Shown: piece after piece, positions 1-55,288 of the stretch
Position numbering within the stretch: the stretch's first letter is position 1
How the letters are laid out: the number at the start of each line of letters is the position of its first letter
Origin: Armatimonadota bacterium
GTDB lineage: Bacteria; Armatimonadota; Chthonomonadetes; Chthonomonadales; Chthonomonadaceae
DNA length: 55,288 nucleotides
Direction: 5' to 3'
Assembly: GCA_028871815.1 (NCBI GenBank)
Contig: JAGWMJ010000015.1
Coordinates: forward strand, 1 to 55,288
Program-made: the position numbers and the translations under genes
The notes under the pieces: model-generated
The model's input: only the letters and a program-made list of their open reading frames with translations
Database searches by the model: none
Told to the model about the DNA's origin: nothing

Positions 1-216
1 TTGTCCGTCGTTGACGTCGCGCCCGGAACTTCGCAAAGTATCACAGAATACAGTCCGGACCTCGTACCTGGAACGTACACGGTGGTCACGTACCCAAGGG
101 AAGCTTTGTATGGAACGGCCTTTGGCCCCCCGAAGGGCACGGGTAGCCCTGCCGTTATGCCGGGCGACCCCGCCACGACGGAAAATGCTAACCCGGTGAC
201 GATCTGGGTACCGTAG
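1..216 (+). CDS. C-terminal end of an unrecognised protein (partial)
   Basis: The frame is open from the first base of the window and ends at a TAG at 214-216, so this is most likely the last ~71 codons of a gene that begins upstream. The visible tail is rich in Pro, Thr, Gly and Val, contains PGT and PGD turns, and ends in a short hydrophobic strand (TIWVP), as in an extracytoplasmic beta-rich domain. The TTG at position 1 is formally a start codon but nothing supports its use. No family is recognised. A strong inverted repeat follows 34 bases after the stop. Confidence 0.45.
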   Translation: MSVVDVAPGTSQSITEYSPDLVPGTYTVVTYPREALYGTAFGPPKGTGSPAVMPGDPATTENANPVTIWVP

Positions 217-249
217 AGGCTGCGTGTAGCGATTCCGACATTGGGATCC

Positions 250-299
250 GTGTTGCGCAGCTGGTCGCAGTCATCAGAGAAAGGGCGGTTGCGCAACAC
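250..299. repeat. 10-bp perfect inverted repeat (hairpin)
   Basis: GTGTTGCGCA at 250-259 is exactly complementary to TGCGCAACAC at 290-299. Four more pairs inward, two of them wobble, give a possible 14-bp stem with a ~22-nt loop. It lies just downstream of the truncated first gene, but no T-run follows, so it is a poor match to an intrinsic terminator. It may be a mRNA 3' end stabiliser or an intergenic palindromic repeat. Apart from this hairpin and the promoter at 595-623, nothing convincing is seen between 217 and 629. A 60-codon ORF at 385-567 has no support. Confidence 0.5.
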
Positions 300-594
300 A
301 TGACCTAGCAACCACACAAGACGCCGGCGCGTCTCAGAGTAGCCGACAACTGAACTCGACGCGAGATTCGGAGCGCATTTTCACGTGAGGCGTATACAGT
401 CGCAACGCAAACAGCGCCATCTAGCGCCAGATGGACTGGACAAGCGCCAACACCGGACCCTAGCCCACGATATTTCGACCGCTAGACGGCACCTGACACC
501 GGCTGCAGAAGCCCGTCCGAGAAAACGGCGACCAGGAACGCGCGTGTCGCGACAGCCGACAGCGTAGCTGGAGGATTATGGCAATCTCACTGCG

Positions 595-623
595 TTGACG
601 TCGGCGGCGCCGGTGACTATAAT
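595..623 (+). promoter_or_regulatory. Sigma-70-type promoter of the MFS gene, leaderless geometry
   Basis: TTGACG (595-600), a 17-bp spacer and a perfect TATAAT (618-623). Transcription would start about seven bases after the -10 box, which is the G of the GTG at 630. The mRNA therefore probably begins at the start codon, with no room for a Shine-Dalgarno site. Confidence 0.75.
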
Positions 624-629
624 GCCGCT

Positions 630-1946
630 GTGCGACGAGACTTTAACACATCGCCGCGCGGCGCCGACCGGTTGAACGCGGAAGCGCCCCCGGACCGGGA
701 GTTGATGCGCCGCGTCACTGGGCGGCTGGTCCCGCTGCTGTTTGTGGTCTACATCGTTGCCTACATCGACCGGGTCAATGTGGGCTTTGCGCAGCTCACA
801 ATGGGGGCCGCGCTGGGCCTTTCCGCGGGTGTGTACGCATTCGGCGCCGGCATTTTCTTCATCGGCTACTTCCTGTTCGAGATACCGAGCAACCTGATTC
901 TGCAGCGGGTTGGAGCTCGCCGTTGGATTGCCCGGATCATCTTCAGCTGGGGTCTTGTGAGCATGGCAATGGCTCTGACACGCTCACCTGCCATGTTCTG
1001 TACGCTCCGGTTTCTGCTCGGTGTTGCGGAGGCAGGCTTCTTCCCCGGCATCATTCTCTACCTCACATGGTGGTACCGGGCTGAGGAGCGCGCGCGACTG
1101 GTCGCCCTTTTTATGACCGCCAGCACGCTGGCCGGCGTTGTTGGCAGCCCGGTCTCCGGCATTCTGCTGCACGTGCACCGGTGGATGGGGATGGCAGGTT
1201 GGCAGCTGCTGTTCCTGGGGGAAGGCGCGCCGGCCCTCCTTCTGGACGCCTTCGTATTGCGGTGGCTGCCGGATGGCCCGGAAACCGCGCCGTGGCTCAG
1301 CGACCCTGAGCGGCAGCGCGTCAAGGAGCGGCTGAAGGGCGATGACCGTGCGATAGACTGCTCGCTGCGGCAGTCGGTGGCCGCGCTGCGTATGCCCGTG
1401 GTTTGGCTTCTGACCTGCGTCTACTTCACCGTGACGCTCGCTGGATACGGGGTGCAGCTCTGGCTGCCAATCATCATCAAAGCGGCCGGCCACCTGAGCA
1501 ACCTGGCAACCGGCTGCACGACCGCGCTTCCCTACCTGGCAGCCACCGCTGCTATGCTGATTATGGGATTCCACTCGGACCGTACCGGTGAACGGAGCTG
1601 CCACATCTTTTTCTCCGCGGCCGCTGGAGCGATCGGGTTGGCAGGCGCCTTCTGCTATCCCGCGTATGGGCTGCTGTGGCTCTGCCTGGCGCTGGCCGGA
1701 ACGAACGGCATCATGGGCCCGTTCTGGGCGCTGGCTACTGCCCGTATGGTACGCGAGACGCGCGCCGCCGGAGTGGCCGCAATCAACTGCATCGGGAACC
1801 TCGGCGGTTTCTTTGGTCCACAAGTGGTCGGCGCGCTGGGCGGGGCTGCAGGTGGGCGTGGGCTGCTGGCGCTGGCAGCCGCACTCTTCTTTGGAGGAGC
1901 GCTGGCGCTCACGGTGAAATATGATTACGGGAGTTTGAATAGATGA
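630..1946 (+). CDS. MFS transporter, anion:cation symporter (ACS) family
   Basis: A 438-residue integral membrane protein with about twelve hydrophobic segments. The first transmembrane region carries the YIDRVNVGFA signature typical of the ACS group (tartrate, phthalate, galactarate and glucarate transporters), and a GVAEAGFFPG segment follows around residue 130, also typical of that group. Expected role is proton- or sodium-coupled uptake of an organic anion; the substrate cannot be read from sequence. The GTG at 630 fits the promoter geometry. An internal ATG at 705 (residue 26), behind GGGAG, is the alternative start and would remove only a hydrophilic extension. The stop overlaps the ATG of the downstream hydrolase (ATGA), so the two are probably one transcription unit and may act on the same carbon source. 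Confidence 0.85.
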   Translation: MRRDFNTSPRGADRLNAEAPPDRELMRRVTGRLVPLLFVVYIVAYIDRVNVGFAQLTMGAALGLSAGVYAFGAGIFFIGYFLFEIPSNLILQRVGARRWIARIIFSWGLVSMAMALTRSPAMFCTLRFLLGVAEAGFFPGIILYLTWWYRAEERARLVALFMTASTLAGVVGSPVSGILLHVHRWMGMAGWQLLFLGEGAPALLLDAFVLRWLPDGPETAPWLSDPERQRVKERLKGDDRAIDCSLRQSVAALRMPVVWLLTCVYFTVTLAGYGVQLWLPIIIKAAGHLSNLATGCTTALPYLAATAAMLIMGFHSDRTGERSCHIFFSAAAGAIGLAGAFCYPAYGLLWLCLALAGTNGIMGPFWALATARMVRETRAAGVAAINCIGNLGGFFGPQVVGALGGAAGGRGLLALAAALFFGGALALTVKYDYGSLNR

Positions 1947-4444
1947 GAGTTTATTGCTGGGTACTGCCGGCGGCGTTGATTGGCACGATCGGAAGCGGGC
2001 ATCGCATGCACCGGCTGCAGCCCGGACTGATAGTGCCGAATGTGGCGATGGTGATCAGCCGGGTGGGCCGCTACGGCCGGATACCGGTTCATCAGGATGC
2101 CGTTGAGGCGGAGATTGTGGCGGGAACCTGGAAGCCACCTCACTCTGGCGACACGGTAACGCTTCCGGATGGTAAGGTACGAACCTGGACGTTGCTGAAC
2201 GCTGCGAAGAATGGCTCGTTCACCGCGCCGGGGCTGGGCAGCGGATATGCCGACATCGAGGTGAACTCACCATCCGACACGGTGATGCTATTGAACGCCT
2301 CGCACTACGGAATGGTCTATGTGAATGGTCAGCCGCGAGCCGGTGATCCGTACGGCAGCGGATACCTGCACCTGCCGGTTCGCCTGCGCGCGGGCCGGAA
2401 CGACTTCCTCTTTGCCACCGCCGGAAGCGGCCTGCAGATGAGCCTCACGGCGCCGACCGCTCCGCAGATGCTGGATACCGGAGACATCACAACGCCGGAC
2501 TATGTAATCGGCGCTCGGCGGAAACCATGGGCGGCGCTGGAGGTGGAAAACGCCACGGCGAGTGCGGCCAGTGGTCTGCGTATCCGCGCAGCGCGTGACG
2601 GGGCAGGCAGTGTAGAGACCGCCGTTCCGGAAATAGGGCGGCTCACCGTTCGGAAGGTGGGCTTTCGCCTGCCCTCGCCGCCCTCGTCCGCCGGACCGCC
2701 CGTGGCCGTGACCGTGCGCCTGATGCGCGGCGGCCACACGCTGTCAACCGCGAAGATCACGATCAACCGAACGCTGAGGGACCAGCTTCATAAAATCACC
2801 TTTGTCTCCGGAATTGACGGCAGCGTACAGTACTACGCCATTCAGCCGGCGCATCCGCTGCCGGGAGATCACGCGCCGCGCGCACTGGATCTGTCGCTGC
2901 ACGGCGCCGGTGTGGAGGCGCTCGGTCAGGCGGCCTCATATGAGCCGAAAACATGGATCGACATCGTGGCGCCAACAAACCGACGTCCTTTTGGCTTCGA
3001 TTGGGAGGACTGGGGACGACTGGATGCCGAGGAGGTGCTTGCGCTCGCCGAAAAAAGCCTCAAGCCGGATCCCACGCGGATCTTCCTTTCCGGCCACTCG
3101 ATGGGCGGCCACGGTGCCTGGACGATCGGCGCCAACGACCCGGATCCGTTCGCTGCGATCTGCCCCAGTGCAGGCTGGCTGAGCTTCCGCACGTACGTAG
3201 CCAATGCCGTGCCGCCATATCCGGCGAGTGCCGTAGGCGACATGCTCAACCGCGCATGGAACGATAGTGACACTTCACTGCTGGTTCACAACTACAAGGA
3301 CATGGGCGTTTTTATCATCCACGGTTCAAAGGATGACAATGTGCCGGTTACCGAAGCCATTCATATGACTCACGTTCTGGCGACGTTTCATCATGACTGG
3401 GTCTTCTACGAGCAGCCCGGCGCCTCACACTGGTGGGACGCATCGGATGAGCCTGGAACCGACTGCGTGGACCTGATGCAGCTCTGGGATTTCTTTGCCC
3501 GCCACCGTCGCCCGGAAGATGGGCAGACGCGGGAAGTGGAACTGGTTACCGTAAACCCGGGCATCACCGCGTGGCGGCACTGGCTGGGAATCATCCAGCA
3601 GATTCACCCGTACGCGGTGAGCAAAGTGACCATCCACTACGATCCTGGCCTCTACCGCTTTACGGGTACCACCGTAAACGTCCGTCACATGCAGCTCAAG
3701 GTGAACTGCTGGCAGCCTGCCGCCACATTGAAGGTGGTGCTGGATGGCCAGACGCTCAAGGCGATTCCCTGGCCGCGGACGGGCGCTCTCGACCTGGAGC
3801 GGCGAGCCGGCAGGTGGTCGGTGAGCGCCCCGGTGCCGGCCGGTGAGAAGAACCCGCTGCGCAGCGGTCCGTTCAAGGACGCATTCAAGAACGACATGGA
3901 GTTCGTCTACGGTACCGGCGGTACACCTTCGGAGAACCGGTGGGCATACGGCCGGGCCCGATTTGATGCCGAGACCTTCTGGTATCGTGGAAACGGCAGC
4001 GTCGACGTGGTTGCTGATACCGCGTTCAACGCAACCGCTCAACCACAGCGCTCGATTATCCTCTACGGCAACTCATCCACCAACCGCGCTTGGCCGGCAC
4101 TGCTTGGCAGCAGCCCGCTTCAGGTTAGTGAAGGAGCGGTAAACGTCGGGGGCAAGACTCTCAATGGCGCCGGACTCGCAGTCCTCTTTGTTCAGCCAAG
4201 GCCGGGCAGCGCGGTGGCCGATGTCGGGGTGGTCGGCGGTACCGATCTCACCGGGATGCGGCTGACGGATCGGCTGCCGGTCTTTATCTCCGGGGTTGCA
4301 TATCCGGACTGGATCGTTCTCGATCCGACGGTGCTTACGCAGGGTGTGTCGGGCGTTTTAGGTGCGGGATACTTCAACAATCGCTGGCAGTGGAGCCCCG
4401 GTGATGCGGCGTGGGGCGGCCAAGCCTTAGCCGGAGCACGGTGA
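1943..4444 (+). CDS. Large secreted-type alpha/beta hydrolase (prolyl oligopeptidase-like esterase)
   Basis: 833 residues. The N-terminal ~300 residues are beta-rich and not recognised. The central part (about 330-510) is an alpha/beta-hydrolase fold with nucleophile-elbow GHSMGG (Ser386), a likely acid in SKDDN (Asp464/465) and His496 in GASHWWD. The C-terminal ~320 residues are again beta-rich. The layout resembles the prolyl oligopeptidase-like or putative esterase proteins of planctomycete and Armatimonadota-like bacteria, which may act on carbohydrate esters or peptides; the substrate is unknown. The N-terminus is hydrophobic (MRVYCWVLPAALIGTIGSG), a probable but weak signal peptide. Its ATG overlaps the MFS stop and its TGA overlaps the GTG of nth. 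Confidence 0.75.
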   Translation: MRVYCWVLPAALIGTIGSGHRMHRLQPGLIVPNVAMVISRVGRYGRIPVHQDAVEAEIVAGTWKPPHSGDTVTLPDGKVRTWTLLNAAKNGSFTAPGLGSGYADIEVNSPSDTVMLLNASHYGMVYVNGQPRAGDPYGSGYLHLPVRLRAGRNDFLFATAGSGLQMSLTAPTAPQMLDTGDITTPDYVIGARRKPWAALEVENATASAASGLRIRAARDGAGSVETAVPEIGRLTVRKVGFRLPSPPSSAGPPVAVTVRLMRGGHTLSTAKITINRTLRDQLHKITFVSGIDGSVQYYAIQPAHPLPGDHAPRALDLSLHGAGVEALGQAASYEPKTWIDIVAPTNRRPFGFDWEDWGRLDAEEVLALAEKSLKPDPTRIFLSGHSMGGHGAWTIGANDPDPFAAICPSAGWLSFRTYVANAVPPYPASAVGDMLNRAWNDSDTSLLVHNYKDMGVFIIHGSKDDNVPVTEAIHMTHVLATFHHDWVFYEQPGASHWWDASDEPGTDCVDLMQLWDFFARHRRPEDGQTREVELVTVNPGITAWRHWLGIIQQIHPYAVSKVTIHYDPGLYRFTGTTVNVRHMQLKVNCWQPAATLKVVLDGQTLKAIPWPRTGALDLERRAGRWSVSAPVPAGEKNPLRSGPFKDAFKNDMEFVYGTGGTPSENRWAYGRARFDAETFWYRGNGSVDVVADTAFNATAQPQRSIILYGNSSTNRAWPALLGSSPLQVSEGAVNVGGKTLNGAGLAVLFVQPRPGSAVADVGVVGGTDLTGMRLTDRLPVFISGVAYPDWIVLDPTVLTQGVSGVLGAGYFNNRWQWSPGDAAWGGQALAGAR

Positions 4445-5106
4445 CCAGGTGCAAGCGGGAGGCTGCGGCTGCGGTGCTGGATCTGCTGGAGGCACGCTAC
4501 CCTGAGGCTTCCTGCGCACTTCAGCACCGCGATCCATGGCAGCTCCTTACGGCCACCATTCTCAGCGCACAGTGCACGGACGTCCGGGTGAACATGGTTA
4601 CGCCGGCGCTATTTGCAAAGTACGCAACCGCGGCTGCCCTTGGTGCCGCGAAGGCCGAGGATGTGGAGGCGATCATCCGCTCTACCGGCTTTTTCCGCCA
4701 GAAGGCGAAGAGCATCATCGCCATGAGCCAGGACCTTGTCGACCGGTTCGGCGGCAAGGTTCCTGAAACGCTTCCGGAGTTGACCTCGCTGCGCGGCGTA
4801 GGGCGCAAGACTGCTAATGTGATAATCGGCGTGGCATTTGGTGGTGCAGGCGTGGTGGTGGATACGCACGTCCGTCGCATCAGCCGCCGCCTCGGCTGGA
4901 CGAAGCAAAGCCACCCGGCGAAGATTGAGCAGGAGTTGATGGCGCTGTTTCCACGGGAGCGGTGGACGCAGATGGGCACGGTGCTGATCTGGCATGGCCG
5001 TGACCTGTGCCCGGCGCGCAAACCGCGGTGCGCCGAATGTCCGGTAAATGAGTTGTGCCCCGAAGGCCGCAAGCGCTTAGCTACGCCCAGCACGGCGCGC
5101 CCGTAG
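4441..5106 (+). CDS. nth: Endonuclease III (DNA glycosylase/AP lyase)
   Basis: 221 residues, the usual length. Removes oxidised pyrimidines and cleaves abasic sites in base excision repair. The helix-hairpin-helix LRGVGRKTAN contains the catalytic Lys (residue 123), and VVVDTHV contains the catalytic Asp (residue 141), the same 18-residue spacing as in E. coli Nth. The [4Fe-4S] loop is intact as C-x6-C-x2-C-x5-C near the C-terminus. A start is possible at an upstream ATG (4411), but the GTG at 4441 forms a GTGA overlap with the preceding stop and gives the family length, so it is preferred. Its linkage to the hydrolase is probably positional rather than functional. Confidence 0.93.
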   Translation: MTRCKREAAAAVLDLLEARYPEASCALQHRDPWQLLTATILSAQCTDVRVNMVTPALFAKYATAAALGAAKAEDVEAIIRSTGFFRQKAKSIIAMSQDLVDRFGGKVPETLPELTSLRGVGRKTANVIIGVAFGGAGVVVDTHVRRISRRLGWTKQSHPAKIEQELMALFPRERWTQMGTVLIWHGRDLCPARKPRCAECPVNELCPEGRKRLATPSTARP

Positions 5107-5134
5107 TCGATCTCTGGGGGCATCGAGCGAATCT

Positions 5135-6199
5135 ATGCGAAACGACGAACGGTTTCGGCGCGTTGGGCTGATGTGGCACGGTGACCGTGAAGCGCGCCAA
5201 ACAGCATCGCTGGCTGCCGGCCGGTTTGAGCCGATGGCAAACGCCCTTCGCCATAGCGGGCTTGAGCCCGTTCCTGTTGTATTTAACAACGATTTTGCCG
5301 ACGAAGCCCGTGAGGATCTGCGCGGTCTGGATGCCGTATTGGTGTGGGTGAACCCGATCGAGCAGGATCGCGACCGCAGCGTGTTGGATGCGCTGCTGCG
5401 CGGGGCCGCGGATGACGGCATCGGCGTCAGCGCCCATCCCGATACGATCCTGAAGATGGGTACCAAGGAGGTGTTGGTCACCACGCGCAGCATGAGTTGG
5501 GGCAGCGACACGCATCTCTATACTTCGCACCGGCAGTTGCTGGAACAGCTGCCGGAACGTCTGGCGGCCGGCTCGGCCCGGGTTCTCAAGCAGCTCCGTG
5601 GCAATGGCGGCAGCGGTGTGTGGAAGGCAGAGCGCGTAACGGATGACCACGCTCTGGTCCGAGTTCGACACGCCCAGCGTGGAAGCATAGAGACGGTGGA
5701 ATCCATAGGACAGTTTATGCAGCGTCTCGAGCCGTACTTTGGGCAGCATGGGCAAGTAATCGACCAGGCATATCAGGAACGGTTGGTGGACGGAATGGTT
5801 CGCTGTTATATGGTCCAGGACGCTGTGGTGGGATTCGGCCATCAGGCTGTAAACGCTCTGTTCCCCGCGCCGCCCGGCGTACCGCCTGAGCAAGCGCCGC
5901 AACCGGGCCCGCGACTCTACCACCCACCGGATGCGCCTCAGTTTGAGCCTGTTCGAAGGAAGATGGAGGAGGATTGGCTTGACGCGATGTGCCGTACAAC
6001 TGGAGTGGATCGCGGAGCACTACCCATGATCTGGGATGCCGATCTGTTGTACGGACCCAAAACCACCGACGGCGAGGATACCTACGTCCTCTGCGAAATC
6101 AATGTAAGTTCGGTCTACCCATATCCCGATTCGGCCGTTCAGCCGCTTGCCGAGCGCGTGAGCCAATGGATTCAATCACGGCCGCGACAGGCAAACTGA
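5135..6199 (+). CDS. Cj0069 family protein (ATP-grasp-like)
   Basis: 354 residues, soluble. The protein matches my recollection of the Cj0069 family: an N-terminal MWHGDREAR segment, then VLVWVNPI, the SAHPDTILKMGTKEVL block, SWGSDTHLY, and LKQLRGNGGSGVWKAE, which looks like the ATP-binding glycine loop of an ATP-grasp fold. A later CEINVSSVYPYPDSA segment resembles the metal-binding end of that fold. Members are usually annotated only as family proteins, so a ligase-type reaction is inferred from the fold. It lies 28 bases after nth, with a G-rich stretch upstream of the ATG. No adjacent gene suggests a substrate. Confidence 0.75.
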   Translation: MRNDERFRRVGLMWHGDREARQTASLAAGRFEPMANALRHSGLEPVPVVFNNDFADEAREDLRGLDAVLVWVNPIEQDRDRSVLDALLRGAADDGIGVSAHPDTILKMGTKEVLVTTRSMSWGSDTHLYTSHRQLLEQLPERLAAGSARVLKQLRGNGGSGVWKAERVTDDHALVRVRHAQRGSIETVESIGQFMQRLEPYFGQHGQVIDQAYQERLVDGMVRCYMVQDAVVGFGHQAVNALFPAPPGVPPEQAPQPGPRLYHPPDAPQFEPVRRKMEEDWLDAMCRTTGVDRGALPMIWDADLLYGPKTTDGEDTYVLCEINVSSVYPYPDSAVQPLAERVSQWIQSRPRQAN

Positions 6200-6511
6200 C
6201 CGGCGCCAGGCGCCGCTGCTGGAGCGCTGGCATCCTTGTCGCGGAGCAGAATCCGCCGTCCGGCATCGGCATCATCCGATCCGACCGATCCGGCAGATTC
6301 CGGCGCCTGCGCTGCCCGCATAAGTGAGACACGAAACGTGACGTTCTCGTCCGTGCCGGGCTGCCTTTTACCCCGCCAGCCGAAAGCAGCGGCGTATGCG
6401 TCGCGATAAGTTCCACGTTCCGTACCGTCGTTCACTTCCCGGCGTAGTCAATCCGAGCACGGCCGAAGGATCGGCCGTTGGTGGTTCGGGTCCTGTCTCC
6501 GTTCCACGCTC
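6200..6511. other. Intergenic region between convergent genes
   Basis: This 312-bp stretch separates two convergent transcription units. CGGCGCC-A-GGCGCCG (6201-6215) directly follows the upstream stop and can form a short GC hairpin (5-bp stem, 5-nt loop) without a T-run; it may end transcription weakly. Several short ORFs cross the region on both strands, but none has a recognisable motif or good start signal. Confidence 0.4.
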
Positions 6512-9500
6512 TTACCGCACCTCGATCAGCACCGGCGCGACATCGTACACCTGCCGCGGATTGTAGTACGGGTAGACCCGGCTATCCGGCATCTGCGCGC
6601 GCAGCGGAAATCGCGCTCGAACCTGCCACTGGAACACCATCGTTTGGTGCGGCAGCAGTTGCGTCAGATAGAGCGTCACCTGCCGGCCCGCAATGGTGAA
6701 CTTGCTCAACCGGCCCGCCTTCACGGCCGCGTCAAGCTGATCCGGAATCACATCAAAGCCCGGCGGCGTGCCGATGTCAATGAGCGGCATCTGCACCACT
6801 CCGGAGGTATTGTTGTGGACCGTCACCTCCAGCCCGGCGATGCTATTCGTACGGAGCTGCATGCGATCCCACGAAACGTGCAGGCTCAGCGGCGCGCGTC
6901 GCAGCGGCCGAACCGGGACCGCGCCCCATCGCTGGTACCAGCGCGCTACCACCTGTAACGCCGGCGCTCCCGTGCCGGAGTACTCCACGTCTATGCTATT
7001 TGTGCCGGCGTGCACGCGCTTCTTCAGGGTCACCGTCCGCATTACATCGCCGTTCTCCTGAGTTAGCTGCCACGTCGCCGCGGTGGCGCCGTCGGCCGTC
7101 ACGGTTACCACTCCGCTGCTGTTGCCGGCGCCATGTTCACTGTCGTAGAGCAGCGCCCTGAGCGCCCAAACCGTCGCCTGCGTGGTGCCCCAGGCGCCAT
7201 CACCACCGCGCTGTGCCGCCAGCCATGCCAGCGACTTCTGAACCACCGAGACATTCTCGCCCCACTTTTCAAGCGCGATAGTGGCCAAACCGACGGTTTC
7301 CGCGTCTGCGCTGCCGCCTGTGGCGCCGGTAAATGTCATCTGTTCCGTGCCCGTTGGCCACCACAGATCGCTGCCGTCGGATCGCGCCATGCCGATCAGC
7401 CGGTTTGCCGTCGCTCCGGTGGCGGCGCCGTGCGGCTCAAGATCGACCAGCAGGTTCAGGATTAACGCCAGGGTGTAGGCGTCCTTTGCCTCAGAGAGAT
7501 GGCGCCGGACGTAGTCCGCGCCTCGGGCCGTTACCGAGCCGGTATAGCCCGACTCAACGAGCGCCCAATCCACGTACGCGGTTGTGCGCAGCGCTCCGGT
7601 CTGGCGGTTGATGATGCCCTCGGCAATTCCGCCGGTATCTTCCAGCCAGGAGCCGTTCTGCCGCTGCCGGCCGGCCAGCCACTCCTGAGTTCGCGAGATC
7701 AGCGCAGGATCAACGCTCGCGGCGCGCGCCATATCTGAGAACTCCAAAAGGCCATAAGCCGTCAGTACCTGATTTGCCGGCTCCTGCCCGAACCAGGAAA
7801 AGCCGCCGCCTCGGCACTCGAAGGTAAGCAGACGCTGATATCCGATATTCACAAGCGCTTCGGCCTTCATTCGGATCGCTGGATTATCGCGGTGCGTCGC
7901 CTTCAGGTAGTTCAGGACCAGCACGTTCGGGTACGTGGTGGAACTGGTCTGCTCGAAGCAGCCGTAAGGCATTCGCAGAAGACCGTCGAGGCCGTCGAGA
8001 GCCTGGCTGAGCGCACCGGGATAGAGCTTCACCTGAATGGAGCTGGCGCCGTCGATCGCCTGCGTCGGGATCACGATCGTCTGATGCCATGACGCCGTAA
8101 CACGGTGGTTGATGATGCTCTCCATCGGACGGCCATCGGCAGTTACAGCCACCGTACGCCGCACGGCGTCGGAGTGCCTGGGACTTACAGCCGATACGGT
8201 GATGTGATGGCTGCCGGGCGTCAGGGCCGTGATCGTGAAAGAGACCGACGTCACTTCGCCGGCCGCCACCGTCACCTGCCGCGTGTCGGCGCCGGTGAGC
8301 GCAAACCATGCCGCCGGCTGCATTGAGACACGGATCGTCTGGGCGGTGGTGAGATAGTTGTAGATCGCAACTGGAAGGGTGATCTGGTCGTGCTGCGTCA
8401 GTTCCAGCGGCACGTCCACATCCACGAAGAACGGCTGAAACACGCGCACCGGCGTGACCGCGGAACCAAAGTTGCCCTGTAGGTCGATCGCCTCCAAGTT
8501 CAGTTGCCACGTGGTGATGGAGTCGGCCATGGTCAATCGCTGAACAGCGTAGCCACTGTCGTCCGTGATCAATTGCGGCTGCCAAAGCAGGGTCTCCGGA
8601 AACCACGATCTCAGGCGCGGCGCGGGGCCACCGCCGGCCTCCTGCTGCAGAGAGCCTTTGGCCGCGGCCAATCCATTGGAACCGATGGCATCCGCTGGGG
8701 TGTTCGTTGGCACCGCCATTTCCTCGCGGATTTCCCGCCGGTTGACTCCGGCGGGCAGTTCCACCGCGCCGCCGAGACCACCGGGCCCGCCACGGAAACC
8801 GCCGGCGCCGCCGAAGAAGCCGCCGACGGGTTCCGCCTCGCCGTCTAGGTCGTCAGCAGTGCCCCAGCGGCGGTCCGGTCCCGCGCTTTTGAGGATGCAG
8901 TAGTCAGCGCTTTGCCCCGGCCACTCCGGGCGGTACTGCGTTCCCCACGGATCTACCACGTCGGCCAACAGCAGGTAGCCATGGTGAATCAGCACATCCA
9001 GTGCATCGCTCATCCTCAGCGATTCGCCATGCTGCAGGCGGTAGTTCGAAAGCGCCCGGTTGACGCGAGCCTGTGCCTTTTCCAGGACGGCGATGGCAGC
9101 CCTCCTGATCGCGGACCAGCGCGTCAGCCAGGAGTCCTCGTTCAGCGACATGTCGGGTGGCCCGTCCGCAGCTGCCAGAACCAGCGCTGCAGCGCGCTCC
9201 TGCTCGGGCGAGCCGAACCGGATAGGTCCCGGACTGACGAGCATCGGCGGCGATATCCCGTGGATCTCGTATCGCGGCCGCATCAACGAGCTCTCCAGCG
9301 CATAATAGACGCGCGCTAGTCCGGCATGCTCGGCAGACAGAGAGAGCACGCTTTCATCCACCATCGAAAGCCCGAGCGCCGACGGGGCTGGATTGCCCGA
9401 GCCATCCGTGACGCGAAACCTGAGGAGTGCAGTTCCGCCCGGCTTGAATTCAGCTTCCGCGCCGGATATTCGTACCTGCAGCCCGGTGGCCGGCATCACA

Positions 9501-11095
9501 ACTGTAGTGCGAGTATCGCGAACGATGTTCTCGTTTGTCAGGATACGGAACGCGCTGAATTGAACGGTGCCAACCATCGCCGCCGTTGCCGGAATGTTGA
9601 AGTCTGCGCGACCAGACCGCAGCGGACTATCCTCGGTGAGAACGGTATGCCCATTCAGGATCGCGTCCAGATAGATGGTGCCTGTGGACGCGCTCGCCAA
9701 AGCCCGAAAGTGCAGAATCTGACCCGCCTTCACCATCGGGTTGCTGCACTCAAGCAGCAATCCACCATCGTGCGCACTGAGTGGGACCGTAGTCTCCGAC
9801 CGGCGACCGCCGGCGTCCACCGCGAAAACTGCAAGAGTCGTGCTGCCGGAGCCAGGCGTGAGAGTTATCTCTGCGATTCCCAGTCGGTCGGTCGTTCCTC
9901 GACAGATTTCCGTGCTATCGGCCGGACGGACAGAAAGTCGCACGCCAGGCAGCGCCTTTCCATCGGGTGTGGCCACCGAGAGATAGATCTTGTTCGGCAG
10001 TCCGGATTGGAGCGCGCCGTCCTCCGGTACCGCAACGACGGAGATAGCTGACCGCGCGACAACAACATCGATCGCAGCCCGCTGGAGGTGGCCGGCGCTG
10101 TCCACCACGTCGGCGCCGATCTCAAGGTTTCCATTGCCGTTGGAGAATTGCTGGCCGAACAGCGTATCGGGCAGGCGCAGTAGGAATCCGCACGTGCCGT
10201 CGGCGCCGGTGGTCAACTCTTGCGTGCCAAGCGTCTGCGCGCCTACGTCGAATGTCTGATAATCCAGTGAGACCTTGGCGCCGGCGACGGGCTTACCGAA
10301 GAAGTAACGCGCGGATAGCGTGCCCGTAACGGTCTGGCCCGGCAGATACCACGGCATCAACGGTTTGATCTCGATCTTGAATTTCGGCAGCGTGTAACGT
10401 TCTACGCGCACGTTGATCGTGGCCGAGCCTCCCGGGGTGTCAGCCGTCACGCGGTAGGAACCGAGGTTCACCTCGTCGGCAAGCTGAAAATCCGTGCCGG
10501 CGATTCCAAAGCGGGAGAGAGCTGCCGTCTTGCGAAAGACCTTGTTCCCGCGACCGTCCTCCACCAGGAATGCGATGCCGTCGCCGGTCTGCGGCCTTCC
10601 CGTCGCCTGGTCAATCGCCATCGCTCGTAGATGGATCAGCTGTCCGGGCTGGTAGAGCGGCTTGTCGCTGGTCAGGAGCAGGCGCACCTGTGGGCTCAGC
10701 GATATCGGCTCAGTCAAATGGTCGCGGCCCTCCACGGTAGCCGCCTCGACAACCAGGCTGGCGTGGGTTACGGTTGTGCGCGGTACGCGAAACTGCGCAG
10801 CCACGGTTCCGGCGCTATCGGAATGGGCGGAGAATAGTGGGATGCCGCTGGCGCCGGCGGCGCCGACCCGCAACTCGGCCGAGACATCGGCGGCTAATGG
10901 CAAACCGGTCTGATGGTCCGTGACGAGCACCCGAATCGCTGCGGTTGAGCCTGGCAGCCACGTGCGCTGGCCAAGTATTCGTGTCTCGATCCTACCAGCG
11001 TCCATGTTCCGGGTCTGCCCGGAGGCCGCTCCGAACGGCGTGAACGCCGCCGCCGACGATACTGCGAACACCACCAGGCGCTGAAATCGGTTCAT
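6512..11095 (-). CDS. Alpha-2-macroglobulin family protein with a GspG-like insert
   Basis: About 1527 residues starting at ATG 11095, preceded by GGGAGG at ideal spacing; an upstream TTG (11119) is less likely. Residues 1-27 form a signal peptide ending near ASG-Q, and there is no lipobox. Tandem macroglobulin-type beta domains follow (SDKPLYQPGQ near residue 155 is characteristic), then an alpha-2-macroglobulin domain and the thioester motif YGCFEQ (Cys1046), then the alpha-toroid helices and a C-terminal beta domain. Family role: trapping proteases by covalent capture in the periplasm or at the cell surface. Unusually, where the bait region is expected (about 660-750) there is a module like the head of type II secretion major pseudopilins (DPWGTQY at 715, SAGPD then GTADD), followed by a Gly-rich linker (GGFFGGAGG). 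No penicillin-binding protein 1C gene is adjacent. The GDPD-C39 gene lies upstream in the same direction. Confidence 0.9.
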   Translation of the reverse strand: MNRFQRLVVFAVSSAAAFTPFGAASGQTRNMDAGRIETRILGQRTWLPGSTAAIRVLVTDHQTGLPLAADVSAELRVGAAGASGIPLFSAHSDSAGTVAAQFRVPRTTVTHASLVVEAATVEGRDHLTEPISLSPQVRLLLTSDKPLYQPGQLIHLRAMAIDQATGRPQTGDGIAFLVEDGRGNKVFRKTAALSRFGIAGTDFQLADEVNLGSYRVTADTPGGSATINVRVERYTLPKFKIEIKPLMPWYLPGQTVTGTLSARYFFGKPVAGAKVSLDYQTFDVGAQTLGTQELTTGADGTCGFLLRLPDTLFGQQFSNGNGNLEIGADVVDSAGHLQRAAIDVVVARSAISVVAVPEDGALQSGLPNKIYLSVATPDGKALPGVRLSVRPADSTEICRGTTDRLGIAEITLTPGSGSTTLAVFAVDAGGRRSETTVPLSAHDGGLLLECSNPMVKAGQILHFRALASASTGTIYLDAILNGHTVLTEDSPLRSGRADFNIPATAAMVGTVQFSAFRILTNENIVRDTRTTVVMPATGLQVRISGAEAEFKPGGTALLRFRVTDGSGNPAPSALGLSMVDESVLSLSAEHAGLARVYYALESSLMRPRYEIHGISPPMLVSPGPIRFGSPEQERAAALVLAAADGPPDMSLNEDSWLTRWSAIRRAAIAVLEKAQARVNRALSNYRLQHGESLRMSDALDVLIHHGYLLLADVVDPWGTQYRPEWPGQSADYCILKSAGPDRRWGTADDLDGEAEPVGGFFGGAGGFRGGPGGLGGAVELPAGVNRREIREEMAVPTNTPADAIGSNGLAAAKGSLQQEAGGGPAPRLRSWFPETLLWQPQLITDDSGYAVQRLTMADSITTWQLNLEAIDLQGNFGSAVTPVRVFQPFFVDVDVPLELTQHDQITLPVAIYNYLTTAQTIRVSMQPAAWFALTGADTRQVTVAAGEVTSVSFTITALTPGSHHITVSAVSPRHSDAVRRTVAVTADGRPMESIINHRVTASWHQTIVIPTQAIDGASSIQVKLYPGALSQALDGLDGLLRMPYGCFEQTSSTTYPNVLVLNYLKATHRDNPAIRMKAEALVNIGYQRLLTFECRGGGFSWFGQEPANQVLTAYGLLEFSDMARAASVDPALISRTQEWLAGRQRQNGSWLEDTGGIAEGIINRQTGALRTTAYVDWALVESGYTGSVTARGADYVRRHLSEAKDAYTLALILNLLVDLEPHGAATGATANRLIGMARSDGSDLWWPTGTEQMTFTGATGGSADAETVGLATIALEKWGENVSVVQKSLAWLAAQRGGDGAWGTTQATVWALRALLYDSEHGAGNSSGVVTVTADGATAATWQLTQENGDVMRTVTLKKRVHAGTNSIDVEYSGTGAPALQVVARWYQRWGAVPVRPLRRAPLSLHVSWDRMQLRTNSIAGLEVTVHNNTSGVVQMPLIDIGTPPGFDVIPDQLDAAVKAGRLSKFTIAGRQVTLYLTQLLPHQTMVFQWQVRARFPLRAQMPDSRVYPYYNPRQVYDVAPVLIEVR

Positions 11096-11269
11096 AGATG
11101 CCTCCCTCAAGCCGTTCAAGCCGGTAGTTCGACGGCGAGCCCAACGCGTGGGTTACCAGAGAGAGAAAGTAAACAGGCGCGCCGGGCGGCTCGCGGCGTG
11201 CAAAGAGCTGGAAAGGCGGATGCGCGCTACAAGTCGTTCACGCCCGGAAGCAGTGGTACCGCCGGTCGC

Positions 11270-13072
11270 CTACTCCCAATGGCCGTGCGTATTGGGTGGA
11301 ATGTGCCATCCGGTGGGATAGATGAGGTAAACAATGCCGTGCGATCGAGCCCATGCCCGGATAAACGCCTCACGGGGATAGACCCGCCGTGCGGTGGCCG
11401 ACTCGGCGGCGTGGTATGCCGGATCGTTCAGCACGATGTCGCCGGCCGCCGTGAATCCGTCGCATACCAAAAGGTGCCCGGGATCGTTATCGACGGCTTT
11501 ACCGCGAAGCAGGTCGTAAGATACGGAGACCACCACCGGGATACCCACGTACGTCCAGTCCTCGAGCTCACACACTGAATTGAAGCGCGTCACGTAGGCG
11601 CGCATTCCACGCCAGCGGCCGGCCCATGCCGTATTGAACGGCCAATTGCCGGTACCGTTGTAGATCGGATCAAAGATCGCTGCCGCGGCCTGCGGCACCG
11701 GCACGTCCATGTTCGGTCGATTGAGTCGTTTGGCCCAAAACGCCATGTCCATAGCCGCACTGGTCGGGCTGCACCAGCCGCTGGCTCCCTGCCAATCGAG
11801 CTGGCTCTTGCTGGGTACGGCAATCTCCTTACCCCAGGCTTCACGGTTGGCGGGCAACATGTCGCGCGGTGCGCTGGCATCGCAGAGAGAAAGGCCCAGG
11901 TATCGCAACGTTGGCGTCTGGCCGGCAGGAGGCGCATGCAGCGCAATACGCAGCTGCCAGCGGCTTGACCCACTCGTCAGCGAAAGCGTATCTGTAGCCA
12001 CGCTGCCGTCTGCGTCCCGCTGACCGTCCACGCTGCTCCGCGGCATGTTTGGATCGGAAGACCACCGACCCATGCTGTAGTAGCCTGTCCATCGGTCGCC
12101 AAGCCATGCGCGGGCGTTGACTTCCAGCCATGTGCCGGGTGGCGTGTCGGCATTCCAGGATGCTACGGCCAAATTGGCAACACAGTCGCCATGGATCACG
12201 GGCGATGTCAGCCACATAACGCCCGGTTCACGCAGGTGTACAAAGGATCGAAATGTTGAAAAACCCACGAACTGGCTGCCGAGGCAAGCGCGTGGCGATG
12301 CGCTGGTGACTACGCTGCGTTTCAGCATCCGCCGGAGCGCTGCCGGATGGTCGGTCTGAATTCCGTCGGCGCCAAGAGCCAGCGCCCGTCGCCATCCGTC
12401 CGGAGTATCATCCGGGCCGAGGCAATCCATATACACAGCCGCACCCAGTGCGTGAGACTCGTCGACGAGTTCCACGGTCCAGTCACCAACGGAACCGTCG
12501 AACAGCCGTGCGCCTGTCTCACTCTGAAGCGCGCGCAAACCCGGTCCCGTCCGTTCATCTGGCGGGACGCTTGGCATCACTGGAATCTCAGGATCCAGTT
12601 CGCGCCACCCTGCGAGGGTCTGCCGGCCGCCCCATACCACCGTCCGCCGCTCCATGCCAAACCGTTTCAATATCGCCAGAATCGCCGTGGCCGAGCCGGC
12701 TTTGTGATCGATATAGAGATTGATGCGTCCGGCAGCTTTCGCAACGCACTGCTCCAGCGTTGGAACTCGCGCGGCCGCGAACCTTGCGCAAAACTTCGAG
12801 CCGGCATCCATCCGGGTGATCTCATCCAGGGTCAGGTCGGCGACGGCGCCGCTTCCCGAGGTCGTTCGATCCACGGTGCGGTCGTGCATCGCGATCAGAT
12901 GTCCGTCACGCGTTTCGCGGACATCGATCTCAACGTAATCGGCCTTCGCGCGGATTGCGGAAGCGATTCCCGGCAGCGTGTTCTCCGGCGCCAGGGAGCT
13001 GGCGCCACGATGAGCTATTACGGCAATTGTGTGCTGCAACGGCGGCACCACTGTTGGAGCGATAATGCACAT
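11270..13072 (-). CDS. Glycerophosphodiester phosphodiesterase fused to a C39-like cysteine peptidase
   Basis: 600 residues. Residues ~15-245 are a GDPD TIM barrel: HRG (His21), PENT, EIDV and MHD motifs are present, predicting Ca/Mg-dependent cleavage of glycerophosphodiesters. After a ~150-residue beta-rich segment like that preceding C39 domains (WNADTPPGTW, YSMGRWSSD) comes a peptidase_C39_2-type domain with Cys434 in GWCSPTS and His533 in GHLLVCDG, plus LNDPA for the third catalytic position. No signal peptide is apparent. The start is set at ATG 13072 because a TATAAT box ends six bases upstream and because GDPD homology begins just after it; the longer upstream open frame contains the promoter. 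The 174-bp gap to the macroglobulin gene suggests possible co-transcription. Confidence 0.85.
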   Translation of the reverse strand: MCIIAPTVVPPLQHTIAVIAHRGASSLAPENTLPGIASAIRAKADYVEIDVRETRDGHLIAMHDRTVDRTTSGSGAVADLTLDEITRMDAGSKFCARFAAARVPTLEQCVAKAAGRINLYIDHKAGSATAILAILKRFGMERRTVVWGGRQTLAGWRELDPEIPVMPSVPPDERTGPGLRALQSETGARLFDGSVGDWTVELVDESHALGAAVYMDCLGPDDTPDGWRRALALGADGIQTDHPAALRRMLKRSVVTSASPRACLGSQFVGFSTFRSFVHLREPGVMWLTSPVIHGDCVANLAVASWNADTPPGTWLEVNARAWLGDRWTGYYSMGRWSSDPNMPRSSVDGQRDADGSVATDTLSLTSGSSRWQLRIALHAPPAGQTPTLRYLGLSLCDASAPRDMLPANREAWGKEIAVPSKSQLDWQGASGWCSPTSAAMDMAFWAKRLNRPNMDVPVPQAAAAIFDPIYNGTGNWPFNTAWAGRWRGMRAYVTRFNSVCELEDWTYVGIPVVVSVSYDLLRGKAVDNDPGHLLVCDGFTAAGDIVLNDPAYHAAESATARRVYPREAFIRAWARSHGIVYLIYPTGWHIPPNTHGHWE

Positions 13073-13078
13073 GAAACC

Positions 13079-13084
13079 ATTATA
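13079..13084 (-). promoter_or_regulatory. -10 box for the GDPD-C39 gene, leaderless geometry
   Basis: On the minus strand TATAAT is followed by six bases and then ATG (13072), so transcription should begin at the A of the start codon. The sequence ATTATAAT also gives a perfect TATAAT on the plus strand (13081-13086), so the site could fire in both directions. No good -35 box is seen for either. Confidence 0.6.
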
Positions 13085-13195
13085 ATGCCGCAAAAGTGGC
13101 GGCATTTCCGTGTCCGGTTCGTATTCTGAACCGGCGCCCAAGCCGCGTTCAATCTGCCGTAGCCGTCGTTGCCGCAGATTATTGGAAATGGACGG

Positions 13196-13201
13196 TATAA
13201 T
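13196..13201 (+). promoter_or_regulatory. -10 box upstream of the pyrG transcription unit
   Basis: A perfect TATAAT 77 bases before the ATG of the small gene at 13278. No strong -35 is seen; TTGCCG at 13169 is 21 bases away. A start near 13208 would put the hairpin at 13211-13237 at the very 5' end of the mRNA. Confidence 0.5.
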
Positions 13202-13210
13202 CCTTGATGG

Positions 13211-13241
13211 GCGCAACGTGGATCCTCCGCGTTGCGCTTTT
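13211..13241 (+). terminator. 11-bp hairpin followed by TTTT in the 5' leader (terminator or attenuator)
   Basis: GCGCAACGTGG (13211-13221) pairs with CCGCGTTGCGC (13227-13237) with one G-U pair, around the 5-nt loop ATCCT, and TTTT follows (13238-13241). This is intrinsic-terminator architecture, but it sits just after the TATAAT at 13196 and 37 bases before the next gene. It could stop readthrough from upstream, attenuate the pyrG unit, or protect the 5' end. Confidence 0.5.
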
Positions 13242-13277
13242 CGCGTTTCCTGCCGTATCCGCGCGCGGAGGCTCACG

Positions 13278-13514
13278 ATGCCGATCTTCGACCAGCTTAA
13301 AAAGGGTGAGGCCAGAGTGCGGATTCTTCCACCAGATACCATGGGCGGCTTCGCCGTGCTGATGCAGCTCACCGGCGGTAAGCTGCAGGTACTACCGCAG
13401 GACCTCTATGTGGTGGAGGCCAAAATCCTGCCGATGCTGCGCGAGCGGAAGATAGCGTTTGAAGAGGTGACGTTTGGTGCGCCGCAGGCGCCGGATGGCG
13501 AGACGCAGAAATGA
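13278..13514 (+). CDS. Small hypothetical protein upstream of pyrG
   Basis: 78 residues, not recognised. GGAGG at 13267-13271 is well placed before the ATG. The protein has no signal peptide or membrane segment; it reads as a compact alpha/beta sequence with an LKKGEARVRILPP start, a hydrophobic GGFAVLMQLTGG strand pair and a charged LRERKIAFEEV helix. The stop overlaps the pyrG ATG (ATGA), so translation is coupled to CTP synthase. Its position behind a leader hairpin and ahead of pyrG could suit a regulator or a small nucleotide-metabolism protein, but that is inference. Confidence 0.65.
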   Translation: MPIFDQLKKGEARVRILPPDTMGGFAVLMQLTGGKLQVLPQDLYVVEAKILPMLRERKIAFEEVTFGAPQAPDGETQK

Positions 13515-15193
13515 CCAGGTTCATCTTTGTTACGGGTGGCGTTGTAAGCAGCCTCGGCAAGGGAATTGCCACCGCCAGCATTGGACGGCTGTTGCGCAGT
13601 CGCGGTTTGAACGTCCGGCTGCAAAAGCTGGATCCATATATCAATGTGGATGCCGACACCATGAATCCATTTCAGCATGGTGAAGCATTTGTAACGGACG
13701 ATGGCGCCGTTACCGATCTGGATCTTGGCCATTATGAGCGCTTCACCAACATTGCGCTTACCCGGCATTCCAGCGTAACGACCGGTAGCGTCTACCGCGA
13801 TGTAATCGCGGCAGAGCGCCGAGGCGATTACGATGGGGCCACCGTGCAAACGATCCCGCACGTAACAAACGCCATCAAGGATCGGATCCGGCTTGTGGCA
13901 AAAACGGGCAAGAACGAGCGTAAGGTGGATGTGGTGGTGGCCGAGGTCGGCGGGACGGTCGGAGACATTGAGGGCCTGCCGTTTTTGGAGGCTATCCGCC
14001 AGATGCGTGCGGATGTGGGACTGCGCAATGTGATGTACATTCACGTTACGCTGGTACCGGGTGTCGGACCGTGGGATGAGCAGAAGACCAAGCCGACGCA
14101 ACATAGCGTTATCAAGCTGCGCGAGATCGGTATCCATCCCGATATGTTGATCTGCCGCTCAAAACGGCAAATGTCCGACGATATGCTGCGCAAGATCTCC
14201 CTTTTTTGCGATGTACCGGTTTGTGCCGTCATTCCATCCGTGGATACGAGCACGGTATACGATGTACCACTTAAACTGGAAGTCGCCGGAGTGGCCGAAC
14301 AGATCGTTAAACGGTTCGGCCTTCGTTGCGACCCGCCGGACCTGGATGCCTGGCAGCGGATCGTTCGCCGCATCACCAGCAACACGCGCCGCGTACACGT
14401 TGCAGTGGTTGGGAAGTATGTGGACAACAGCGATGCATACATCTCAATTCGTGAGGCTCTGCACCACGCAGCAGCAGCAGCCGATTGCAACGTGATGATC
14501 ACGTGGGTCAACAGCCGCGGACTTCGGTCGAGCGATATCGCAAAGGCCGTTAATGGCGCCAACGCCATGGTCGTAGCGCCCGGGTTCGGCGTGGACGGTA
14601 TCGAGGGCAAACTTCACGCGGTGCAGCACGCGCGGGTTACCGGTCTGCCGTTTCTTGGCATATGCCTTGGCATGCAGATGGCTGTCGTGGAGTTCGCCCG
14701 CAACGTGGCGGGAATCCCAGATGCCGAGTCGGGCGAGGTTGACCCGGCCACTCCGAACCCGGTAGTTCATATCATGCCGGAGCAGCGGCTACGCGGGAAT
14801 CGTGGCGGCACAATGCGGCTCGGAAGCCGCGAGTGTCAACTGGCGGCGAATTCGCTGGCGTCAAGGCTCTACGGCGTGGAGACGATCCGCGAGCGCCACC
14901 GCCATCGGTACGAAGTGAACAACGACTATCGCGCACGGCTTATAGGTGCCGGCATGGACTGTAGCGGGACATCACCGGACGGCAAGTTTGTTGAGATCGT
15001 GGAGATCCCCGGCCACCCCTTCTTTATCGGCTGCCAATTCCACCCGGAGTTTCAGTCGCGGCCCGATCTGCCGCACCCACTATTCGTCGGCCTGGTCAAG
15101 GCAGCGCTAGACCGTGCCGAACGCGAGGCCGCTGGAGACGCCGGCAGGACGCACACGGCTGCAGCCCCCGCAGATGGTGTAAGCAACGTATGA
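13511..15193 (+). CDS. pyrG: CTP synthase (glutamine hydrolysing)
   Basis: 560 residues. Converts UTP to CTP with ATP and glutamine, the last step of de novo pyrimidine nucleotide synthesis. The synthase domain opens with TGGVVSSLGKG and continues through QKLDPYINVD and HGEAFVTDDGAVTDLDLG-type blocks. The class I glutaminase domain carries the nucleophile Cys385 in GICLGMQ and the His/Glu pair in FHPEF near residue 515. Full length, no missing catalytic residue. It overlaps both the small upstream gene and lipA by four bases. Confidence 0.97.
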   Translation: MTRFIFVTGGVVSSLGKGIATASIGRLLRSRGLNVRLQKLDPYINVDADTMNPFQHGEAFVTDDGAVTDLDLGHYERFTNIALTRHSSVTTGSVYRDVIAAERRGDYDGATVQTIPHVTNAIKDRIRLVAKTGKNERKVDVVVAEVGGTVGDIEGLPFLEAIRQMRADVGLRNVMYIHVTLVPGVGPWDEQKTKPTQHSVIKLREIGIHPDMLICRSKRQMSDDMLRKISLFCDVPVCAVIPSVDTSTVYDVPLKLEVAGVAEQIVKRFGLRCDPPDLDAWQRIVRRITSNTRRVHVAVVGKYVDNSDAYISIREALHHAAAAADCNVMITWVNSRGLRSSDIAKAVNGANAMVVAPGFGVDGIEGKLHAVQHARVTGLPFLGICLGMQMAVVEFARNVAGIPDAESGEVDPATPNPVVHIMPEQRLRGNRGGTMRLGSRECQLAANSLASRLYGVETIRERHRHRYEVNNDYRARLIGAGMDCSGTSPDGKFVEIVEIPGHPFFIGCQFHPEFQSRPDLPHPLFVGLVKAALDRAEREAAGDAGRTHTAAAPADGVSNV

Positions 15194-16089
15194 ACGCCAC
15201 GCTGCCACCCTGGCTCACCAAGCGTGTTCCGAGCCCCCAGACGGTAGAGCTGGTAAATACGATGCTCCGCGACGCGCGGCTGCACACGGTCTGTGAGAGC
15301 GCTCGCTGCCCTAATCTCGGCGAATGCTGGTCGCACAGCACCGCTACGTTTATGATTCTGGGCGACATCTGTACCAGAAACTGCGGCTTCTGCGCCATCA
15401 AAGTTGGGCGGCCGCTGGAGCTGGATGCGGACGAACCGCGTCGTGTTGCAGAGACGGCGAGGACGATGGGTTTGCGGCACGTCGTGGTCACCAGCGTGGC
15501 GCGTGATGAGTTGCCGGATGAAGGGTCATCGCAGTTTGCGGAGACGATCACGGCACTGCGCAGCGAGATCCCGGGCGTCATCGTTGAGGTGCTCACGCCC
15601 GACTTCAAGGGGAAGCGCTGGTGCATTCGGCGCGTTGTGGACGCCCACCCCGATATCTATAACCACAACATCGAAACGGTGGAAAGGCTTTCACCAACGG
15701 TACGCCCGCAGGCAAAGTACCGGCGCACTTTGGACGTGTTGAGCGCGGTCCGAAACATGGACCCCACGATCTACACAAAGTCTGGCATTATGCTCGGGTT
15801 GGGAGAAACTCACGACGAAGTGGTCCAGACGCTCCGCGATTTGCGGCAGGTCGGCGTCAGCGCGGTTACCATTGGGCAGTACCTGCGGCCCACAGTAGCA
15901 GGTCACCTACCCGTGGCGGCATGGATTACGCCGGCAGAGTTCAAGGAATACGAGCGAATCGGCGAGGAGTTGGGCTTTCTGTTTGTGGCGTCCGGACCAT
16001 TTGTGCGATCTTCATATAACGCGAAGGCATTCTCGGAAAAACTGCTTGCTGACCGGCTCGCGCGTGTTGGCGAGCCCGAGGCGGCCTAG
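15190..16089 (+). CDS. lipA: Lipoyl synthase
   Basis: 299 residues, normal length. Radical SAM enzyme that inserts two sulfurs into protein-bound octanoyl chains to make the lipoyl cofactor. The auxiliary cluster motif is present as C-x4-C-x5-C in CESARCPNLGEC, the SAM cluster as CTRNCGFC, and the C-terminal RSSYNA serine ligand motif near residue 275. TSVARDELPDEG and NIETV are further LipA signatures. The ATG overlaps the pyrG stop (ATGA). No lipB or lipoyl-domain gene is adjacent. Confidence 0.97.
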   Translation: MNATLPPWLTKRVPSPQTVELVNTMLRDARLHTVCESARCPNLGECWSHSTATFMILGDICTRNCGFCAIKVGRPLELDADEPRRVAETARTMGLRHVVVTSVARDELPDEGSSQFAETITALRSEIPGVIVEVLTPDFKGKRWCIRRVVDAHPDIYNHNIETVERLSPTVRPQAKYRRTLDVLSAVRNMDPTIYTKSGIMLGLGETHDEVVQTLRDLRQVGVSAVTIGQYLRPTVAGHLPVAAWITPAEFKEYERIGEELGFLFVASGPFVRSSYNAKAFSEKLLADRLARVGEPEAA

Positions 16090-16104
16090 GCTCCGTGTGA
16101 TGGC

Positions 16105-19100
16105 TTGCGCAACATCATGATTGCCCGGACGGGCGTCCGACTGCACGGAAGGCGCACCGCGCCGCCTCCGCGTAATCTCGCCCGCTTACGCCTCGTCGCT
16201 ACGCTGCTTTCCATGGTGTTGGGTCCCGGTCTCGTCGGCCTGGCCGGGCTCGCGGCACTTTCTCACGCGGTGAGGTATGTAGCCAATCCGACACGCCTGG
16301 CGAACCTCGCGTCGCGGGAGGCAAGCGTTCAACTTGGCCGATCCGTACGCATCGGCCGCATCGACGTCAGCTTCAACCCCGGGCACTGGCGGCAGCCGGG
16401 TCACGCCGCGGTTACCGGGCTGAGCATCGCCTCGGGTCCCGGTTTTCCGGCGCTTCCTCTTGTGGGCGCCGGCCGTATCGATTTCGACTTCTCAGTGCCA
16501 CAACTGCTAGCATCCGACCTGAATACTCCGTGGCTCCAGCAGGTGACGATCACCAGACCTCGCGTAGTTGCCATCCGCAACCCGTCCGGCGTCTGGAACT
16601 TCTCCGGACTGTTCAAAAAGCAAGCCGCGCAGGGCCGTCCGGTCGCCGCCCGCGTATTGATCGTGGATGGAGCGGTTGTATATCGCGACGACCGCTGCCC
16701 AGACAACCAGACCGGCGTGCCGGCTCCGTTCAATGTAGCGGCTCCTCATGTGAATGGCGTTGTCGATCTGCGTCCCGGATCCGGTGCCTGGTTTGCCGCC
16801 GATATCGGGCCGGTTAAGGGAGTTTGCGAGTCGCTGCATGCCACCGGTATTGCGGCTCCGTCTGCGCACCTGATCACTGCGTCGCTGGTCGCCACAGCCG
16901 TGCCCGCCAGCCCCGAAACCCGAAGGTTCATGAAGCCATCCGTGTTCGACATACGGCAAGGCACCGCCGATATCGACGCTAACGTTGCGGTGAACACGCA
17001 GCAGGTCAGCCGGAACGGACGGTTCACTCCCGCGATATCGGTCTCGGCGCACGCCACACCCAAAGACATAACATTGACCGCTGCCGGCATCGCCGCGCCG
17101 TTCACGCACGTCAGCGGCACAGTGACCTTCGTGAATTCGCTCCTGTCCGGCGTACTGGCCGGCTCGGTTGCCGGTGCGGTTGTGCACTTGCACGGCAGTT
17201 ATTTGCCGACCGGCGGTGCTTTTTTCCATCAGGGCAGTCGGAATGGCGCGCCGGCGCAACTGGCGCTTGCCGGCACGCTCGATGGCTTCCACCTGGCCCG
17301 CATCGCCGGCGCCATTCGAACTGCGCCGTTTTACCGCAAGGTTTCGCCGGTGGTGCGCCAGTGGCTGGGCGATTCGCACGCCGCCGGCTCGGTGCAGTGG
17401 CGTCTTCAGGGACCCGTTACAAACCTCACACTGGCCGCCGACAGCAACCTGCAGGTTGTTCACGTGCGGAAGTGGAACGCGAAGTCGGTCAAGTTGGCGC
17501 TGGCCCTGCAGGGCGGAGAGCTTGCAGCCGACATGCATGGCCAGTATGCGGGTGGTCCGGCCGCGGTGCGGCTGCGCGTGGAAACACGCTCGCCGGGGCG
17601 GTTCACGATGGAAGCGCATGGCTCCAGCCTTAGCCTCGGCGCACTTGGGATTCCTGTTTCCGGCTCGCTCTCCGGCGTCGGAGACATCGATGCGGCAATG
17701 ACGGGGCAATCCGGACGCACGCCGTCCATAGTGGCGCGCGCGCATGCAGCCGCCGTCCATTACAACGGAATTGCGCTGCGGAGCCTGTTTGCCAGAGCCA
17801 CGTCCAACGGGCGTGTTATTGCAATACAGCGACTGCGAGCCGACGATCCTAAGGGCGTGGTGATTGCTGCAGGGACTGTGGATCTTAAGCGCAAGCTGCT
17901 GGACCTCACAGTCAACTCCGATGAACTCAATCTGGCAGCGGTAAGCCACCTCGCCGTTGCGCAACCCGTTTCCCTGAAGCACGAGACCTTTGCTCCGCCA
18001 ATCAGCGGATTCGCCTACCTACGGAGCCGCATCGATGGGCCGTTCCAAAACCTCCAGGCGACGGGCAAGGTGGTTGCCTTTGGTGTGCAAACACGGGCGA
18101 CGCATATCAACATCGATCGCGTCGCTACTGCCTTCAACGTAACACGCCGTGCGATCACACTCACCGGAGGTGATGCTGAGCGTTATCCGGGCGACCTTGT
18201 GTTCAGCGCTGTCGTCACCAACCCGTTCGCCGCTACGGCATCCCTGGACGCCAGCGCAAACGCGCGGGGCTTTGACGTAGGCGAGTTGCTTCGTACGGCC
18301 GGTATTGCCATGCCGGCAGACGTACAACTTGCGGGAGAAGCGGATGCGAGCGGCATCCATGTGCTGGGCCCAATAAATCACCTTCGATTGGCTGCGCCCG
18401 CCGAGCTCACCGTGCGCGATGCCCGGCTCAACGATCTTCCGCTCGACATAGCCACGGCCGGCATTATGTACCAGGATGGTGCGTGGAGTTGGGACGGGCT
18501 GCTCAAGCTCGCCTCAGGGTCGATTCGACTTCATGGCGGACTGTCGAACGAGCAACAGTTGAGCACAGCAATTGCCGTCACCGATATCAACCTCGATTCT
18601 CTTGCCAACGCGCTGCCTGCGAACAACCGTCCAGCACTTTCCGGCATTCTGAGTGCGCAGTTGGCGGTGCGTGACCAGATAAGCCATCCGGTTAGTGCAT
18701 CGGGCAGCGTTGCGGCTGCCGGGCTCGCCGTAAATGGAATCGCCATCGGCGACCTCTCTCTGGCCGGCAGCTGGGATGGTGCAAACGTTACCATGGCATC
18801 AGCTGCACTTACCGATCCGTCGGATTCCACCAGCCGGATTACGGCGACGAATGTCGCCTGGAATACCGCGACCGGAAGCTTGTCGGCGGCCAAACCGGTG
18901 ATCATATCGCACACGCCGGTATCACGTATCCGCAAAGCGCTGGCAGCGTCGGCATTTGGCGCAACATCCACCGGGAAACGGGTGGTTTCGCTCCTGAATG
19001 AGGTTACAGGAAGCATCAACGGGCAGGTGGCCGTTTCGGGCAGCATTACCAATCCAGTGGCCAATGTGCGCTGGAATGTTGCCAACTTGCTTGCGTTTGG

Positions 19101-21060
19101 TCAGCCGTTCGCAGCCGCCACCGGCAGCGCCGAGATCACCCGCACGGCGTTTCTCAGCCCTTCGCCGGGCGATCCGACTGACCTTATACGGTTTGCCGGG
19201 CCCGTTTCGGGTACCACCGCGCCGGAACTCCTTCAGGCGAAGAGTGTGGCTGTGGAGTTCGGTGGCAGCTTGAATGCCGATATTGACGCATACCACGTTG
19301 ACCTCGGCGCCCTTCAGGCCGCTACCAACCCGCTGCCTTCTTCACTGCGCATTCGTGGAACTGCCGATCTTGTCGGCATAAGCGCCAGTGGCACAACGAA
19401 ATCGCCGGTGCTCGATATTTCAGCCGCGCTTTCACACCTTGCAATGGTTACACCAAGCTCTGGACGCACCTGGCAGTTGGATAACGCCGACATCGGGCAT
19501 ATCCACGTTGCCGATGGCGGCATCGTGGCGGACGACATCACCCTCTCTAAACTCGGCACCGAACAGCCGACGCCCGCGCACTACGTCCTCCGCCTTCGCG
19601 GCTCCGTGGGTTTCAACTGGCAGGCTCCGTGGGTAGCGCCGGACGCACCACTAAAGATCACTGCCGACTTCCCGCAGCAGAGCCTTCAGATCCTTCAGGC
19701 ATTTGGTATCACCGGATTGCACGACACGACCGGTACCGCGGAAGCTCACGCCCAGTTAGCCGGTACGCGGGCTCAGCCTGAGCTGACCGGCGAGATGGAC
19801 ATTCACTCTCCAAACTTCCGCATCGGGCCGCTCGCAACGGGCTTGAAGAATCTAAACGGTGTGGTATCGTTCGAGCAGGATCACATCCAGGTGGTAACAT
19901 CGGCGGATACGCAGGTGATCTGGCGGGGTAAACCCGTGCCTTCGGCGCAACCCTCACACCTCACCCTTACCGGCTCCCTGCCGTTGGGCTTCACCAAGGA
20001 GGCGCATCCGGTATCTGGGCTACAGCTTCGCGCCACCAATCTGTTCTTCGATGAGCCGGTACTACCCGGATTGAACAGCGGAGCCGCCAAGGGGTTGGCT
20101 CAGATTGCGCTCGACGTGACAGGATCAGCGCGTAAGCCGGTGATCAGCGGCAGCATTTCGGTGCACGACGGGCAGATCGTGCTGCCCTCCGACTTTGGAT
20201 CTTTGAGTTCCGCCGCGACGTTGTTACCCGCAATACCTGCGTTTCGTGATGTAACGCTGAACGTGGGTAACAATGTCAGCATGTCGGGCATGGCGCTGGC
20301 TGCTAAGGTTACCGGCGCGCTGATGTTGGTTGGCACGCCGAGGGATCCCCGCGTAAACGGCCGGCTGCGGATCACATCGGGCAAGTTTACGCTGCCGACG
20401 GCACGGTTCACGGTGGACCCGCCGGGCCTGGTGGACATTACCTATCCCGTGTACGCATCGGCAGATCCGCAGGATAAGCAACTCGGAATCAACGTCAATC
20501 TCACTGCCGATACCTTCATCACAGCTTCTTCTATCAGTGGCGTCAACAAGAGGTACCACGTGTTCGTTACCGCCAAGGGGCCGCTGACGGGCGAGGCGTC
20601 CAACCGTCTGACCGGCGCACCGCTGATGCAGTTGGCGCTTCGAACCGATCCACCAGACCTGGCGATCGGCCAGGCGAACCTTGCATCCAAACTGGCCGGC
20701 GTGTTTACTGGTATCAACTCGCTCAACAGTCTCTCGCGTGCGCCTGGCGATGCGCTGGCCGCAGAGGTGCTTAACGTATTTCAGGGATCGGTGCTGCCGA
20801 GCCTGTTCGACAAGCCGGCCAAGCAACTTGGTTTTCAACAGCTCGAACTCAATTACGATCCGATCGAGCAACTCAGCTTTACGGCCAGCCGACGGCTGTT
20901 CGGGCCATTTTATGCGAACTACATGCGCAGTCTTACGGCTACGCGCAACTACTACGATCTCAAGGTCAGTATGAAGTTGAGAAACGATCTGCAACTGTCG
21001 TGGGAGACGGACGACCAACGTACCGACAAACTGCTGGTAGAAGGAATCTGGAAGTTCTGA
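16105..21060 (+). CDS. tamB: TamB-like translocation/assembly module protein (DUF490, AsmA-like)
   Basis: 1651 residues. One N-terminal transmembrane helix (about 27-55) after a short Arg-rich cytoplasmic end, then ~1500 residues of repetitive beta-rich sequence (alternating Ala/Gly/Thr/Val strands), as in the periplasm-spanning lipid-transport and translocation proteins. The last ~300 residues match the DUF490/TamB end: FTASRRLFGPFYANYM, then LQLSWETDDQRTDKLLVEG, finishing in Phe. Family role: a bridge between the membranes, probably moving phospholipid and assisting outer-membrane protein insertion with an Omp85 partner. The start is uncertain (TTG 16105 or ATG 16117); neither has a Shine-Dalgarno site. 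It is 15 bases after lipA and precedes the envelope cluster. Confidence 0.85.
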   Translation: MRNIMIARTGVRLHGRRTAPPPRNLARLRLVATLLSMVLGPGLVGLAGLAALSHAVRYVANPTRLANLASREASVQLGRSVRIGRIDVSFNPGHWRQPGHAAVTGLSIASGPGFPALPLVGAGRIDFDFSVPQLLASDLNTPWLQQVTITRPRVVAIRNPSGVWNFSGLFKKQAAQGRPVAARVLIVDGAVVYRDDRCPDNQTGVPAPFNVAAPHVNGVVDLRPGSGAWFAADIGPVKGVCESLHATGIAAPSAHLITASLVATAVPASPETRRFMKPSVFDIRQGTADIDANVAVNTQQVSRNGRFTPAISVSAHATPKDITLTAAGIAAPFTHVSGTVTFVNSLLSGVLAGSVAGAVVHLHGSYLPTGGAFFHQGSRNGAPAQLALAGTLDGFHLARIAGAIRTAPFYRKVSPVVRQWLGDSHAAGSVQWRLQGPVTNLTLAADSNLQVVHVRKWNAKSVKLALALQGGELAADMHGQYAGGPAAVRLRVETRSPGRFTMEAHGSSLSLGALGIPVSGSLSGVGDIDAAMTGQSGRTPSIVARAHAAAVHYNGIALRSLFARATSNGRVIAIQRLRADDPKGVVIAAGTVDLKRKLLDLTVNSDELNLAAVSHLAVAQPVSLKHETFAPPISGFAYLRSRIDGPFQNLQATGKVVAFGVQTRATHINIDRVATAFNVTRRAITLTGGDAERYPGDLVFSAVVTNPFAATASLDASANARGFDVGELLRTAGIAMPADVQLAGEADASGIHVLGPINHLRLAAPAELTVRDARLNDLPLDIATAGIMYQDGAWSWDGLLKLASGSIRLHGGLSNEQQLSTAIAVTDINLDSLANALPANNRPALSGILSAQLAVRDQISHPVSASGSVAAAGLAVNGIAIGDLSLAGSWDGANVTMASAALTDPSDSTSRITATNVAWNTATGSLSAAKPVIISHTPVSRIRKALAASAFGATSTGKRVVSLLNEVTGSINGQVAVSGSITNPVANVRWNVANLLAFGQPFAAATGSAEITRTAFLSPSPGDPTDLIRFAGPVSGTTAPELLQAKSVAVEFGGSLNADIDAYHVDLGALQAATNPLPSSLRIRGTADLVGISASGTTKSPVLDISAALSHLAMVTPSSGRTWQLDNADIGHIHVADGGIVADDITLSKLGTEQPTPAHYVLRLRGSVGFNWQAPWVAPDAPLKITADFPQQSLQILQAFGITGLHDTTGTAEAHAQLAGTRAQPELTGEMDIHSPNFRIGPLATGLKNLNGVVSFEQDHIQVVTSADTQVIWRGKPVPSAQPSHLTLTGSLPLGFTKEAHPVSGLQLRATNLFFDEPVLPGLNSGAAKGLAQIALDVTGSARKPVISGSISVHDGQIVLPSDFGSLSSAATLLPAIPAFRDVTLNVGNNVSMSGMALAAKVTGALMLVGTPRDPRVNGRLRITSGKFTLPTARFTVDPPGLVDITYPVYASADPQDKQLGINVNLTADTFITASSISGVNKRYHVFVTAKGPLTGEASNRLTGAPLMQLALRTDPPDLAIGQANLASKLAGVFTGINSLNSLSRAPGDALAAEVLNVFQGSVLPSLFDKPAKQLGFQQLELNYDPIEQLSFTASRRLFGPFYANYMRSLTATRNYYDLKVSMKLRNDLQLSWETDDQRTDKLLVEGIWKF

Positions 21061-21234
21061 AACTGCAGTGGAAGAGTTCTCACCGGGGTGGTGGCTGCCG
21101 GTATAGCGTAACAAACCCGGCGACCGAGCGTCGAAATCAGCAACAAGACCGGCCCGGCGCTGTGGAAGGCGGAAAGCCGCAAACGGATTATCGTGCAGTT
21201 GCGCGAACTGGTGCGTCCGGGGTAAGGTGTAACC

Positions 21235-21897
21235 ATGGCGGATGGCGTTCGATCGGTACCGGTGCATACCACGCTGGCAGGCGCTTTGGCGCAGGCCGTA
21301 GCGGCGCGTCGAAGTGCCGAGACGGCAGCGCGCGCGGCCGGCATCGATGTGGATGCCGGTCTACAATTTGATGAACTGGTCAGCAAATATGAACGCCGTA
21401 TATTCAACATCATCTTCAGGATGGTGGGTGACTACGAAGACGCATGTGACCTGACGCAGGATACGTTCATAAGCGCCTACCGGCACTATGACAGGTTCCG
21501 TGGTGAGGCCAGGGTGTTTACCTGGCTTTACCAAATAGCCCGCAATCTCTGTATCAATCGCCTGCGCCAGCGTGACCGGCACCGACTGATGCGAATCGAA
21601 TCGCTGGACCAACCCGCACAGGCCGATTCATCCGGAGAAGTCACGCGTGACGTTCCCGACAGCCGACAGGCGCCGCATACCGTGCTCGCGCGCAAGGAAC
21701 TCAATGCGCAGATTATGGCGGCCATCGACACGCTTCCGCCCGAGTACCGCGAGGTCATCGTACTCCGCGAATTCCAGGATATGACCTACGCCGACATCGT
21801 GGAGGCAACCGGCCTTACGCTCGAAAACGTCAAAACCCGCATTTCACGCGCCCGTGCAATGCTCCGACGCGAGCTGACTTCCTACTACCGCAGTTAG
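21235..21897 (+). CDS. rpoE: ECF-type RNA polymerase sigma factor (sigma-E-like)
   Basis: 220 residues. An N-terminal ~45-residue extension precedes region 2 (YERRIFNIIFRMVGDYEDACDL then TQDTFISAYRHYDRFRGEA), with the -10 melting stretch FTWLYQIARNLCINRLRQ. Region 4 has LPPEYREVIVLREFQDMTY and a helix-turn-helix in VEATGLTLENVKTRISRAR. RBS-like TAAGGTG lies before the ATG. No anti-sigma gene follows; the next gene is bamA, 94 bp away. A role in envelope stress control is plausible from position only. The gene symbol is by similarity class, not proven orthology. Confidence 0.85.
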   Translation: MADGVRSVPVHTTLAGALAQAVAARRSAETAARAAGIDVDAGLQFDELVSKYERRIFNIIFRMVGDYEDACDLTQDTFISAYRHYDRFRGEARVFTWLYQIARNLCINRLRQRDRHRLMRIESLDQPAQADSSGEVTRDVPDSRQAPHTVLARKELNAQIMAAIDTLPPEYREVIVLREFQDMTYADIVEATGLTLENVKTRISRARAMLRRELTSYYRS

Positions 21898-21955
21898 CCG
21901 CTTCCAGGGGCGCAGAGCCCGGCTGCTCCCGAACTGCTCAGACTCTTATTGATTA

Positions 21956-21973
21956 GGCGCGCGGAAGCGCGCC
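21956..21973 (+). promoter_or_regulatory. GNRA-capped hairpin in the bamA leader
   Basis: GGCGCGC (21956-21962) and GCGCGCC (21967-21973) form a perfect 7-bp GC stem closed by the tetraloop GGAA, which is of the very stable GNRA class. It ends only a few bases before the GGGAG ribosome-binding site of bamA, so it could influence translation, or mark the end of the sigma factor transcript. No T-run follows. Confidence 0.45.
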
Positions 21974-21991
21974 ACGGGAGATACCGACCGC

Positions 21992-24082
21992 ATGAACTGG
22001 TTCAGCAAACGGAGCGCAGCCGCTTCCTCCACGGTTGTTCTGCCGGTAGCCGCGCTGCTGCTGTCGGTCGGCGCGGCCGCAACCGCTTCGCCAACACATC
22101 CAGTCTCGCACAAGCATTCGCCCGGCGCCAAACCCACGGCGGCGCCGCTGGGCCCCGCATGGTCTTGGAAGCAGTTCAGCAAAGCGACGCAGCCGGCTCC
22201 GCAAGGGGCGTTGGTACAAAACCCTGCCAAGCCACCGAGCCCGGCGAAACCCGATACCCCACCACCGGCGGCGCCACAAACATCGCTTCCGACCGTGCCG
22301 CAAGCCGGCGCGACGCCCAAAATCGGCGAAATCGACGTAACCGGTAACAAAACACTCTCCAGTGCATTCATCATCGCTGCCAGCGGACATAAGGTCGGCG
22401 ATCCGTGCACCGATGAGACGCTGAGCGAGATGCAGACCAACATCTACCGTACCGGCTTCTTTGGTTTCCACAGCGCCGATCCGGCCGATGCAGTCAAAGT
22501 GTCGTCACAGGAGAACAACCCCCCGAACGGTTTCTGCAAGGTCCTCATTGAAGTGGATGAGAACCCGACCATAAAGGCGGTGAACATCACCGGTTCCGGA
22601 CCGATCAAGCCGGAGGAAGTCCGGTCCCTACTGCACATTGACCTCACTCACGGAGCGGTTTATAGTGAGGATCAACTCGGCCGCGACCTGCAGGATATAC
22701 AGGACCTCTATAACAAGCGCGGATACCTGATGGCGCCGGCGCAGGATACCGGGCCAGACCCCAAAAACCCCAGTATCCTCAATGTATCCCTCGTCGTTGC
22801 TCGCGTTGCGGAAATCAAGATCACAGGCAACCACAAGACGCGCAGCAGAGTGATCACGCGCGAGATGCACACGAAGCAGGGCGACTACTTCAATCAGTTC
22901 ACGTTGGACCGCGACCATGCGCGGCTGCTGAACCTCGACCTTTTTGACGACGTCATTCCGGCGGTGCGCAACCTCGGGCCGGGTCGCGTGGGCGTGGCGT
23001 TAAGCGTTCACGAGAAGCGGACCGGTACCGTGAACGTCGGCGTTGGTTACAGCAGCAGATCGCAGCTCATCGGCTTTGCAGAACTGGCTGAAAACAACTT
23101 CCGGGGTCTGGGTGAGGCCGTCAGTCTACGTTGGGATACCGGCGGCATTTCCAACAAGAGCAGTGTGGAGCTTGGCTTCACCGAACCGTGGATCGATAAG
23201 CGGCACACTTCACTAAACGTTCAGGTTTACGATCGTACGGTGTACCGATTTGCCAACACGATCCAGAACGCGCTGCCTGCGCCAAGCGGCTCTCTTTCAA
23301 CCTCCGACCACTACAACGAGCAGCGACTGGGCAGCACCATAACCGTAAGTCGTCCCTTCCATTCCGACTATCGCGCCGCCGTTACGGTGCGCGGCGAAAA
23401 CGTGCGCACCGACGCGCTCAGTCTCTCGCCGATCAACGCCGACATCGTCCAGAACGGGCCTATCTACTCGTTGGCGGGTTCCATAATCCACAACACGCGT
23501 GACCTGGATCTGGATCCGGTAGAGGGTGAGTACCAGACTGCGAGCCTGGAGTTTGGACATGCGCGTCTCTCTCCAGTGAACCCCATCATCACAAACGGTG
23601 TTTTCGGTGACGTCAACTTTGTGAAACTCAGTCTGGATCAGCGCGAATACTTCAGCCTGACCGGGCCGCGCCCAGCAAACAAGCCCGAGGAGGATAAGTC
23701 GGCCATCGCCGTGCGGATGCTGGCCGGCACGGCCGCCGGCAAGCTGCCGTTTTTTGAGCAGTACTTTCTCGGCGGCGCCGACAGCTTGCGCGGCTACCGT
23801 GAGGACCGGTTCTGGGGCACCAACATGGTGCTGGGCTCGGTGGAGTTTCGACAGCCAATCGCCCGGCGCCTAAAGGGCGTGCTCTTTTTTGACGTTGGTG
23901 ATGCCTGGGGTGGCCAGTATGCCAACGTAAATCTCTCGGGGTTCGCGCAGGGCCAGTTCAAGCTGCATCCGGCAATTGGCTTTGGCGTCCGCGTCGGCAC
24001 CCCGTTAGGTCCGGTTCGCCTCGATTTCGGATTCGGCGATGAAGGCGGACGCACCCATTTCAGCATTGGAAATGTGTTCTGA
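21992..24082 (+). CDS. bamA: Outer membrane protein assembly factor BamA (Omp85)
   Basis: 696 residues. Signal peptide (about 1-32), a Pro/Ala-rich spacer up to ~108, then three recognisable POTRA domains: one beginning IGEIDVTGNKTL, one at TIKAVNITGSGPI, one at RVAEIKITGNHKT. The C-terminal ~380 residues are a 16-strand-type barrel with the conserved GGADSLRGYREDRFWG loop (the L-R-G-Y/F motif) and a terminal Phe. Central subunit for inserting beta-barrel proteins into the outer membrane. Proteobacterial BamA has five POTRA domains; three plus a low-complexity spacer is shorter than usual. GGGAG precedes the ATG. Confidence 0.93.
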   Translation: MNWFSKRSAAASSTVVLPVAALLLSVGAAATASPTHPVSHKHSPGAKPTAAPLGPAWSWKQFSKATQPAPQGALVQNPAKPPSPAKPDTPPPAAPQTSLPTVPQAGATPKIGEIDVTGNKTLSSAFIIAASGHKVGDPCTDETLSEMQTNIYRTGFFGFHSADPADAVKVSSQENNPPNGFCKVLIEVDENPTIKAVNITGSGPIKPEEVRSLLHIDLTHGAVYSEDQLGRDLQDIQDLYNKRGYLMAPAQDTGPDPKNPSILNVSLVVARVAEIKITGNHKTRSRVITREMHTKQGDYFNQFTLDRDHARLLNLDLFDDVIPAVRNLGPGRVGVALSVHEKRTGTVNVGVGYSSRSQLIGFAELAENNFRGLGEAVSLRWDTGGISNKSSVELGFTEPWIDKRHTSLNVQVYDRTVYRFANTIQNALPAPSGSLSTSDHYNEQRLGSTITVSRPFHSDYRAAVTVRGENVRTDALSLSPINADIVQNGPIYSLAGSIIHNTRDLDLDPVEGEYQTASLEFGHARLSPVNPIITNGVFGDVNFVKLSLDQREYFSLTGPRPANKPEEDKSAIAVRMLAGTAAGKLPFFEQYFLGGADSLRGYREDRFWGTNMVLGSVEFRQPIARRLKGVLFFDVGDAWGGQYANVNLSGFAQGQFKLHPAIGFGVRVGTPLGPVRLDFGFGDEGGRTHFSIGNVF

Positions 24083-24131
24083 CAGGCGGCTATCTCGCGA
24101 GCAACCCGCCGGTATCGCCTGTGAAATTGCG

Positions 24132-24163
24132 CGACTACGCACGCCGAGCCTCGCGCGTAGTCG
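24132..24163. repeat. 9-bp inverted repeat upstream of ompH
   Basis: CGACTACGC (24132-24140) and GCGTAGTCG (24155-24163) are exact inverted copies with a 14-nt spacer. The right arm covers the position expected for the -35 box of the TATAAT at 24181. It may be an operator, or a terminator for bamA without a T-run. Confidence 0.45.
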
Positions 24164-24180
24164 GCGTCGGGTCGGTCTGC

Positions 24181-24186
24181 TATAAT
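24181..24186 (+). promoter_or_regulatory. -10 box upstream of ompH/skp
   Basis: A perfect TATAAT, 32 bases before the ompH ATG (24219). The -35 position (GTAGTC) is poor, which would fit an activated promoter or an incidental match. Confidence 0.5.
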
Positions 24187-24218
24187 ACGCATGCATCGGC
24201 CGTGAAAGGAACCTCCGT

Positions 24219-24890
24219 ATGACTAGTCCCAGGCTGTCGCTGAATGCCATCGTGCTTGCGGCCATCGTAATGTGCATCGTGATGTCGATGGTTGGCGCCC
24301 GCAGCGAGCAGGCCAAGACGACAACCGGCCTGAAGATCGCACGTGTGGATGTCAGCGCCGTTATGTCGCAGTACAAATTCGCGGTTACTGGAACAGCGGC
24401 GATTCAGAAGAAGTACGACGTGGAAGTCGCCACGTTACGTGCCTGGGGCCAAAACAATCTGCTCGCTGCAGGCGATCAGGACGCTCTGGCCCAGTTGGTG
24501 GCTGCCGATCAAAGTGCGGCCGGCGCCTCTGCCGATCAGAAGGCGCAGGAGCAGAGGCTGTTGACAAAAAGTAAGGGGCTCATTAACGAGTATACAGCCC
24601 TGCAGTCCAAACAGGCCGGCAATCTCACGCAGCAGGATAAGGATCGCATGACCGAGCTGATGCGGCGTGCCAGCGATACCGAAACCCGCGTCAACCAGAG
24701 CAAGACGAACGACGAGGACGAGCTTCAGACGGAACTCAATACGCTGCGGACCAAAGCCGTACAAGATGTTACCGATGCAATTAGCAAGGTGGCTAAGGAC
24801 AAAGGTTACAACCTGGTGCTCAGCAGCGAAGTGGCGTACTATACCGATACCGACCTGACGGACACGGTCGTCGCCTCACTCAACAAATAG
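24219..24890 (+). CDS. skp: OmpH/Skp family periplasmic chaperone
   Basis: 223 residues. An N-terminal hydrophobic signal segment (IVLAAIVMCIVMSMVGARS) is followed by KIARVDVSAVMSQY, the usual beginning of OmpH/Skp, a long helical coiled coil rich in Gln, Lys and Ala, and a C-terminal strand region (KGYNLVLSSEVAYYTDTDLT) that matches the family ending. Skp trimers hold unfolded outer-membrane proteins in the periplasm and deliver them to BamA, whose gene is directly upstream. AAGGA precedes the ATG. At 223 residues it is longer than E. coli Skp (161 residues) mainly through the coiled coil. Confidence 0.88.
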   Translation: MTSPRLSLNAIVLAAIVMCIVMSMVGARSEQAKTTTGLKIARVDVSAVMSQYKFAVTGTAAIQKKYDVEVATLRAWGQNNLLAAGDQDALAQLVAADQSAAGASADQKAQEQRLLTKSKGLINEYTALQSKQAGNLTQQDKDRMTELMRRASDTETRVNQSKTNDEDELQTELNTLRTKAVQDVTDAISKVAKDKGYNLVLSSEVAYYTDTDLTDTVVASLNK

Positions 24891-24902
24891 CACGGCGCAA
24901 AA

Positions 24903-26030
24903 ATGCCCACCGGCTGTTTAGCCAATTGGCCGCTTGTCCCGCGTAGGGCACGGTACGCACTCGCGTACCCACTACTGGTCGCACTCATCCTGGCCGGCTG
25001 CGCCCGCCAGGCCACACCGCCAGCGCAACCGGTTGCCGTGAACATAAACGTACTTCTCAGGGCGTACCCGCAGCCGGCCGCGCAGCCGGAGTCGCCAGTC
25101 AGTGCGTCACCCGTAACGCTGGCTGCGCCGGCAGCCTTGCCCCGGATTGCTCCATCCACTCTCCCCATCGCCAGGAGCCTGGAGGATGCACGCGAGGCTC
25201 GAATCCTGCAGCAGCGGCGCCAGTTTCTGACGGCGCTCGTTGCATCGCTTCAACGCAGCAACGCCGTTACCGTTGCTGCCGCACAAAGAGCTGAGCAGAA
25301 GCGGCTTACCGGGCTGCTCGCCGCTGCCACCGAGACAGCGGTAAACACCGTGCGCCGCCGTCGGCGGAGCGAGGCTAGCCGTTTTGACGACCAGATCCGC
25401 AGCCTCCGGTTCCGAAACACGGTGCTGGCCTTTCAGGCTCGCGTCTTCTCAGGGAGAGATCGGCTCGATACTTTGGCGCAGAAGCAGGTGGTTCAAACCC
25501 GGCTAGACAGTCTCGTTGCACAACAGACAGCTATCCTCACGCGCGATACTGCGCCGGCGGTTGAAGCGATCGTGGCGCCGTATCGCAAGCAGATTTTCGC
25601 TGAATCTGCCGCGCGCGCACAGGCTCTCGCATCGCGCCTTGCACAGCAGACTACCGACAGAGAAGCGCGCGAGGCGGCGCGAATGGCCGGCGCTGAGCAG
25701 GCGCTGAGTTCCATCGATACGGGTATCGCCCGGGTAGCGCCGCTGACGGCTGCAGAGATCACGCCACTTAAGGCGTTTTGGCCGCAAACGCAGTTTCACA
25801 CACTCCAACCGGCTTCGCTGGCGGCCAGCGCGCGCGGCCAACAGCGGCGCGTCGCCTTGCTATTTGCGGCCGCCACGTACGCCGATGCTGTGAGCTTTGC
25901 GCGGCAATATGCTGCCATTCGGGGTTGGAGGCTCGTTCCGTTCGGTACCCGCGGAGCCCACGACATTACGCGTGAAGTGACCACTGCCCTCCGCGCAAGT
26001 CTCCGCACCGCTGGAGTCCAGTCACTGTGA
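24903..26030 (+). CDS. Predicted coiled-coil lipoprotein
   Basis: 375 residues, not assigned to a family. The N-terminus has a signal sequence with lipobox LAGC (about residue 36), so the mature protein would be lipid-anchored. After an Ala/Pro-rich linker (to ~90), residues ~95-265 are strongly helical and rich in Arg, Gln and Ala. The last ~100 residues look globular ([20 protein letters not shown] and later [16 protein letters not shown]). Position between skp and lpxD, 12 bases after skp and with a 4-base overlap into lpxD, suggests a role in outer-membrane biogenesis. The coiled-coil core could make it a second Skp-like protein. No clear Shine-Dalgarno site. Confidence 0.75.
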
Positions 26031-27112
26031 ACGAAATCGGAGCAAATCGGCGCAATCTGGACTGGACCGCGCAGGACGTGGCCCAATGGCTGGGTGTTCC
26101 CTTGGACGGGCTCGGTTCTATGGCCATTTCCGGCATGGCGGATATACCCGTCGCCGAGCCAACCGATCTGGTTTTCGCCGATGACGCTGCCCATTGTGAG
26201 CTTGCTGCCGAACGTGGATGCGGAGCTATACTGACCACGCCACAATCGTGGGCTGCTGCGCAGAAGCGGCCGCCGGCCGGTATCCTGGTCTCAAACGTCC
26301 GGGCTTCGTGGGTGGACCTCCTGGAAAGGCTTGAGGCCGATGCCCCGTTTCCCGCTGGTATCCATCCAGCCGCAGTCATCGATCCCGAAGCCCAGCTGGC
26401 AGATGATGTCTCGATCGGAGCTTTTGTAACAGTGGCGGCCGGTGCCGTACTGCACGACGGCGTGCGCGTGGATGACGGCGCTCGAGTTGGCGCCGGCTGT
26501 ACGATCGGCGCCGGCACTCGCATCTTTGCAAACGCCGTCCTCTACCCAAATGTGCGCGTTGGACGCCGGTGCCGCCTGCACGCGTGCTGCGTAATTGGCG
26601 CCGATGGGTTCGGCTATATCGCCGGTCCGCGTGGCGCACGCAAGATTCCGCACGTCGGCGGTGTGGTGATCGGCGACGACGTTGAGATCGGCGCCGCTGC
26701 GTGCATAGATCGCGGGCGCACCGGCAACACCACGATTGGGTCTGGCTGCAAACTCGATAACCTGGTGCACGTGGCGCACAATGTCCAGATTGGCGATGGC
26801 ACCCTTATTGCCGCTTTGGTGGGTATCGCTGGTAGCGTGCGCGTCGGCCGCGGAGTTGTCTTCGGCGGGCAGTCCGGCGTCGCCGATCAACTCGAGATTG
26901 GTGACGGCGCGCGTATCGCGGGCCGCGGCGCTGTAGTGACCAATGTGCCTGGCGGTGAAACCTGGTCGGGATACCCAGCCGGCCGTCACAGCAACCGCAT
27001 CCGTGAGGCAGTTGCACTCACTTACCTGCCGGATCTGCTCAAACGTGTGCGACGCCTTGAGCGGATTCTGTTCCCGGGTGATGACGGCACACACCGGGGC
27101 GACGCACCGTGA
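26027..27112 (+). CDS. lpxD: UDP-3-O-(3-hydroxyacyl)glucosamine N-acyltransferase
   Basis: 361 residues. Third step of lipid A synthesis: transfers a second 3-hydroxyacyl chain from ACP onto the 2-amino group. An N-terminal UDP-binding domain (~1-100) is followed by left-handed beta-helix hexapeptide repeats ([29 protein letters not shown] and others) and the catalytic His region [13 protein letters not shown], then a C-terminal helix ([21 protein letters not shown]). [18 protein letters not shown] is typical. GTG start, forming a GTGA overlap with the lipoprotein gene. Confidence 0.95.
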
Positions 27113-27996
27113 GCAGCTGCTCGCACGCGAGTGCATCTGTGCCAAAGGCGACCACGCTGGCGCGTGACTTTCAACTTAGTGGCCGTGGAATCCACACGGG
27201 CCAGCCGTGCCGGCTGCAGGTAACAAAAGCGCCTGCCGGCTCGGGCATCGTTTTCTCACGCAACGGGGTGCGGGTACCGGCCACGGCCCTGAATGTGGTG
27301 GGTACCGGGCGCTGCACCACTCTGGGGTATAACGGAACGACGGTTGCCACGGTGGAACACCTGCTGTCCGCAATGGTCGCCTGTCGCGTTGATAATGCGC
27401 TCATCTGCCTCGACGGTCCCGAGGTGCCAATTATGGATGGCAGCACGCAGCCGTTCTGTAACGCAATACGTCATGCCGGCATCCTCGCGCTGGAAGCACC
27501 AGCTCCTGTTCTGCAACTCGATTCCGAAGTCTCGATCCATGCAGGTGACTCCTCGATTACCCTCACTCCCGCACGGGGTCTAAGCCTTGAGGTGAGTACG
27601 GAGTTCGATGACTGGGCCGAGGGTGCAGCAACAATACGGCTTGACATGGAACCGGATGCCGCCGATTGGCGAAACCGTGTCGAGCCGGCCAGGACATTCG
27701 CATTCCGGCGCGAAGTGGAAGCGCTGCTTGCCGCCGGTTTGGCGAAGGGTGGCACCACGGAAAACGCGCTCGTGATTACTCCGCCGGATGAGTTCTCATC
27801 GCCACTTCGTATAGACGCCGAATGGTGTGCGCACAAAGCAGCCGACCTGCTGGGCGATCTGGCGCTGGTTGGGGCGCGCATACAAGCGCACGTAAAGGCA
27901 ATTCGTCCCGGGCATACGGTAAACTGCGATCTGGCCCGCAGATTACTGGCAATAAGAACAAGCGGAGCGATCGGCCAGATGGAGCAATGCGTATGA
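27109..27996 (+). CDS. lpxC: UDP-3-O-acyl-N-acetylglucosamine deacetylase
   Basis: 295 residues, the standard single-domain form, not the LpxC-FabZ fusion of Bacteroidetes. The committed zinc-dependent step of lipid A synthesis. Zinc ligands are all visible: His84 in VEHLLSA, and His242 and Asp246 in HKAADLLGD. The catalytic-base Glu83 precedes the first, and His269 in GHTVN matches the conserved active-site His. GTG start (GTGA overlap with lpxD). It ends with an ATGA overlap into fabZ. Confidence 0.96.
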
Positions 27997-28556
27997 TGGA
28001 TATTGAAGAGATTCGCAGCATCCTGCCGCACCGGTTTCCTATGCTGCTGGTGGATCGGATTCTGGAGGTGCAGGAGGGCGTTCGTGTCGTTGGCCTCAAG
28101 AATGTGACGATCAACGAGCCGTTCTTTGTCGGCCATTTTCCGGCCGTTGCCGTTATGCCCGGTGTGCTCATCATCGAATCGATGGCGCAGGTTGCGGGCT
28201 TGATGCTCCTCCGGATGCCGGATCATCTGCACAAACTGGTCTACATCGCCGAAGTCGAACGGATGCGATTCCGACGGCCGGTGGTGCCCGGCGACACGCT
28301 GATCACTGAGGCCACGATGGACTGGCTGCGCGGCGCATTCGGCCAGGTTACCATGGTGGGTCGTGTGAACGGCGAGGTCGTGGCCGAAGGCACAATGAAG
28401 TTCAAGATCATGGATTCGCGCGGCAGCCAGACCGCACCGGCGAGGCGTACGCACCTGGCAAATGGCGCCGTGCAGAGGGATGGACCGGAGCTGCTGGGAG
28501 AAGACGAAGCCAGTATGGCTGTGACGGCTGCGTTGGTCGGCGGCGAGCAGGAGTAG
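27993..28556 (+). CDS. fabZ: 3-hydroxyacyl-ACP dehydratase FabZ
   Basis: 187 residues from ATG 27993, which overlaps the lpxC stop and has GGAG eight bases upstream; ATG 27996 is equally possible. The open frame extends to 27822 but that part lies inside lpxC. The hot-dog fold signature LPHRFPMLLVDRI and the catalytic His/Glu region GHFPAVAVMPGVLIIESMAQ are intact. It dehydrates 3-hydroxyacyl-ACP in fatty acid synthesis and so competes with LpxA/LpxD for the same substrate pool. The C-terminal ~45 residues, hydrophilic and Ala/Gly/Glu-rich, exceed the usual ~150-residue length. Confidence 0.95.
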   Translation: MMDIEEIRSILPHRFPMLLVDRILEVQEGVRVVGLKNVTINEPFFVGHFPAVAVMPGVLIIESMAQVAGLMLLRMPDHLHKLVYIAEVERMRFRRPVVPGDTLITEATMDWLRGAFGQVTMVGRVNGEVVAEGTMKFKIMDSRGSQTAPARRTHLANGAVQRDGPELLGEDEASMAVTAALVGGEQE

Positions 28557-28560
28557 ATCC

Positions 28561-29376
28561 ATGGCGATAGCCCCGGAATTGACGGCCAGTATCCACCCCA
28601 CGGCAATCATCGATCGATCCGCCGAGCTCGACGCCGGAGTGGAGATAGGGCCGTACTGCATTATCGGGCCGCACGTGTTTCTTGGCGCCGGCACCGTCCT
28701 TCACGCTCACGTAGTTATTCAGGGCTATACGCGCATTGGATCTAACTGTCAGATCCACAGCGGGGCCATCATCGGCGGACCGCCGCAGGATACCAAGTTC
28801 AAGAACGAGCGCAGTTACGTATCCATCGGCGATAACAACATCCTGCGCGAGTGCGTTACCATTCATAGGGCAACAGGCGAAGGCAACCGCACGGTGCTGC
28901 GGGATAACATCATGCTCATGGCCTACGCGCATGTAGCCCACAATTGCGACATCGGAAACTACGTCACTATTGCATCATACGCGGGAATCAGCGGGCACGT
29001 CACGGTAGAAGATAACGCCAATATCGGTGGCATCGTGGGTGTTCATCAATTCTGCCGGATTGGCCGTTTGGCGATGGTGGGCGGAATGTCGGGCGTTACG
29101 CAAGATGTACCCCCGTACATGCTCGCCGCGGGCCGACCCGCGAAGGTATACGACGTGAACACGCGCGGATTGCGGCGATATGGTATCTCACAGCAGGTAC
29201 GCATTCAGCTGCGTGAAGCGTACAAGCTGCTCTATCGCTCGGACCTTAACGTTACACAGGCGATGGAAGCTATTGGTGAGGAGATCCCGATCAGTCAGGA
29301 GCTCGACCATCTGCTGGAGTTCATTCGCAGCATCCGTAACGGCGTTAGCGGACGCGGCAACAACCTGATGAGCTGA
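28561..29376 (+). CDS. lpxA: UDP-N-acetylglucosamine O-acyltransferase
   Basis: 271 residues, close to the family norm. First step of lipid A synthesis: puts a 3-hydroxyacyl chain on the 3-OH of UDP-GlcNAc. Begins IHPTAIIDRSAELDAGVEIGP and continues with hexapeptide beta-helix turns. AHVAHNCDIG contains the catalytic His, GGIVGVHQFCRIG the acyl-ruler region, and a C-terminal helical domain follows. GGAG lies just before the ATG, four bases after the fabZ stop. Confidence 0.97.
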   Translation: MAIAPELTASIHPTAIIDRSAELDAGVEIGPYCIIGPHVFLGAGTVLHAHVVIQGYTRIGSNCQIHSGAIIGGPPQDTKFKNERSYVSIGDNNILRECVTIHRATGEGNRTVLRDNIMLMAYAHVAHNCDIGNYVTIASYAGISGHVTVEDNANIGGIVGVHQFCRIGRLAMVGGMSGVTQDVPPYMLAAGRPAKVYDVNTRGLRRYGISQQVRIQLREAYKLLYRSDLNVTQAMEAIGEEIPISQELDHLLEFIRSIRNGVSGRGNNLMS

Positions 29377-30698
29377 TGGAGATCGCGATCATCTCGGGCG
29401 AGCCTTCGGGCGACGCGTTGGGAGCCGAGCTGGTCTGCGAACTCAAGCGGCAGCGGCCGGATTGCACCTTCTGGGGGCTCGGCAGCGGCGCTATGCGCAG
29501 CCAGGGCGTACGCCTGTTGGCCGACAGCGCATCGTGGGGCGCCATTGGTGTGATCGAGGCACTGACCAAAGTGCCGGTCATCCTCACGCGGATAGCACCC
29601 ATGATCAAGCGGGAGCTGGCCGCCCGGCGTCCCGATCTTCTAGTCTTAGTCGACTTTGGTGCGTTTAATGTGCCCCTTGGCCGCTTTGCGCGATCATTGA
29701 AGCTGAAGACCTTCTACTTTGTTCCACCGGGATCGTGGCGCCGCATCGGAAGAGGCGCCGAGACGCTCGTAGAGGCGTGCGATGCCGTGGCGACACCGTT
29801 TGCGTGGTCGGCAGAGTATCTGAGCTCCGCCGGGCTGCCGACAATCTGGTGCGGGCACCCGGTGCTGGATCGATGCCGTCCATCACTTACTCGCGCCGCA
29901 TTCTGCGAGCAGTTCGGCTTGCGCCCCGGTGCTCCGATCATCGCGCTTCTTCCGGGCAGCAGGACGGCCGAAGCCTCGGCGCTGATGCCGGTACTGGTTG
30001 ACGCGGCATCCGAGATCACGGCGAAAGAATCCGACGCGCAGTTTGTTGTGGCGGTGGCCCCATCTATTTCACGAGAGATGATGGTGAGCTTACTCGGCCG
30101 TCATCCGGATCTCGGAAGTCGCTTCAATGGGCTGTGGCGACGGGCCTCCGATGCTATCGGCCAAACACTTCTGAGGCCGGTTGATCGAACGGTTCCCGTA
30201 CCGGCTGCCGCGCTTCCAGATGGCTCGAGCGCTCCATTCCCACCAGAGCCGGACCGGAAACGCGCTTCCGTGCGGCGTGAGGCGCCGCCTGCGTTTGTGT
30301 TGGTATCCGGAATGGCGATCGATGTAATGGCCCACGCGAACGTCGTCATCGCCTGTTCCGGAACGGCAACGCTGGAAGCGGCCGTGCTCGGCGTGCCAAC
30401 GGTGATCGTCTACAAGGGGTCGCAGCTTCAGTACATCGAGTACAAGCTGCGCGGGATCCAGCGGAAGGTGCCGTTTATCGGCATCCCAAACATCCTGGCC
30501 GAACACCAGATCATGCCGGAGCTCCTGCAAAACGATGCCACGCCGTCGGCGGTTGCTGCGGCCGCATTGGAGTTAATGAACGACGTCGGCTCCAGGGCGG
30601 TAGCAAAAGGCGAGATGGAGAAGATCAAGGCGCTGCTTGGTTCGCATGGCGCTGCGGCTCGTGCCGCTGAGTTTGCTCTGAGTATAATGAAGTCATGA
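29376..30698 (+). CDS. lpxB: Lipid A disaccharide synthase
   Basis: 440 residues. Couples 2,3-diacylglucosamine-1-phosphate with UDP-diacylglucosamine (GT19 glycosyltransferase). N-terminal ISGEPSGDALG and FWGLGSGAM motifs; later FVPPGSWRR, LLPGSRTAEA and the donor-binding CSGTATLEAA. It is longer than the usual ~380 residues because of an insertion of ~40-50 residues near 265-310, rich in Pro, Arg and Ala (PVPAAALPDGSSAPFPPEP). The ATG shares one base with the lpxA stop. The 3' end contains a TATAAT placed exactly for a leaderless msbA start. Confidence 0.95.
   Translation: MEIAIISGEPSGDALGAELVCELKRQRPDCTFWGLGSGAMRSQGVRLLADSASWGAIGVIEALTKVPVILTRIAPMIKRELAARRPDLLVLVDFGAFNVPLGRFARSLKLKTFYFVPPGSWRRIGRGAETLVEACDAVATPFAWSAEYLSSAGLPTIWCGHPVLDRCRPSLTRAAFCEQFGLRPGAPIIALLPGSRTAEASALMPVLVDAASEITAKESDAQFVVAVAPSISREMMVSLLGRHPDLGSRFNGLWRRASDAIGQTLLRPVDRTVPVPAAALPDGSSAPFPPEPDRKRASVRREAPPAFVLVSGMAIDVMAHANVVIACSGTATLEAAVLGVPTVIVYKGSQLQYIEYKLRGIQRKVPFIGIPNILAEHQIMPELLQNDATPSAVAAAALELMNDVGSRAVAKGEMEKIKALLGSHGAAARAAEFALSIMKS
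30683..30688 (+). promoter_or_regulatory. Possible internal leaderless promoter for msbA
   Basis: A perfect TATAAT inside the last codons of lpxB, followed by six bases and the msbA ATG (30695). No recognisable -35 box. It could supply extra msbA transcript independent of the upstream operon. Confidence 0.45.
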
Positions 30699-32569
30699 CC
30701 GAAATGCCGAGAAGCGCGTCGGTAGGGGCTTCACTCACCGAGGGGCAGGTTCAGCGCCGGCTGCTCTCGTACCTGCGGCCGCAGCTGACACCGCTGCTCG
30801 GAGGATTGTTCTGTGCAGCGGTAACGGCGGCGATAGCCGCCGGGATTGCACGTTTGATCGAGACCGCCATCAACGCGATGATGATGGGCCGGGTTGATCT
30901 GCTCGACCTGCTGTGCGCTCTTGTCGTCGGCGTATTTGTGATAAAGGGCGTATTTACGTTTGGCCAAAGCTACCTCCTGGCGCTGGTGGCCAACCGCGTG
31001 GCCACGCGCCTGCGCGATGAGATCTTTGCGCACGTGCATTCGCTTTCGCTCTCGTTCTTTCATCGCCGGCGCACCGGGGCCATCATGTCGGTGATTACGA
31101 ACGATGTTCAGGTGATCCAGAATGCCGCGATGTCGCTGCGCAACGTCGTCTCAGCGCCTATCACTATTGTAGCCAGTGTGCTATACCTGTTCTTTATTAG
31201 TTGGCGCCTTGCTATCGCCTCTATCATCTTTATTCCGTTCATGGCGGTCGTCATAAGCAGCATCGGCAAACGGATTCGGAATATCTCGCGGACTGTTCAG
31301 GCACGTCTCGCCGACGTTTCCACGATCATGGAAGAGACGGTCGCCGGAGTCCGCGTCATCCAGTCCTTCGCCGCTGAGCGGCATGAGGTCAACCGGTTCG
31401 TAACGGAGAATGGCCGGGCCCTGGGCGCTGTTATGAAGGGCGCGCGCCGCAGCGCCCAGCTGCGGCCGCTTATCGAGTTGATTGGCGCCTTCGGCATAGC
31501 CCTGGTGCTGTTCATGGGCGGCAACGAGGTCGCTCACACCATTCAGGTGCAGCACCACCTCCAACAAAACTGGATTGCGGCTCATCCAGCACAGCCGCCT
31601 CCTGCATCCTCGTCGTTTCCCGTCGCGGGCGCGATGACCGAAGGCGCCCTGATGGCGTTTCTATATCTGCTGAATCTCATGGCTCGCTCGGCCGGCGATA
31701 TCGGCGGAATTGCCACACTGCGCGCTCAGGCAATGGCCGGCGCAAGGCGCATTTTCGAAGAGATACTGGACGTGGAGTCGGAGGTCGTGCAGCCTGCGGA
31801 ACCGGTTCGGCTCGACAGGATCAGCGGCCATATCGAGTTTCAGAATGTCAGCTTCAAGTACTCACCCGATGGCGCGCCAGTGCTTTGCAACGTCAGCTTT
31901 GAGGTTCGGCCCGGTGAGGTGGTTGCGCTGGTCGGAGCCAGCGGATCGGGCAAGAGCACCATTGCCGACCTGATTCCCCGCTTTTTTGACCCGGTCGCGG
32001 GCGCAATCCGCATAGATGGCGTCGATATACGCAGGCTCGATCTTGAGAGCCTTCGCAAGCAGATCGGCATCGTGCCGCAAGAGACATGGCTCTTTGCAGG
32101 CACGCTCCGCGATAACATCAAATATGGCTGCCGCGATGCCGAGGAAGAGCGGGTTCGCGCGGCGGCGTATGCCGCCAACGCCTCATTCATCAACAGCATG
32201 CCACAGCAGCTGGATACCATCGTCGGGGAGCGTGGCATCCGACTCTCGGGTGGCGAACGCCAGCGTATCGCGATTGCCCGCGCCATCCTTACCGATCCGC
32301 GCATCCTGATTCTCGACGAGGCAACCTCGTCGCTGGACGCGTCGTCGGAGGCATTGGTTCAGGAGGCCCTGGACCACCTGATGCAGAACCGCACCACGCT
32401 CGTCATTGCGCACCGCCTCTCTACCGTGGTCAATGCGGACCGCATCCTGGCGGTGCGAGAGGGAGCGATCGTCGAGGCCGGCACACATGCCGAACTCCTG
32501 AATGCCGGCGGATACTACGCGAATTTGTATGAGACGCAGGTTCGGACCGCGGGTCCGACCGGTGCCTGA
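30695..32569 (+). CDS. msbA: Lipid A export ABC transporter (MsbA-type), permease and ATPase fused
   Basis: 624 residues. Six transmembrane helices in the N-terminal ~350 residues, with an extra hydrophilic Gln/Pro/Ser-rich stretch around 285-315, then a nucleotide-binding domain: Walker A GASGSGKST, Q-loop PQETWLF, signature LSGGERQ, Walker B ILILDEATS and H-loop IAHRLS. In this cluster it almost certainly flips lipid A-core across the inner membrane. The ATG overlaps the lpxB stop. Other exporters of this class are possible from sequence alone, but the context is decisive. Confidence 0.92.
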   Translation: MTEMPRSASVGASLTEGQVQRRLLSYLRPQLTPLLGGLFCAAVTAAIAAGIARLIETAINAMMMGRVDLLDLLCALVVGVFVIKGVFTFGQSYLLALVANRVATRLRDEIFAHVHSLSLSFFHRRRTGAIMSVITNDVQVIQNAAMSLRNVVSAPITIVASVLYLFFISWRLAIASIIFIPFMAVVISSIGKRIRNISRTVQARLADVSTIMEETVAGVRVIQSFAAERHEVNRFVTENGRALGAVMKGARRSAQLRPLIELIGAFGIALVLFMGGNEVAHTIQVQHHLQQNWIAAHPAQPPPASSSFPVAGAMTEGALMAFLYLLNLMARSAGDIGGIATLRAQAMAGARRIFEEILDVESEVVQPAEPVRLDRISGHIEFQNVSFKYSPDGAPVLCNVSFEVRPGEVVALVGASGSGKSTIADLIPRFFDPVAGAIRIDGVDIRRLDLESLRKQIGIVPQETWLFAGTLRDNIKYGCRDAEEERVRAAAYAANASFINSMPQQLDTIVGERGIRLSGGERQRIAIARAILTDPRILILDEATSSLDASSEALVQEALDHLMQNRTTLVIAHRLSTVVNADRILAVREGAIVEAGTHAELLNAGGYYANLYETQVRTAGPTGA

Positions 32570-33281
32570 CGTGGCAGTTACTTCGCTGGAACAGAACGAT
32601 AGCTGGAGAGCGCGCCATGCACTGCGCACCAGAATCACTTCGGCATTCGTAGTCGGCTTGGTGCGCTCTCTCTATGCCACATACCGCCTGCGCGTGCACC
32701 GGTTGGACGAACTGGTGCCTTCATCCGGCGGTGCGATTCTGCTCACATGGCACGGCCGAACGCTGATTCCCGCGAACCTCCTCCGGAATCGCGGCTACTG
32801 GGCGCTGATATCGCTGTCGAGGGATGGTGAGCTGCAGAACGCGATCTTTCAGCGGTATGGCTTTCAAACCGTACGAGGGTCCACCGGCAGAGGCGGTATA
32901 CGTGCCGCGATCGAGGTCGCGAGTAAGCTTCGAGCCGGTGGTATTCTGACCTTCACTCCCGATGGCCCACGCGGCCCCTCGCACAAGGTGCAGCACGGGG
33001 TGATTTTTATGGCGCAGAAATCGGGCGTTCCCATTATTCCTGTCGGCATTAGCGCCAGTAGGCGTTGGCAGCTGAAGAGTTGGGACCAGTACATGGTTCC
33101 GAAGCCATTTGCAACGATCTGGTTTGTCGTTGGCGATCCCATCTACGTGCCGCCCGTGGTGGATGACGTCCTGCGCGACGAGCTTGCCCGCACGATTGAG
33201 GTGGCCATCAACCGGCTGGAGCGCGACGCCGAACTCCGCTGTGGCCACTCAACATATCCTTCGGACTGGCGGCTGGCGTGA
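32562..33281 (+). CDS. lpxJ: DUF374 / LpxJ-type lysophospholipid acyltransferase
   Basis: 239 residues from GTG 32562, an 8-base overlap with msbA; GTG 32571 is an alternative. This is the DUF374 branch of the acyltransferase superfamily: TWHGRTLIP carries the catalytic His, followed by SLSRDGELQ, FQTVRGSTGRGG and TFTPDGPRGP. DUF374 proteins include LpxJ of epsilonproteobacteria, a lipid A secondary acyltransferase, so the likely job is adding an acyloxyacyl chain. An LpxL-type enzyme is encoded three genes downstream, so two late acyltransferases of unrelated families are present. The symbol is by family and context. Confidence 0.85.
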   Translation: MPDVAVTSLEQNDSWRARHALRTRITSAFVVGLVRSLYATYRLRVHRLDELVPSSGGAILLTWHGRTLIPANLLRNRGYWALISLSRDGELQNAIFQRYGFQTVRGSTGRGGIRAAIEVASKLRAGGILTFTPDGPRGPSHKVQHGVIFMAQKSGVPIIPVGISASRRWQLKSWDQYMVPKPFATIWFVVGDPIYVPPVVDDVLRDELARTIEVAINRLERDAELRCGHSTYPSDWRLA

Positions 33282-34638
33282 GGAAGCTGCGATAAACCAC
33301 AGAACCTATAATGCAGCCCTGGCTGCCGGCTCGCCTTTGTTGGCGGCATGGCTTGCTCAGCGGTGGATCACCGGCAAGTCGCGACCCGGGTGGCGCGAAC
33401 GTTGGGGAAAACTGCCCGAGTCCGTTGTTGCCGCCAACGGATGCGTATGGCTGCACGCCGTATCGGTGGGCGAGACTGTAGCGGCCATTCCAATCGCGCA
33501 AAGTCTGCGCCAGCAAGCGCCGCATCGTCCGATTGTAGCTTCTGTTTCCACTCCAACGGGAATGGCCATTGCCCAGAGCCGGTTGTCTGCCCTGGTTGAT
33601 GGCATCTTCTATATGCCGTTTGACCTGCCCTGGGTTGCCGAGCGGGTCCTCGACGGACTCAGGCCGCGCGCGTTCGCAGCAGTTGAAAGTGAACTGTGGC
33701 CAAACCTGCTGCATGCGCTGCGCCGCCGCGCGATTCCCACGCTGGTTGTAAATGCCCGAATGAGCGATCGGACACTCCGGTTTGCTTTGGGCGCCGGCCG
33801 CGGAGTGTACCGGTGGATGCTTGCCAACGTGGATCGTGTTCTGGCGCAATCGGACGAGGATGCGCGGCGCTTCCGGCAGGTGGCGGGACCGGTCTGGTCT
33901 GAGGGTGTGTGCCGCACACTTGGCAACTCCAAATACGATACCGCTTCGCCGGTACTCAACGCGGCGGAAACCGCTGCCCTGCGCGCGAACCTCAGACTTC
34001 CCGCAGCGGCGCCCGTCTTCATTGCCGGTAGCACGCGATCTGGGCAAGAGGATGGCGTGGTGCTCGATGCCTACCGCCGGATGGCGCAAGCCGTTCCTGG
34101 TCTTTGTCTCATCATCGCGCCAAGGCACCTCGAGCGCGTACCGGCCCTGGAGCGCGAGATGCTCGCCGCGCGACTCACGCCCGTCCGGCGGACGGCCATT
34201 CCGCCGGAAGGCGATGTCAGGTGTATCATCCTGGATACGCTCGGCGAACTGGCCTCTCTCTATTCCGTCGCGGATGTTGCGTTCGTCGGCAACAGCTTTC
34301 CGCCGGTGGTGAAGGGTGGGGGACAAAGCCTCACGCAGCCGGTGTTGTATGGGCTGCCAACCCTGTTCGGACCGCACATCGCTACGGTACGGTCCGTCGC
34401 CGGCCAGCTTCAGGAGGCCGGCATCGGTTTCCAGGTGCATTCGGTTGATAGCCTGTCCGATGTTGCGATCGGGCTGTTTTCTTCTCCAGAGCAGCGCGCC
34501 TCGATTCACCTGGCTGCAGCGAACCTGGTTGCGGCAAACCAGGGCGCGTCACAGAGGTTCGCTTCCGAGATCCTGCAGCTGGCTTCGCGCGGCGCAGCCG
34601 GGTGCGAAGGCGTCGGGCAACATGGCCGATCGGCTTAA
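33241..34638 (+). CDS. waaA: 3-deoxy-D-manno-octulosonic acid (Kdo) transferase
   Basis: A GT30 Kdo transferase that adds Kdo from CMP-Kdo to lipid IVA. An N-terminal membrane anchor (ALAAGSPLLAAWLAQRW) is followed by GWRERWGKLP, HAVSVGETVAA, VESELWPNLL, VNARMSDR, GNSKYD, STRSGQE and the SLTQPVLYG sugar-nucleotide region. The start is unclear. GTG 33241 is the only conventional start shortly before the homology and has no ribosome site; it overlaps the previous gene by 41 bases (465 residues). CTG 33319, six bases after a TATAAT, would give a leaderless product of usual length. TTG 33337/33340 are also possible. The 3' end overlaps lpxK. Confidence 0.92.
   Translation: MATQHILRTGGWREEAAINHRTYNAALAAGSPLLAAWLAQRWITGKSRPGWRERWGKLPESVVAANGCVWLHAVSVGETVAAIPIAQSLRQQAPHRPIVASVSTPTGMAIAQSRLSALVDGIFYMPFDLPWVAERVLDGLRPRAFAAVESELWPNLLHALRRRAIPTLVVNARMSDRTLRFALGAGRGVYRWMLANVDRVLAQSDEDARRFRQVAGPVWSEGVCRTLGNSKYDTASPVLNAAETAALRANLRLPAAAPVFIAGSTRSGQEDGVVLDAYRRMAQAVPGLCLIIAPRHLERVPALEREMLAARLTPVRRTAIPPEGDVRCIILDTLGELASLYSVADVAFVGNSFPPVVKGGGQSLTQPVLYGLPTLFGPHIATVRSVAGQLQEAGIGFQVHSVDSLSDVAIGLFSSPEQRASIHLAAANLVAANQGASQRFASEILQLASRGAAGCEGVGQHGRSA
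33307..33312 (+). promoter_or_regulatory. Possible leaderless promoter for waaA
   Basis: TATAAT followed by six bases and an in-frame CTG (33319) of waaA, the same spacing as at 630, 13072 and 30695. No clear -35 box. Tentative because CTG is a rare start codon. Confidence 0.3.
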
Positions 34639-35770
34639 CCGCATCCTGAACGCGCCGCACGCGCCGCTGCCCTTGCGGCTGGCAAGAGTTTCGCTGGCTG
34701 CGTTGGCACACCTGCACCACGCCGTGTTGCTGCTCTGGATGATGCCATTTGCAATCGGACTGCGGCCGCGCCACAGGCTGGCGCGACCCGTGGTGTCGGT
34801 AGGCAATCTCACGAGTGGTGGAACCGGCAAAACGCCATTCACGATCCTCGTTTGCCGAGCTGCCCAGCGGCTTGGCGCCAAGCCGGCGGTTCTTATTCGT
34901 GGCTACCGTGGCAAGTTCGAGCATGGCTGTGAGGTTGTGAGCGACGGAGAGCACGTGCTTCTCAGTCCGACCGAGGCAGGCGATGAGGCGGTGCTGCTCG
35001 CATTGGAACTGCCTGGCGTACCCGTGCTGGTTGGCCGTGACCGGCGTAAAACGGGGGCGATGGCGATCCGGGAGTTCGATCCGGATTTGCTGGTGCTCGA
35101 TGACGGCATGCAGTTTCTGCAGTTGCATCGAGACCTGGATATTGCTCTGCTCGACCTCGCGCGGCCGTTCGACAACGGCTGGATGCTGCCGCGCGGTATG
35201 CTGCGAGAGCCGCCGTCACACCTGCGACGGGTAGACGCTGTGGTACTCACCTGCTCGCCGGGCGCAGGCGCGTGCACCGACGCCACGACGGAAGCGGACG
35301 TTCGTGTACACGCCCCGAGCGCGACACTGCTGCATGCTTTCGTTTCTGCGCACCAACTGCGACGATTGAATCACGGCGCAGATGCAGACGTATCGGGGAT
35401 GAGCGGTCGGAAGGCCGTACTGGTCTCCGCGATCGCGCAGCCCGAGCGGTTCCATGCATTGGCCCGGGCGCTGGGCATGGATGTTGTATTCGTCGAGCAT
35501 CATGCCGACCATAACCCGATATCAGCGGAACAGTGGCAGCAGGTATGCTCTAAGGCAATGCGCGCTGGCGCTGATATGGTGGTCACCACGGCAAAGGACG
35601 CTGTAAAAGCGCGCAGCCTTCCGCCGGATCCGCCAATTTACAGCCTGGACATCCGACTCCAGGCTCAGGAGGCGTTGGAACTGGACCGCATGCTTCAATG
35701 TCTGTTGTCGCGTGGTAATGCGGCCTTTGCAAACGCCCCTCTCCCTGCCGACGTCGGTGAAGCGCATTGA
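34622..35770 (+). CDS. lpxK: Tetraacyldisaccharide 4'-kinase
   Basis: 382 residues from ATG 34622, which overlaps the waaA end by 17 bases; the longer open frame is waaA sequence read in another frame. Phosphorylates the 4' position of the lipid A disaccharide at the inner membrane. One N-terminal transmembrane segment (ALAHLHHAVLLLWMMPFAIG), then RPVVSVGNLTSGGTGKTPF containing Walker A, ILIRGYRGK-type block, GDEAVLLA and DLLVLDDGMQ, the characteristic Walker B/DxD-like motif. Later HADHNPIS and VVTTAKDAVK are typical LpxK endings. Its stop overlaps the next TTG. Confidence 0.95.
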   Translation: MADRLNRILNAPHAPLPLRLARVSLAALAHLHHAVLLLWMMPFAIGLRPRHRLARPVVSVGNLTSGGTGKTPFTILVCRAAQRLGAKPAVLIRGYRGKFEHGCEVVSDGEHVLLSPTEAGDEAVLLALELPGVPVLVGRDRRKTGAMAIREFDPDLLVLDDGMQFLQLHRDLDIALLDLARPFDNGWMLPRGMLREPPSHLRRVDAVVLTCSPGAGACTDATTEADVRVHAPSATLLHAFVSAHQLRRLNHGADADVSGMSGRKAVLVSAIAQPERFHALARALGMDVVFVEHHADHNPISAEQWQQVCSKAMRAGADMVVTTAKDAVKARSLPPDPPIYSLDIRLQAQEALELDRMLQCLLSRGNAAFANAPLPADVGEAH

Positions 35771-36738
35771 GCGCGCCTGGCAGCCAGGTTGCCGTACGGC
35801 GGAGCCTCAGTCGGCATGCGCGCACCGTGGCTCTGGCGGCCGTGGTTGCTCCGATGCGCGCACTGCCGTTAAGGGCTGGCCGGTGCGTGGGACGCTTCGT
35901 GGGGCAGTTGGTATTTACCTTGCTCAAACGCTATCGGACAGTTGCAATCTCCAATTTGGAGATGATCTACGGCGACGAGATGACAGCGGCCGAGCGCAAA
36001 GGGATCGCCAAGTCGGTATTCCTGAACTTCGGGCAATCTGCCGCCGAGTTTGTAAAGCTGCCGTCGCTCGCCGATGAAACAGTTAGCAGCCTCGTGGATG
36101 CTACCGGCGAGGAGTTTTTTGCCGAGGCTTATGCGCGTCATCACGGTGTCCTGTTGATATCCGCGCACTACGGTAACTGGGAGTGGATGGCGCGATGGCT
36201 GGCTATACGCGGCCATAAACTGACGATTGTTGCGCGCAAAGCGAATGACGCCGCGGCAGACAGACTGTTGATGCGGACGCGGAACGGCAACGGTACGGCT
36301 GTTGTTTTGAGGGGCAACTCGGTAAGAACGATACTTACCGCGCTCAAGAAGAACGAAATGGTGGGCCTGCTGCCGGACCAGAACTCGGCGGATGTCTGGG
36401 TGCCGTTTATGGGCCGGTTGACCGGTACGGCCGACGGGCCGGCCGTTCTGCATTTAAGGACCGGCGCCCCAATCGTGTTTGCCTTTTGTCGACGCCGTAC
36501 CGATGGGCGATTCTGCATTGACGTAGAGCCGCCCCTGATGGTCGAGCCGACCGGTGACAAGGCACGCGACGTGGAGCGAGTTACCGCGGCTATCAACCAG
36601 CGCATCGAAGCGCGCGTGCGTGCGCATCCCGACCAGTGGCTGTGGCTGCATGATCGCTGGAAGGCATCGCGACTCGAACCCTGGGTGAGCATGCCGGCCC
36701 TGAAGAATGCCGACGTACCGCCGGCGCCGATAAGATAG
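35767..36738 (+). CDS. lpxL: LpxL/HtrB-type lipid A late acyltransferase
   Basis: 323 residues. The HX4E catalytic motif is present in SAHYGNWEWM, followed by ARKANDAAAD, LLPDQNSADVW and a C-terminal PDQWLWLHDRW, which is the family hallmark. Adds a secondary acyl chain from ACP to Kdo2-lipid A on the inner membrane. An amphipathic/hydrophobic N-terminus serves as membrane anchor. TTG start overlapping the lpxK stop (TTGA). Chain length and position specificity (LpxL, LpxM or LpxP) cannot be read from sequence. Confidence 0.93.
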   Translation: MSAPGSQVAVRRSLSRHARTVALAAVVAPMRALPLRAGRCVGRFVGQLVFTLLKRYRTVAISNLEMIYGDEMTAAERKGIAKSVFLNFGQSAAEFVKLPSLADETVSSLVDATGEEFFAEAYARHHGVLLISAHYGNWEWMARWLAIRGHKLTIVARKANDAAADRLLMRTRNGNGTAVVLRGNSVRTILTALKKNEMVGLLPDQNSADVWVPFMGRLTGTADGPAVLHLRTGAPIVFAFCRRRTDGRFCIDVEPPLMVEPTGDKARDVERVTAAINQRIEARVRAHPDQWLWLHDRWKASRLEPWVSMPALKNADVPPAPIR

Positions 36739-36766
36739 TGACGAGAACGATTAAAGAGTCGATCGA

Positions 36767-37882
36767 TTGAGCCTAACGCGCGTATCGCCCCGGCGAATCC
36801 TTGTGGTAAAGCTGAGTGCCATGGGCGATATCGTGCACGCGCTGCCCGTTTCCGCCGCGCTTGGGCGCGCTTTTCCCCAAGCCGAGATCATCTGGGTGAC
36901 GCACGACGCGTTCTTGCCGCTTCTCGACGGCAATCCCTGGGTAACGCAAGTCATCAGCGTGCCCCGCTCTTACCGCAAATACGCCAACCTTACGGCCTAC
37001 TGCCGGCGCTACTTTGGGCAACTGGTTCAGATACGGAAACTCCACTGTGATGTCTCCATTGACCTGCAGGGCCTCGCGAAGAGCGCGGTTGTGGTTGCGG
37101 CTGCCGGCGCGCGGACGCGGATAGGGCACTACTTTCAGCGAGAGTGCCTGGCGCGGATATCCCGGCCGGTCCGCCCAAACAGCGCCAGCATGCACGTGGT
37201 CGATCAGTATCTCGATGTTGCCTATTCGCTCGGCGGAGAGCGACTGCCGGCCGATTTTCCTCTGGCCGTGTCACCCGCAGATGAGGCCAGCGCGCGGGAA
37301 CTGCTGCGGAGTGCTGGTATCCAGCCGGACCGGCAGTACGTTGTCATCAATCCTGCAGCTGGTCGTCCAATCAAACAGTGGCCGGCAGAGGCATATGCCC
37401 AGCTGATCAACCGAATCGGCGCCGAATTGGGGCTGCCATGCGTGTTGGTGACTGCAGATATGCCGGTGGCCGGCGCGGTTGCCTGCGGCGTCAAAGGTCC
37501 ATTGGCGAATATCGCGGGCAAGACTAACATCAAGCAGCTGATTGCAATTCTTCGCGACAGCTGTCTGCACATCTGCGGCGATACCGGCTCAGCCCACATT
37601 GCGGCAGCAGTTGGCACACCCGTCGTAGCGCTTTTTGGACCCACTGACGCCGATCGCCTGGCGCCATACGGCCAGCGAGCGCAGGTAATTACTGCACGCC
37701 ATCTTTGCGCCCCGGGTTGCTCACCAACGTCGTGTCGCCGTCATGGCGAGCGCTGCCTTGAAAGCATTACCGTGGATTGTGTCATCCAGCACGTTGGCTC
37801 GGTGCTGGAGCAGCGGCGGCGTACGGGCCCTGCAACGCACTTCGAACCGACGTCGGCGGCTGAGGCTGCCGCAGGCCTATGA
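36767..37882 (+). CDS. waaC: Glycosyltransferase family 9, heptosyltransferase I-like
   Basis: 371 residues. GT9 fold: N-terminal RILVVKLSAMGDIVHALPV is the typical WaaC/RfaC opening, INPAAGRPIKQWP is the donor loop, and GDTGSAHIAAAVGTPVVALFGPTDADR the C-terminal nucleotide-sugar motif. A Cys cluster (CAPGCSPTSCRRHGERC) near residue 310-325 is common in WaaC-like proteins. Predicted to add the first core sugar to Kdo-lipid A; heptose as donor is inferred, since no heptose synthesis genes are in the window. The TTG start is 28 bases after lpxL, with AAGAG upstream. Overlaps kdoO by four bases. Confidence 0.85.
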   Translation: MSLTRVSPRRILVVKLSAMGDIVHALPVSAALGRAFPQAEIIWVTHDAFLPLLDGNPWVTQVISVPRSYRKYANLTAYCRRYFGQLVQIRKLHCDVSIDLQGLAKSAVVVAAAGARTRIGHYFQRECLARISRPVRPNSASMHVVDQYLDVAYSLGGERLPADFPLAVSPADEASARELLRSAGIQPDRQYVVINPAAGRPIKQWPAEAYAQLINRIGAELGLPCVLVTADMPVAGAVACGVKGPLANIAGKTNIKQLIAILRDSCLHICGDTGSAHIAAAVGTPVVALFGPTDADRLAPYGQRAQVITARHLCAPGCSPTSCRRHGERCLESITVDCVIQHVGSVLEQRRRTGPATHFEPTSAAEAAAGL

Positions 37883-38781
37883 ACCGCCGAGCAGTTACTA
37901 TCGACCCGAACAACCGGACAGCGGAATATGCCGGCTTCCTGTGCGAACGCCTGGAGCAAGGCGACATTCTAACCCTGGAGCGCACCCCATTCCTACCGTC
38001 GGCAGAAGAGATGGCGTTTCTTCGCGGTCAAAGGCAGAGCGCCAGTTCCACCCACAAAAACATCGCCTACAAGCCGGAAGTGGGACGCATCACAGGCGTT
38101 GCAGGACAGGCGGAGGTCGATGCCGAGCGCACACGCTGCATTCTCGCAGAGTACTCCCGCGGCGCTTTGGCCTTCCTTGCGGGCTTGTTCCCCCATTACG
38201 CAGCGCGTTGGAAGGTGGATTATGCGAGTTTTCGTCCGCTTGAAGAGCATGGTCGCAATATATCTATTCGCCAGCGGAATGATCTGATGCACGTGGACGC
38301 GTTTCCCACTCGGCCAACCCATGGCGGCAGGATTCTGCGGGCATTTACCAATATCCATCCGACCAAGGATCGGGTGTGGGCGATCGCCGCACCGTTTGAC
38401 GCACTTGCCGAAAAATACGCCGCTGCGGCAGGCTTGCTGGCTGTCACGCGGCCGCACGCCACTGTTGCCAGGAAAATGAAACGCCTTGTTCATCGGGCCG
38501 TACCGAAAGTTCCGGATCGGTCGGCTTACGATGAGTTTATGCTGCTGTTTCACCACTACCTCAAGACGAACGAAGAGTTCCAGGGAGAGGGCAAACTTGG
38601 CGAGTACGTGTTTTCGCCTGGAACAACCTGGATATGCTTCACCGATCAGGTTGCCCACGCGGTACTCTCCGGTCAGTACGCCGTAGAACAGACGTGCATC
38701 GTGCCGCTATCGTGCATGAAGCTTCCCGATTGTTCGCCGATGGCCGTGCTTGAGCGCCTTGCGCGACGGAGCTTGCGATAA
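37879..38781 (+). CDS. kdoO: Kdo hydroxylase family protein (Fe(II)/2-oxoglutarate dioxygenase)
   Basis: 300 residues. Matches the Kdo 3-hydroxylase family: MHVDAFPTRPTHGGRILR holds the HxD metal pair, TNIHPTKDRVW follows, and a distal His lies in FTDQVAHAVLSGQYAVEQT. The known enzymes convert the outer Kdo of Kdo2-lipid A to D-glycero-D-talo-octulosonic acid (Ko) using O2 and 2-oxoglutarate. Located between two GT9 genes in the core cluster, with an ATGA overlap upstream, so the role fits well. It implies a Ko-containing inner core. Described members that I know are proteobacterial. Confidence 0.88.
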   Translation: MNRRAVTIDPNNRTAEYAGFLCERLEQGDILTLERTPFLPSAEEMAFLRGQRQSASSTHKNIAYKPEVGRITGVAGQAEVDAERTRCILAEYSRGALAFLAGLFPHYAARWKVDYASFRPLEEHGRNISIRQRNDLMHVDAFPTRPTHGGRILRAFTNIHPTKDRVWAIAAPFDALAEKYAAAAGLLAVTRPHATVARKMKRLVHRAVPKVPDRSAYDEFMLLFHHYLKTNEEFQGEGKLGEYVFSPGTTWICFTDQVAHAVLSGQYAVEQTCIVPLSCMKLPDCSPMAVLERLARRSLR

Positions 38782-38806
38782 TGCATTCGATGGCGGGTTG
38801 CTCCCG

Positions 38807-39952
38807 GTGACAACTCCTCTCCGCGCCGCGCGAGCCGCCCACAGCCGCCTAACTTCGGCCAAGCGTATCGCCGTTGTTGCCAAATTTGGCTACATGGGCG
38901 ACACGATTGTGGCGACACCGTTTCTCCACCGGTTGCGCCTCGCTGCTCCCGATGCGCATATCGATCTCATTACGTCGAAGTCCGGCGCGGTGGCCGTAAA
39001 GAACTGTCCATGGATCGATCGCGCTCTGGCGGTCGAAAAAGGTCGGAGCAGTCGGATGGGTGAGAACCGCGCATTGCTGCGAGCGCTGAGATCGCCAACG
39101 TGTGATGTCGTGTTCCTGCTGAACCGTTCGTTCCGATCGGCGGCGATGGCGGTGCTCGCAGGCGCCAGACTGCGGGTTGGCTTCGACAACGAACATCGGA
39201 AGATTCTGCTCTCTCTGCCGGTGCCGTATCTGTTCGACCGTAACGAGCTCGATTGCCATCTGGACCTCCTACGCAGCCTGGGGGTCGACTGCGAACCTGA
39301 ACTCCCATCGATCTGGGTGACAGACGGTGAACGTGAGGCGGCTCGGTCGGTGCTGAGGAGACCTGGTACCGAAGCGTTGATGCCGGATGCGTTTGTTTTG
39401 GGCATGCAGCCGGGCTCGAACGATCCGGCTGTGCGAGCGTGGGGCGTACCACGCTATGCCGAAGCAGCCGATACCATCGCAGCAGACCTTGGCGCGCGTG
39501 TTGTACTCCTGGGCGGCGCTGCAGAGCGCCAAACCGCCGACCAGGTAGAGCGCGCCATGAAGACAGGCTGTATCAACATGGTCGGCGAGCTGTCACTCCG
39601 AGAATCGCTCGCGCTGATTGGAGTCTGTACCGGTTGGATCGGTAACGACACCGGATTGCTGCACGCAGCGGTAGCCCACCGCGTACCCTCGGTGGGCATC
39701 TTCGGGCCAACCAAGGTGGTACGCTGGGGATACAACACGGTGAAGCACCGCTCCGTCGCCGTGTTCAATGGTGGCGCAGCCGCAAGCGATATCCGCGAGT
39801 GCCTGAATGCAATACCGGTAGCACGGGTAGTTTCGGAGCTGCACGGCGCCGTGCGGGGAACAATTGGCGCCAATAGCAACGCGGTGCAGTTCGTTGTGCC
39901 GCAGCACCTCGGCCAGGGCGGGACCAAAGAAGCCGCACATAAACGGGCCTGA
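38807..39952 (+). CDS. Glycosyltransferase family 9, heptosyltransferase II-like
   Basis: About 381 residues from GTG 38807; TTG 38798 and the longer frame from 38750, inside kdoO, are alternatives. GT9 features: [22 protein letters not shown] at the start (WaaF-like), [23 protein letters not shown], the [15 protein letters not shown] donor loop and [21 protein letters not shown]. It probably adds the second core heptose or an equivalent hexose after the waaC-like enzyme. It is 25 bases after kdoO and 20 bases before kdsA. Confidence 0.83.
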
Positions 39953-39972
39953 GCCATTCGAATGGAGTTCTG

Positions 39973-40818
39973 GTGAACGTCGTAAAGGTTGGGCAGCTCT
40001 CAATTGGAATGGACGGTGCGCCACCCGCCTTGATCGCGGGGCCGTGCGTCATCGAGAGCCTGGATCTTTGCCGTGAAGTTGCTGCGTGTGCCCGGGAGGT
40101 ATGCGCCCGCCTAGGCCTTCCTTATATCTTTAAGGCTAGTTTCGATAAAGCCAACAGAACTGCCGGCGCCTCGTTCAGAGGCCGCGGACTCGATGCCGGG
40201 TTGGCGGTGCTTGCTGCCATCAAAGAGGAGTATGGCGTACCTGTGCTGACCGATGTACATGAGTCGTGGCAGTGTGCGCCGGTCGGCGAGGTCTGCGACC
40301 TGCTGCAAATCCCGGCGTTTCTGTGCCGCCAGACCGACCTCTTAGTAGCCGCTGCCGAAACTGGCCGCGCCGTGAACATCAAGAAGGGCCAGTTCCTGGC
40401 TCCATGGGATGCTGTCAACATCGTCCATAAAGTGGAAGCAGCCGGGAACCGTAACATCCTGCTCACAGAGCGTGGCGCCAGTTTCGGCTACAACACGCTG
40501 GTGGTGGACTACACCGGGATTCCAATCATGCGGGACTTCGGCTATCCCGTCGTGTTCGACGCGACGCACAGCGTGCAGCTGCCAGGTGGCGGGCCCGGCG
40601 GTTCGGTAAGCGGTGGCCGTCGCCAATTCGTGCCGCATCTCGCCCGCGCCGCAGCGGCTGTGGGGGTGGACGCCCTGTTCCTGGAAATACACCCGGACCC
40701 GGAGAAGGCGCTCTCGGATGCGGCAACCATGCTTCCGCTTCGCGACCTTGAAGCCCTGATGCAACAGGTCGTCCAAATCGACCGCGTCGTCAAACCGCAA
40801 CTACTGCAAGCGCAGTGA
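39973..40818 (+). CDS. kdsA: 3-deoxy-8-phosphooctulonate synthase (Kdo-8-P synthase)
   Basis: 281 residues. Condenses arabinose-5-phosphate with phosphoenolpyruvate. Motifs: [75 protein letters not shown] and [12 protein letters not shown]. The Asn in FDKANRTA and the ERGASFGYN region are usual. A Cys in the IAGPCVIES segment corresponds to the residue of metal-dependent class II enzymes, so a metal-dependent form is likely. GTG start with GGAG five bases upstream. Confidence 0.96.
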
Positions 40819-40846
40819 CTGCACGCCAAACTGCCGGAAACGCGTA

Positions 40847-41836
40847 ATGCCGGACCAATCCTCTCGAGAAACGTGGCTCACCTTCGCACAGGAAGCGCTG
40901 GGTGTTGAAGCTGAGGCAATTCTCCATGCCGCAGCCCGACTGGACGGCTCGTTTTTGGCGGCACTCGACCTGCTGGACGGCTGTCGCGGCAAGATCGTCG
41001 TCAGCGGCGTCGGCAAGTCAGGCATCGTCGCCCGCAAGCTCGCCGCCACGCTCACATCAACCGGAGCGCCCGCCGTGTTTCTGCATCCGACCGAGGCGAT
41101 GCATGGCGACCTCGGCCTTGTGGCAGCAGAGGATGTGCTGATACTCATCAGTCATAGTGGCGAAAGCGAAGAGCTCCTCGGTATTCTCCCGGCCATTGCA
41201 GCCCGTGGCGTGCCAATTATCAGCATTATCGGCAACCTCACCAGCACACTGGCAGAGCGATCCTCGGTGCATCTGGATGCGTCGATTGAGCGCGAAATCT
41301 GCCCGCTGAATCTGGCGCCAACGGCCAGCGTGATCACGGCTCTCGCCGTTGGTGATGCGTTGGCCATGGCGCTGCATGGGCGGCGCGGGCTCAAACCGGA
41401 AGATTATGCACTGAATCACCCCGGCGGACGGCTGGGCCGCCGGCTGACGATGCGTGTCGCTGACGTGATGATGGCCACAGTACCTTCAGTTGGCCTCGAT
41501 GCATCCCTGCTCGATGTGCTCGGAGCGATCTCCGCCGGATACGTCGGCGCAGCATGCGTACTGGACGAAGAAGGCGGTCTGTTGGGCCTGATCACCGATA
41601 ATGATGTGCGGCGTTCGATGCAGAGTACCGAGGGTAATCCCCTGCACCTGACGGCGCGCCAGGTGATGAACCCTGCTCCGGCAGTGGTTCTCACCGCGAA
41701 CCAGCTGGCCTGGGATGCATTGAACCTCCTGGAGAATCGGCCACGCGCGATTACAGTGGCCCCCGTGGTGGATGAGGATGGGCGGTGCGTGGGTATGGTG
41801 CGCGTACACGATTTGGTTCGAGCTGGGTTGGCATGA
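40847..41836 (+). CDS. kdsD: D-arabinose-5-phosphate isomerase (KpsF/GutQ family)
   Basis: 329 residues. SIS domain in the N-terminal ~200 residues (GCRGKIVVSGVGKSGIVARK, HPTEAMHGDLG, SHSGESEE), then two CBS domains (ADVMMATVPSVGLDASL and ARQVMNPAPAVVLTANQ). Isomerises ribulose-5-P to arabinose-5-P, the first Kdo-specific step. The NHPGGRLGRRLTMRV segment linking SIS and CBS is a family hallmark. ATGA overlap with kdsB follows. The start is 28 bases after kdsA. Confidence 0.95.
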   Translation: MPDQSSRETWLTFAQEALGVEAEAILHAAARLDGSFLAALDLLDGCRGKIVVSGVGKSGIVARKLAATLTSTGAPAVFLHPTEAMHGDLGLVAAEDVLILISHSGESEELLGILPAIAARGVPIISIIGNLTSTLAERSSVHLDASIEREICPLNLAPTASVITALAVGDALAMALHGRRGLKPEDYALNHPGGRLGRRLTMRVADVMMATVPSVGLDASLLDVLGAISAGYVGAACVLDEEGGLLGLITDNDVRRSMQSTEGNPLHLTARQVMNPAPAVVLTANQLAWDALNLLENRPRAITVAPVVDEDGRCVGMVRVHDLVRAGLA

Positions 41837-42603
41837 CTGGCGACGCCCGACACCCTTCTCCAGGCCGGGTAGTAGGAATGATACCGGCGCGCCTCGCAGC
41901 AACCCGGCTTCCGAACAAGCCGCTGCTCGATATTGGCGGCCGGACAATGATCGAGCACGTCTGGCGGCGCGTGACGGAGTGCTCGGAGCTGACCGATGTT
42001 GTTATCGCCACACCCGATGAGGCGGTCTCTGCGGCAGGCCGGGCATTCGGAGCGACTGTGGTGCTTACTTCTCCCGACCACCCCTCGGGAACCGACCGGC
42101 TGGCAGAGGCTGCCCGCCTCCTGGGCCTCGATGCCGGCGACCTTGTGGTGAACATCCAGGGCGACGAACCGCTGCTCGAAGTGGAGGTAGTGGATGAGCT
42201 GGTACGAGCGCTGATCCGGCGCCCGGCGTTCGGAATGGCCAGCGTGATGTGCCCCTGTCCCGAGGAAGACCTGAATAATCCGGCCTGCGTGAAGGTGGTT
42301 GCAGCGCTGTCCGGAGCAGCCTTGTACTTCTCGCGGAGCAGGATACCGTACGAGCGGAATGGAGCGGTCGGTGTGCGGGTGATGCAGCATGTAGGATTGT
42401 ACGCGTACCGTGCCGCATTCTTGCTGCGATACCACGATCTGCCGCGGACGCCGCTCGAAATGACGGAAGGGCTTGAGCAGCTTCGGGTACTGGAGCACGG
42501 GCTGCCAATCTATATGCTGTCTGCGCAGAACGCGCCGATCGGAGTTGACACACCAGAAGATTTGGCGCGTGTGCGGGCAATTCTTGGGGAATCGCGTTCA
42601 TAA
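41833..42603 (+). CDS. kdsB: CMP-Kdo synthetase
   Basis: 256 residues from ATG 41833, overlapping the kdsD stop; the open frame to 41785 is kdsD sequence read in another frame. Activates Kdo with CTP, ready for WaaA. Motifs: VGMIPARLAATRLPNKPLLD, VVIATPDEAV, TSPDHPSGTDRLAEAA, VVNIQGDEPLL, YFSRSRIPYER and HVGLYAYRAAFL. Complete. CTP for this reaction comes from PyrG, encoded 27 kb upstream. The Kdo-8-P phosphatase KdsC is not encoded between kdsA and kdsB or elsewhere in the window. Confidence 0.96.
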   Translation: MTGDARHPSPGRVVGMIPARLAATRLPNKPLLDIGGRTMIEHVWRRVTECSELTDVVIATPDEAVSAAGRAFGATVVLTSPDHPSGTDRLAEAARLLGLDAGDLVVNIQGDEPLLEVEVVDELVRALIRRPAFGMASVMCPCPEEDLNNPACVKVVAALSGAALYFSRSRIPYERNGAVGVRVMQHVGLYAYRAAFLLRYHDLPRTPLEMTEGLEQLRVLEHGLPIYMLSAQNAPIGVDTPEDLARVRAILGESRS

Positions 42604-42629
42604 TCCAGAACTACTCAGCGAGGATCAAC

Positions 42630-43625
42630 ATGGCACAGATAAAGATCGGTGTTATCGGAACCGGCGGTATGGCGCAAGGGCACATCAAACGCCTGATGGA
42701 GCACGAAGATGCTGCCGTTGCAGCTCTCTGCGATATCAAGCCACAAGCGCTCGAGCGCACCATTGCAAACCATCCTGGTCTCGAAGACGTTCCGCGTTTC
42801 GCAGACTTTGGCGAAATGCTCCGCAATACCGATCTGGACGCGGTACAGATCATCACGCCGCACACCGTTCACTACGACCAGATCATCGAAAGCCTTGGCG
42901 CCGGGCTGCATGTTCTCACTGAGAAGCCGATGGTATGTAAGGTGAGCCACGCGCATCACGTGGTCAAGGCCGTTCAGGAATCGGGCAAGGTGTTGGTGCT
43001 TTCGTACCAGAGGCACTACCAACCGGAGTTCCTCTACATTCGCAACGCCATCAAATCCGGTGAGTATGGGCCTGTTCAGTTTGTACAGGGCCTGCAGTGT
43101 CAGGGCTGGTACCGCGGATGCCGCGGAAGCTGGCGGCAGGAGATGGAGTGGGGCGGAGGCGGCCAACTGAACGATTCGGGATCGCACCTGCTGGCCGTGC
43201 TGTTGTTTGTTACCGGTCTCAGCGTCAACCAGGTAGGCGCATTTATCGACAACTTTGATGTACCCGTGGATATCAACTCCGCGCTCTCCATCCAGTTTGA
43301 TGGCGGCGCGCAGGGCAATATCTCCGTTGTAGGCAACGCGCCGAGTTGGCACGAGGACATCACGATCTGGTGCGACCGCGGTGTGTTCTACATGCGCCAG
43401 GGAACGCTGGAAGTCTGCCGGCCGGATGGCTCGCGTTTCAAGCCTACAGCCGCCGAGCTGCCAAAGGGCGACTGCCCGGATGACAACTTTGTGGACGCCA
43501 TTCTGGGTCGCGCTGAGGTCGGTTCACCGGCGATTTGGGGACTTCGCGTGATCGAGCTGACCGAGGCAGCCTGGAAATCGGCGGCCAGCGGCAAAATCGA
43601 ACAGGTGGAGCACGTCAAAGCGTGA
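42630..43625 (+). CDS. Gfo/Idh/MocA family oxidoreductase
   Basis: 331 residues. N-terminal Rossmann fold with GVIGTGGMAQGH (NAD(P) loop) and the catalytic-domain signature TEKPMVCKVSHAHH around residue 98; the C-terminal half has SYQRHYQPEFLYIRNAIKSG and GGGQLNDSGSHL. The family oxidises or reduces sugars and related alcohols. Substrate unknown; the position after kdsB, 26 bases away, might point to modification of a surface sugar, but many paralogues act in catabolism. GAGG precedes the ATG. A perfect hairpin follows 55 bases after the stop. Confidence 0.88.
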   Translation: MAQIKIGVIGTGGMAQGHIKRLMEHEDAAVAALCDIKPQALERTIANHPGLEDVPRFADFGEMLRNTDLDAVQIITPHTVHYDQIIESLGAGLHVLTEKPMVCKVSHAHHVVKAVQESGKVLVLSYQRHYQPEFLYIRNAIKSGEYGPVQFVQGLQCQGWYRGCRGSWRQEMEWGGGGQLNDSGSHLLAVLLFVTGLSVNQVGAFIDNFDVPVDINSALSIQFDGGAQGNISVVGNAPSWHEDITIWCDRGVFYMRQGTLEVCRPDGSRFKPTAAELPKGDCPDDNFVDAILGRAEVGSPAIWGLRVIELTEAAWKSAASGKIEQVEHVKA

Positions 43626-43680
43626 TTGCTGCGCGGTAAGCGTGTGAGATAGATACGCGCGCGGGCGCTCGTAGCACGGC

Positions 43681-43705
43681 TATGCCAGGCAAAACGCCTG
43701 GCATA
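43681..43705. terminator. Perfect 10-bp hairpin at the end of the envelope cluster
   Basis: TATGCCAGGC (43681-43690), loop AAAAC, GCCTGGCATA (43696-43705). It lies 55 bases after the oxidoreductase stop and probably ends or protects the long transcript. No T-run follows. From 43706 to 44112 nothing else is supported; the DNA becomes visibly richer in A/T near 44000-44110. Confidence 0.5.
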
Positions 43706-44112
43706 CGGCCAGAGCCGAGCCCCGGCGCCTTCAGCTCGACGGGCATCCAATCCTCGCGCTGGCGGCATCACCGTTGCGCCAGTCGCGCGAAGGAAGTCTG
43801 CAATTTAGTGCGGTTGCGCCGCTCACCCGCGGAACCGCGATTGTTCGCTTTGCCGGCGTTCCGTGAATTGATTCCCTGTCCGCAGCCACCACGCCACCGC
43901 CTTTCCTGCGCGGTCGCAGGCACCGGGTCGGCGGCGCCGTCCACGTAGATCCGGATTCATGCGGCGTGTCGTGCCAGTTCGTTGTGCGCGAGCCTCATTA
44001 TTACGTGCGATACTTCCTATAGTACCGAAAAAGTTTGCTCGATTGCCTGTGGGGACGCAACTTCTTAACAAGTTCGCAGCTTAGACTCGTAGAACTCATT
44101 CGGAGGGAGAAG

Positions 44113-44586
44113 ATGACCTGCCTCTTCAACCAGCGTACGCCATGTAATGCCGCGTTGGCCATCTTGGGGAGTGGTCGCGCTGCAGATCAGGCGGCAACGG
44201 GCCTTGTCGAATCCAGCCGCGGGGTGCTTACGGACGGCCGGCGTAAGCTTGGTCTCGAGTTCGGCGGTTATAGCCGTGGAGACGGGGCGCAGGTCGTCCT
44301 TGTCGCACTGCGGGTGCAGTTAGAACAGGCCTGCCAGGTAGCCGCCGTCTCACGCTGCTCCTGTGCGGCGGATGCGCGAAACAGCACCGATGATGTGGTT
44401 GCTCTCAAGTCGACTGATCCTCGCCGGATGTTGCCAGCTATGCTGGCAAAGACATCGTTATCGCGCCATTGTTCGACGTGGTTACCAAACAAGTCTGTAT
44501 TATCGGCGAGGCTCGGGAATATGTCCAATCTGCAACGTTTTCAGGCGTGTTGTGTCAAAACGACTCGGGTATACTACCCGTTGTGA
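44113..44586 (+). pseudogene. Decayed N-terminal copy of the neighbouring sigma-like gene
   Basis: 157 codons after a strong GGAGGGAGA site. The translation aligns by eye with the intact gene directly downstream: LFNQRTPCNAALAILGSGRAADQAA versus VFDQRRVCAAALAALGTDSAADRAA-type spacing, then DGAQ versus DSAQ, and ALKSTDPRRM versus AIESGDPRQKM. After that, similarity fades and the frame ends without the C-terminal helix-turn-helix. A start codon, ribosome site and truncated 3' half suggest a former tandem duplicate. A short functional protein cannot be excluded. Confidence 0.6.
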
Positions 44587-44588
44587 CA
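44553..44588 (+). promoter_or_regulatory. Palindromic operator/promoter before the sigma-like gene
   Basis: CGGGTA-TAC-TACCCG (44566-44580) is a perfect 6-bp-arm palindrome that contains TATACT, a likely -10 box. It is enclosed by a larger inverted repeat: TGTCAAAACG (44553-44562) and CGTTGTGACA (44579-44588), 9 of 10 matching. A start near 44582 would leave a ~30-nt leader before GTG 44612. The layout suggests autoregulation, or a hairpin ending the decayed upstream copy. Confidence 0.45.
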
Positions 44589-44611
44589 GTTTGCCGCCCG
44601 GGGGTGTGATC

Positions 44612-45298
44612 GTGACGAAAGTGTTCGACCAGCGTAGGGTCTGTGCGGCAGCGTTGGCCGCCTTAGGCACCGATAGCGCCGCGGATCGGGCGGCAAACGA
44701 CCTGAGCAGGGACATGTACCGTGTGATTTCTGCCTTTTACCGCCAACTCAATCAAACGTTTAGGGGAGAAGGTTCCGACGACTCCGCTCAGAAAGTCATA
44801 ATCACCCTATGGCAGCATATTCTGCGCGCCCGGCGGCTAGCGGCAGAGCTTACGTGCGAATTGCCGACACTCGATGTCGTTCTGGCAGCGGCGGAGTCGT
44901 GGCAGTGCCCCGGAGTCAAGACAGCAATTGAGTCCGGTGACCCTCGTCAGAAGATGGCCGCGACAGTTGTAAAGTTATCGTCATGGCCCTATTGGAGGCG
45001 GGTGGCTGTTAACCAATTGAGGCAGGACGCCAAGGACGGTCATGGTGTGGCACAATTGGATCCGATGGTGGCCGAGGCGCTGCCGGACGACAGGAACCAG
45101 CGGGCGCTTACGGAAGTCGAGACGCGCGTGGATCTGGAGCCCGTGATGAATCAGTTCGACACACGAACTCGAGCGCTGCTGCGGATGGTCATGGCCGGCT
45201 GGTCAGACTCTGAGATCGCCCGCGCGATCAATGTCGACCGGAGTACAGTCGGTCGGAGACTCCGCAGATTGAGACTGATGTTTCCGTGGCTGGAGTAG
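44612..45298 (+). CDS. Divergent ECF-like sigma factor / helix-turn-helix protein
   Basis: 228 residues from GTG 44612, with GGGGGTG six bases upstream. The N-terminal half resembles a weakly conserved sigma region 2: SDDSAQKVIITLWQHI in the place of the DAEDLVQ helix, and PYWRRVAVNQLRQDAKDG in the place of the -10 binding helix. After an acidic linker (ALPDDRNQRALTEVETRVD), the C-terminus has a clear region-4-like helix-turn-helix: TRALLRMVMAG, then WSDSEIARAINVDRSTVGRR. No anti-sigma gene is adjacent. It could also be a sigma-like phage- or element-borne regulator. It sits between two decayed relatives, which marks an unstable locus. Confidence 0.65.
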   Translation: MTKVFDQRRVCAAALAALGTDSAADRAANDLSRDMYRVISAFYRQLNQTFRGEGSDDSAQKVIITLWQHILRARRLAAELTCELPTLDVVLAAAESWQCPGVKTAIESGDPRQKMAATVVKLSSWPYWRRVAVNQLRQDAKDGHGVAQLDPMVAEALPDDRNQRALTEVETRVDLEPVMNQFDTRTRALLRMVMAGWSDSEIARAINVDRSTVGRRLRRLRLMFPWLE

Positions 45299-45432
45299 CA
45301 TGGCTCGGCGCCTGGTACCGCTGCGGCGTAGCTTTCAGATCGATCCGATCGGCACTCGGTCTCGCCGGTCGGGTGCTTTTGTTGGCGTCGCAGACTAGTG
45401 GTGCAAGGATCAAGTGACAGGCGCTGTACCTC

Positions 45433-46083
45433 GTGAATGCACACGCCACACGGTTAGTTCTTAGGGCGTCGAACGCTATTGCAACAGGTTGGAGCACCGA
45501 AGTCGAGCAGAATCGCGTTGCAGCCGCAGTCGCCTCCGCGGTCGGAATGCACGTGGACCGCCTCCACGCGTCGTGGTGCCAGGCGGATCGGCATCATGCG
45601 GTTATAAAAGGCGATGGCAGCTTGGACCGTGAACCGCACGTCCGGTCAGAGGGTGCTGGCTACTGGATAGCTACGTGGCGTCGATCGCTACTGTATCGCT
45701 GGCGGCTGAGACTGGGATGGCGGCACGCCTACTTGCGCCACGCCAGCCCTCCGACCCGAAACTGACGGTGATTGCCATAACGGTCTATTGCTGTAGCTGT
45801 GCCTTAGTGGGCCACCGCTGCCTGGAAGAGGATGGCAGCGGCCCAAGCTTGTTAGTGTGATGCCAGCAGGTCGGCAGCCATGGCAGAAGAGCATACGAAC
45901 GGTGGAAACCACAGCGAGACCGAGCCAAACGTCGCTGTTAGCACGTGGATCGACGGGCAAACGAACCCGGATCGGGGCCGCCTCGCGCTGCTCTGCCAGG
46001 GCGTACCGTGCACGAAATCGGTACGCAGCTCAAGATCGACGGGGCGACCGTGTGTCACACGCTCACACGCCTCGCCCGCAGCC
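45433..46083 (+). pseudogene. Third, frameshifted remnant of the sigma-like family
   Basis: Pieces in different frames recall the intact gene at 44612. In frame from 45433: HVDRLHASWCQADRHHAVIKGDG resembles the LDVVLAAAESW...AIESGDP region, and YWIATWRRSLLYRWR resembles PYWRRVAVNQLR. From ~45880, TNPDRGRLALLCQG matches the helix before the HTH, and a shift into the next frame gives VHEIGTQLKIDGATVCHTL, a good match to SEIARAINVDRSTVGRR. At least two frame changes are needed, so it should not be functional. The rest of 45299-46213 shows no other gene. Confidence 0.5.
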
Positions 46084-46213
46084 TAACGCGCTCGTCGCCG
46101 GACAGGCGTTCACCGAGACTCGCCCGGTTGAGTTCTACAGGCGCTCCGCGTAGTCTGTGGGGCACCCGCTTCGTCCTGCTTCCCCAGTGTGCAGCATTTC
46201 ACTCCCGCTTGGG

Positions 46214-46242
46214 TTGAATAGTAGATATCTATATCGTATTAT
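46214..46242 (+). promoter_or_regulatory. Promoter of the heme operon with a palindrome in the spacer
   Basis: TTGAAT (46214-46219), a 17-bp spacer, TATTAT (46237-46242). The spacer contains the perfect 10-bp palindrome TAGATATCTA (46222-46231). A regulator bound there would lie between the -35 and -10 boxes, the usual position for MerR-type activators or a simple repressor. The leader to ATG 46282 is ~33 nt and contains AGGAG. Confidence 0.65.
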
Positions 46243-46281
46243 AAAGTGTCCGCCTGCCGAGATCCTGAGGAGCGTTGAGTT

Positions 46282-47355
46282 ATGCTGGACGTCAATCAAC
46301 GGCCGTTGATGGCCTATTGGGAAGTTACGCGCGCCTGTGAGCTCTCGTGCCGGCACTGCCGCGCAGAGGCCAATCCGAGCCGACACCCGAACGAACTTAC
46401 CATGGACGAAGGGATCAAGCTGCTGGATGACATGACCGGCTTCGGATCACCGCTGCCACACCTGGTCTTCACCGGGGGCGACCCGCTCAACCGTCCCGAC
46501 CTCTGGGACCTTATCGAGGCGGCACGATCTCGAGGATTCATAACCGCGATAACGCCGAGTGGTACGCCGAAGTTGAACGCAGGCATCGTGAAACAGTTTG
46601 CTACCGCCGGCATCTGGATGATGGCCTTGAGCATCGATGGATCATGCGCTGCTCGGCACGATGGGATTCGGATGATCGACGGCAGCTTCGCGCGGACGGT
46701 TGATGCTGCGGGCTGGGCGCGCGCTGCCGGACTGCCGCTTCAGGTGAACACCCTGATCTGCGAGCAGACGGCCGACGACCTGCCGTCGATCTACCGGCTG
46801 ATCCAGAATCTCGGCGCGGCGCGATGGAGCCTGTTCTTCCTCATCCAGGTTGGACGGGGCAAGGCGCTTGCTGAAGTTACGCCGGAGCGCAGCGAACAGA
46901 TCATGGAATGGGTGCTGGCACGGGCGGATGAGGGCCGGATGGATATTAAAACCACCGAGGCGCCGCACTACCGGCGTATGGCTCTGCAGCACCGAGAGGA
47001 CTCCGGCGACGAACCCGTGCGGAGCGTAAGAAACGGATTCGGCATCCGCGATGGAAGCGGAATCCTCTTTGTATCTCACACGGGAGATGTCTATCCCGCT
47101 GGATTCCTTCCAGTCAATTCTGGTAATGTGCGAGATGGAAACATCGTGGAGATCTACCGGAACTCGCGCACGTTCCGCCAACTGCGCGATCCCGCCCTTC
47201 TGAAGGGCAAATGCGGCCGGTGCGAATATCGCCGCATCTGTGGCGGCAGCCGCGCGCGGGCTTACGCGCATACCGGTGACATGCTGCAAAGTGACCCTCT
47301 GTGCCCCTATCAGCCGCAGCGCATCCATGCATCACAACCCATAATGGTCGGCTAG
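46282..47355 (+). CDS. AhbD-like radical SAM/SPASM protein, candidate coproheme decarboxylase
   Basis: 357 residues. The radical SAM cluster motif is C-x3-C-x2-C (Cys19, 23, 26, in ACELSCRHCRAEA), followed by FTGGDPLNRPD (GGE-like) and LSIDG. The C-terminal SPASM-type tail has KGKCGRCEYRRICGG and DPLCPY, closely resembling the tail of AhbD heme synthases (and TIGR04053 proteins). AhbD decarboxylates Fe-coproporphyrin III to heme. It opens an operon with hemE, hemY and hemH, whose product by the coproporphyrin route is exactly that substrate, and no ChdC/HemQ gene is in the window. Function is therefore a strong inference, not proof; a peptide-modifying SPASM enzyme is the alternative. AGGAG nine bases before the ATG. 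Confidence 0.8.
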   Translation: MLDVNQRPLMAYWEVTRACELSCRHCRAEANPSRHPNELTMDEGIKLLDDMTGFGSPLPHLVFTGGDPLNRPDLWDLIEAARSRGFITAITPSGTPKLNAGIVKQFATAGIWMMALSIDGSCAARHDGIRMIDGSFARTVDAAGWARAAGLPLQVNTLICEQTADDLPSIYRLIQNLGAARWSLFFLIQVGRGKALAEVTPERSEQIMEWVLARADEGRMDIKTTEAPHYRRMALQHREDSGDEPVRSVRNGFGIRDGSGILFVSHTGDVYPAGFLPVNSGNVRDGNIVEIYRNSRTFRQLRDPALLKGKCGRCEYRRICGGSRARAYAHTGDMLQSDPLCPYQPQRIHASQPIMVG

Positions 47356-47397
47356 CCATCCGAGGCGTGCGCTCGCCGGTCGCAGAATACCGATCTA

Positions 47398-48429
47398 TTG
47401 ACCCTCTTTAACAACAGGCTGCTTGCTGCGTGCGCGGGCCAGCCGACAGATTGTACGCCGATCTGGCTGATGCGCCAGGCTGGCCGCTACCAGCCCGAGT
47501 ACCGGGCACTTCGTGAGAAGTACACGATGATGGAGTTGTGTACCACGCCCGAGCTGGCCGCAGAGGTTACCCTTGCGCCGCTGAGGCGCTTCGATCTGGA
47601 TGCCGCGATCCTGTTCTCGGATCTGACGCTCCCATTTACGCCCATGGGCGCGCCATTCCAGCTCAAGGAAGGGCAGGGGCCCGTGGTTGAGACGCCGATC
47701 CGCACGCCCGCCGATGTCAATCGCCTGCGCTGCATTCAGCCGGACCAGGACCTTGCGTTTGCGCTGGAAACCATCCGCCTGCTTCGTCCGGCGCTCAACG
47801 TGCCGTTGGTTGGTTTCACCGGCGCTCCGTTTACCATGGCGGCCTACCTGATTGAAGGCAGCGGTGTCCGCGACTGTCCGACAACACGGGCATTCATGCT
47901 GGCCGAGCCTGGCGCATGGCACGCTCTCATGGAGGTGCTGGTCGAGAACGCCGCCCGGTACCTCGAAGCCCAGGTGCAGGCGGGAGTACAAGCCGTGCAG
48001 TTATTCGACAGCTGGGTTGGCGCGCTATCGCCGGATACCTACCGGTCATACCTGCTGCCCCACATGCAGCGCCTCTTCCAGCGCCTCAAGCTATGCCGGA
48101 TACCGGTGATCCATTTTGGCACGGGCACGGCGACACTACTCGAGGTTATGCGCGAGGCGGGCGGCGATGTGATCTCGGTCGACTGGCGGATTCCGCTCGA
48201 TGATGCATGGAGGCGGATCGGCGCCGATCGCGCCATCCAGGGGAATCTCGATCCTGTTGCCTTGCTGGCGCCACGCGAAGTCCTGCTGGATCAAACGCGA
48301 CTGGTTCTGAAGCGGGCGGCCGGCAGGCCAGGCCACATCTTCAACCTGGGACACGGGCTGCTGCCTGCCACACCCATCGAGAGCGTACAGTTACTCGTGG
48401 ATACCGTTCATGAGGAGAGTGCCGCATGA
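47398..48429 (+). CDS. hemE: Uroporphyrinogen decarboxylase
   Basis: 343 residues, the family length. Decarboxylates uroporphyrinogen III to coproporphyrinogen III. The N-terminal signature PIWLMRQAGRYQPEYR and the second signature region GFTGAPFTMAAYLIEG are present, as are LFSDLTLPF and FNLGHGLLP. The TTG start has no clear ribosome site; it lies 42 bases after the radical SAM gene. The stop overlaps the hemY ATG (ATGA). Confidence 0.96.
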   Translation: MTLFNNRLLAACAGQPTDCTPIWLMRQAGRYQPEYRALREKYTMMELCTTPELAAEVTLAPLRRFDLDAAILFSDLTLPFTPMGAPFQLKEGQGPVVETPIRTPADVNRLRCIQPDQDLAFALETIRLLRPALNVPLVGFTGAPFTMAAYLIEGSGVRDCPTTRAFMLAEPGAWHALMEVLVENAARYLEAQVQAGVQAVQLFDSWVGALSPDTYRSYLLPHMQRLFQRLKLCRIPVIHFGTGTATLLEVMREAGGDVISVDWRIPLDDAWRRIGADRAIQGNLDPVALLAPREVLLDQTRLVLKRAAGRPGHIFNLGHGLLPATPIESVQLLVDTVHEESAA

Positions 48430-49868
48430 GCGCGCGGCACGTACTGATCGTAGGCGGTGGCATAACGGGCATGGCCGCTGCCTTTTACCTTGAGCGCGCG
48501 GCTGCCGATCGCGGCGTGCCGATCGCGATTACGCTTGTGGAGGCAAGCGATCGGCTGGGCGGCAAGCTCGGCACGCTGCAGCACGACGGGATGCTGATCG
48601 ATATTGGGCCCGACTCGTTCACGGCGCACAAACCCGCGGCTGCGGCGCTCTGCCGGGAGTTGGGCATGGAAGCTGACCTGGTATCGCCCATTGCGACGCG
48701 ATTCTCGCTGCTCTTCGGCAACAGGCTCTATCCGGTTCCACACGAGCTGGTTTCGCTTGCGCCTTCGCGTCCGGAGGCTATTTTGAAGGCGGGCTTCCTG
48801 TCCGTGGCGGGAAAGGCACGCGCTCTAGCCGAGGGCGCTATTCCGGCTCGCGGCGATGTTGAGGATGAGTCACTCGGCTCGTTCATGCGCCGGCGTTTTG
48901 GCGACGAGTTTGCCGTGCGTTTTGTCGAGCCACTGCTGGGTGGCGTGCACGCCGGCGATCCGGAGAAGATGAGCATGGCAGCCATCTACCCATCGTTTTG
49001 GCAGATGGAGAAGGAGTTTGGCAGCATCTCCCGCGCGCTGCTTTCCCGGCGGTTGAGCCGATCGGGCACGGTAGAGACCTCGCCAAGGTCACCATTTGTT
49101 GCCCTTCGGGGCGGCATGCAGAGCCTTGTCGACCGTCTCCGGGAGCGTTTGAGTGAAACGCAAATCGTGGAACGGGCCACGCTCTGTGGGCTCGGCGTGG
49201 AACCTGGTGGCCGCTATGCATGCAGGCTCTCCACCGGTGAGTCGCTCTGCGCAGATGCCGTGATTCTGGCGGTGCCCGCAGCGGTGTCCGCGCCGCTGGT
49301 CGCGCCGCTTTCCAGAAACGCCGCCGACCTGTTATCCGGCATCCAATACGCCTCCACGGCGGTGGTCAGCCTTGCCTGGCGTACCGAACACCTCCCGAGG
49401 CCGCTCGACGGCTCCGGTTTCCTCGTCCCGCGCAGCCAACAGACAGCGATCACCGGCTGCACGTTCACCAGCAGCAAGTGGCCGGACCGGTGTTCGGCAG
49501 GTACCACACTCGTACGTGCTTTTGCCGGCTCTGACGGCCCTGGCGAAACGATCACGGATCTCAGCGACGACGACCTGGTGATGGCCGTCCGCAGGGATCT
49601 GTCGACGATACTGGGTATCGGCGCGGATCCTACGTTCTGCCGTGTTAACCGCTGGCCGCAGGCGATGCCGCAATATACGGTCGGGCATTTGAAGCGGGTC
49701 GAGGCGATCGAGTTGGCGCTCGCCCGGTTTCCGGGGCTCATCCTCGCGGGCTCGTCGTACCGCGGCGCCGGCATACCCGACTGTATACGCCAGGCGGCTG
49801 ACGCCGCGGCTGCCGCGTTGCGTGCCTGCAGCGAGCCTGCCCGTGCACGGGCAGGCACATCGGCATAG
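48426..49868 (+). CDS. hemY: Coproporphyrinogen/protoporphyrinogen III oxidase, HemY type
   Basis: 480 residues, FAD-dependent. N-terminal dinucleotide-binding VLIVGGGITGMAAAFYLE, then EASDRLGGKLGT and IDIGPDSFTAHKP; the C-terminal half has WPQAMPQYTVGH and GLILAGSSYRGAGIPDCIRQ, the family FAD-binding end. Oxidises coproporphyrinogen III to coproporphyrin III in the coproporphyrin-dependent route (CgoX), or protoporphyrinogen IX in the classical route. Absence of hemF/hemN in the operon and the HemH type favour the former. Confidence 0.93.
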   Translation: MSARHVLIVGGGITGMAAAFYLERAAADRGVPIAITLVEASDRLGGKLGTLQHDGMLIDIGPDSFTAHKPAAAALCRELGMEADLVSPIATRFSLLFGNRLYPVPHELVSLAPSRPEAILKAGFLSVAGKARALAEGAIPARGDVEDESLGSFMRRRFGDEFAVRFVEPLLGGVHAGDPEKMSMAAIYPSFWQMEKEFGSISRALLSRRLSRSGTVETSPRSPFVALRGGMQSLVDRLRERLSETQIVERATLCGLGVEPGGRYACRLSTGESLCADAVILAVPAAVSAPLVAPLSRNAADLLSGIQYASTAVVSLAWRTEHLPRPLDGSGFLVPRSQQTAITGCTFTSSKWPDRCSAGTTLVRAFAGSDGPGETITDLSDDDLVMAVRRDLSTILGIGADPTFCRVNRWPQAMPQYTVGHLKRVEAIELALARFPGLILAGSSYRGAGIPDCIRQAADAAAAALRACSEPARARAGTSA

Positions 49869-49885
49869 GTCTGGGAGAAAACGAA

Positions 49886-50896
49886 TTGAGTTATGACGCG
49901 CTGTTGTTCGTCTCGTTCGGCGGACCGGAAGGGCCGGCCGATGTGATGCCGTTCCTGCGGAACGTGGTTCGTGGAAGGAATGTTCCCGAGGAGCGCCTGC
50001 TCGAGGTGGCGGCGCACTATGGCCGTTTTGGCGGATGCAGCCCGATCAACCAGCAAAATCGCGACCTGATCGCTGCTCTGACGCGCGAGATGCAGCGCTA
50101 CGGAATGAATATGCCCATCTACTGGGGCAACCGCAACTGGAAGCCGTACGTTACCGACGCGGTTGCGCAGATGAAGTCGGATGGCATTCACCGCGCCATG
50201 GCGTTCGTCACCTCGGCATTCAGTTCATACTCGGGATGTCGCCAATACCTCGATAATATCAGCGACGCCGTGGCGCAGGCTGGGCATGGCGGCCCGCAAA
50301 TCGATAAGCTGCGCGTGTTCTACAACCATCCGTTGTTTATCCGTGCTGTCAGCGAGAATGTGGAGGCCGCACTGCAGCGCTTGCCCGCCTCGGTACGGTC
50401 CGGCGCACAGGTCCTCTATACCGCGCACAGCATTCCGATTTCGATGGCCGAAGGCTGCGACTATGCGCGCCAACTTCACGAGTCGTGCAGGTTGGTCTCC
50501 GAAGCTCTTGGGCGCACCGGGGATCGACTGGCATACCAGAGTCGCAGCGGCCCTCCGTCGCAGCCGTGGTTGGAGCCGGATGTTCTCGCAGCACTTCGCG
50601 ATGTCAAGAGCAGCAACACGTTTCAGAGCGTTGTAATTGCGCCAATTGGATTCGTTTCCGACCATATTGAGGTCCTGTTTGACCTGGATGTAGAGGCGCG
50701 ATCAGAATGTGACGAACTACAGCTTCCAATGGAACGCGCGGCGACGGTGAGCACCAATCCGAAGTTTGTCAGGATGATCCGCGAGTTGATCCAGGAGCGC
50801 ATGGAAGGTGTCCAGGCAAGGGCGACTCTGGGCGCATTCGGACCGGGTCCCGATCACTGCCTGCCGGATTGCTGTCCGGCGCCTCGGCGACCGTAA
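49886..50896 (+). CDS. hemH: Ferrochelatase (coproporphyrin type, with likely [2Fe-2S] cluster)
   Basis: 336 residues. Inserts Fe(II) into the porphyrin. Opening YDALLFVSFGGPEGPADVMPF and GGCSPINQQNR resemble actinobacterial coproporphyrin ferrochelatases (CpfC). Active-site His lies in YTAHSIP and the metal-binding Glu in FVSDHIEVLFDLD. Cys118 in SSYSGCRQY and three Cys at the C-terminus (CLPDCC) match the ligand positions of [2Fe-2S]-containing ferrochelatases. TTG start with GGGAG eight bases upstream, 17 bases after hemY. Confidence 0.94.
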   Translation: MSYDALLFVSFGGPEGPADVMPFLRNVVRGRNVPEERLLEVAAHYGRFGGCSPINQQNRDLIAALTREMQRYGMNMPIYWGNRNWKPYVTDAVAQMKSDGIHRAMAFVTSAFSSYSGCRQYLDNISDAVAQAGHGGPQIDKLRVFYNHPLFIRAVSENVEAALQRLPASVRSGAQVLYTAHSIPISMAEGCDYARQLHESCRLVSEALGRTGDRLAYQSRSGPPSQPWLEPDVLAALRDVKSSNTFQSVVIAPIGFVSDHIEVLFDLDVEARSECDELQLPMERAATVSTNPKFVRMIRELIQERMEGVQARATLGAFGPGPDHCLPDCCPAPRRP

Positions 50897-50943
50897 ACCG
50901 GTCACGGTAGCTCACGGCTGCAGCGCAGAACGGCGTAAGATGA

Positions 50944-50949
50944 TATAAT
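50944..50949 (+). promoter_or_regulatory. -10 box upstream of the beta-propeller gene
   Basis: A perfect TATAAT 112 bases before ATG 51062, with no good -35. The last three bases overlap an upstream ATG (50948), so that ATG cannot be the start if the promoter is real. CTGCAGCGC occurs as a direct repeat on both sides (50918 and 50952). Confidence 0.45.
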
Positions 50950-51061
50950 GCCTGCAGCGCCGCACAACTCCCCAGCCCCCGCTGCGCACGTTGATCCGAT
51001 CGTCAATTGCCCGGTTCGACGCCCGTCATGCAGCCTGCGTTTGCAGGTAGGGGGTATCGCG

Positions 51062-52402
51062 ATGAGATTCCTGCGCTTTTTGTTTGCGGCCGCTTTCGGC
51101 CTCTCCCTTTCCCTCTCAGCCGCTGCCCAGCTGAATCTCGCCTGGCGGCATACCTTCAGCTGGAACAACCTGAAGGAAGATGCCGCACAAGCGACGGCGT
51201 GGACCCCGCAGGGCGATCTCTACGTGGTGGGCTTTCACTATCCCCGCGACGGCGTGTACCTCCAGGTGATCAAGTACAACGCTGCGGGCGCCTACCAGTG
51301 GCGGCGCAGCTTCCCATCGCTGGCGTTTCTCACAGCCGGCCAATATCCGCAAATTGGAGTGGATAGCGCCGGCAACCTCATCGTTGCCGCTCAAAACCTC
51401 AACTCCTCCAGCACCTGGATGACGGTGCGCAAGTTCGCTCCAAACGGCGCCATACTCTGGAGCGATAACGTGTTTGGGCCACATGGCTACGTAGTTCCAG
51501 CCCAACTGGTGGTCGATTCGAAGGATAACGTCTATGTCGCCGCGACCGGTCTCGCCGGCCAACAGTCGAACTACACGTACAACGCCATTACCATCAAATA
51601 CAACGCGAGCGGTGTACGGCAGTGGTCGGCGGCCTATGATGGACCGCACGTGAACGCATCGGTCAACGGCATGGCCGTGGACTCGAACGGAAACGTGTTC
51701 GACCTGGTAACGGTGCTGAATGCACCCGACCCGGTGCGCATTGTCTCGTATTCGGCCTCGGGAGGTCGGATAGGCGTGACGGCGATCCATACCGGATCTG
51801 CAAGCCAGTTTTACGCCGGCCAGGCGATAGTCGCATCGGCGAACCGACTCCTGGTGCTGCTGGACAACAGTAATGCACCGGTTACCTCGGCGCTGGTCAG
51901 TTACACGATTGTGCCTGCCACCCCGGTCCTGCCGGTAAGGCTTAACGAGCAGTGGGTGAGCCACACGTCGAACCGGCTCTTCGGCCTGGCCGTGGATCGG
52001 GCAGGCGATGCTGCTGCCGCGGGTGTGGACAGCAGTGGTACGAATGCGAGCGCACTGGAGTGGGACAGCGCGGGCAAACAGATCTGGCGCCATAGCTTGG
52101 CCCTTACGCGAGGCGGCGGATACTGGAATTCCGTTGCGGTAACGCCATCCGGCGAAGTACTCTTGGTAGGAAGCGAGTATGCAACCACCACGCAGCAGGG
52201 CATCATCTTGATCATTGTGGCCGTATACTCGAGCAGTGGCGCACTCCTCGGCCATGCGATAGCATCTCAAGGGTCCGCATACCAGGCGGCGCACGGTTCG
52301 CTCTCGCCGGATGGCACGCGCCTCGCCGTTGTGGGACAGGAAGAGATTGCGGGCACTCCACTGATCGACCTCGCAGTGACGATGGCCTTCAACCTGTTTT
52401 GA
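51062..52402 (+). CDS. Secreted beta-propeller-like protein
   Basis: 446 residues from ATG 51062, with AGGGGG upstream; the frame extends to 50948, but that part is outside any homology and overlaps the promoter. Signal peptide MRFLRFLFAAAFGLSLSLSA ends at AAAQ. The mature protein is built of repeats of the type VDSAGNLIVAA, VDSKDNVYVAA, VDSNGNVFDL and VDRAGDAAAAG, each followed by a KYNASG or EWDSAGK turn, as in SBBP/NHL or PQQ-like beta-propellers; about six to seven blades. Function unknown, probably extracellular or periplasmic. Its first ~45 residues are shared with the next gene. Confidence 0.75.
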   Translation: MRFLRFLFAAAFGLSLSLSAAAQLNLAWRHTFSWNNLKEDAAQATAWTPQGDLYVVGFHYPRDGVYLQVIKYNAAGAYQWRRSFPSLAFLTAGQYPQIGVDSAGNLIVAAQNLNSSSTWMTVRKFAPNGAILWSDNVFGPHGYVVPAQLVVDSKDNVYVAATGLAGQQSNYTYNAITIKYNASGVRQWSAAYDGPHVNASVNGMAVDSNGNVFDLVTVLNAPDPVRIVSYSASGGRIGVTAIHTGSASQFYAGQAIVASANRLLVLLDNSNAPVTSALVSYTIVPATPVLPVRLNEQWVSHTSNRLFGLAVDRAGDAAAAGVDSSGTNASALEWDSAGKQIWRHSLALTRGGGYWNSVAVTPSGEVLLVGSEYATTTQQGIILIIVAVYSSSGALLGHAIASQGSAYQAAHGSLSPDGTRLAVVGQEEIAGTPLIDLAVTMAFNLF

Positions 52403-52453
52403 TCCGTCGCCGCAGTCACACGGCTTACTGTCCGGTTGGAGCGTAATACAATC

Positions 52454-53323
52454 ATGAGAACAGCACGCTGGTTGCTCATGGCCGCCGCCGGTCTCACCCT
52501 GACCGTCTGCGCAACCGCGCAACTGAACCTCGCCTGGCAGCGGACGTATAGCTGGAACCACACCGAGGTGGACGGAGCACAGGCGGGGCCGAGACCAGCT
52601 CCAGCGGTTCAGGCCAGGATCGACCGAGACGTAAGAGCAATCCACGACGCTTGTAACAACTGGTCCGGGCCTCACGGTCTCGCTCCACGCCCGCACAAAG
52701 AAATTGACAAGGCGGTCCCGCGTAGTGAGGCAGTTTGGCTCCTGCGCGCGGCTAGAGGCTACCCGTGGTGGCGGCACGTCGGCCGCGCTGTGAGCTTTAT
52801 TGGCGCATTCTATGGCATCGATCGCGCACGGTACACCAACCACCTAGCGTCGATATGCCTCTACTTCGGAAGTCACCGCTCACCGAAGGACCTGCGTAAT
52901 CCTGCGCTGCGGTGGGAGCCGCGGGGCTACGATTGGGCGCTTCCAGCCATGAGTGCCGAGGGCTACCTGATCAACCTCTACTGGTGGCAGCGCGATCGGG
53001 CCGCGCTCGCTGCGGCGTTTCGGTACTGGTGGAGCGGCGGTCCGTCCGAGGGGCGGCTCAATGATATCTACGACGCCTGGCGTTACGCGCGGTCCGATAT
53101 GCTGCGATGCGCCGCGACGGACTACGGCGTAGCCCGTGTGCTCGCCGACGGGTTCTATTCCGGCGGCCCGAACAACGAGGAGGCGGTGCTGCCGGCGCCG
53201 ACGCGTACGCTAAGGATTCTGAGACGCATGGGACGTCGGCACACGGTGGTCGGCCGTGGCGCGCGTGCTGTAGCCGCAGCTCTCGCGCATGAGCTGCACG
53301 TGTACGGCCCTCCGACCTGGTAG
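52454..53323 (+). CDS. Chimeric secreted protein: propeller N-terminus joined to an unknown domain
   Basis: 289 residues from ATG 52454. Residues 1-45 parallel the preceding gene: a signal peptide, then AQLNLAWQRTYSWN against AQLNLAWRHTFSWN and DGAQA against DAAQA. After that, similarity stops abruptly. The remainder (about 46-289) is an unrecognised, Trp/Arg/Tyr-rich sequence (RAARGYPWWRHVG, LINLYWWQRDRAALAA, AWRYARSDMLRC). It lies just before an RHS fragment, so the new C-terminal part may be an effector tip or immunity gene captured behind the propeller gene's secretion signal. Function unknown. Confidence 0.55.
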   Translation: MRTARWLLMAAAGLTLTVCATAQLNLAWQRTYSWNHTEVDGAQAGPRPAPAVQARIDRDVRAIHDACNNWSGPHGLAPRPHKEIDKAVPRSEAVWLLRAARGYPWWRHVGRAVSFIGAFYGIDRARYTNHLASICLYFGSHRSPKDLRNPALRWEPRGYDWALPAMSAEGYLINLYWWQRDRAALAAAFRYWWSGGPSEGRLNDIYDAWRYARSDMLRCAATDYGVARVLADGFYSGGPNNEEAVLPAPTRTLRILRRMGRRHTVVGRGARAVAAALAHELHVYGPPTW

Positions 53324-53345
53324 GCTTCGACCTCGCTGTCCGTGA

Positions 53346-54032
53346 CCGTACTCAACGTCAATCCGAGGTGCTTGTTCCGGTAAAAGCTTCGACGCCTTCG
53401 GCAGCCGCTCCATCTCCGGTACGGCAACCGATCCGTACTCCGGCCTCGGTTCGCAATATGGGTACTATAGCGACACAGAAACCGGCCTGCAACTGCTCGG
53501 CTACCGGTACTACGATCCGGCAGAGGGCCGGTTTGTAAACCGTGACCCCATCGGCATGGCCGGAGGGGTGAACGTGTATGGGTATGTGGCGAATGATGCC
53601 GGGAATTTGGCGGATCCGGATGGGACGGTTGCCGCCGTCAGGCACGGTCCACCGATACCCCGGGCCGGCGTTATGCCGGTGTGCCCGGCCTGCTGGCAGA
53701 AAGGCGTAGGTGCAAAGCGGCACCGACCGGAGGCGTGTCCGGCTGACGGATCGCAAGGCGGCGGCGGGGACGAAACGACTGACCCGGACGCGGGCAAGCA
53801 GTGGCCCGTCAGATCGTCGGGCGGTGGCGGGGGCGACGTCGGCGGCGACGAAGGGCCCGACTACGATGTATACGACCCGCCTCCGCCGGCCTACTCCCCA
53901 GCGGGGAACCCTAACGAGTTCTCACCCAACTGGGATGGTGACAATCAAATGATCGACGAAGTTGGGCGCAACCACCTCCCGCTGGATAGCGAGTCGGGCG
54001 ACGGTGAAGGCGCGGAGGGCTGCGGCGATTAG
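53346..54032 (+). pseudogene. Orphan RHS core fragment with variable C-terminal tail
   Basis: The frame is open from 53346 but has no proper start; homology begins at ~53388 with FDAFGSRSISGTATDP, then YGYYSDTETGLQLLGYRYYDP, GRFVNRDPIGMAGGVN and VYGYVANDAGNLADPDG, the classical end of the RHS repeat-associated core. The following ~130 residues are variable: CPAC and Cys-Pro pairs, then Gly/Asp-rich and Pro-rich segments. No toxin fold is recognised. A core tip without the large upstream barrel is the form of a silent (orphan) RHS cassette. The first in-frame ATG, 53556, lies inside the core. Confidence 0.75.
53387..53435 (+). repeat. 49-bp direct repeat, copy 1 (RHS core)
   Basis: Identical to 55240-55288. 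Encodes the FDAFGSRSISGTATDP part of the RHS core. Spacing between copies is 1853 bp. The second copy reaches the window edge, so the true repeat is probably longer. Confidence 0.9.
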
Positions 54033-54051
54033 CCGACATGCGCGATTCGCC

Positions 54052-55086
54052 GTGCCGAAAGTCCACCAGGCGGGGCGGGCTGTGGTCTCGGTGCTGGTCA
54101 TCGCCGTCATGAGCGCCACCGCATGCGGGCCACGCCGCGGCGATCGTCCCACCGTTTGGTCGGAGTCGCAGTCGGGCATGGCTGCCATGGAGGCAACATC
54201 TCCCTGGATGGACTACACCGTTGTAGTTGCCACCGCCGATGGGCAGAAACTGCGTCTCAGGATAGACACGCTGTGCTCCGTCTGCCAACTGACTTCCGCA
54301 GCTGCTGCCCGCCTGCACCTTACGCTGAGCAGTCGGACTGTCCTGGCAAGTCTTGTTGCAAGCGGGGTGCCCGAAGCGGCGGCACGGCGTAACGGTGGGC
54401 TGGGCAGGGGATGGGCGCTCCGGCAGAGATTACCCGGCTCATACGTGCGCGGCCTGGAGATATGCGGCGTGACGCTCCCAGCCGTCTACTTCGTAGTGCC
54501 AAGCCGCGAGCTGCCGGGTCCGACAACGGCGCCAGACCTCGATGGCTTCATTGGGATGCCAGTGCTGTCCAAGGTAGCAGCGGCATTTGATTACCAGCGC
54601 CAGCTGGTGCGAATGTGGTTTCCCGGCCACATCGGCCCGCGGGATCTGCGGCAATCTGGGTACGTGCTCGACGACACCTTGCCAGCTCACGCCGGGCCGC
54701 TCGGCCTCCCATGGATCCGATGCCAGCTCAACGGTCGTGGGACCTGGTGGTTCCATGTCCGGAACGAAGAGGATTACTCCGTAATACCGGCAGCCCTGGC
54801 GATAGGTGCAGGAGTGCCTCCCACAGGCAGCGGCCATCGCGCGCACGCGCACGCTAACTACAGCCTTTCGGTTGTTTCGCATGTGCGCGTGGGAACCCGC
54901 ACGTTTCGGCGCCTGCCGGTGATTGTATCACGGCGGCCGTCGGATGCAAGGCTGCCCGAGCTAGACGGGGGCTTTTGGCGTCGCACGGGTGTGATGATCC
55001 TGGATATGCCAGCGAAGACGCTGTACCTCGCGCATAACGTTCCAGTTCAGGCTGCGGCGGCTCCGCGCTCGCGCGCCGACTTCTAA
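54052..55086 (+). CDS. Retropepsin-like lipoprotein with degenerate active sites
   Basis: 344 residues from GTG 54052; other starts are possible and no ribosome site is clear. The N-terminus (VVSVLVIAVMSATAC) has a signal sequence with a lipobox-like Cys. Two tandem domains recall retropepsin-like aspartyl proteases: the first has LRLRIDTLCSVCQL where DTG[AS] is expected, and DGFIGMPVLSKVAAAFDYQ, the usual ending. The second has IRCQLNGRGTWWFHVRNEED with no catalytic Asp-Thr-Gly, and ends TGVMILDMPAKTLYL. Probably not an active protease of the standard type. Its place directly behind an RHS tail suggests a possible immunity or accessory protein; this is inference. Confidence 0.6.
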   Translation: MPKVHQAGRAVVSVLVIAVMSATACGPRRGDRPTVWSESQSGMAAMEATSPWMDYTVVVATADGQKLRLRIDTLCSVCQLTSAAAARLHLTLSSRTVLASLVASGVPEAAARRNGGLGRGWALRQRLPGSYVRGLEICGVTLPAVYFVVPSRELPGPTTAPDLDGFIGMPVLSKVAAAFDYQRQLVRMWFPGHIGPRDLRQSGYVLDDTLPAHAGPLGLPWIRCQLNGRGTWWFHVRNEEDYSVIPAALAIGAGVPPTGSGHRAHAHANYSLSVVSHVRVGTRTFRRLPVIVSRRPSDARLPELDGGFWRRTGVMILDMPAKTLYLAHNVPVQAAAAPRSRADF

Positions 55087-55141
55087 GGTCCAGACGTTTG
55101 AGCCTTTGTGGCGAACGTCGCACCTGCCCCGGGTATCAGCG

Positions 55142-55288
55142 CGCCGTGCGGGCACTTCAAGTATCTTCTACGCCTTCGATCCGCAGGGCAACCCGGCCGA
55201 AGAGGTCAACTCCAGCGATTCCGTTCTCGCCTCGTTCGACTTCGACGCCTTCGGCAGCCGCTCCATCTCCGGTACGGCAACCGATCCG
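55142..55288 (+). pseudogene. Second RHS core fragment, cut by the window end
   Basis: In one frame the sequence reads GTSSIFYAFDPQGNPAEEVN, then DSVLASFDFDAFGSRSISGTATDP, typical RHS repeat/core sequence. The last 49 bases (55240-55288) are identical to 53387-53435 in the first fragment. No start codon is visible; 55087-55141 shows no gene. The fragment continues past the window. Confidence 0.75.
55240..55288 (+). repeat. 49-bp direct repeat, copy 2 (RHS core, at window edge)
   Basis: Identical to 53387-53435. The identity starts at the same base of the core on both sides, while the sequence before it differs, so the upstream edge of homology is visible and the downstream edge is not. Confidence 0.9.

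What the first reader, a model, noticed from the sequence alone, without database searches (positions are those of the whole stretch)
8840..9115. GspG pseudopilin-like head inside an alpha-2-macroglobulin
In the middle of the macroglobulin, near the expected bait region, the order is: a helix with ALSNYRLQHGESL, then LDVLIHHGYLL, DPWGTQY, then SAGPDRRWGTADDLD. This is the order of the periplasmic head of type II secretion major pseudopilins (helix, DPWG, and the Ca-binding SxGpDg...GTxDD loop). It lacks the pilin signal and transmembrane helix. A Gly-rich linker follows. I do not know of this combination. It could act as a calcium-dependent or structured bait, or dock with a pseudopilus.
Basis: partly seen in the sequence, partly recalled or inferred. 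Interest (0 to 1): 0.72.

Follow-up and report, generated by a model that had tools for sequence, protein, structure and literature searches.

The report
Pseudopilin head in macroglobulin bait loop
A bacterial protease-trapping protein related to human alpha-2-macroglobulin carries, in the loop that proteases cut to spring the trap, a calcium-site domain descended from the head of a secretion-system pilus subunit; the combination recurs across about a dozen bacterial phyla and sits where human complement C3, C4 and C5 carry their anaphylatoxin domain.

Summary
The protein is a thioester-type alpha-2-macroglobulin (A2M; window 6512-11095, minus strand). Its bait loop holds a genuine GspG/PulG-type head (about 8840-9139). 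A profile of 30 inserts finds only GspG structures at significance (best E 2e-10); the AlphaFold2 model's top structural matches are all GspG (Z up to 9.5); HHalign against GspG of the phylum gives 99.1%. The three side-chain calcium contacts of GspG are kept in 86-98% of 88 distinct inserts. The prepilin signal and membrane helix are absent.

The insert marks one A2M clade (thioester GCFEQ) spanning about a dozen phyla; in Armatimonadota 35 of 37 readable members have it, while 20 other A2Ms have none. It lies between the MG6 halves, upstream of a flexible linker and the conserved channel plug: the site of the human bait region and of the anaphylatoxin domain in C3/C4/C5.

Most likely (inferred) role: a calcium-clamped spacer/stopper that keeps a very long bait loop compact until a protease cuts the linker. 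Pseudopilus docking is unlikely as a general role: in 10 of 40 genomes outside the phylum the insert is the only GspG-like match. I found no paper describing it.

The parts
6512..11095 (-). Type I (thioester-containing) alpha-2-macroglobulin gene; likely start ATG at 11095 (TTG at 11119 also possible); Sec-type signal about 11018-11092
   Evidence: Open frame of 1535 codons; Pfam MG2, MG3, A2M_BRD, A2M, TED_complement, A2M_recep; best PDB relatives CD109 and human A2M, E down to 7e-57
9257..9484 (-). First half of MG6 (GLQVRISGAE...SMVDESVLSL) and the LNK-like segment (HAGLARVYYALESSLMRPRYEIHG)
   Evidence: Aligns with human C5 553-612, the stretch before C5a; E44, L49, Y60, L63, E64, P70 of alignment A2 invariant in 30 orthologues
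8840..9139 (-). GspG/PulG-type pseudopilin head (T2SSG-like domain): long amphipathic helix, second helix, beta strands; no membrane helix
   Evidence: PF08334 hits; profile against PDB; AF2 model with core pLDDT above 90; Foldseek and VIA-align top matches all GspG; HHalign 99.1%, E 1.6e-18 against GspG of the phylum
8933..8953 (-). DPWGTQY motif of major pseudopilins
   Evidence: The Asp is identical in all 88 distinct inserts, the Trp in 90%; own GspG reads LDPWGTPY
8849..8887 (-). Calcium-loop sequence SAGPDRRWGTADD
   Evidence: Side-chain calcium contacts of GspG 3G20 (D117, T122, D125; PMC3396595) correspond to D749, T754, D757; kept in 97%, 86% and 98% of 88 distinct inserts, D756 in 99%
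8618..8848 (-). Flexible Gly/Ala/Met/Arg-rich linker, the probable cleavage (bait) segment
   Evidence: Predicted disordered (pLDDT about 30-37); across 107 members median 73 residues, enriched in M, G, A, R, P, almost no Cys
8597..8611 (-). Channel plug RSWFP (R837, F840, P841), start of the second half of MG6
   Evidence: R, F and P invariant in 30 orthologues; correspond to human A2M R732 and F735 of the alpha'NT plug (alignment; PMC9352918)
7949..7963 (-). Thioester motif GCFEQ
   Evidence: shared by the insert-bearing clade, where the other A2Ms of the phylum have GCTEQ, GCVEQ, GCAEQ or GCIEQ

Best explanation
The feature is a GspG-type pseudopilin head that was captured, probably once and long ago, into the bait loop of a thioester-type alpha-2-macroglobulin and then kept. 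SHOWN here by sequence and predicted structure: homology to the GspG head, loss of the membrane helix, retention of the calcium-site residues, position between the two halves of MG6 just upstream of a flexible linker and the conserved R-x-(aromatic)-F-P plug, and restriction to one A2M clade present in many phyla. INFERRED: the protein is an exported protease trap working like other A2Ms. [quoted passage not shown] The head probably binds calcium and acts as a folded spacer and stopper: it packs about 100 of the roughly 215 loop residues so that an unusually long bait loop does not stop the protein from reaching or holding its native state, and it stays tethered on the LNK side after cleavage. 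Structurally it takes the place of the anaphylatoxin domain of complement C3/C4/C5, though the two domains are unrelated.
For: Homology. Calcium residues the most conserved part of the insert: with the ligands of 3G20 from PMC3396595. Bait-loop position: one profile (A2) hits human A2M 725-799 and C5 743-812 with its end, C5 553-612 with its start, and GspG with its middle; BRD inserted between strands 4 and 5 of MG6 (PMC13069473); [quoted passage not shown] Plug R/F invariant and functionally important in human A2M (PMC9352918). Linker disordered and bait-like. Lengthening the human bait by 5-20 residues yields mostly collapsed protein, and effective length matters (PMC9352918), which gives a reason for a folded spacer. 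Single origin on the A2M tree: one change, support 100.
Against: No experiment shows protease trapping, calcium binding or cleavage for any member. AF2 confidence for the domain in context is low (pTM 0.37), so how the head packs against the A2M body is unknown. The linker alone is already longer than the human bait (median 73 against 39 residues), so the head does not make the loop short. Two members of the clade keep the thioester but have membrane-like segments instead of the head, and one keeps a degenerate calcium loop, so the head is not indispensable. Lengthening the loop after folding did not trigger human A2M, so a spacer would matter for reaching the native state rather than for holding it.
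Confidence: 0.6

Rival explanations
1. The head is a docking or secretion module: it mimics a pseudopilus subunit and lets the A2M bind, guard or pass through the type II secretion system.
For: The domain is GspG-derived. In 101 Armatimonadota genomes, those with this A2M more often have GspG (36 of 39 against 38 of 62, Fisher p 0.0005). The own genome has a GspG very similar in the DPWG-to-calcium-loop stretch (51% over 37 residues).
Against: In 10 of 40 genomes outside the phylum the A2M insert is the only T2SSG match, three of them listed as complete chromosomes; three Armatimonadota genomes also have the A2M without GspG. The association vanishes within the two best-sampled families (p 0.38), so shared ancestry explains it. 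The N-terminal helix that assembles pseudopili is missing.
Confidence: 0.1
2. The head works like an anaphylatoxin: cleavage on both sides releases it as a soluble fragment that acts as a signal or effector.
For: It occupies the same site as C3a, C4a and C5a and is a compact, calcium-site domain followed by a flexible segment.
Against: No receptor or conserved neighbour gene was found. A single cut in the linker leaves the head tethered. No conserved processing site between LNK and head was seen in the alignment.
Confidence: 0.1
3. Only the calcium loop is shared: a portable PERCAL-type insert (G-x-D-G-x-x-[GN]-[TN]-x-D-D) that arose independently of GspG.
For: PERCAL loops occur as inserts in unrelated bacterial peroxidases (PMC3396595).
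Against: The similarity covers helix, DPWG and loop over about 87 columns (HHalign 99.1%); the significant PDB profile hits and the top structural matches are all GspG.
Confidence: 0.02
4. The head is a decoy or affinity handle for particular proteases, for example those that attack secretion-system pilins, and sets the inhibitor's specificity.
For: From established knowledge, bait regions determine which proteases trigger an A2M; the head lies beside the linker.
Against: The most conserved residues are the calcium-site core rather than an obvious exposed patch, and the domain occurs in genomes without GspG.
Confidence: 0.12

Closest known systems
GspG/PulG/EpsG/XcpT major pseudopilin head (Pfam T2SSG, PF08334)
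   Same: Fold, order of elements, DPWG motif and calcium-loop residues
   Different: No prepilin signal or membrane helix, a shorter helix-to-DPWG loop, and embedded in an A2M instead of a pilus subunit
Human A2M, A2ML1 and CD109 (A2M superfamily)
   Same: Domain order, thioester, bait-loop position, R-x-(aromatic)-F-P channel plug
   Different: The bait region of A2M and A2ML1 is flexible and short (39 residues in A2M); here the loop contains a folded domain
Complement C3, C4 and C5 with anaphylatoxin domain
   Same: A folded domain inserted at the same point of MG6
   Different: Unrelated domain; no furin processing, extra C-terminal domain or convertase known here; no demonstrated release
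Bacterial type I A2Ms (ECAM, SaA2M) and type II A2M MagD
   Same: Bacterial A2M; type I has a CXEQ thioester and a bait region (PMC4498604, PMC5764988)
   Different: No chain of either appeared among the 60 PDB relatives shown for this protein, which were CD109, A2M, A2ML1, TEP1 and complement-type proteins; no folded bait insert is described for them in the passages read
PERCAL calcium motif inserts in bacterial animal-type peroxidases
   Same: The same calcium-loop consensus, also found as an insert in another protein family (PMC3396595)
   Different: There only about 11 residues; here the whole pseudopilin head

Membership tests
GspG-type head domain (PF08334) | Profile score above the curated cut-off | tested here: met
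   21.4 bits in genome search, 23.1 on the segment (cut-off 21); below it (17.4) when the full-length protein is scanned; up to 34.8 bits in orthologues
GspG-type head domain (PF08334) | Pseudopilin head fold | tested here: met
   AF2 model; top Foldseek matches GspG with probability up to 1.00, VIA-align Z 9.5 to 7.2 for six GspG chains
GspG-type head domain (PF08334) | Calcium-site residues (D117, T122, D125 in 3G20) | tested here: met
   D749, T754, D757; 97%, 86%, 98% of 88 distinct inserts; calcium binding itself not tested
GspG pseudopilin as a pilus subunit | Prepilin signal (FTLIE) and hydrophobic N-terminal helix | tested here: not met
   Absent from the insert; only the C-terminal part matches TIGR01710, 18.4 bits against a cut-off of 88.85
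Type I alpha-2-macroglobulin | CXEQ thioester motif in a TED domain | tested here: met
   GCFEQ at 7949-7963; TED_complement 133 bits
Type I alpha-2-macroglobulin | MG2, bait-region domain, A2M and receptor-binding-like domains in order | tested here: met
Type I alpha-2-macroglobulin | Channel plug residues R732 and F735 (human numbering) | tested here: met
   R837 and F840, invariant in 30 orthologues
Type I alpha-2-macroglobulin | Protease trapping after bait cleavage | not testable with these tools
   Needs protein
PERCAL calcium motif | Strict consensus G-x-D-G-x-x-[GN]-[TN]-x-D-D | tested here: not met
   The window protein has Arg at the fourth position (GPDRRWGTADD); the relaxed G-x-D-x(6)-D-D is met; 70% of 88 inserts have Gly there
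Complement C3/C4/C5-like protein | Anaphylatoxin domain in MG6 | tested here: not met
   Same site, but the domain is GspG-like

The most novel reading that the evidence does not exclude
Bacteria independently evolved a complement-like A2M layout: a folded calcium-dependent domain plugged into the MG6 bait loop at the point where animals placed the anaphylatoxin domain, with that domain controlling activation (calcium-gated trapping) and possibly acting on its own after cleavage.
Probability: 0.25. Interest if true: 0.85.

Novelty: new variant of a known kind. Interest (0 to 1): 0.68.

Why it matters
It defines a widespread and, as far as the held literature shows, undescribed clade of bacterial A2Ms with a recognisable folded domain in the bait loop. 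It shows the pseudopilin head being reused as a soluble calcium-site module, and offers a second, independent case of a folded domain at the anaphylatoxin site. That makes the roles of bait length and folding in A2M activation testable with natural variants: head present, head replaced by membrane-like segments, and head kept after loss of the thioester motif.

Tried and rejected
Chance similarity: rejected. Convergent PERCAL loop only: rejected, since the whole head matches. T2SS docking as the general role: largely rejected; the positive association in Armatimonadota is absent within the two best-sampled families. Conserved neighbour genes: clustering of flanking frames in 80 loci plus the window gave no wide partner beyond the A2M itself and out-of-frame readings of it; the largest other recurrence is a prepilin-like gene in 5 loci. 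Literature: no held paper has both 'macroglobulin' and 'pseudopilin'; a wider search with T2SSG and PF08334 listed only ordinary A2M papers among its top 10, none of which contains either of those two terms. The original GspG calcium paper (Korotkov 2009) was not retrieved under the DOI tried, which differed from the one cited elsewhere, so its findings are taken from PMC3396595. The sequence-only PDB search returned no E. coli or Salmonella A2M among the 60 rows shown; this says little about their distance. Sampling caveat: the 80 loci were ranked with a query that includes the insert, so universality outside Armatimonadota is not shown.

Full report
Check of the observation. The stretch lies in a 1535-codon minus-strand frame, 6512-11119, probably starting at the ATG at 11095. 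Pfam finds MG2, MG3, a bait-region domain, the A2M domain, the thioester domain and the receptor-binding-like domain in the usual order, and a T2SSG match at residues 685-756. That match scores 21.4 bits in a six-frame search of the genome (cut-off 21), 23.1 on the segment and 17.4 in the full-length scan.

Homology to GspG. Orthologues were taken from related genomes. Thirty inserts were aligned: the invariant columns are A6, L72, D85, G109, D111 and D118 of the segment, and S107, T116 and D119 are nearly invariant. A profile of these inserts against all PDB sequences gives GspG, PulG, EpsG and XcpT as the eight best hits, E 2e-10 to 2e-6, with the next at 0.016. HHalign against GspG of the same phylum gives 99.1% probability and E 1.6e-18 over 87 columns. 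The own genome's GspG is 51% identical over 37 residues from DPWG to the calcium loop. AlphaFold2 on the insert alignment gives a confident core (pLDDT above 90). Foldseek's best seven rows are GspG structures, and VIA-align ranks six GspG chains first, Z 9.5 to 7.2, above type IV pilins at 5.8 and lower. Foldseek E-values are modest (best 3.6e-3), so the claim rests on the agreement of methods.

Calcium site. In GspG structure 3G20, calcium is held by main-chain P114 and V119 and the side chains of D117, T122 and D125 (PMC3396595; the same paper elsewhere counts position 8, T122, as a main-chain contact). The corresponding residues here are D749, T754 and D757. In 88 inserts that are less than 85% identical to each other, these are D in 97%, T in 86% and D in 98%; the Gly of the loop and the Asp of DPWG are identical in all. 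Calcium binding is therefore likely but was not measured.

Where it sits. One profile of the MG6-insert-MG6 region (A2) aligns its end with human A2M 725-799, directly after the bait region, its middle with GspG, and, in human C5, its start with 553-612 (weakly) and its end with 743-812. The stretch between those two C5 pieces contains C5a (from general knowledge; chain 4a5w, 78 residues shorter, shows 665-734 in place of 743-812). [quoted passage not shown] The GspG-like insert is therefore in the bait loop. Between it and the conserved plug lies a linker predicted to be disordered, median 73 residues in 107 members, enriched in Met, Gly, Ala, Arg and Pro and nearly without Cys. The plug residues R732 and F735 of human A2M, studied by mutagenesis (PMC9352918: F735 matters for forming the native state, R732 does not block triggering), correspond to invariant R837 and F840 here.

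Distribution. A scan of 84,980 species found 446 relatives, of which the best 80 were kept. By record title these come from Armatimonadota, Planctomycetota, Hydrogenedentota, Acidobacteriota, Myxococcota, Poribacteria, Cloacimonadota, Vulcanimicrobiota, Caldifarciminota, Chloroflexota, Sumerlaeota and Pseudomonadota; many are MAGs, so single assignments may be wrong. All the A2M frames of this clade that were scanned there and cover the loop match the insert profile, the weakest at 15 bits, and none of 20 other A2M frames from Armatimonadota does. Those 80 were ranked with a query including the insert, so that part is biased. In Armatimonadota, where the query was the full protein over 101 genomes, I checked the clade members whose loop is readable: 35 of 37 carry the head, the two exceptions having membrane-like segments. 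On a tree built without the insert, head-bearing and head-free A2Ms separate with one change, support 100, though along a long branch and with a quick search.

Relation to type II secretion. In 40 genomes outside the phylum, 10 have the A2M insert as their only T2SSG match (G103, G104, G109, G110, G112, G114, G116, G119, G126, G136), and three of these are listed as chromosomes (CP070802, CP070686, CP070795). A few further genomes are ambiguous, with weak short matches only. In Armatimonadota 36 of 39 genomes with this A2M have GspG against 38 of 62 without it (p 0.0005), but in the two best-sampled families the numbers are 18 of 18 against 10 of 11 (p 0.38), so ancestry explains the association. 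I read these counts off by hand.

Mechanism. Shown: the parts and their conservation. From established knowledge: A2Ms are triggered when cleavage of the bait loop lets the plug retract from a channel, exposing the thioester. Inferred: the protein is an exported protease trap, cut in the linker. For the head I favour a calcium-clamped spacer and stopper. In human A2M, lengthening the bait by only 5-20 residues gives mostly collapsed protein, probably because it fails to reach the native state, and what counts is effective length (PMC9352918). A loop of about 215 residues would need packing, and a folded head provides it. That the linker alone exceeds the human bait, and that two relatives manage without the head, weighs against this being the whole story. 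Alternatives are a specificity handle, a released fragment, and pseudopilus docking.

Comparison and novelty. The domain is a GspG head by profile, fold and calcium-site residues, but the protein is not a pseudopilin: the defining signal and membrane helix are tested and absent. The protein is a type I A2M by thioester and domains; trapping is untested. No held paper joins macroglobulin and pseudopilin. Pfam would flag the domain automatically in many members, so databases may already show the architecture without comment. I rate it a new variant of a known kind.

Noticed in passing
L178 (G088:C490) and L182 (G092:C159), bait loops: These thioester-bearing members of the clade have several hydrophobic, membrane-like segments in the bait loop instead of the GspG head. 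In L182 the last one (AILAIIAAILFPVFAKAREKARQ) resembles a prepilin N-terminal helix and matches TIGR01710 weakly (E 0.0076).
   Followed up: partly
L186 (G045:C167) and L187 (G031:C171): Macroglobulin-like proteins of about 1450 aa without the P-x-G-C-x-E-Q motif and with hydrophobic segments at the bait position; possible companions of the thioester form.
   Followed up: partly
L152:1749-6017 (-): A 1423-aa A2M relative that lacks the thioester motif but keeps a well-conserved GspG head (57 bits to the insert profile).
   Followed up: partly
L180 (G046:C200), bait loop: Degenerate calcium loop (LGADGREVSGDEYY) followed by a dockerin-like double repeat (DADRSRKVDVKDAVHILRAAV...DANADTEVNVTDAIEAIRISLGL), judged by eye.
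   Followed up: no
L149:2555-5233 (-): An 893-aa DUF2961 protein with a T2SSG head (27.9 bits) after the DUF2961 domain: another reuse of the head outside pili.
   Followed up: partly
L143, L144, L145, L146, L147, L148, L150, L151: Proteins of 449-542 aa (stop-to-stop) with an apparent N-terminal hydrophobic segment and a C-terminal GspG-like head; Pfam, run on L143 and L144 only, finds nothing but T2SSG.
   Followed up: partly
Loci L064, L066, L099, L123, L134: Genes with a prepilin-like N-terminus (FTLIELLVVI...) appear to lie within a few kb of the A2M in 5 of 80 loci; such genes may simply be abundant in these genomes.
   Followed up: no
window 11270-13372 (-): Next gene on the same strand: a fusion of a glycerophosphodiester phosphodiesterase and a C39-like peptidase domain.
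   Followed up: no

What the first reader, a model, noticed from the sequence alone, without database searches (positions are those of the whole stretch)
46282..50896. Hybrid heme pathway: AhbD-like radical SAM enzyme in place of ChdC/HemQ
The operon encodes uroporphyrinogen decarboxylase, HemY-type oxidase and a CpfC-like ferrochelatase. In the coproporphyrin-dependent route these yield coproheme, which ChdC normally decarboxylates. No chdC is present. The first gene instead encodes a radical SAM/SPASM protein whose Cys pattern and C-terminus resemble AhbD, which decarboxylates coproheme in the siroheme route of archaea and sulfate reducers. The likely reading is a mosaic of two known pathways with a radical SAM last step.
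Basis: partly seen in the sequence, partly recalled or inferred. Interest (0 to 1): 0.75.

Follow-up and report, generated by a model that had tools for sequence, protein, structure and literature searches.

The report
AhbD-type heme enzyme alongside ChdC
The operon is real, but it does not replace the usual last enzyme of heme synthesis: the genome has that enzyme (ChdC) elsewhere, and the radical SAM protein most likely does the same step without oxygen, a two-enzyme arrangement already known from other microbes.

Summary
The gene calls are right. Window 46282-50896 holds, on one strand, a radical SAM/SPASM gene, hemE, hemY and cpfC, tightly packed; this is the genome's only ferrochelatase. 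Its nearest solved structures are coproheme decarboxylases, and it is 67-76% identical to chdC of 12 genomes of the same family, often beside queG, so contamination is unlikely. hemF, hemN and ahbA/B were not found; the route is the coproporphyrin pathway plus an accessory enzyme.

The radical SAM protein passes the TIGR04053 cut-off (460 vs 395 bits) and fails the AhbD one (304 vs 500). TIGR04053 is one supported clade that groups with AhbD, away from AhbC/NirJ and PqqE/MftC, and contains the haloarchaeal AhbD type. In Haloferax volcanii ahbD is needed only without oxygen, chdC with oxygen. Closest relatives carry chdC directly before the gene; 43 of 48 TIGR04053 genomes have chdC. Best reading: an oxygen-independent backup coproheme decarboxylase. 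Reviews already describe this arrangement. New member of a known kind.

The parts
46282..47355 (+). Radical SAM/SPASM protein, TIGR04053 family (AhbD-type; predicted oxygen-independent coproheme decarboxylase), 357 aa
   Evidence: TIGR04053 460 bits (cut-off 395); TIGR04545 AhbD 304 bits (cut-off 500); tree; Cys pattern with radical SAM cluster and AuxII motif only
47398..48429 (+). hemE, uroporphyrinogen decarboxylase, 343 aa (TTG start as listed; start codon not tested)
   Evidence: TIGR01464 405 bits, cut-off 303
48426..49868 (+). hemY/cgoX-type coproporphyrinogen/protoporphyrinogen oxidase, 480 aa
   Evidence: TIGR00562 316 bits, cut-off 98; overlaps hemE by 4 bp
49886..50896 (+). hemH/cpfC ferrochelatase, 336 aa; the only ferrochelatase found in the genome
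   Evidence: NF000689 433 bits, cut-off 408; single PF00762 match in the genome

Best explanation
This is a coproporphyrin-dependent heme operon with an accessory last-step enzyme. HemE makes coproporphyrinogen III, HemY oxidises it to coproporphyrin III, CpfC inserts iron to give coproheme. Coproheme is then decarboxylated at two propionates to heme b by either of two unrelated enzymes: ChdC, encoded on another contig, which uses peroxide; or the TIGR04053 radical SAM protein, which uses S-adenosylmethionine and iron-sulfur clusters and needs no oxygen. The radical SAM protein is therefore most likely an AhbD-type isozyme for low-oxygen conditions, working beside ChdC and not in its place. 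Shown here: the gene content, the presence of chdC, the absence (to the searches used) of hemF, hemN and ahbA/B, the family placement, and the recurrent linkage to heme genes. Inferred: the substrate, the reaction and the oxygen-dependent division of labour.
For: chdC present, single copy, E=3.5e-54; nearest solved structures are coproheme decarboxylases; Tyr130 and His153 keep the Tyr-His spacing of 23 residues expected from C. diphtheriae Tyr135/His158 (Tyr135 is named in PDB 7q4g's title; His158 from my own knowledge); 67-76% identical to ChdC of 12 same-family genomes, beside queG in 7. No hemF; the only HemN_C protein is HemW, 296 bits, cut-off 205; no AhbA/B; no AhbC or second AhbD-type protein above 80 bits. 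Nearest relatives (66-69% identity) have the order chdC - TIGR04053 - hemL - hemE - hemY - cpfC. In 201 genomes of the phylum TIGR04053 over cut-off occurs in 33 and chdC in 31 of those 33 (Fisher p=3.7e-18, not corrected for relatedness). In 48 genomes across bacteria and haloarchaea that carry it, 43 have chdC, 5 have AhbA/B. Haloferax relatives are 50-53% identical, score 498-502 bits for TIGR04053 and sit beside a halocyanin gene, as HVO_2144 ahbD does; its deletion abolishes only anaerobic growth, rescued by heme (PMC5746218; PMC8305020).
Against: No assay exists for this protein or, per PMC10452713, for any AhbD with only the AuxII cluster. In several relatives TIGR04053 sits beside an AhbC-type gene or beside nirS in Thermus, so a siroheme-side or heme d1-related role is possible in those lineages. 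The genome also has a heme-copper oxidase and no clear anaerobic terminal reductase was established, so need for an anaerobic enzyme is not shown here.
Confidence: 0.8

Rival explanations
1. The radical SAM protein is the sole or main coproheme decarboxylase and has replaced ChdC; the chdC-like gene is something else, for example a peroxidase.
For: The gene leads the operon with the other pathway enzymes, while chdC is unlinked. Five of 48 TIGR04053 genomes have no PF06778 match, three of them (L113, L117, L118) with a linked hemE or cpfC.
Against: The chdC product groups with coproheme decarboxylases of known structure and keeps the key Tyr/His pair; it is conserved in all 13 family genomes sampled, most of which lack TIGR04053.
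Confidence: 0.06
2. The protein acts in another tetrapyrrole route (siroheme-dependent heme, heme d1 or a modified heme), and its place in this operon is incidental.
For: Relatives in the same family sit beside AhbC-type genes; Thermus plasmid copy sits beside nirS.
Against: This genome has no AhbA/B and no AhbC/NirJ-type protein above 80 bits, so no siroheme-branch substrate would be made; the direct relatives are embedded in hemL-hemE-hemY-cpfC with chdC.
Confidence: 0.08
3. It is a peptide-modifying SPASM enzyme unrelated to heme.
For: SPASM architecture; nearest solved structure by sequence is PqqE.
Against: PqqE and MftC lie outside the clade of TIGR04053, AhbD, NirJ2, AhbC and NirJ; PqqE scores 122 bits against 304 for AhbD and 460 for TIGR04053; no precursor peptide gene was seen, though none was searched for systematically; linkage to heme genes in several phyla.
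Confidence: 0.02

Closest known systems
Haloarchaeal AhbD (Haloferax volcanii HVO_2144), used with ChdC (PitA)
   Same: Same TIGR04053 clade (Haloferax members 50-53% identical, 498-502 bits); same Cys pattern with Glu226 and Ser323 in place of AuxI cysteines; chdC in the same genome (PMC5746218, PMC8305020).
   Different: Haloarchaea make coproheme from siroheme with AhbA/B/C and lack hemE, hemY and cpfC (PMC5746218); here coproheme comes from hemE-hemY-cpfC.
Canonical AhbD (TIGR04545; Methanosarcina barkeri, Desulfovibrio)
   Same: Radical SAM motif and C-terminal CX2CX5CX20C motif; sister clade in the tree.
   Different: Window protein fails the TIGR04545 cut-off and lacks the AuxI cysteines.
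Coproporphyrin-dependent pathway with linked ahbD (hemY/hemH/hemQ + ahbD)
   Same: Reported as gene co-localisation in PMC10548856 (citing Bali 2011, Dailey 2015); PMC7242693 and PMC12670364 name AhbD as alternative to ChdC in this pathway.
   Different: In the window chdC is unlinked; otherwise the same arrangement.

Membership tests
TIGR04053 radical SAM/SPASM family | Score over curated cut-off 395 bits | tested here: met
   460.3 bits
TIGR04053 radical SAM/SPASM family | Falls inside the TIGR04053 clade | tested here: met
   29 rows on one side of a branch, support 100/100; window nested with 66-69% identical relatives
AhbD (TIGR04545 equivalog, EC 1.3.98.6) | Score over curated cut-off 500 bits | tested here: not met
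   303.9 bits; haloarchaeal members of the same clade also fail it at 333-343 bits
AhbD (TIGR04545 equivalog, EC 1.3.98.6) | CX3CX2C and C-terminal CX2CX5CX20-38C (AuxII), present in all AhbD sequences studied in PMC10452713 | tested here: met
   C19/C23/C26 and C311/C314/C320/C341
AhbD (TIGR04545 equivalog, EC 1.3.98.6) | AuxI cysteines (only in the methanogen and sulfate-reducer subset) | tested here: not met
   Aligned positions are E226, A273, S323; matches the Glu/Ser substitutions described for AhbDs of non-methanogenic archaea (PMC10452713)
AhbD (TIGR04545 equivalog, EC 1.3.98.6) | Converts coproheme to heme b with SAM, anaerobically | not testable with these tools
   Needs an enzyme assay
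Coproporphyrin-dependent heme pathway | hemE, hemY and cpfC present; hemF and hemN absent | tested here: met
Coproporphyrin-dependent heme pathway | chdC present | tested here: met
   G000:C19:15650-16219 (-)
Siroheme-dependent (Ahb) heme pathway | ahbA/B and ahbC present | tested here: not met
   No PF17805 match; no AhbC-type radical SAM protein above 80 bits with the TIGR04053 profile

The most novel reading that the evidence does not exclude
Probability: 0.3. Interest if true: 0.45.

Novelty: new member of a known kind. Interest (0 to 1): 0.22.

Why it matters
It corrects a tempting pathway call: absence of chdC from an operon is not absence from the genome. The positive part gives a named target for an open question: PMC10452713 states that no AhbD with only the AuxII cluster has been studied biochemically, and PMC10965808 notes that the oxygen-independent partner of ChdC in bacteria of the coproporphyrin route is unknown (there for Bacillaceae). 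TIGR04053 genes sitting directly beside chdC are good candidates to test outside that group.

Tried and rejected
Looked for a chdC remnant in the window, including upstream of the radical SAM gene: none, best E 0.12. Considered that the chdC on C19 is contamination: rejected, since it is 67-76% identical to same-family ChdCs and shares queG synteny. Considered HemN as an alternative: the only HemN_C protein is HemW. Considered the Ahb route: no AhbA/B. Dailey 2015 and the 2017 review are not held, so the prior reports are cited through later reviews. Hits to molybdopterin enzymes gave no clear anaerobic respiratory reductase. No structure was predicted: it would not discriminate between the rivals.

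Full report
What is there. Window 46282-50896 holds four same-strand genes: radical SAM/SPASM (46282-47355), hemE (47398-48429), hemY (48426-49868) and cpfC (49886-50896), with gaps of 42 bp, -4 bp and 17 bp. Family scores confirm hemE, hemY and ferrochelatase, and the ferrochelatase is the only one found in the genome. The window lies in a 3.68 Mb, 22-contig genome, 98% complete. Its sampled relatives are deposited as Armatimonadetes/Chthonomonas, so the phylum is very probably Armatimonadota.

A search of the own genome for the Chlor_dismutase/ChdC family gives one strong match on contig C19 (E=3.5e-54). The best solved-structure matches are coproheme decarboxylases (E=3.6e-25), ahead of true chlorite dismutases (E=1.3e-14 and weaker). 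The alignment keeps the YPFV..WY..L block that holds the Tyr named in the Y135A structure 7q4g, and a His 23 residues on (Tyr130, His153). The protein is 67-76% identical to the ChdC of 12 other genomes of the same taxonomic family, with queG alongside in seven of these stretches. It is therefore native, and the statement 'in place of ChdC' does not hold. hemF is absent, the one HemN_C protein is HemW, and AhbA/B are absent. The pathway is the coproporphyrin one.

What the radical SAM protein is. It scores 460 bits for TIGR04053 (cut-off 395), 304 for AhbD TIGR04545 (cut-off 500), 194 for NirJ2, 160 for NirJ, 145 for AhbC and 122 for PqqE. In a maximum-likelihood tree of 42 proteins TIGR04053 forms one group (100/100). 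It joins AhbD (branch 88/78, so the sister relation is only moderately supported), then NirJ2, apart from AhbC/NirJ and from PqqE/MftC. It keeps the radical SAM and AuxII cysteines in 29 of 29 members; the AuxI positions carry Glu226, Ser/Ala273 and Ser323. That is the Glu and two Ser pattern described for AhbDs of non-methanogenic archaea (PMC10452713). Haloferax members of the clade score about 500 bits for TIGR04053 and sit beside a halocyanin gene, with a multicopper oxidase and a cytochrome oxidase-type subunit I gene nearby. This matches the described neighbourhood of H. volcanii ahbD, so I infer that HVO_2144 belongs to this clade; its own sequence was not inspected.

What its relatives do with it. 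The closest relatives (66-69% identity) have chdC directly upstream, then the radical SAM gene, hemL, hemE, hemY and, where the contig goes far enough, usually cpfC. Several Chloroflexota loci share the chdC-TIGR04053 pair; other Armatimonadota, Chloroflexota and one actinobacterial locus cluster it with the same genes in other orders. A third set sits beside an AhbC-type gene. Across 201 genomes of the phylum, 31 of 33 with TIGR04053 over cut-off also have chdC; the two without have the AhbC-type neighbour. Fisher p is 3.7e-18 but relatedness was not corrected for. Across 48 genomes from the wider collection, 43 have chdC and only five have AhbA/B.

How it most likely works. Coproheme made by HemE, HemY and CpfC is finished to heme b by ChdC when oxygen or peroxide is available, and by the radical SAM enzyme when not. 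In H. volcanii, deletion of ahbD hits only anaerobic growth and deletion of the chdC-type gene pitA only aerobic growth, each rescued by heme (PMC5746218). The transfer of that result to this organism is inference. I did not establish that the organism lives without oxygen; it has a heme-copper oxidase.

Known or new. PMC10548856 states that ahbD is co-localised with hemY/hemH/hemQ or with ahbA/B/C; PMC7242693 and PMC12670364 name AhbD as an alternative to ChdC in the coproporphyrin pathway; PMC8305020 notes AhbD plus ChdC in most haloarchaea. The window is a further member of this kind. What remains open is biochemical: no AuxII-only AhbD has been assayed (PMC10452713), and a few chdC-less genomes in this set may be real mosaics, subject to unknown assembly completeness.

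Noticed in passing
window 49886-50896: CpfC ends in HCLPDCC and has an internal Cys118, which could be a [2Fe-2S] site. It is only about 30-32% identical to CpfC of the operons whose radical SAM and HemE are 63-69% identical to the window's, so this operon may be assembled from different sources.
   Followed up: partly
window 50948-53323: ORFs 50948-52402 and 52436-53323 start with similar signal-peptide regions (AAAQLNLAWRHTFSWNN / ATAQLNLAWQRTYSWNH); the second then runs into unrelated sequence, which looks like a partial duplication.
   Followed up: no
L181 (G000:C18:26131-27714): Formate dehydrogenase-N-like gene with one in-frame TGA, probably a selenocysteine enzyme.
   Followed up: partly
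L171 6989-8116: Thermus thermophilus plasmid copy of TIGR04053 lies directly after nirS and before a cytochrome c-552 gene, which fits a role under denitrifying conditions.
   Followed up: no
L113, L117, L118: TIGR04053 with linked hemE and/or cpfC and hemY in genomes without any PF06778 match and without AhbA/B: candidates for a real ChdC replacement.
   Followed up: partly
L084 5552-9054: An Armatimonadota locus carries an AhbC-type gene, a near-AhbD gene and a TIGR04053 gene in tandem, in a genome that also has chdC.
   Followed up: no
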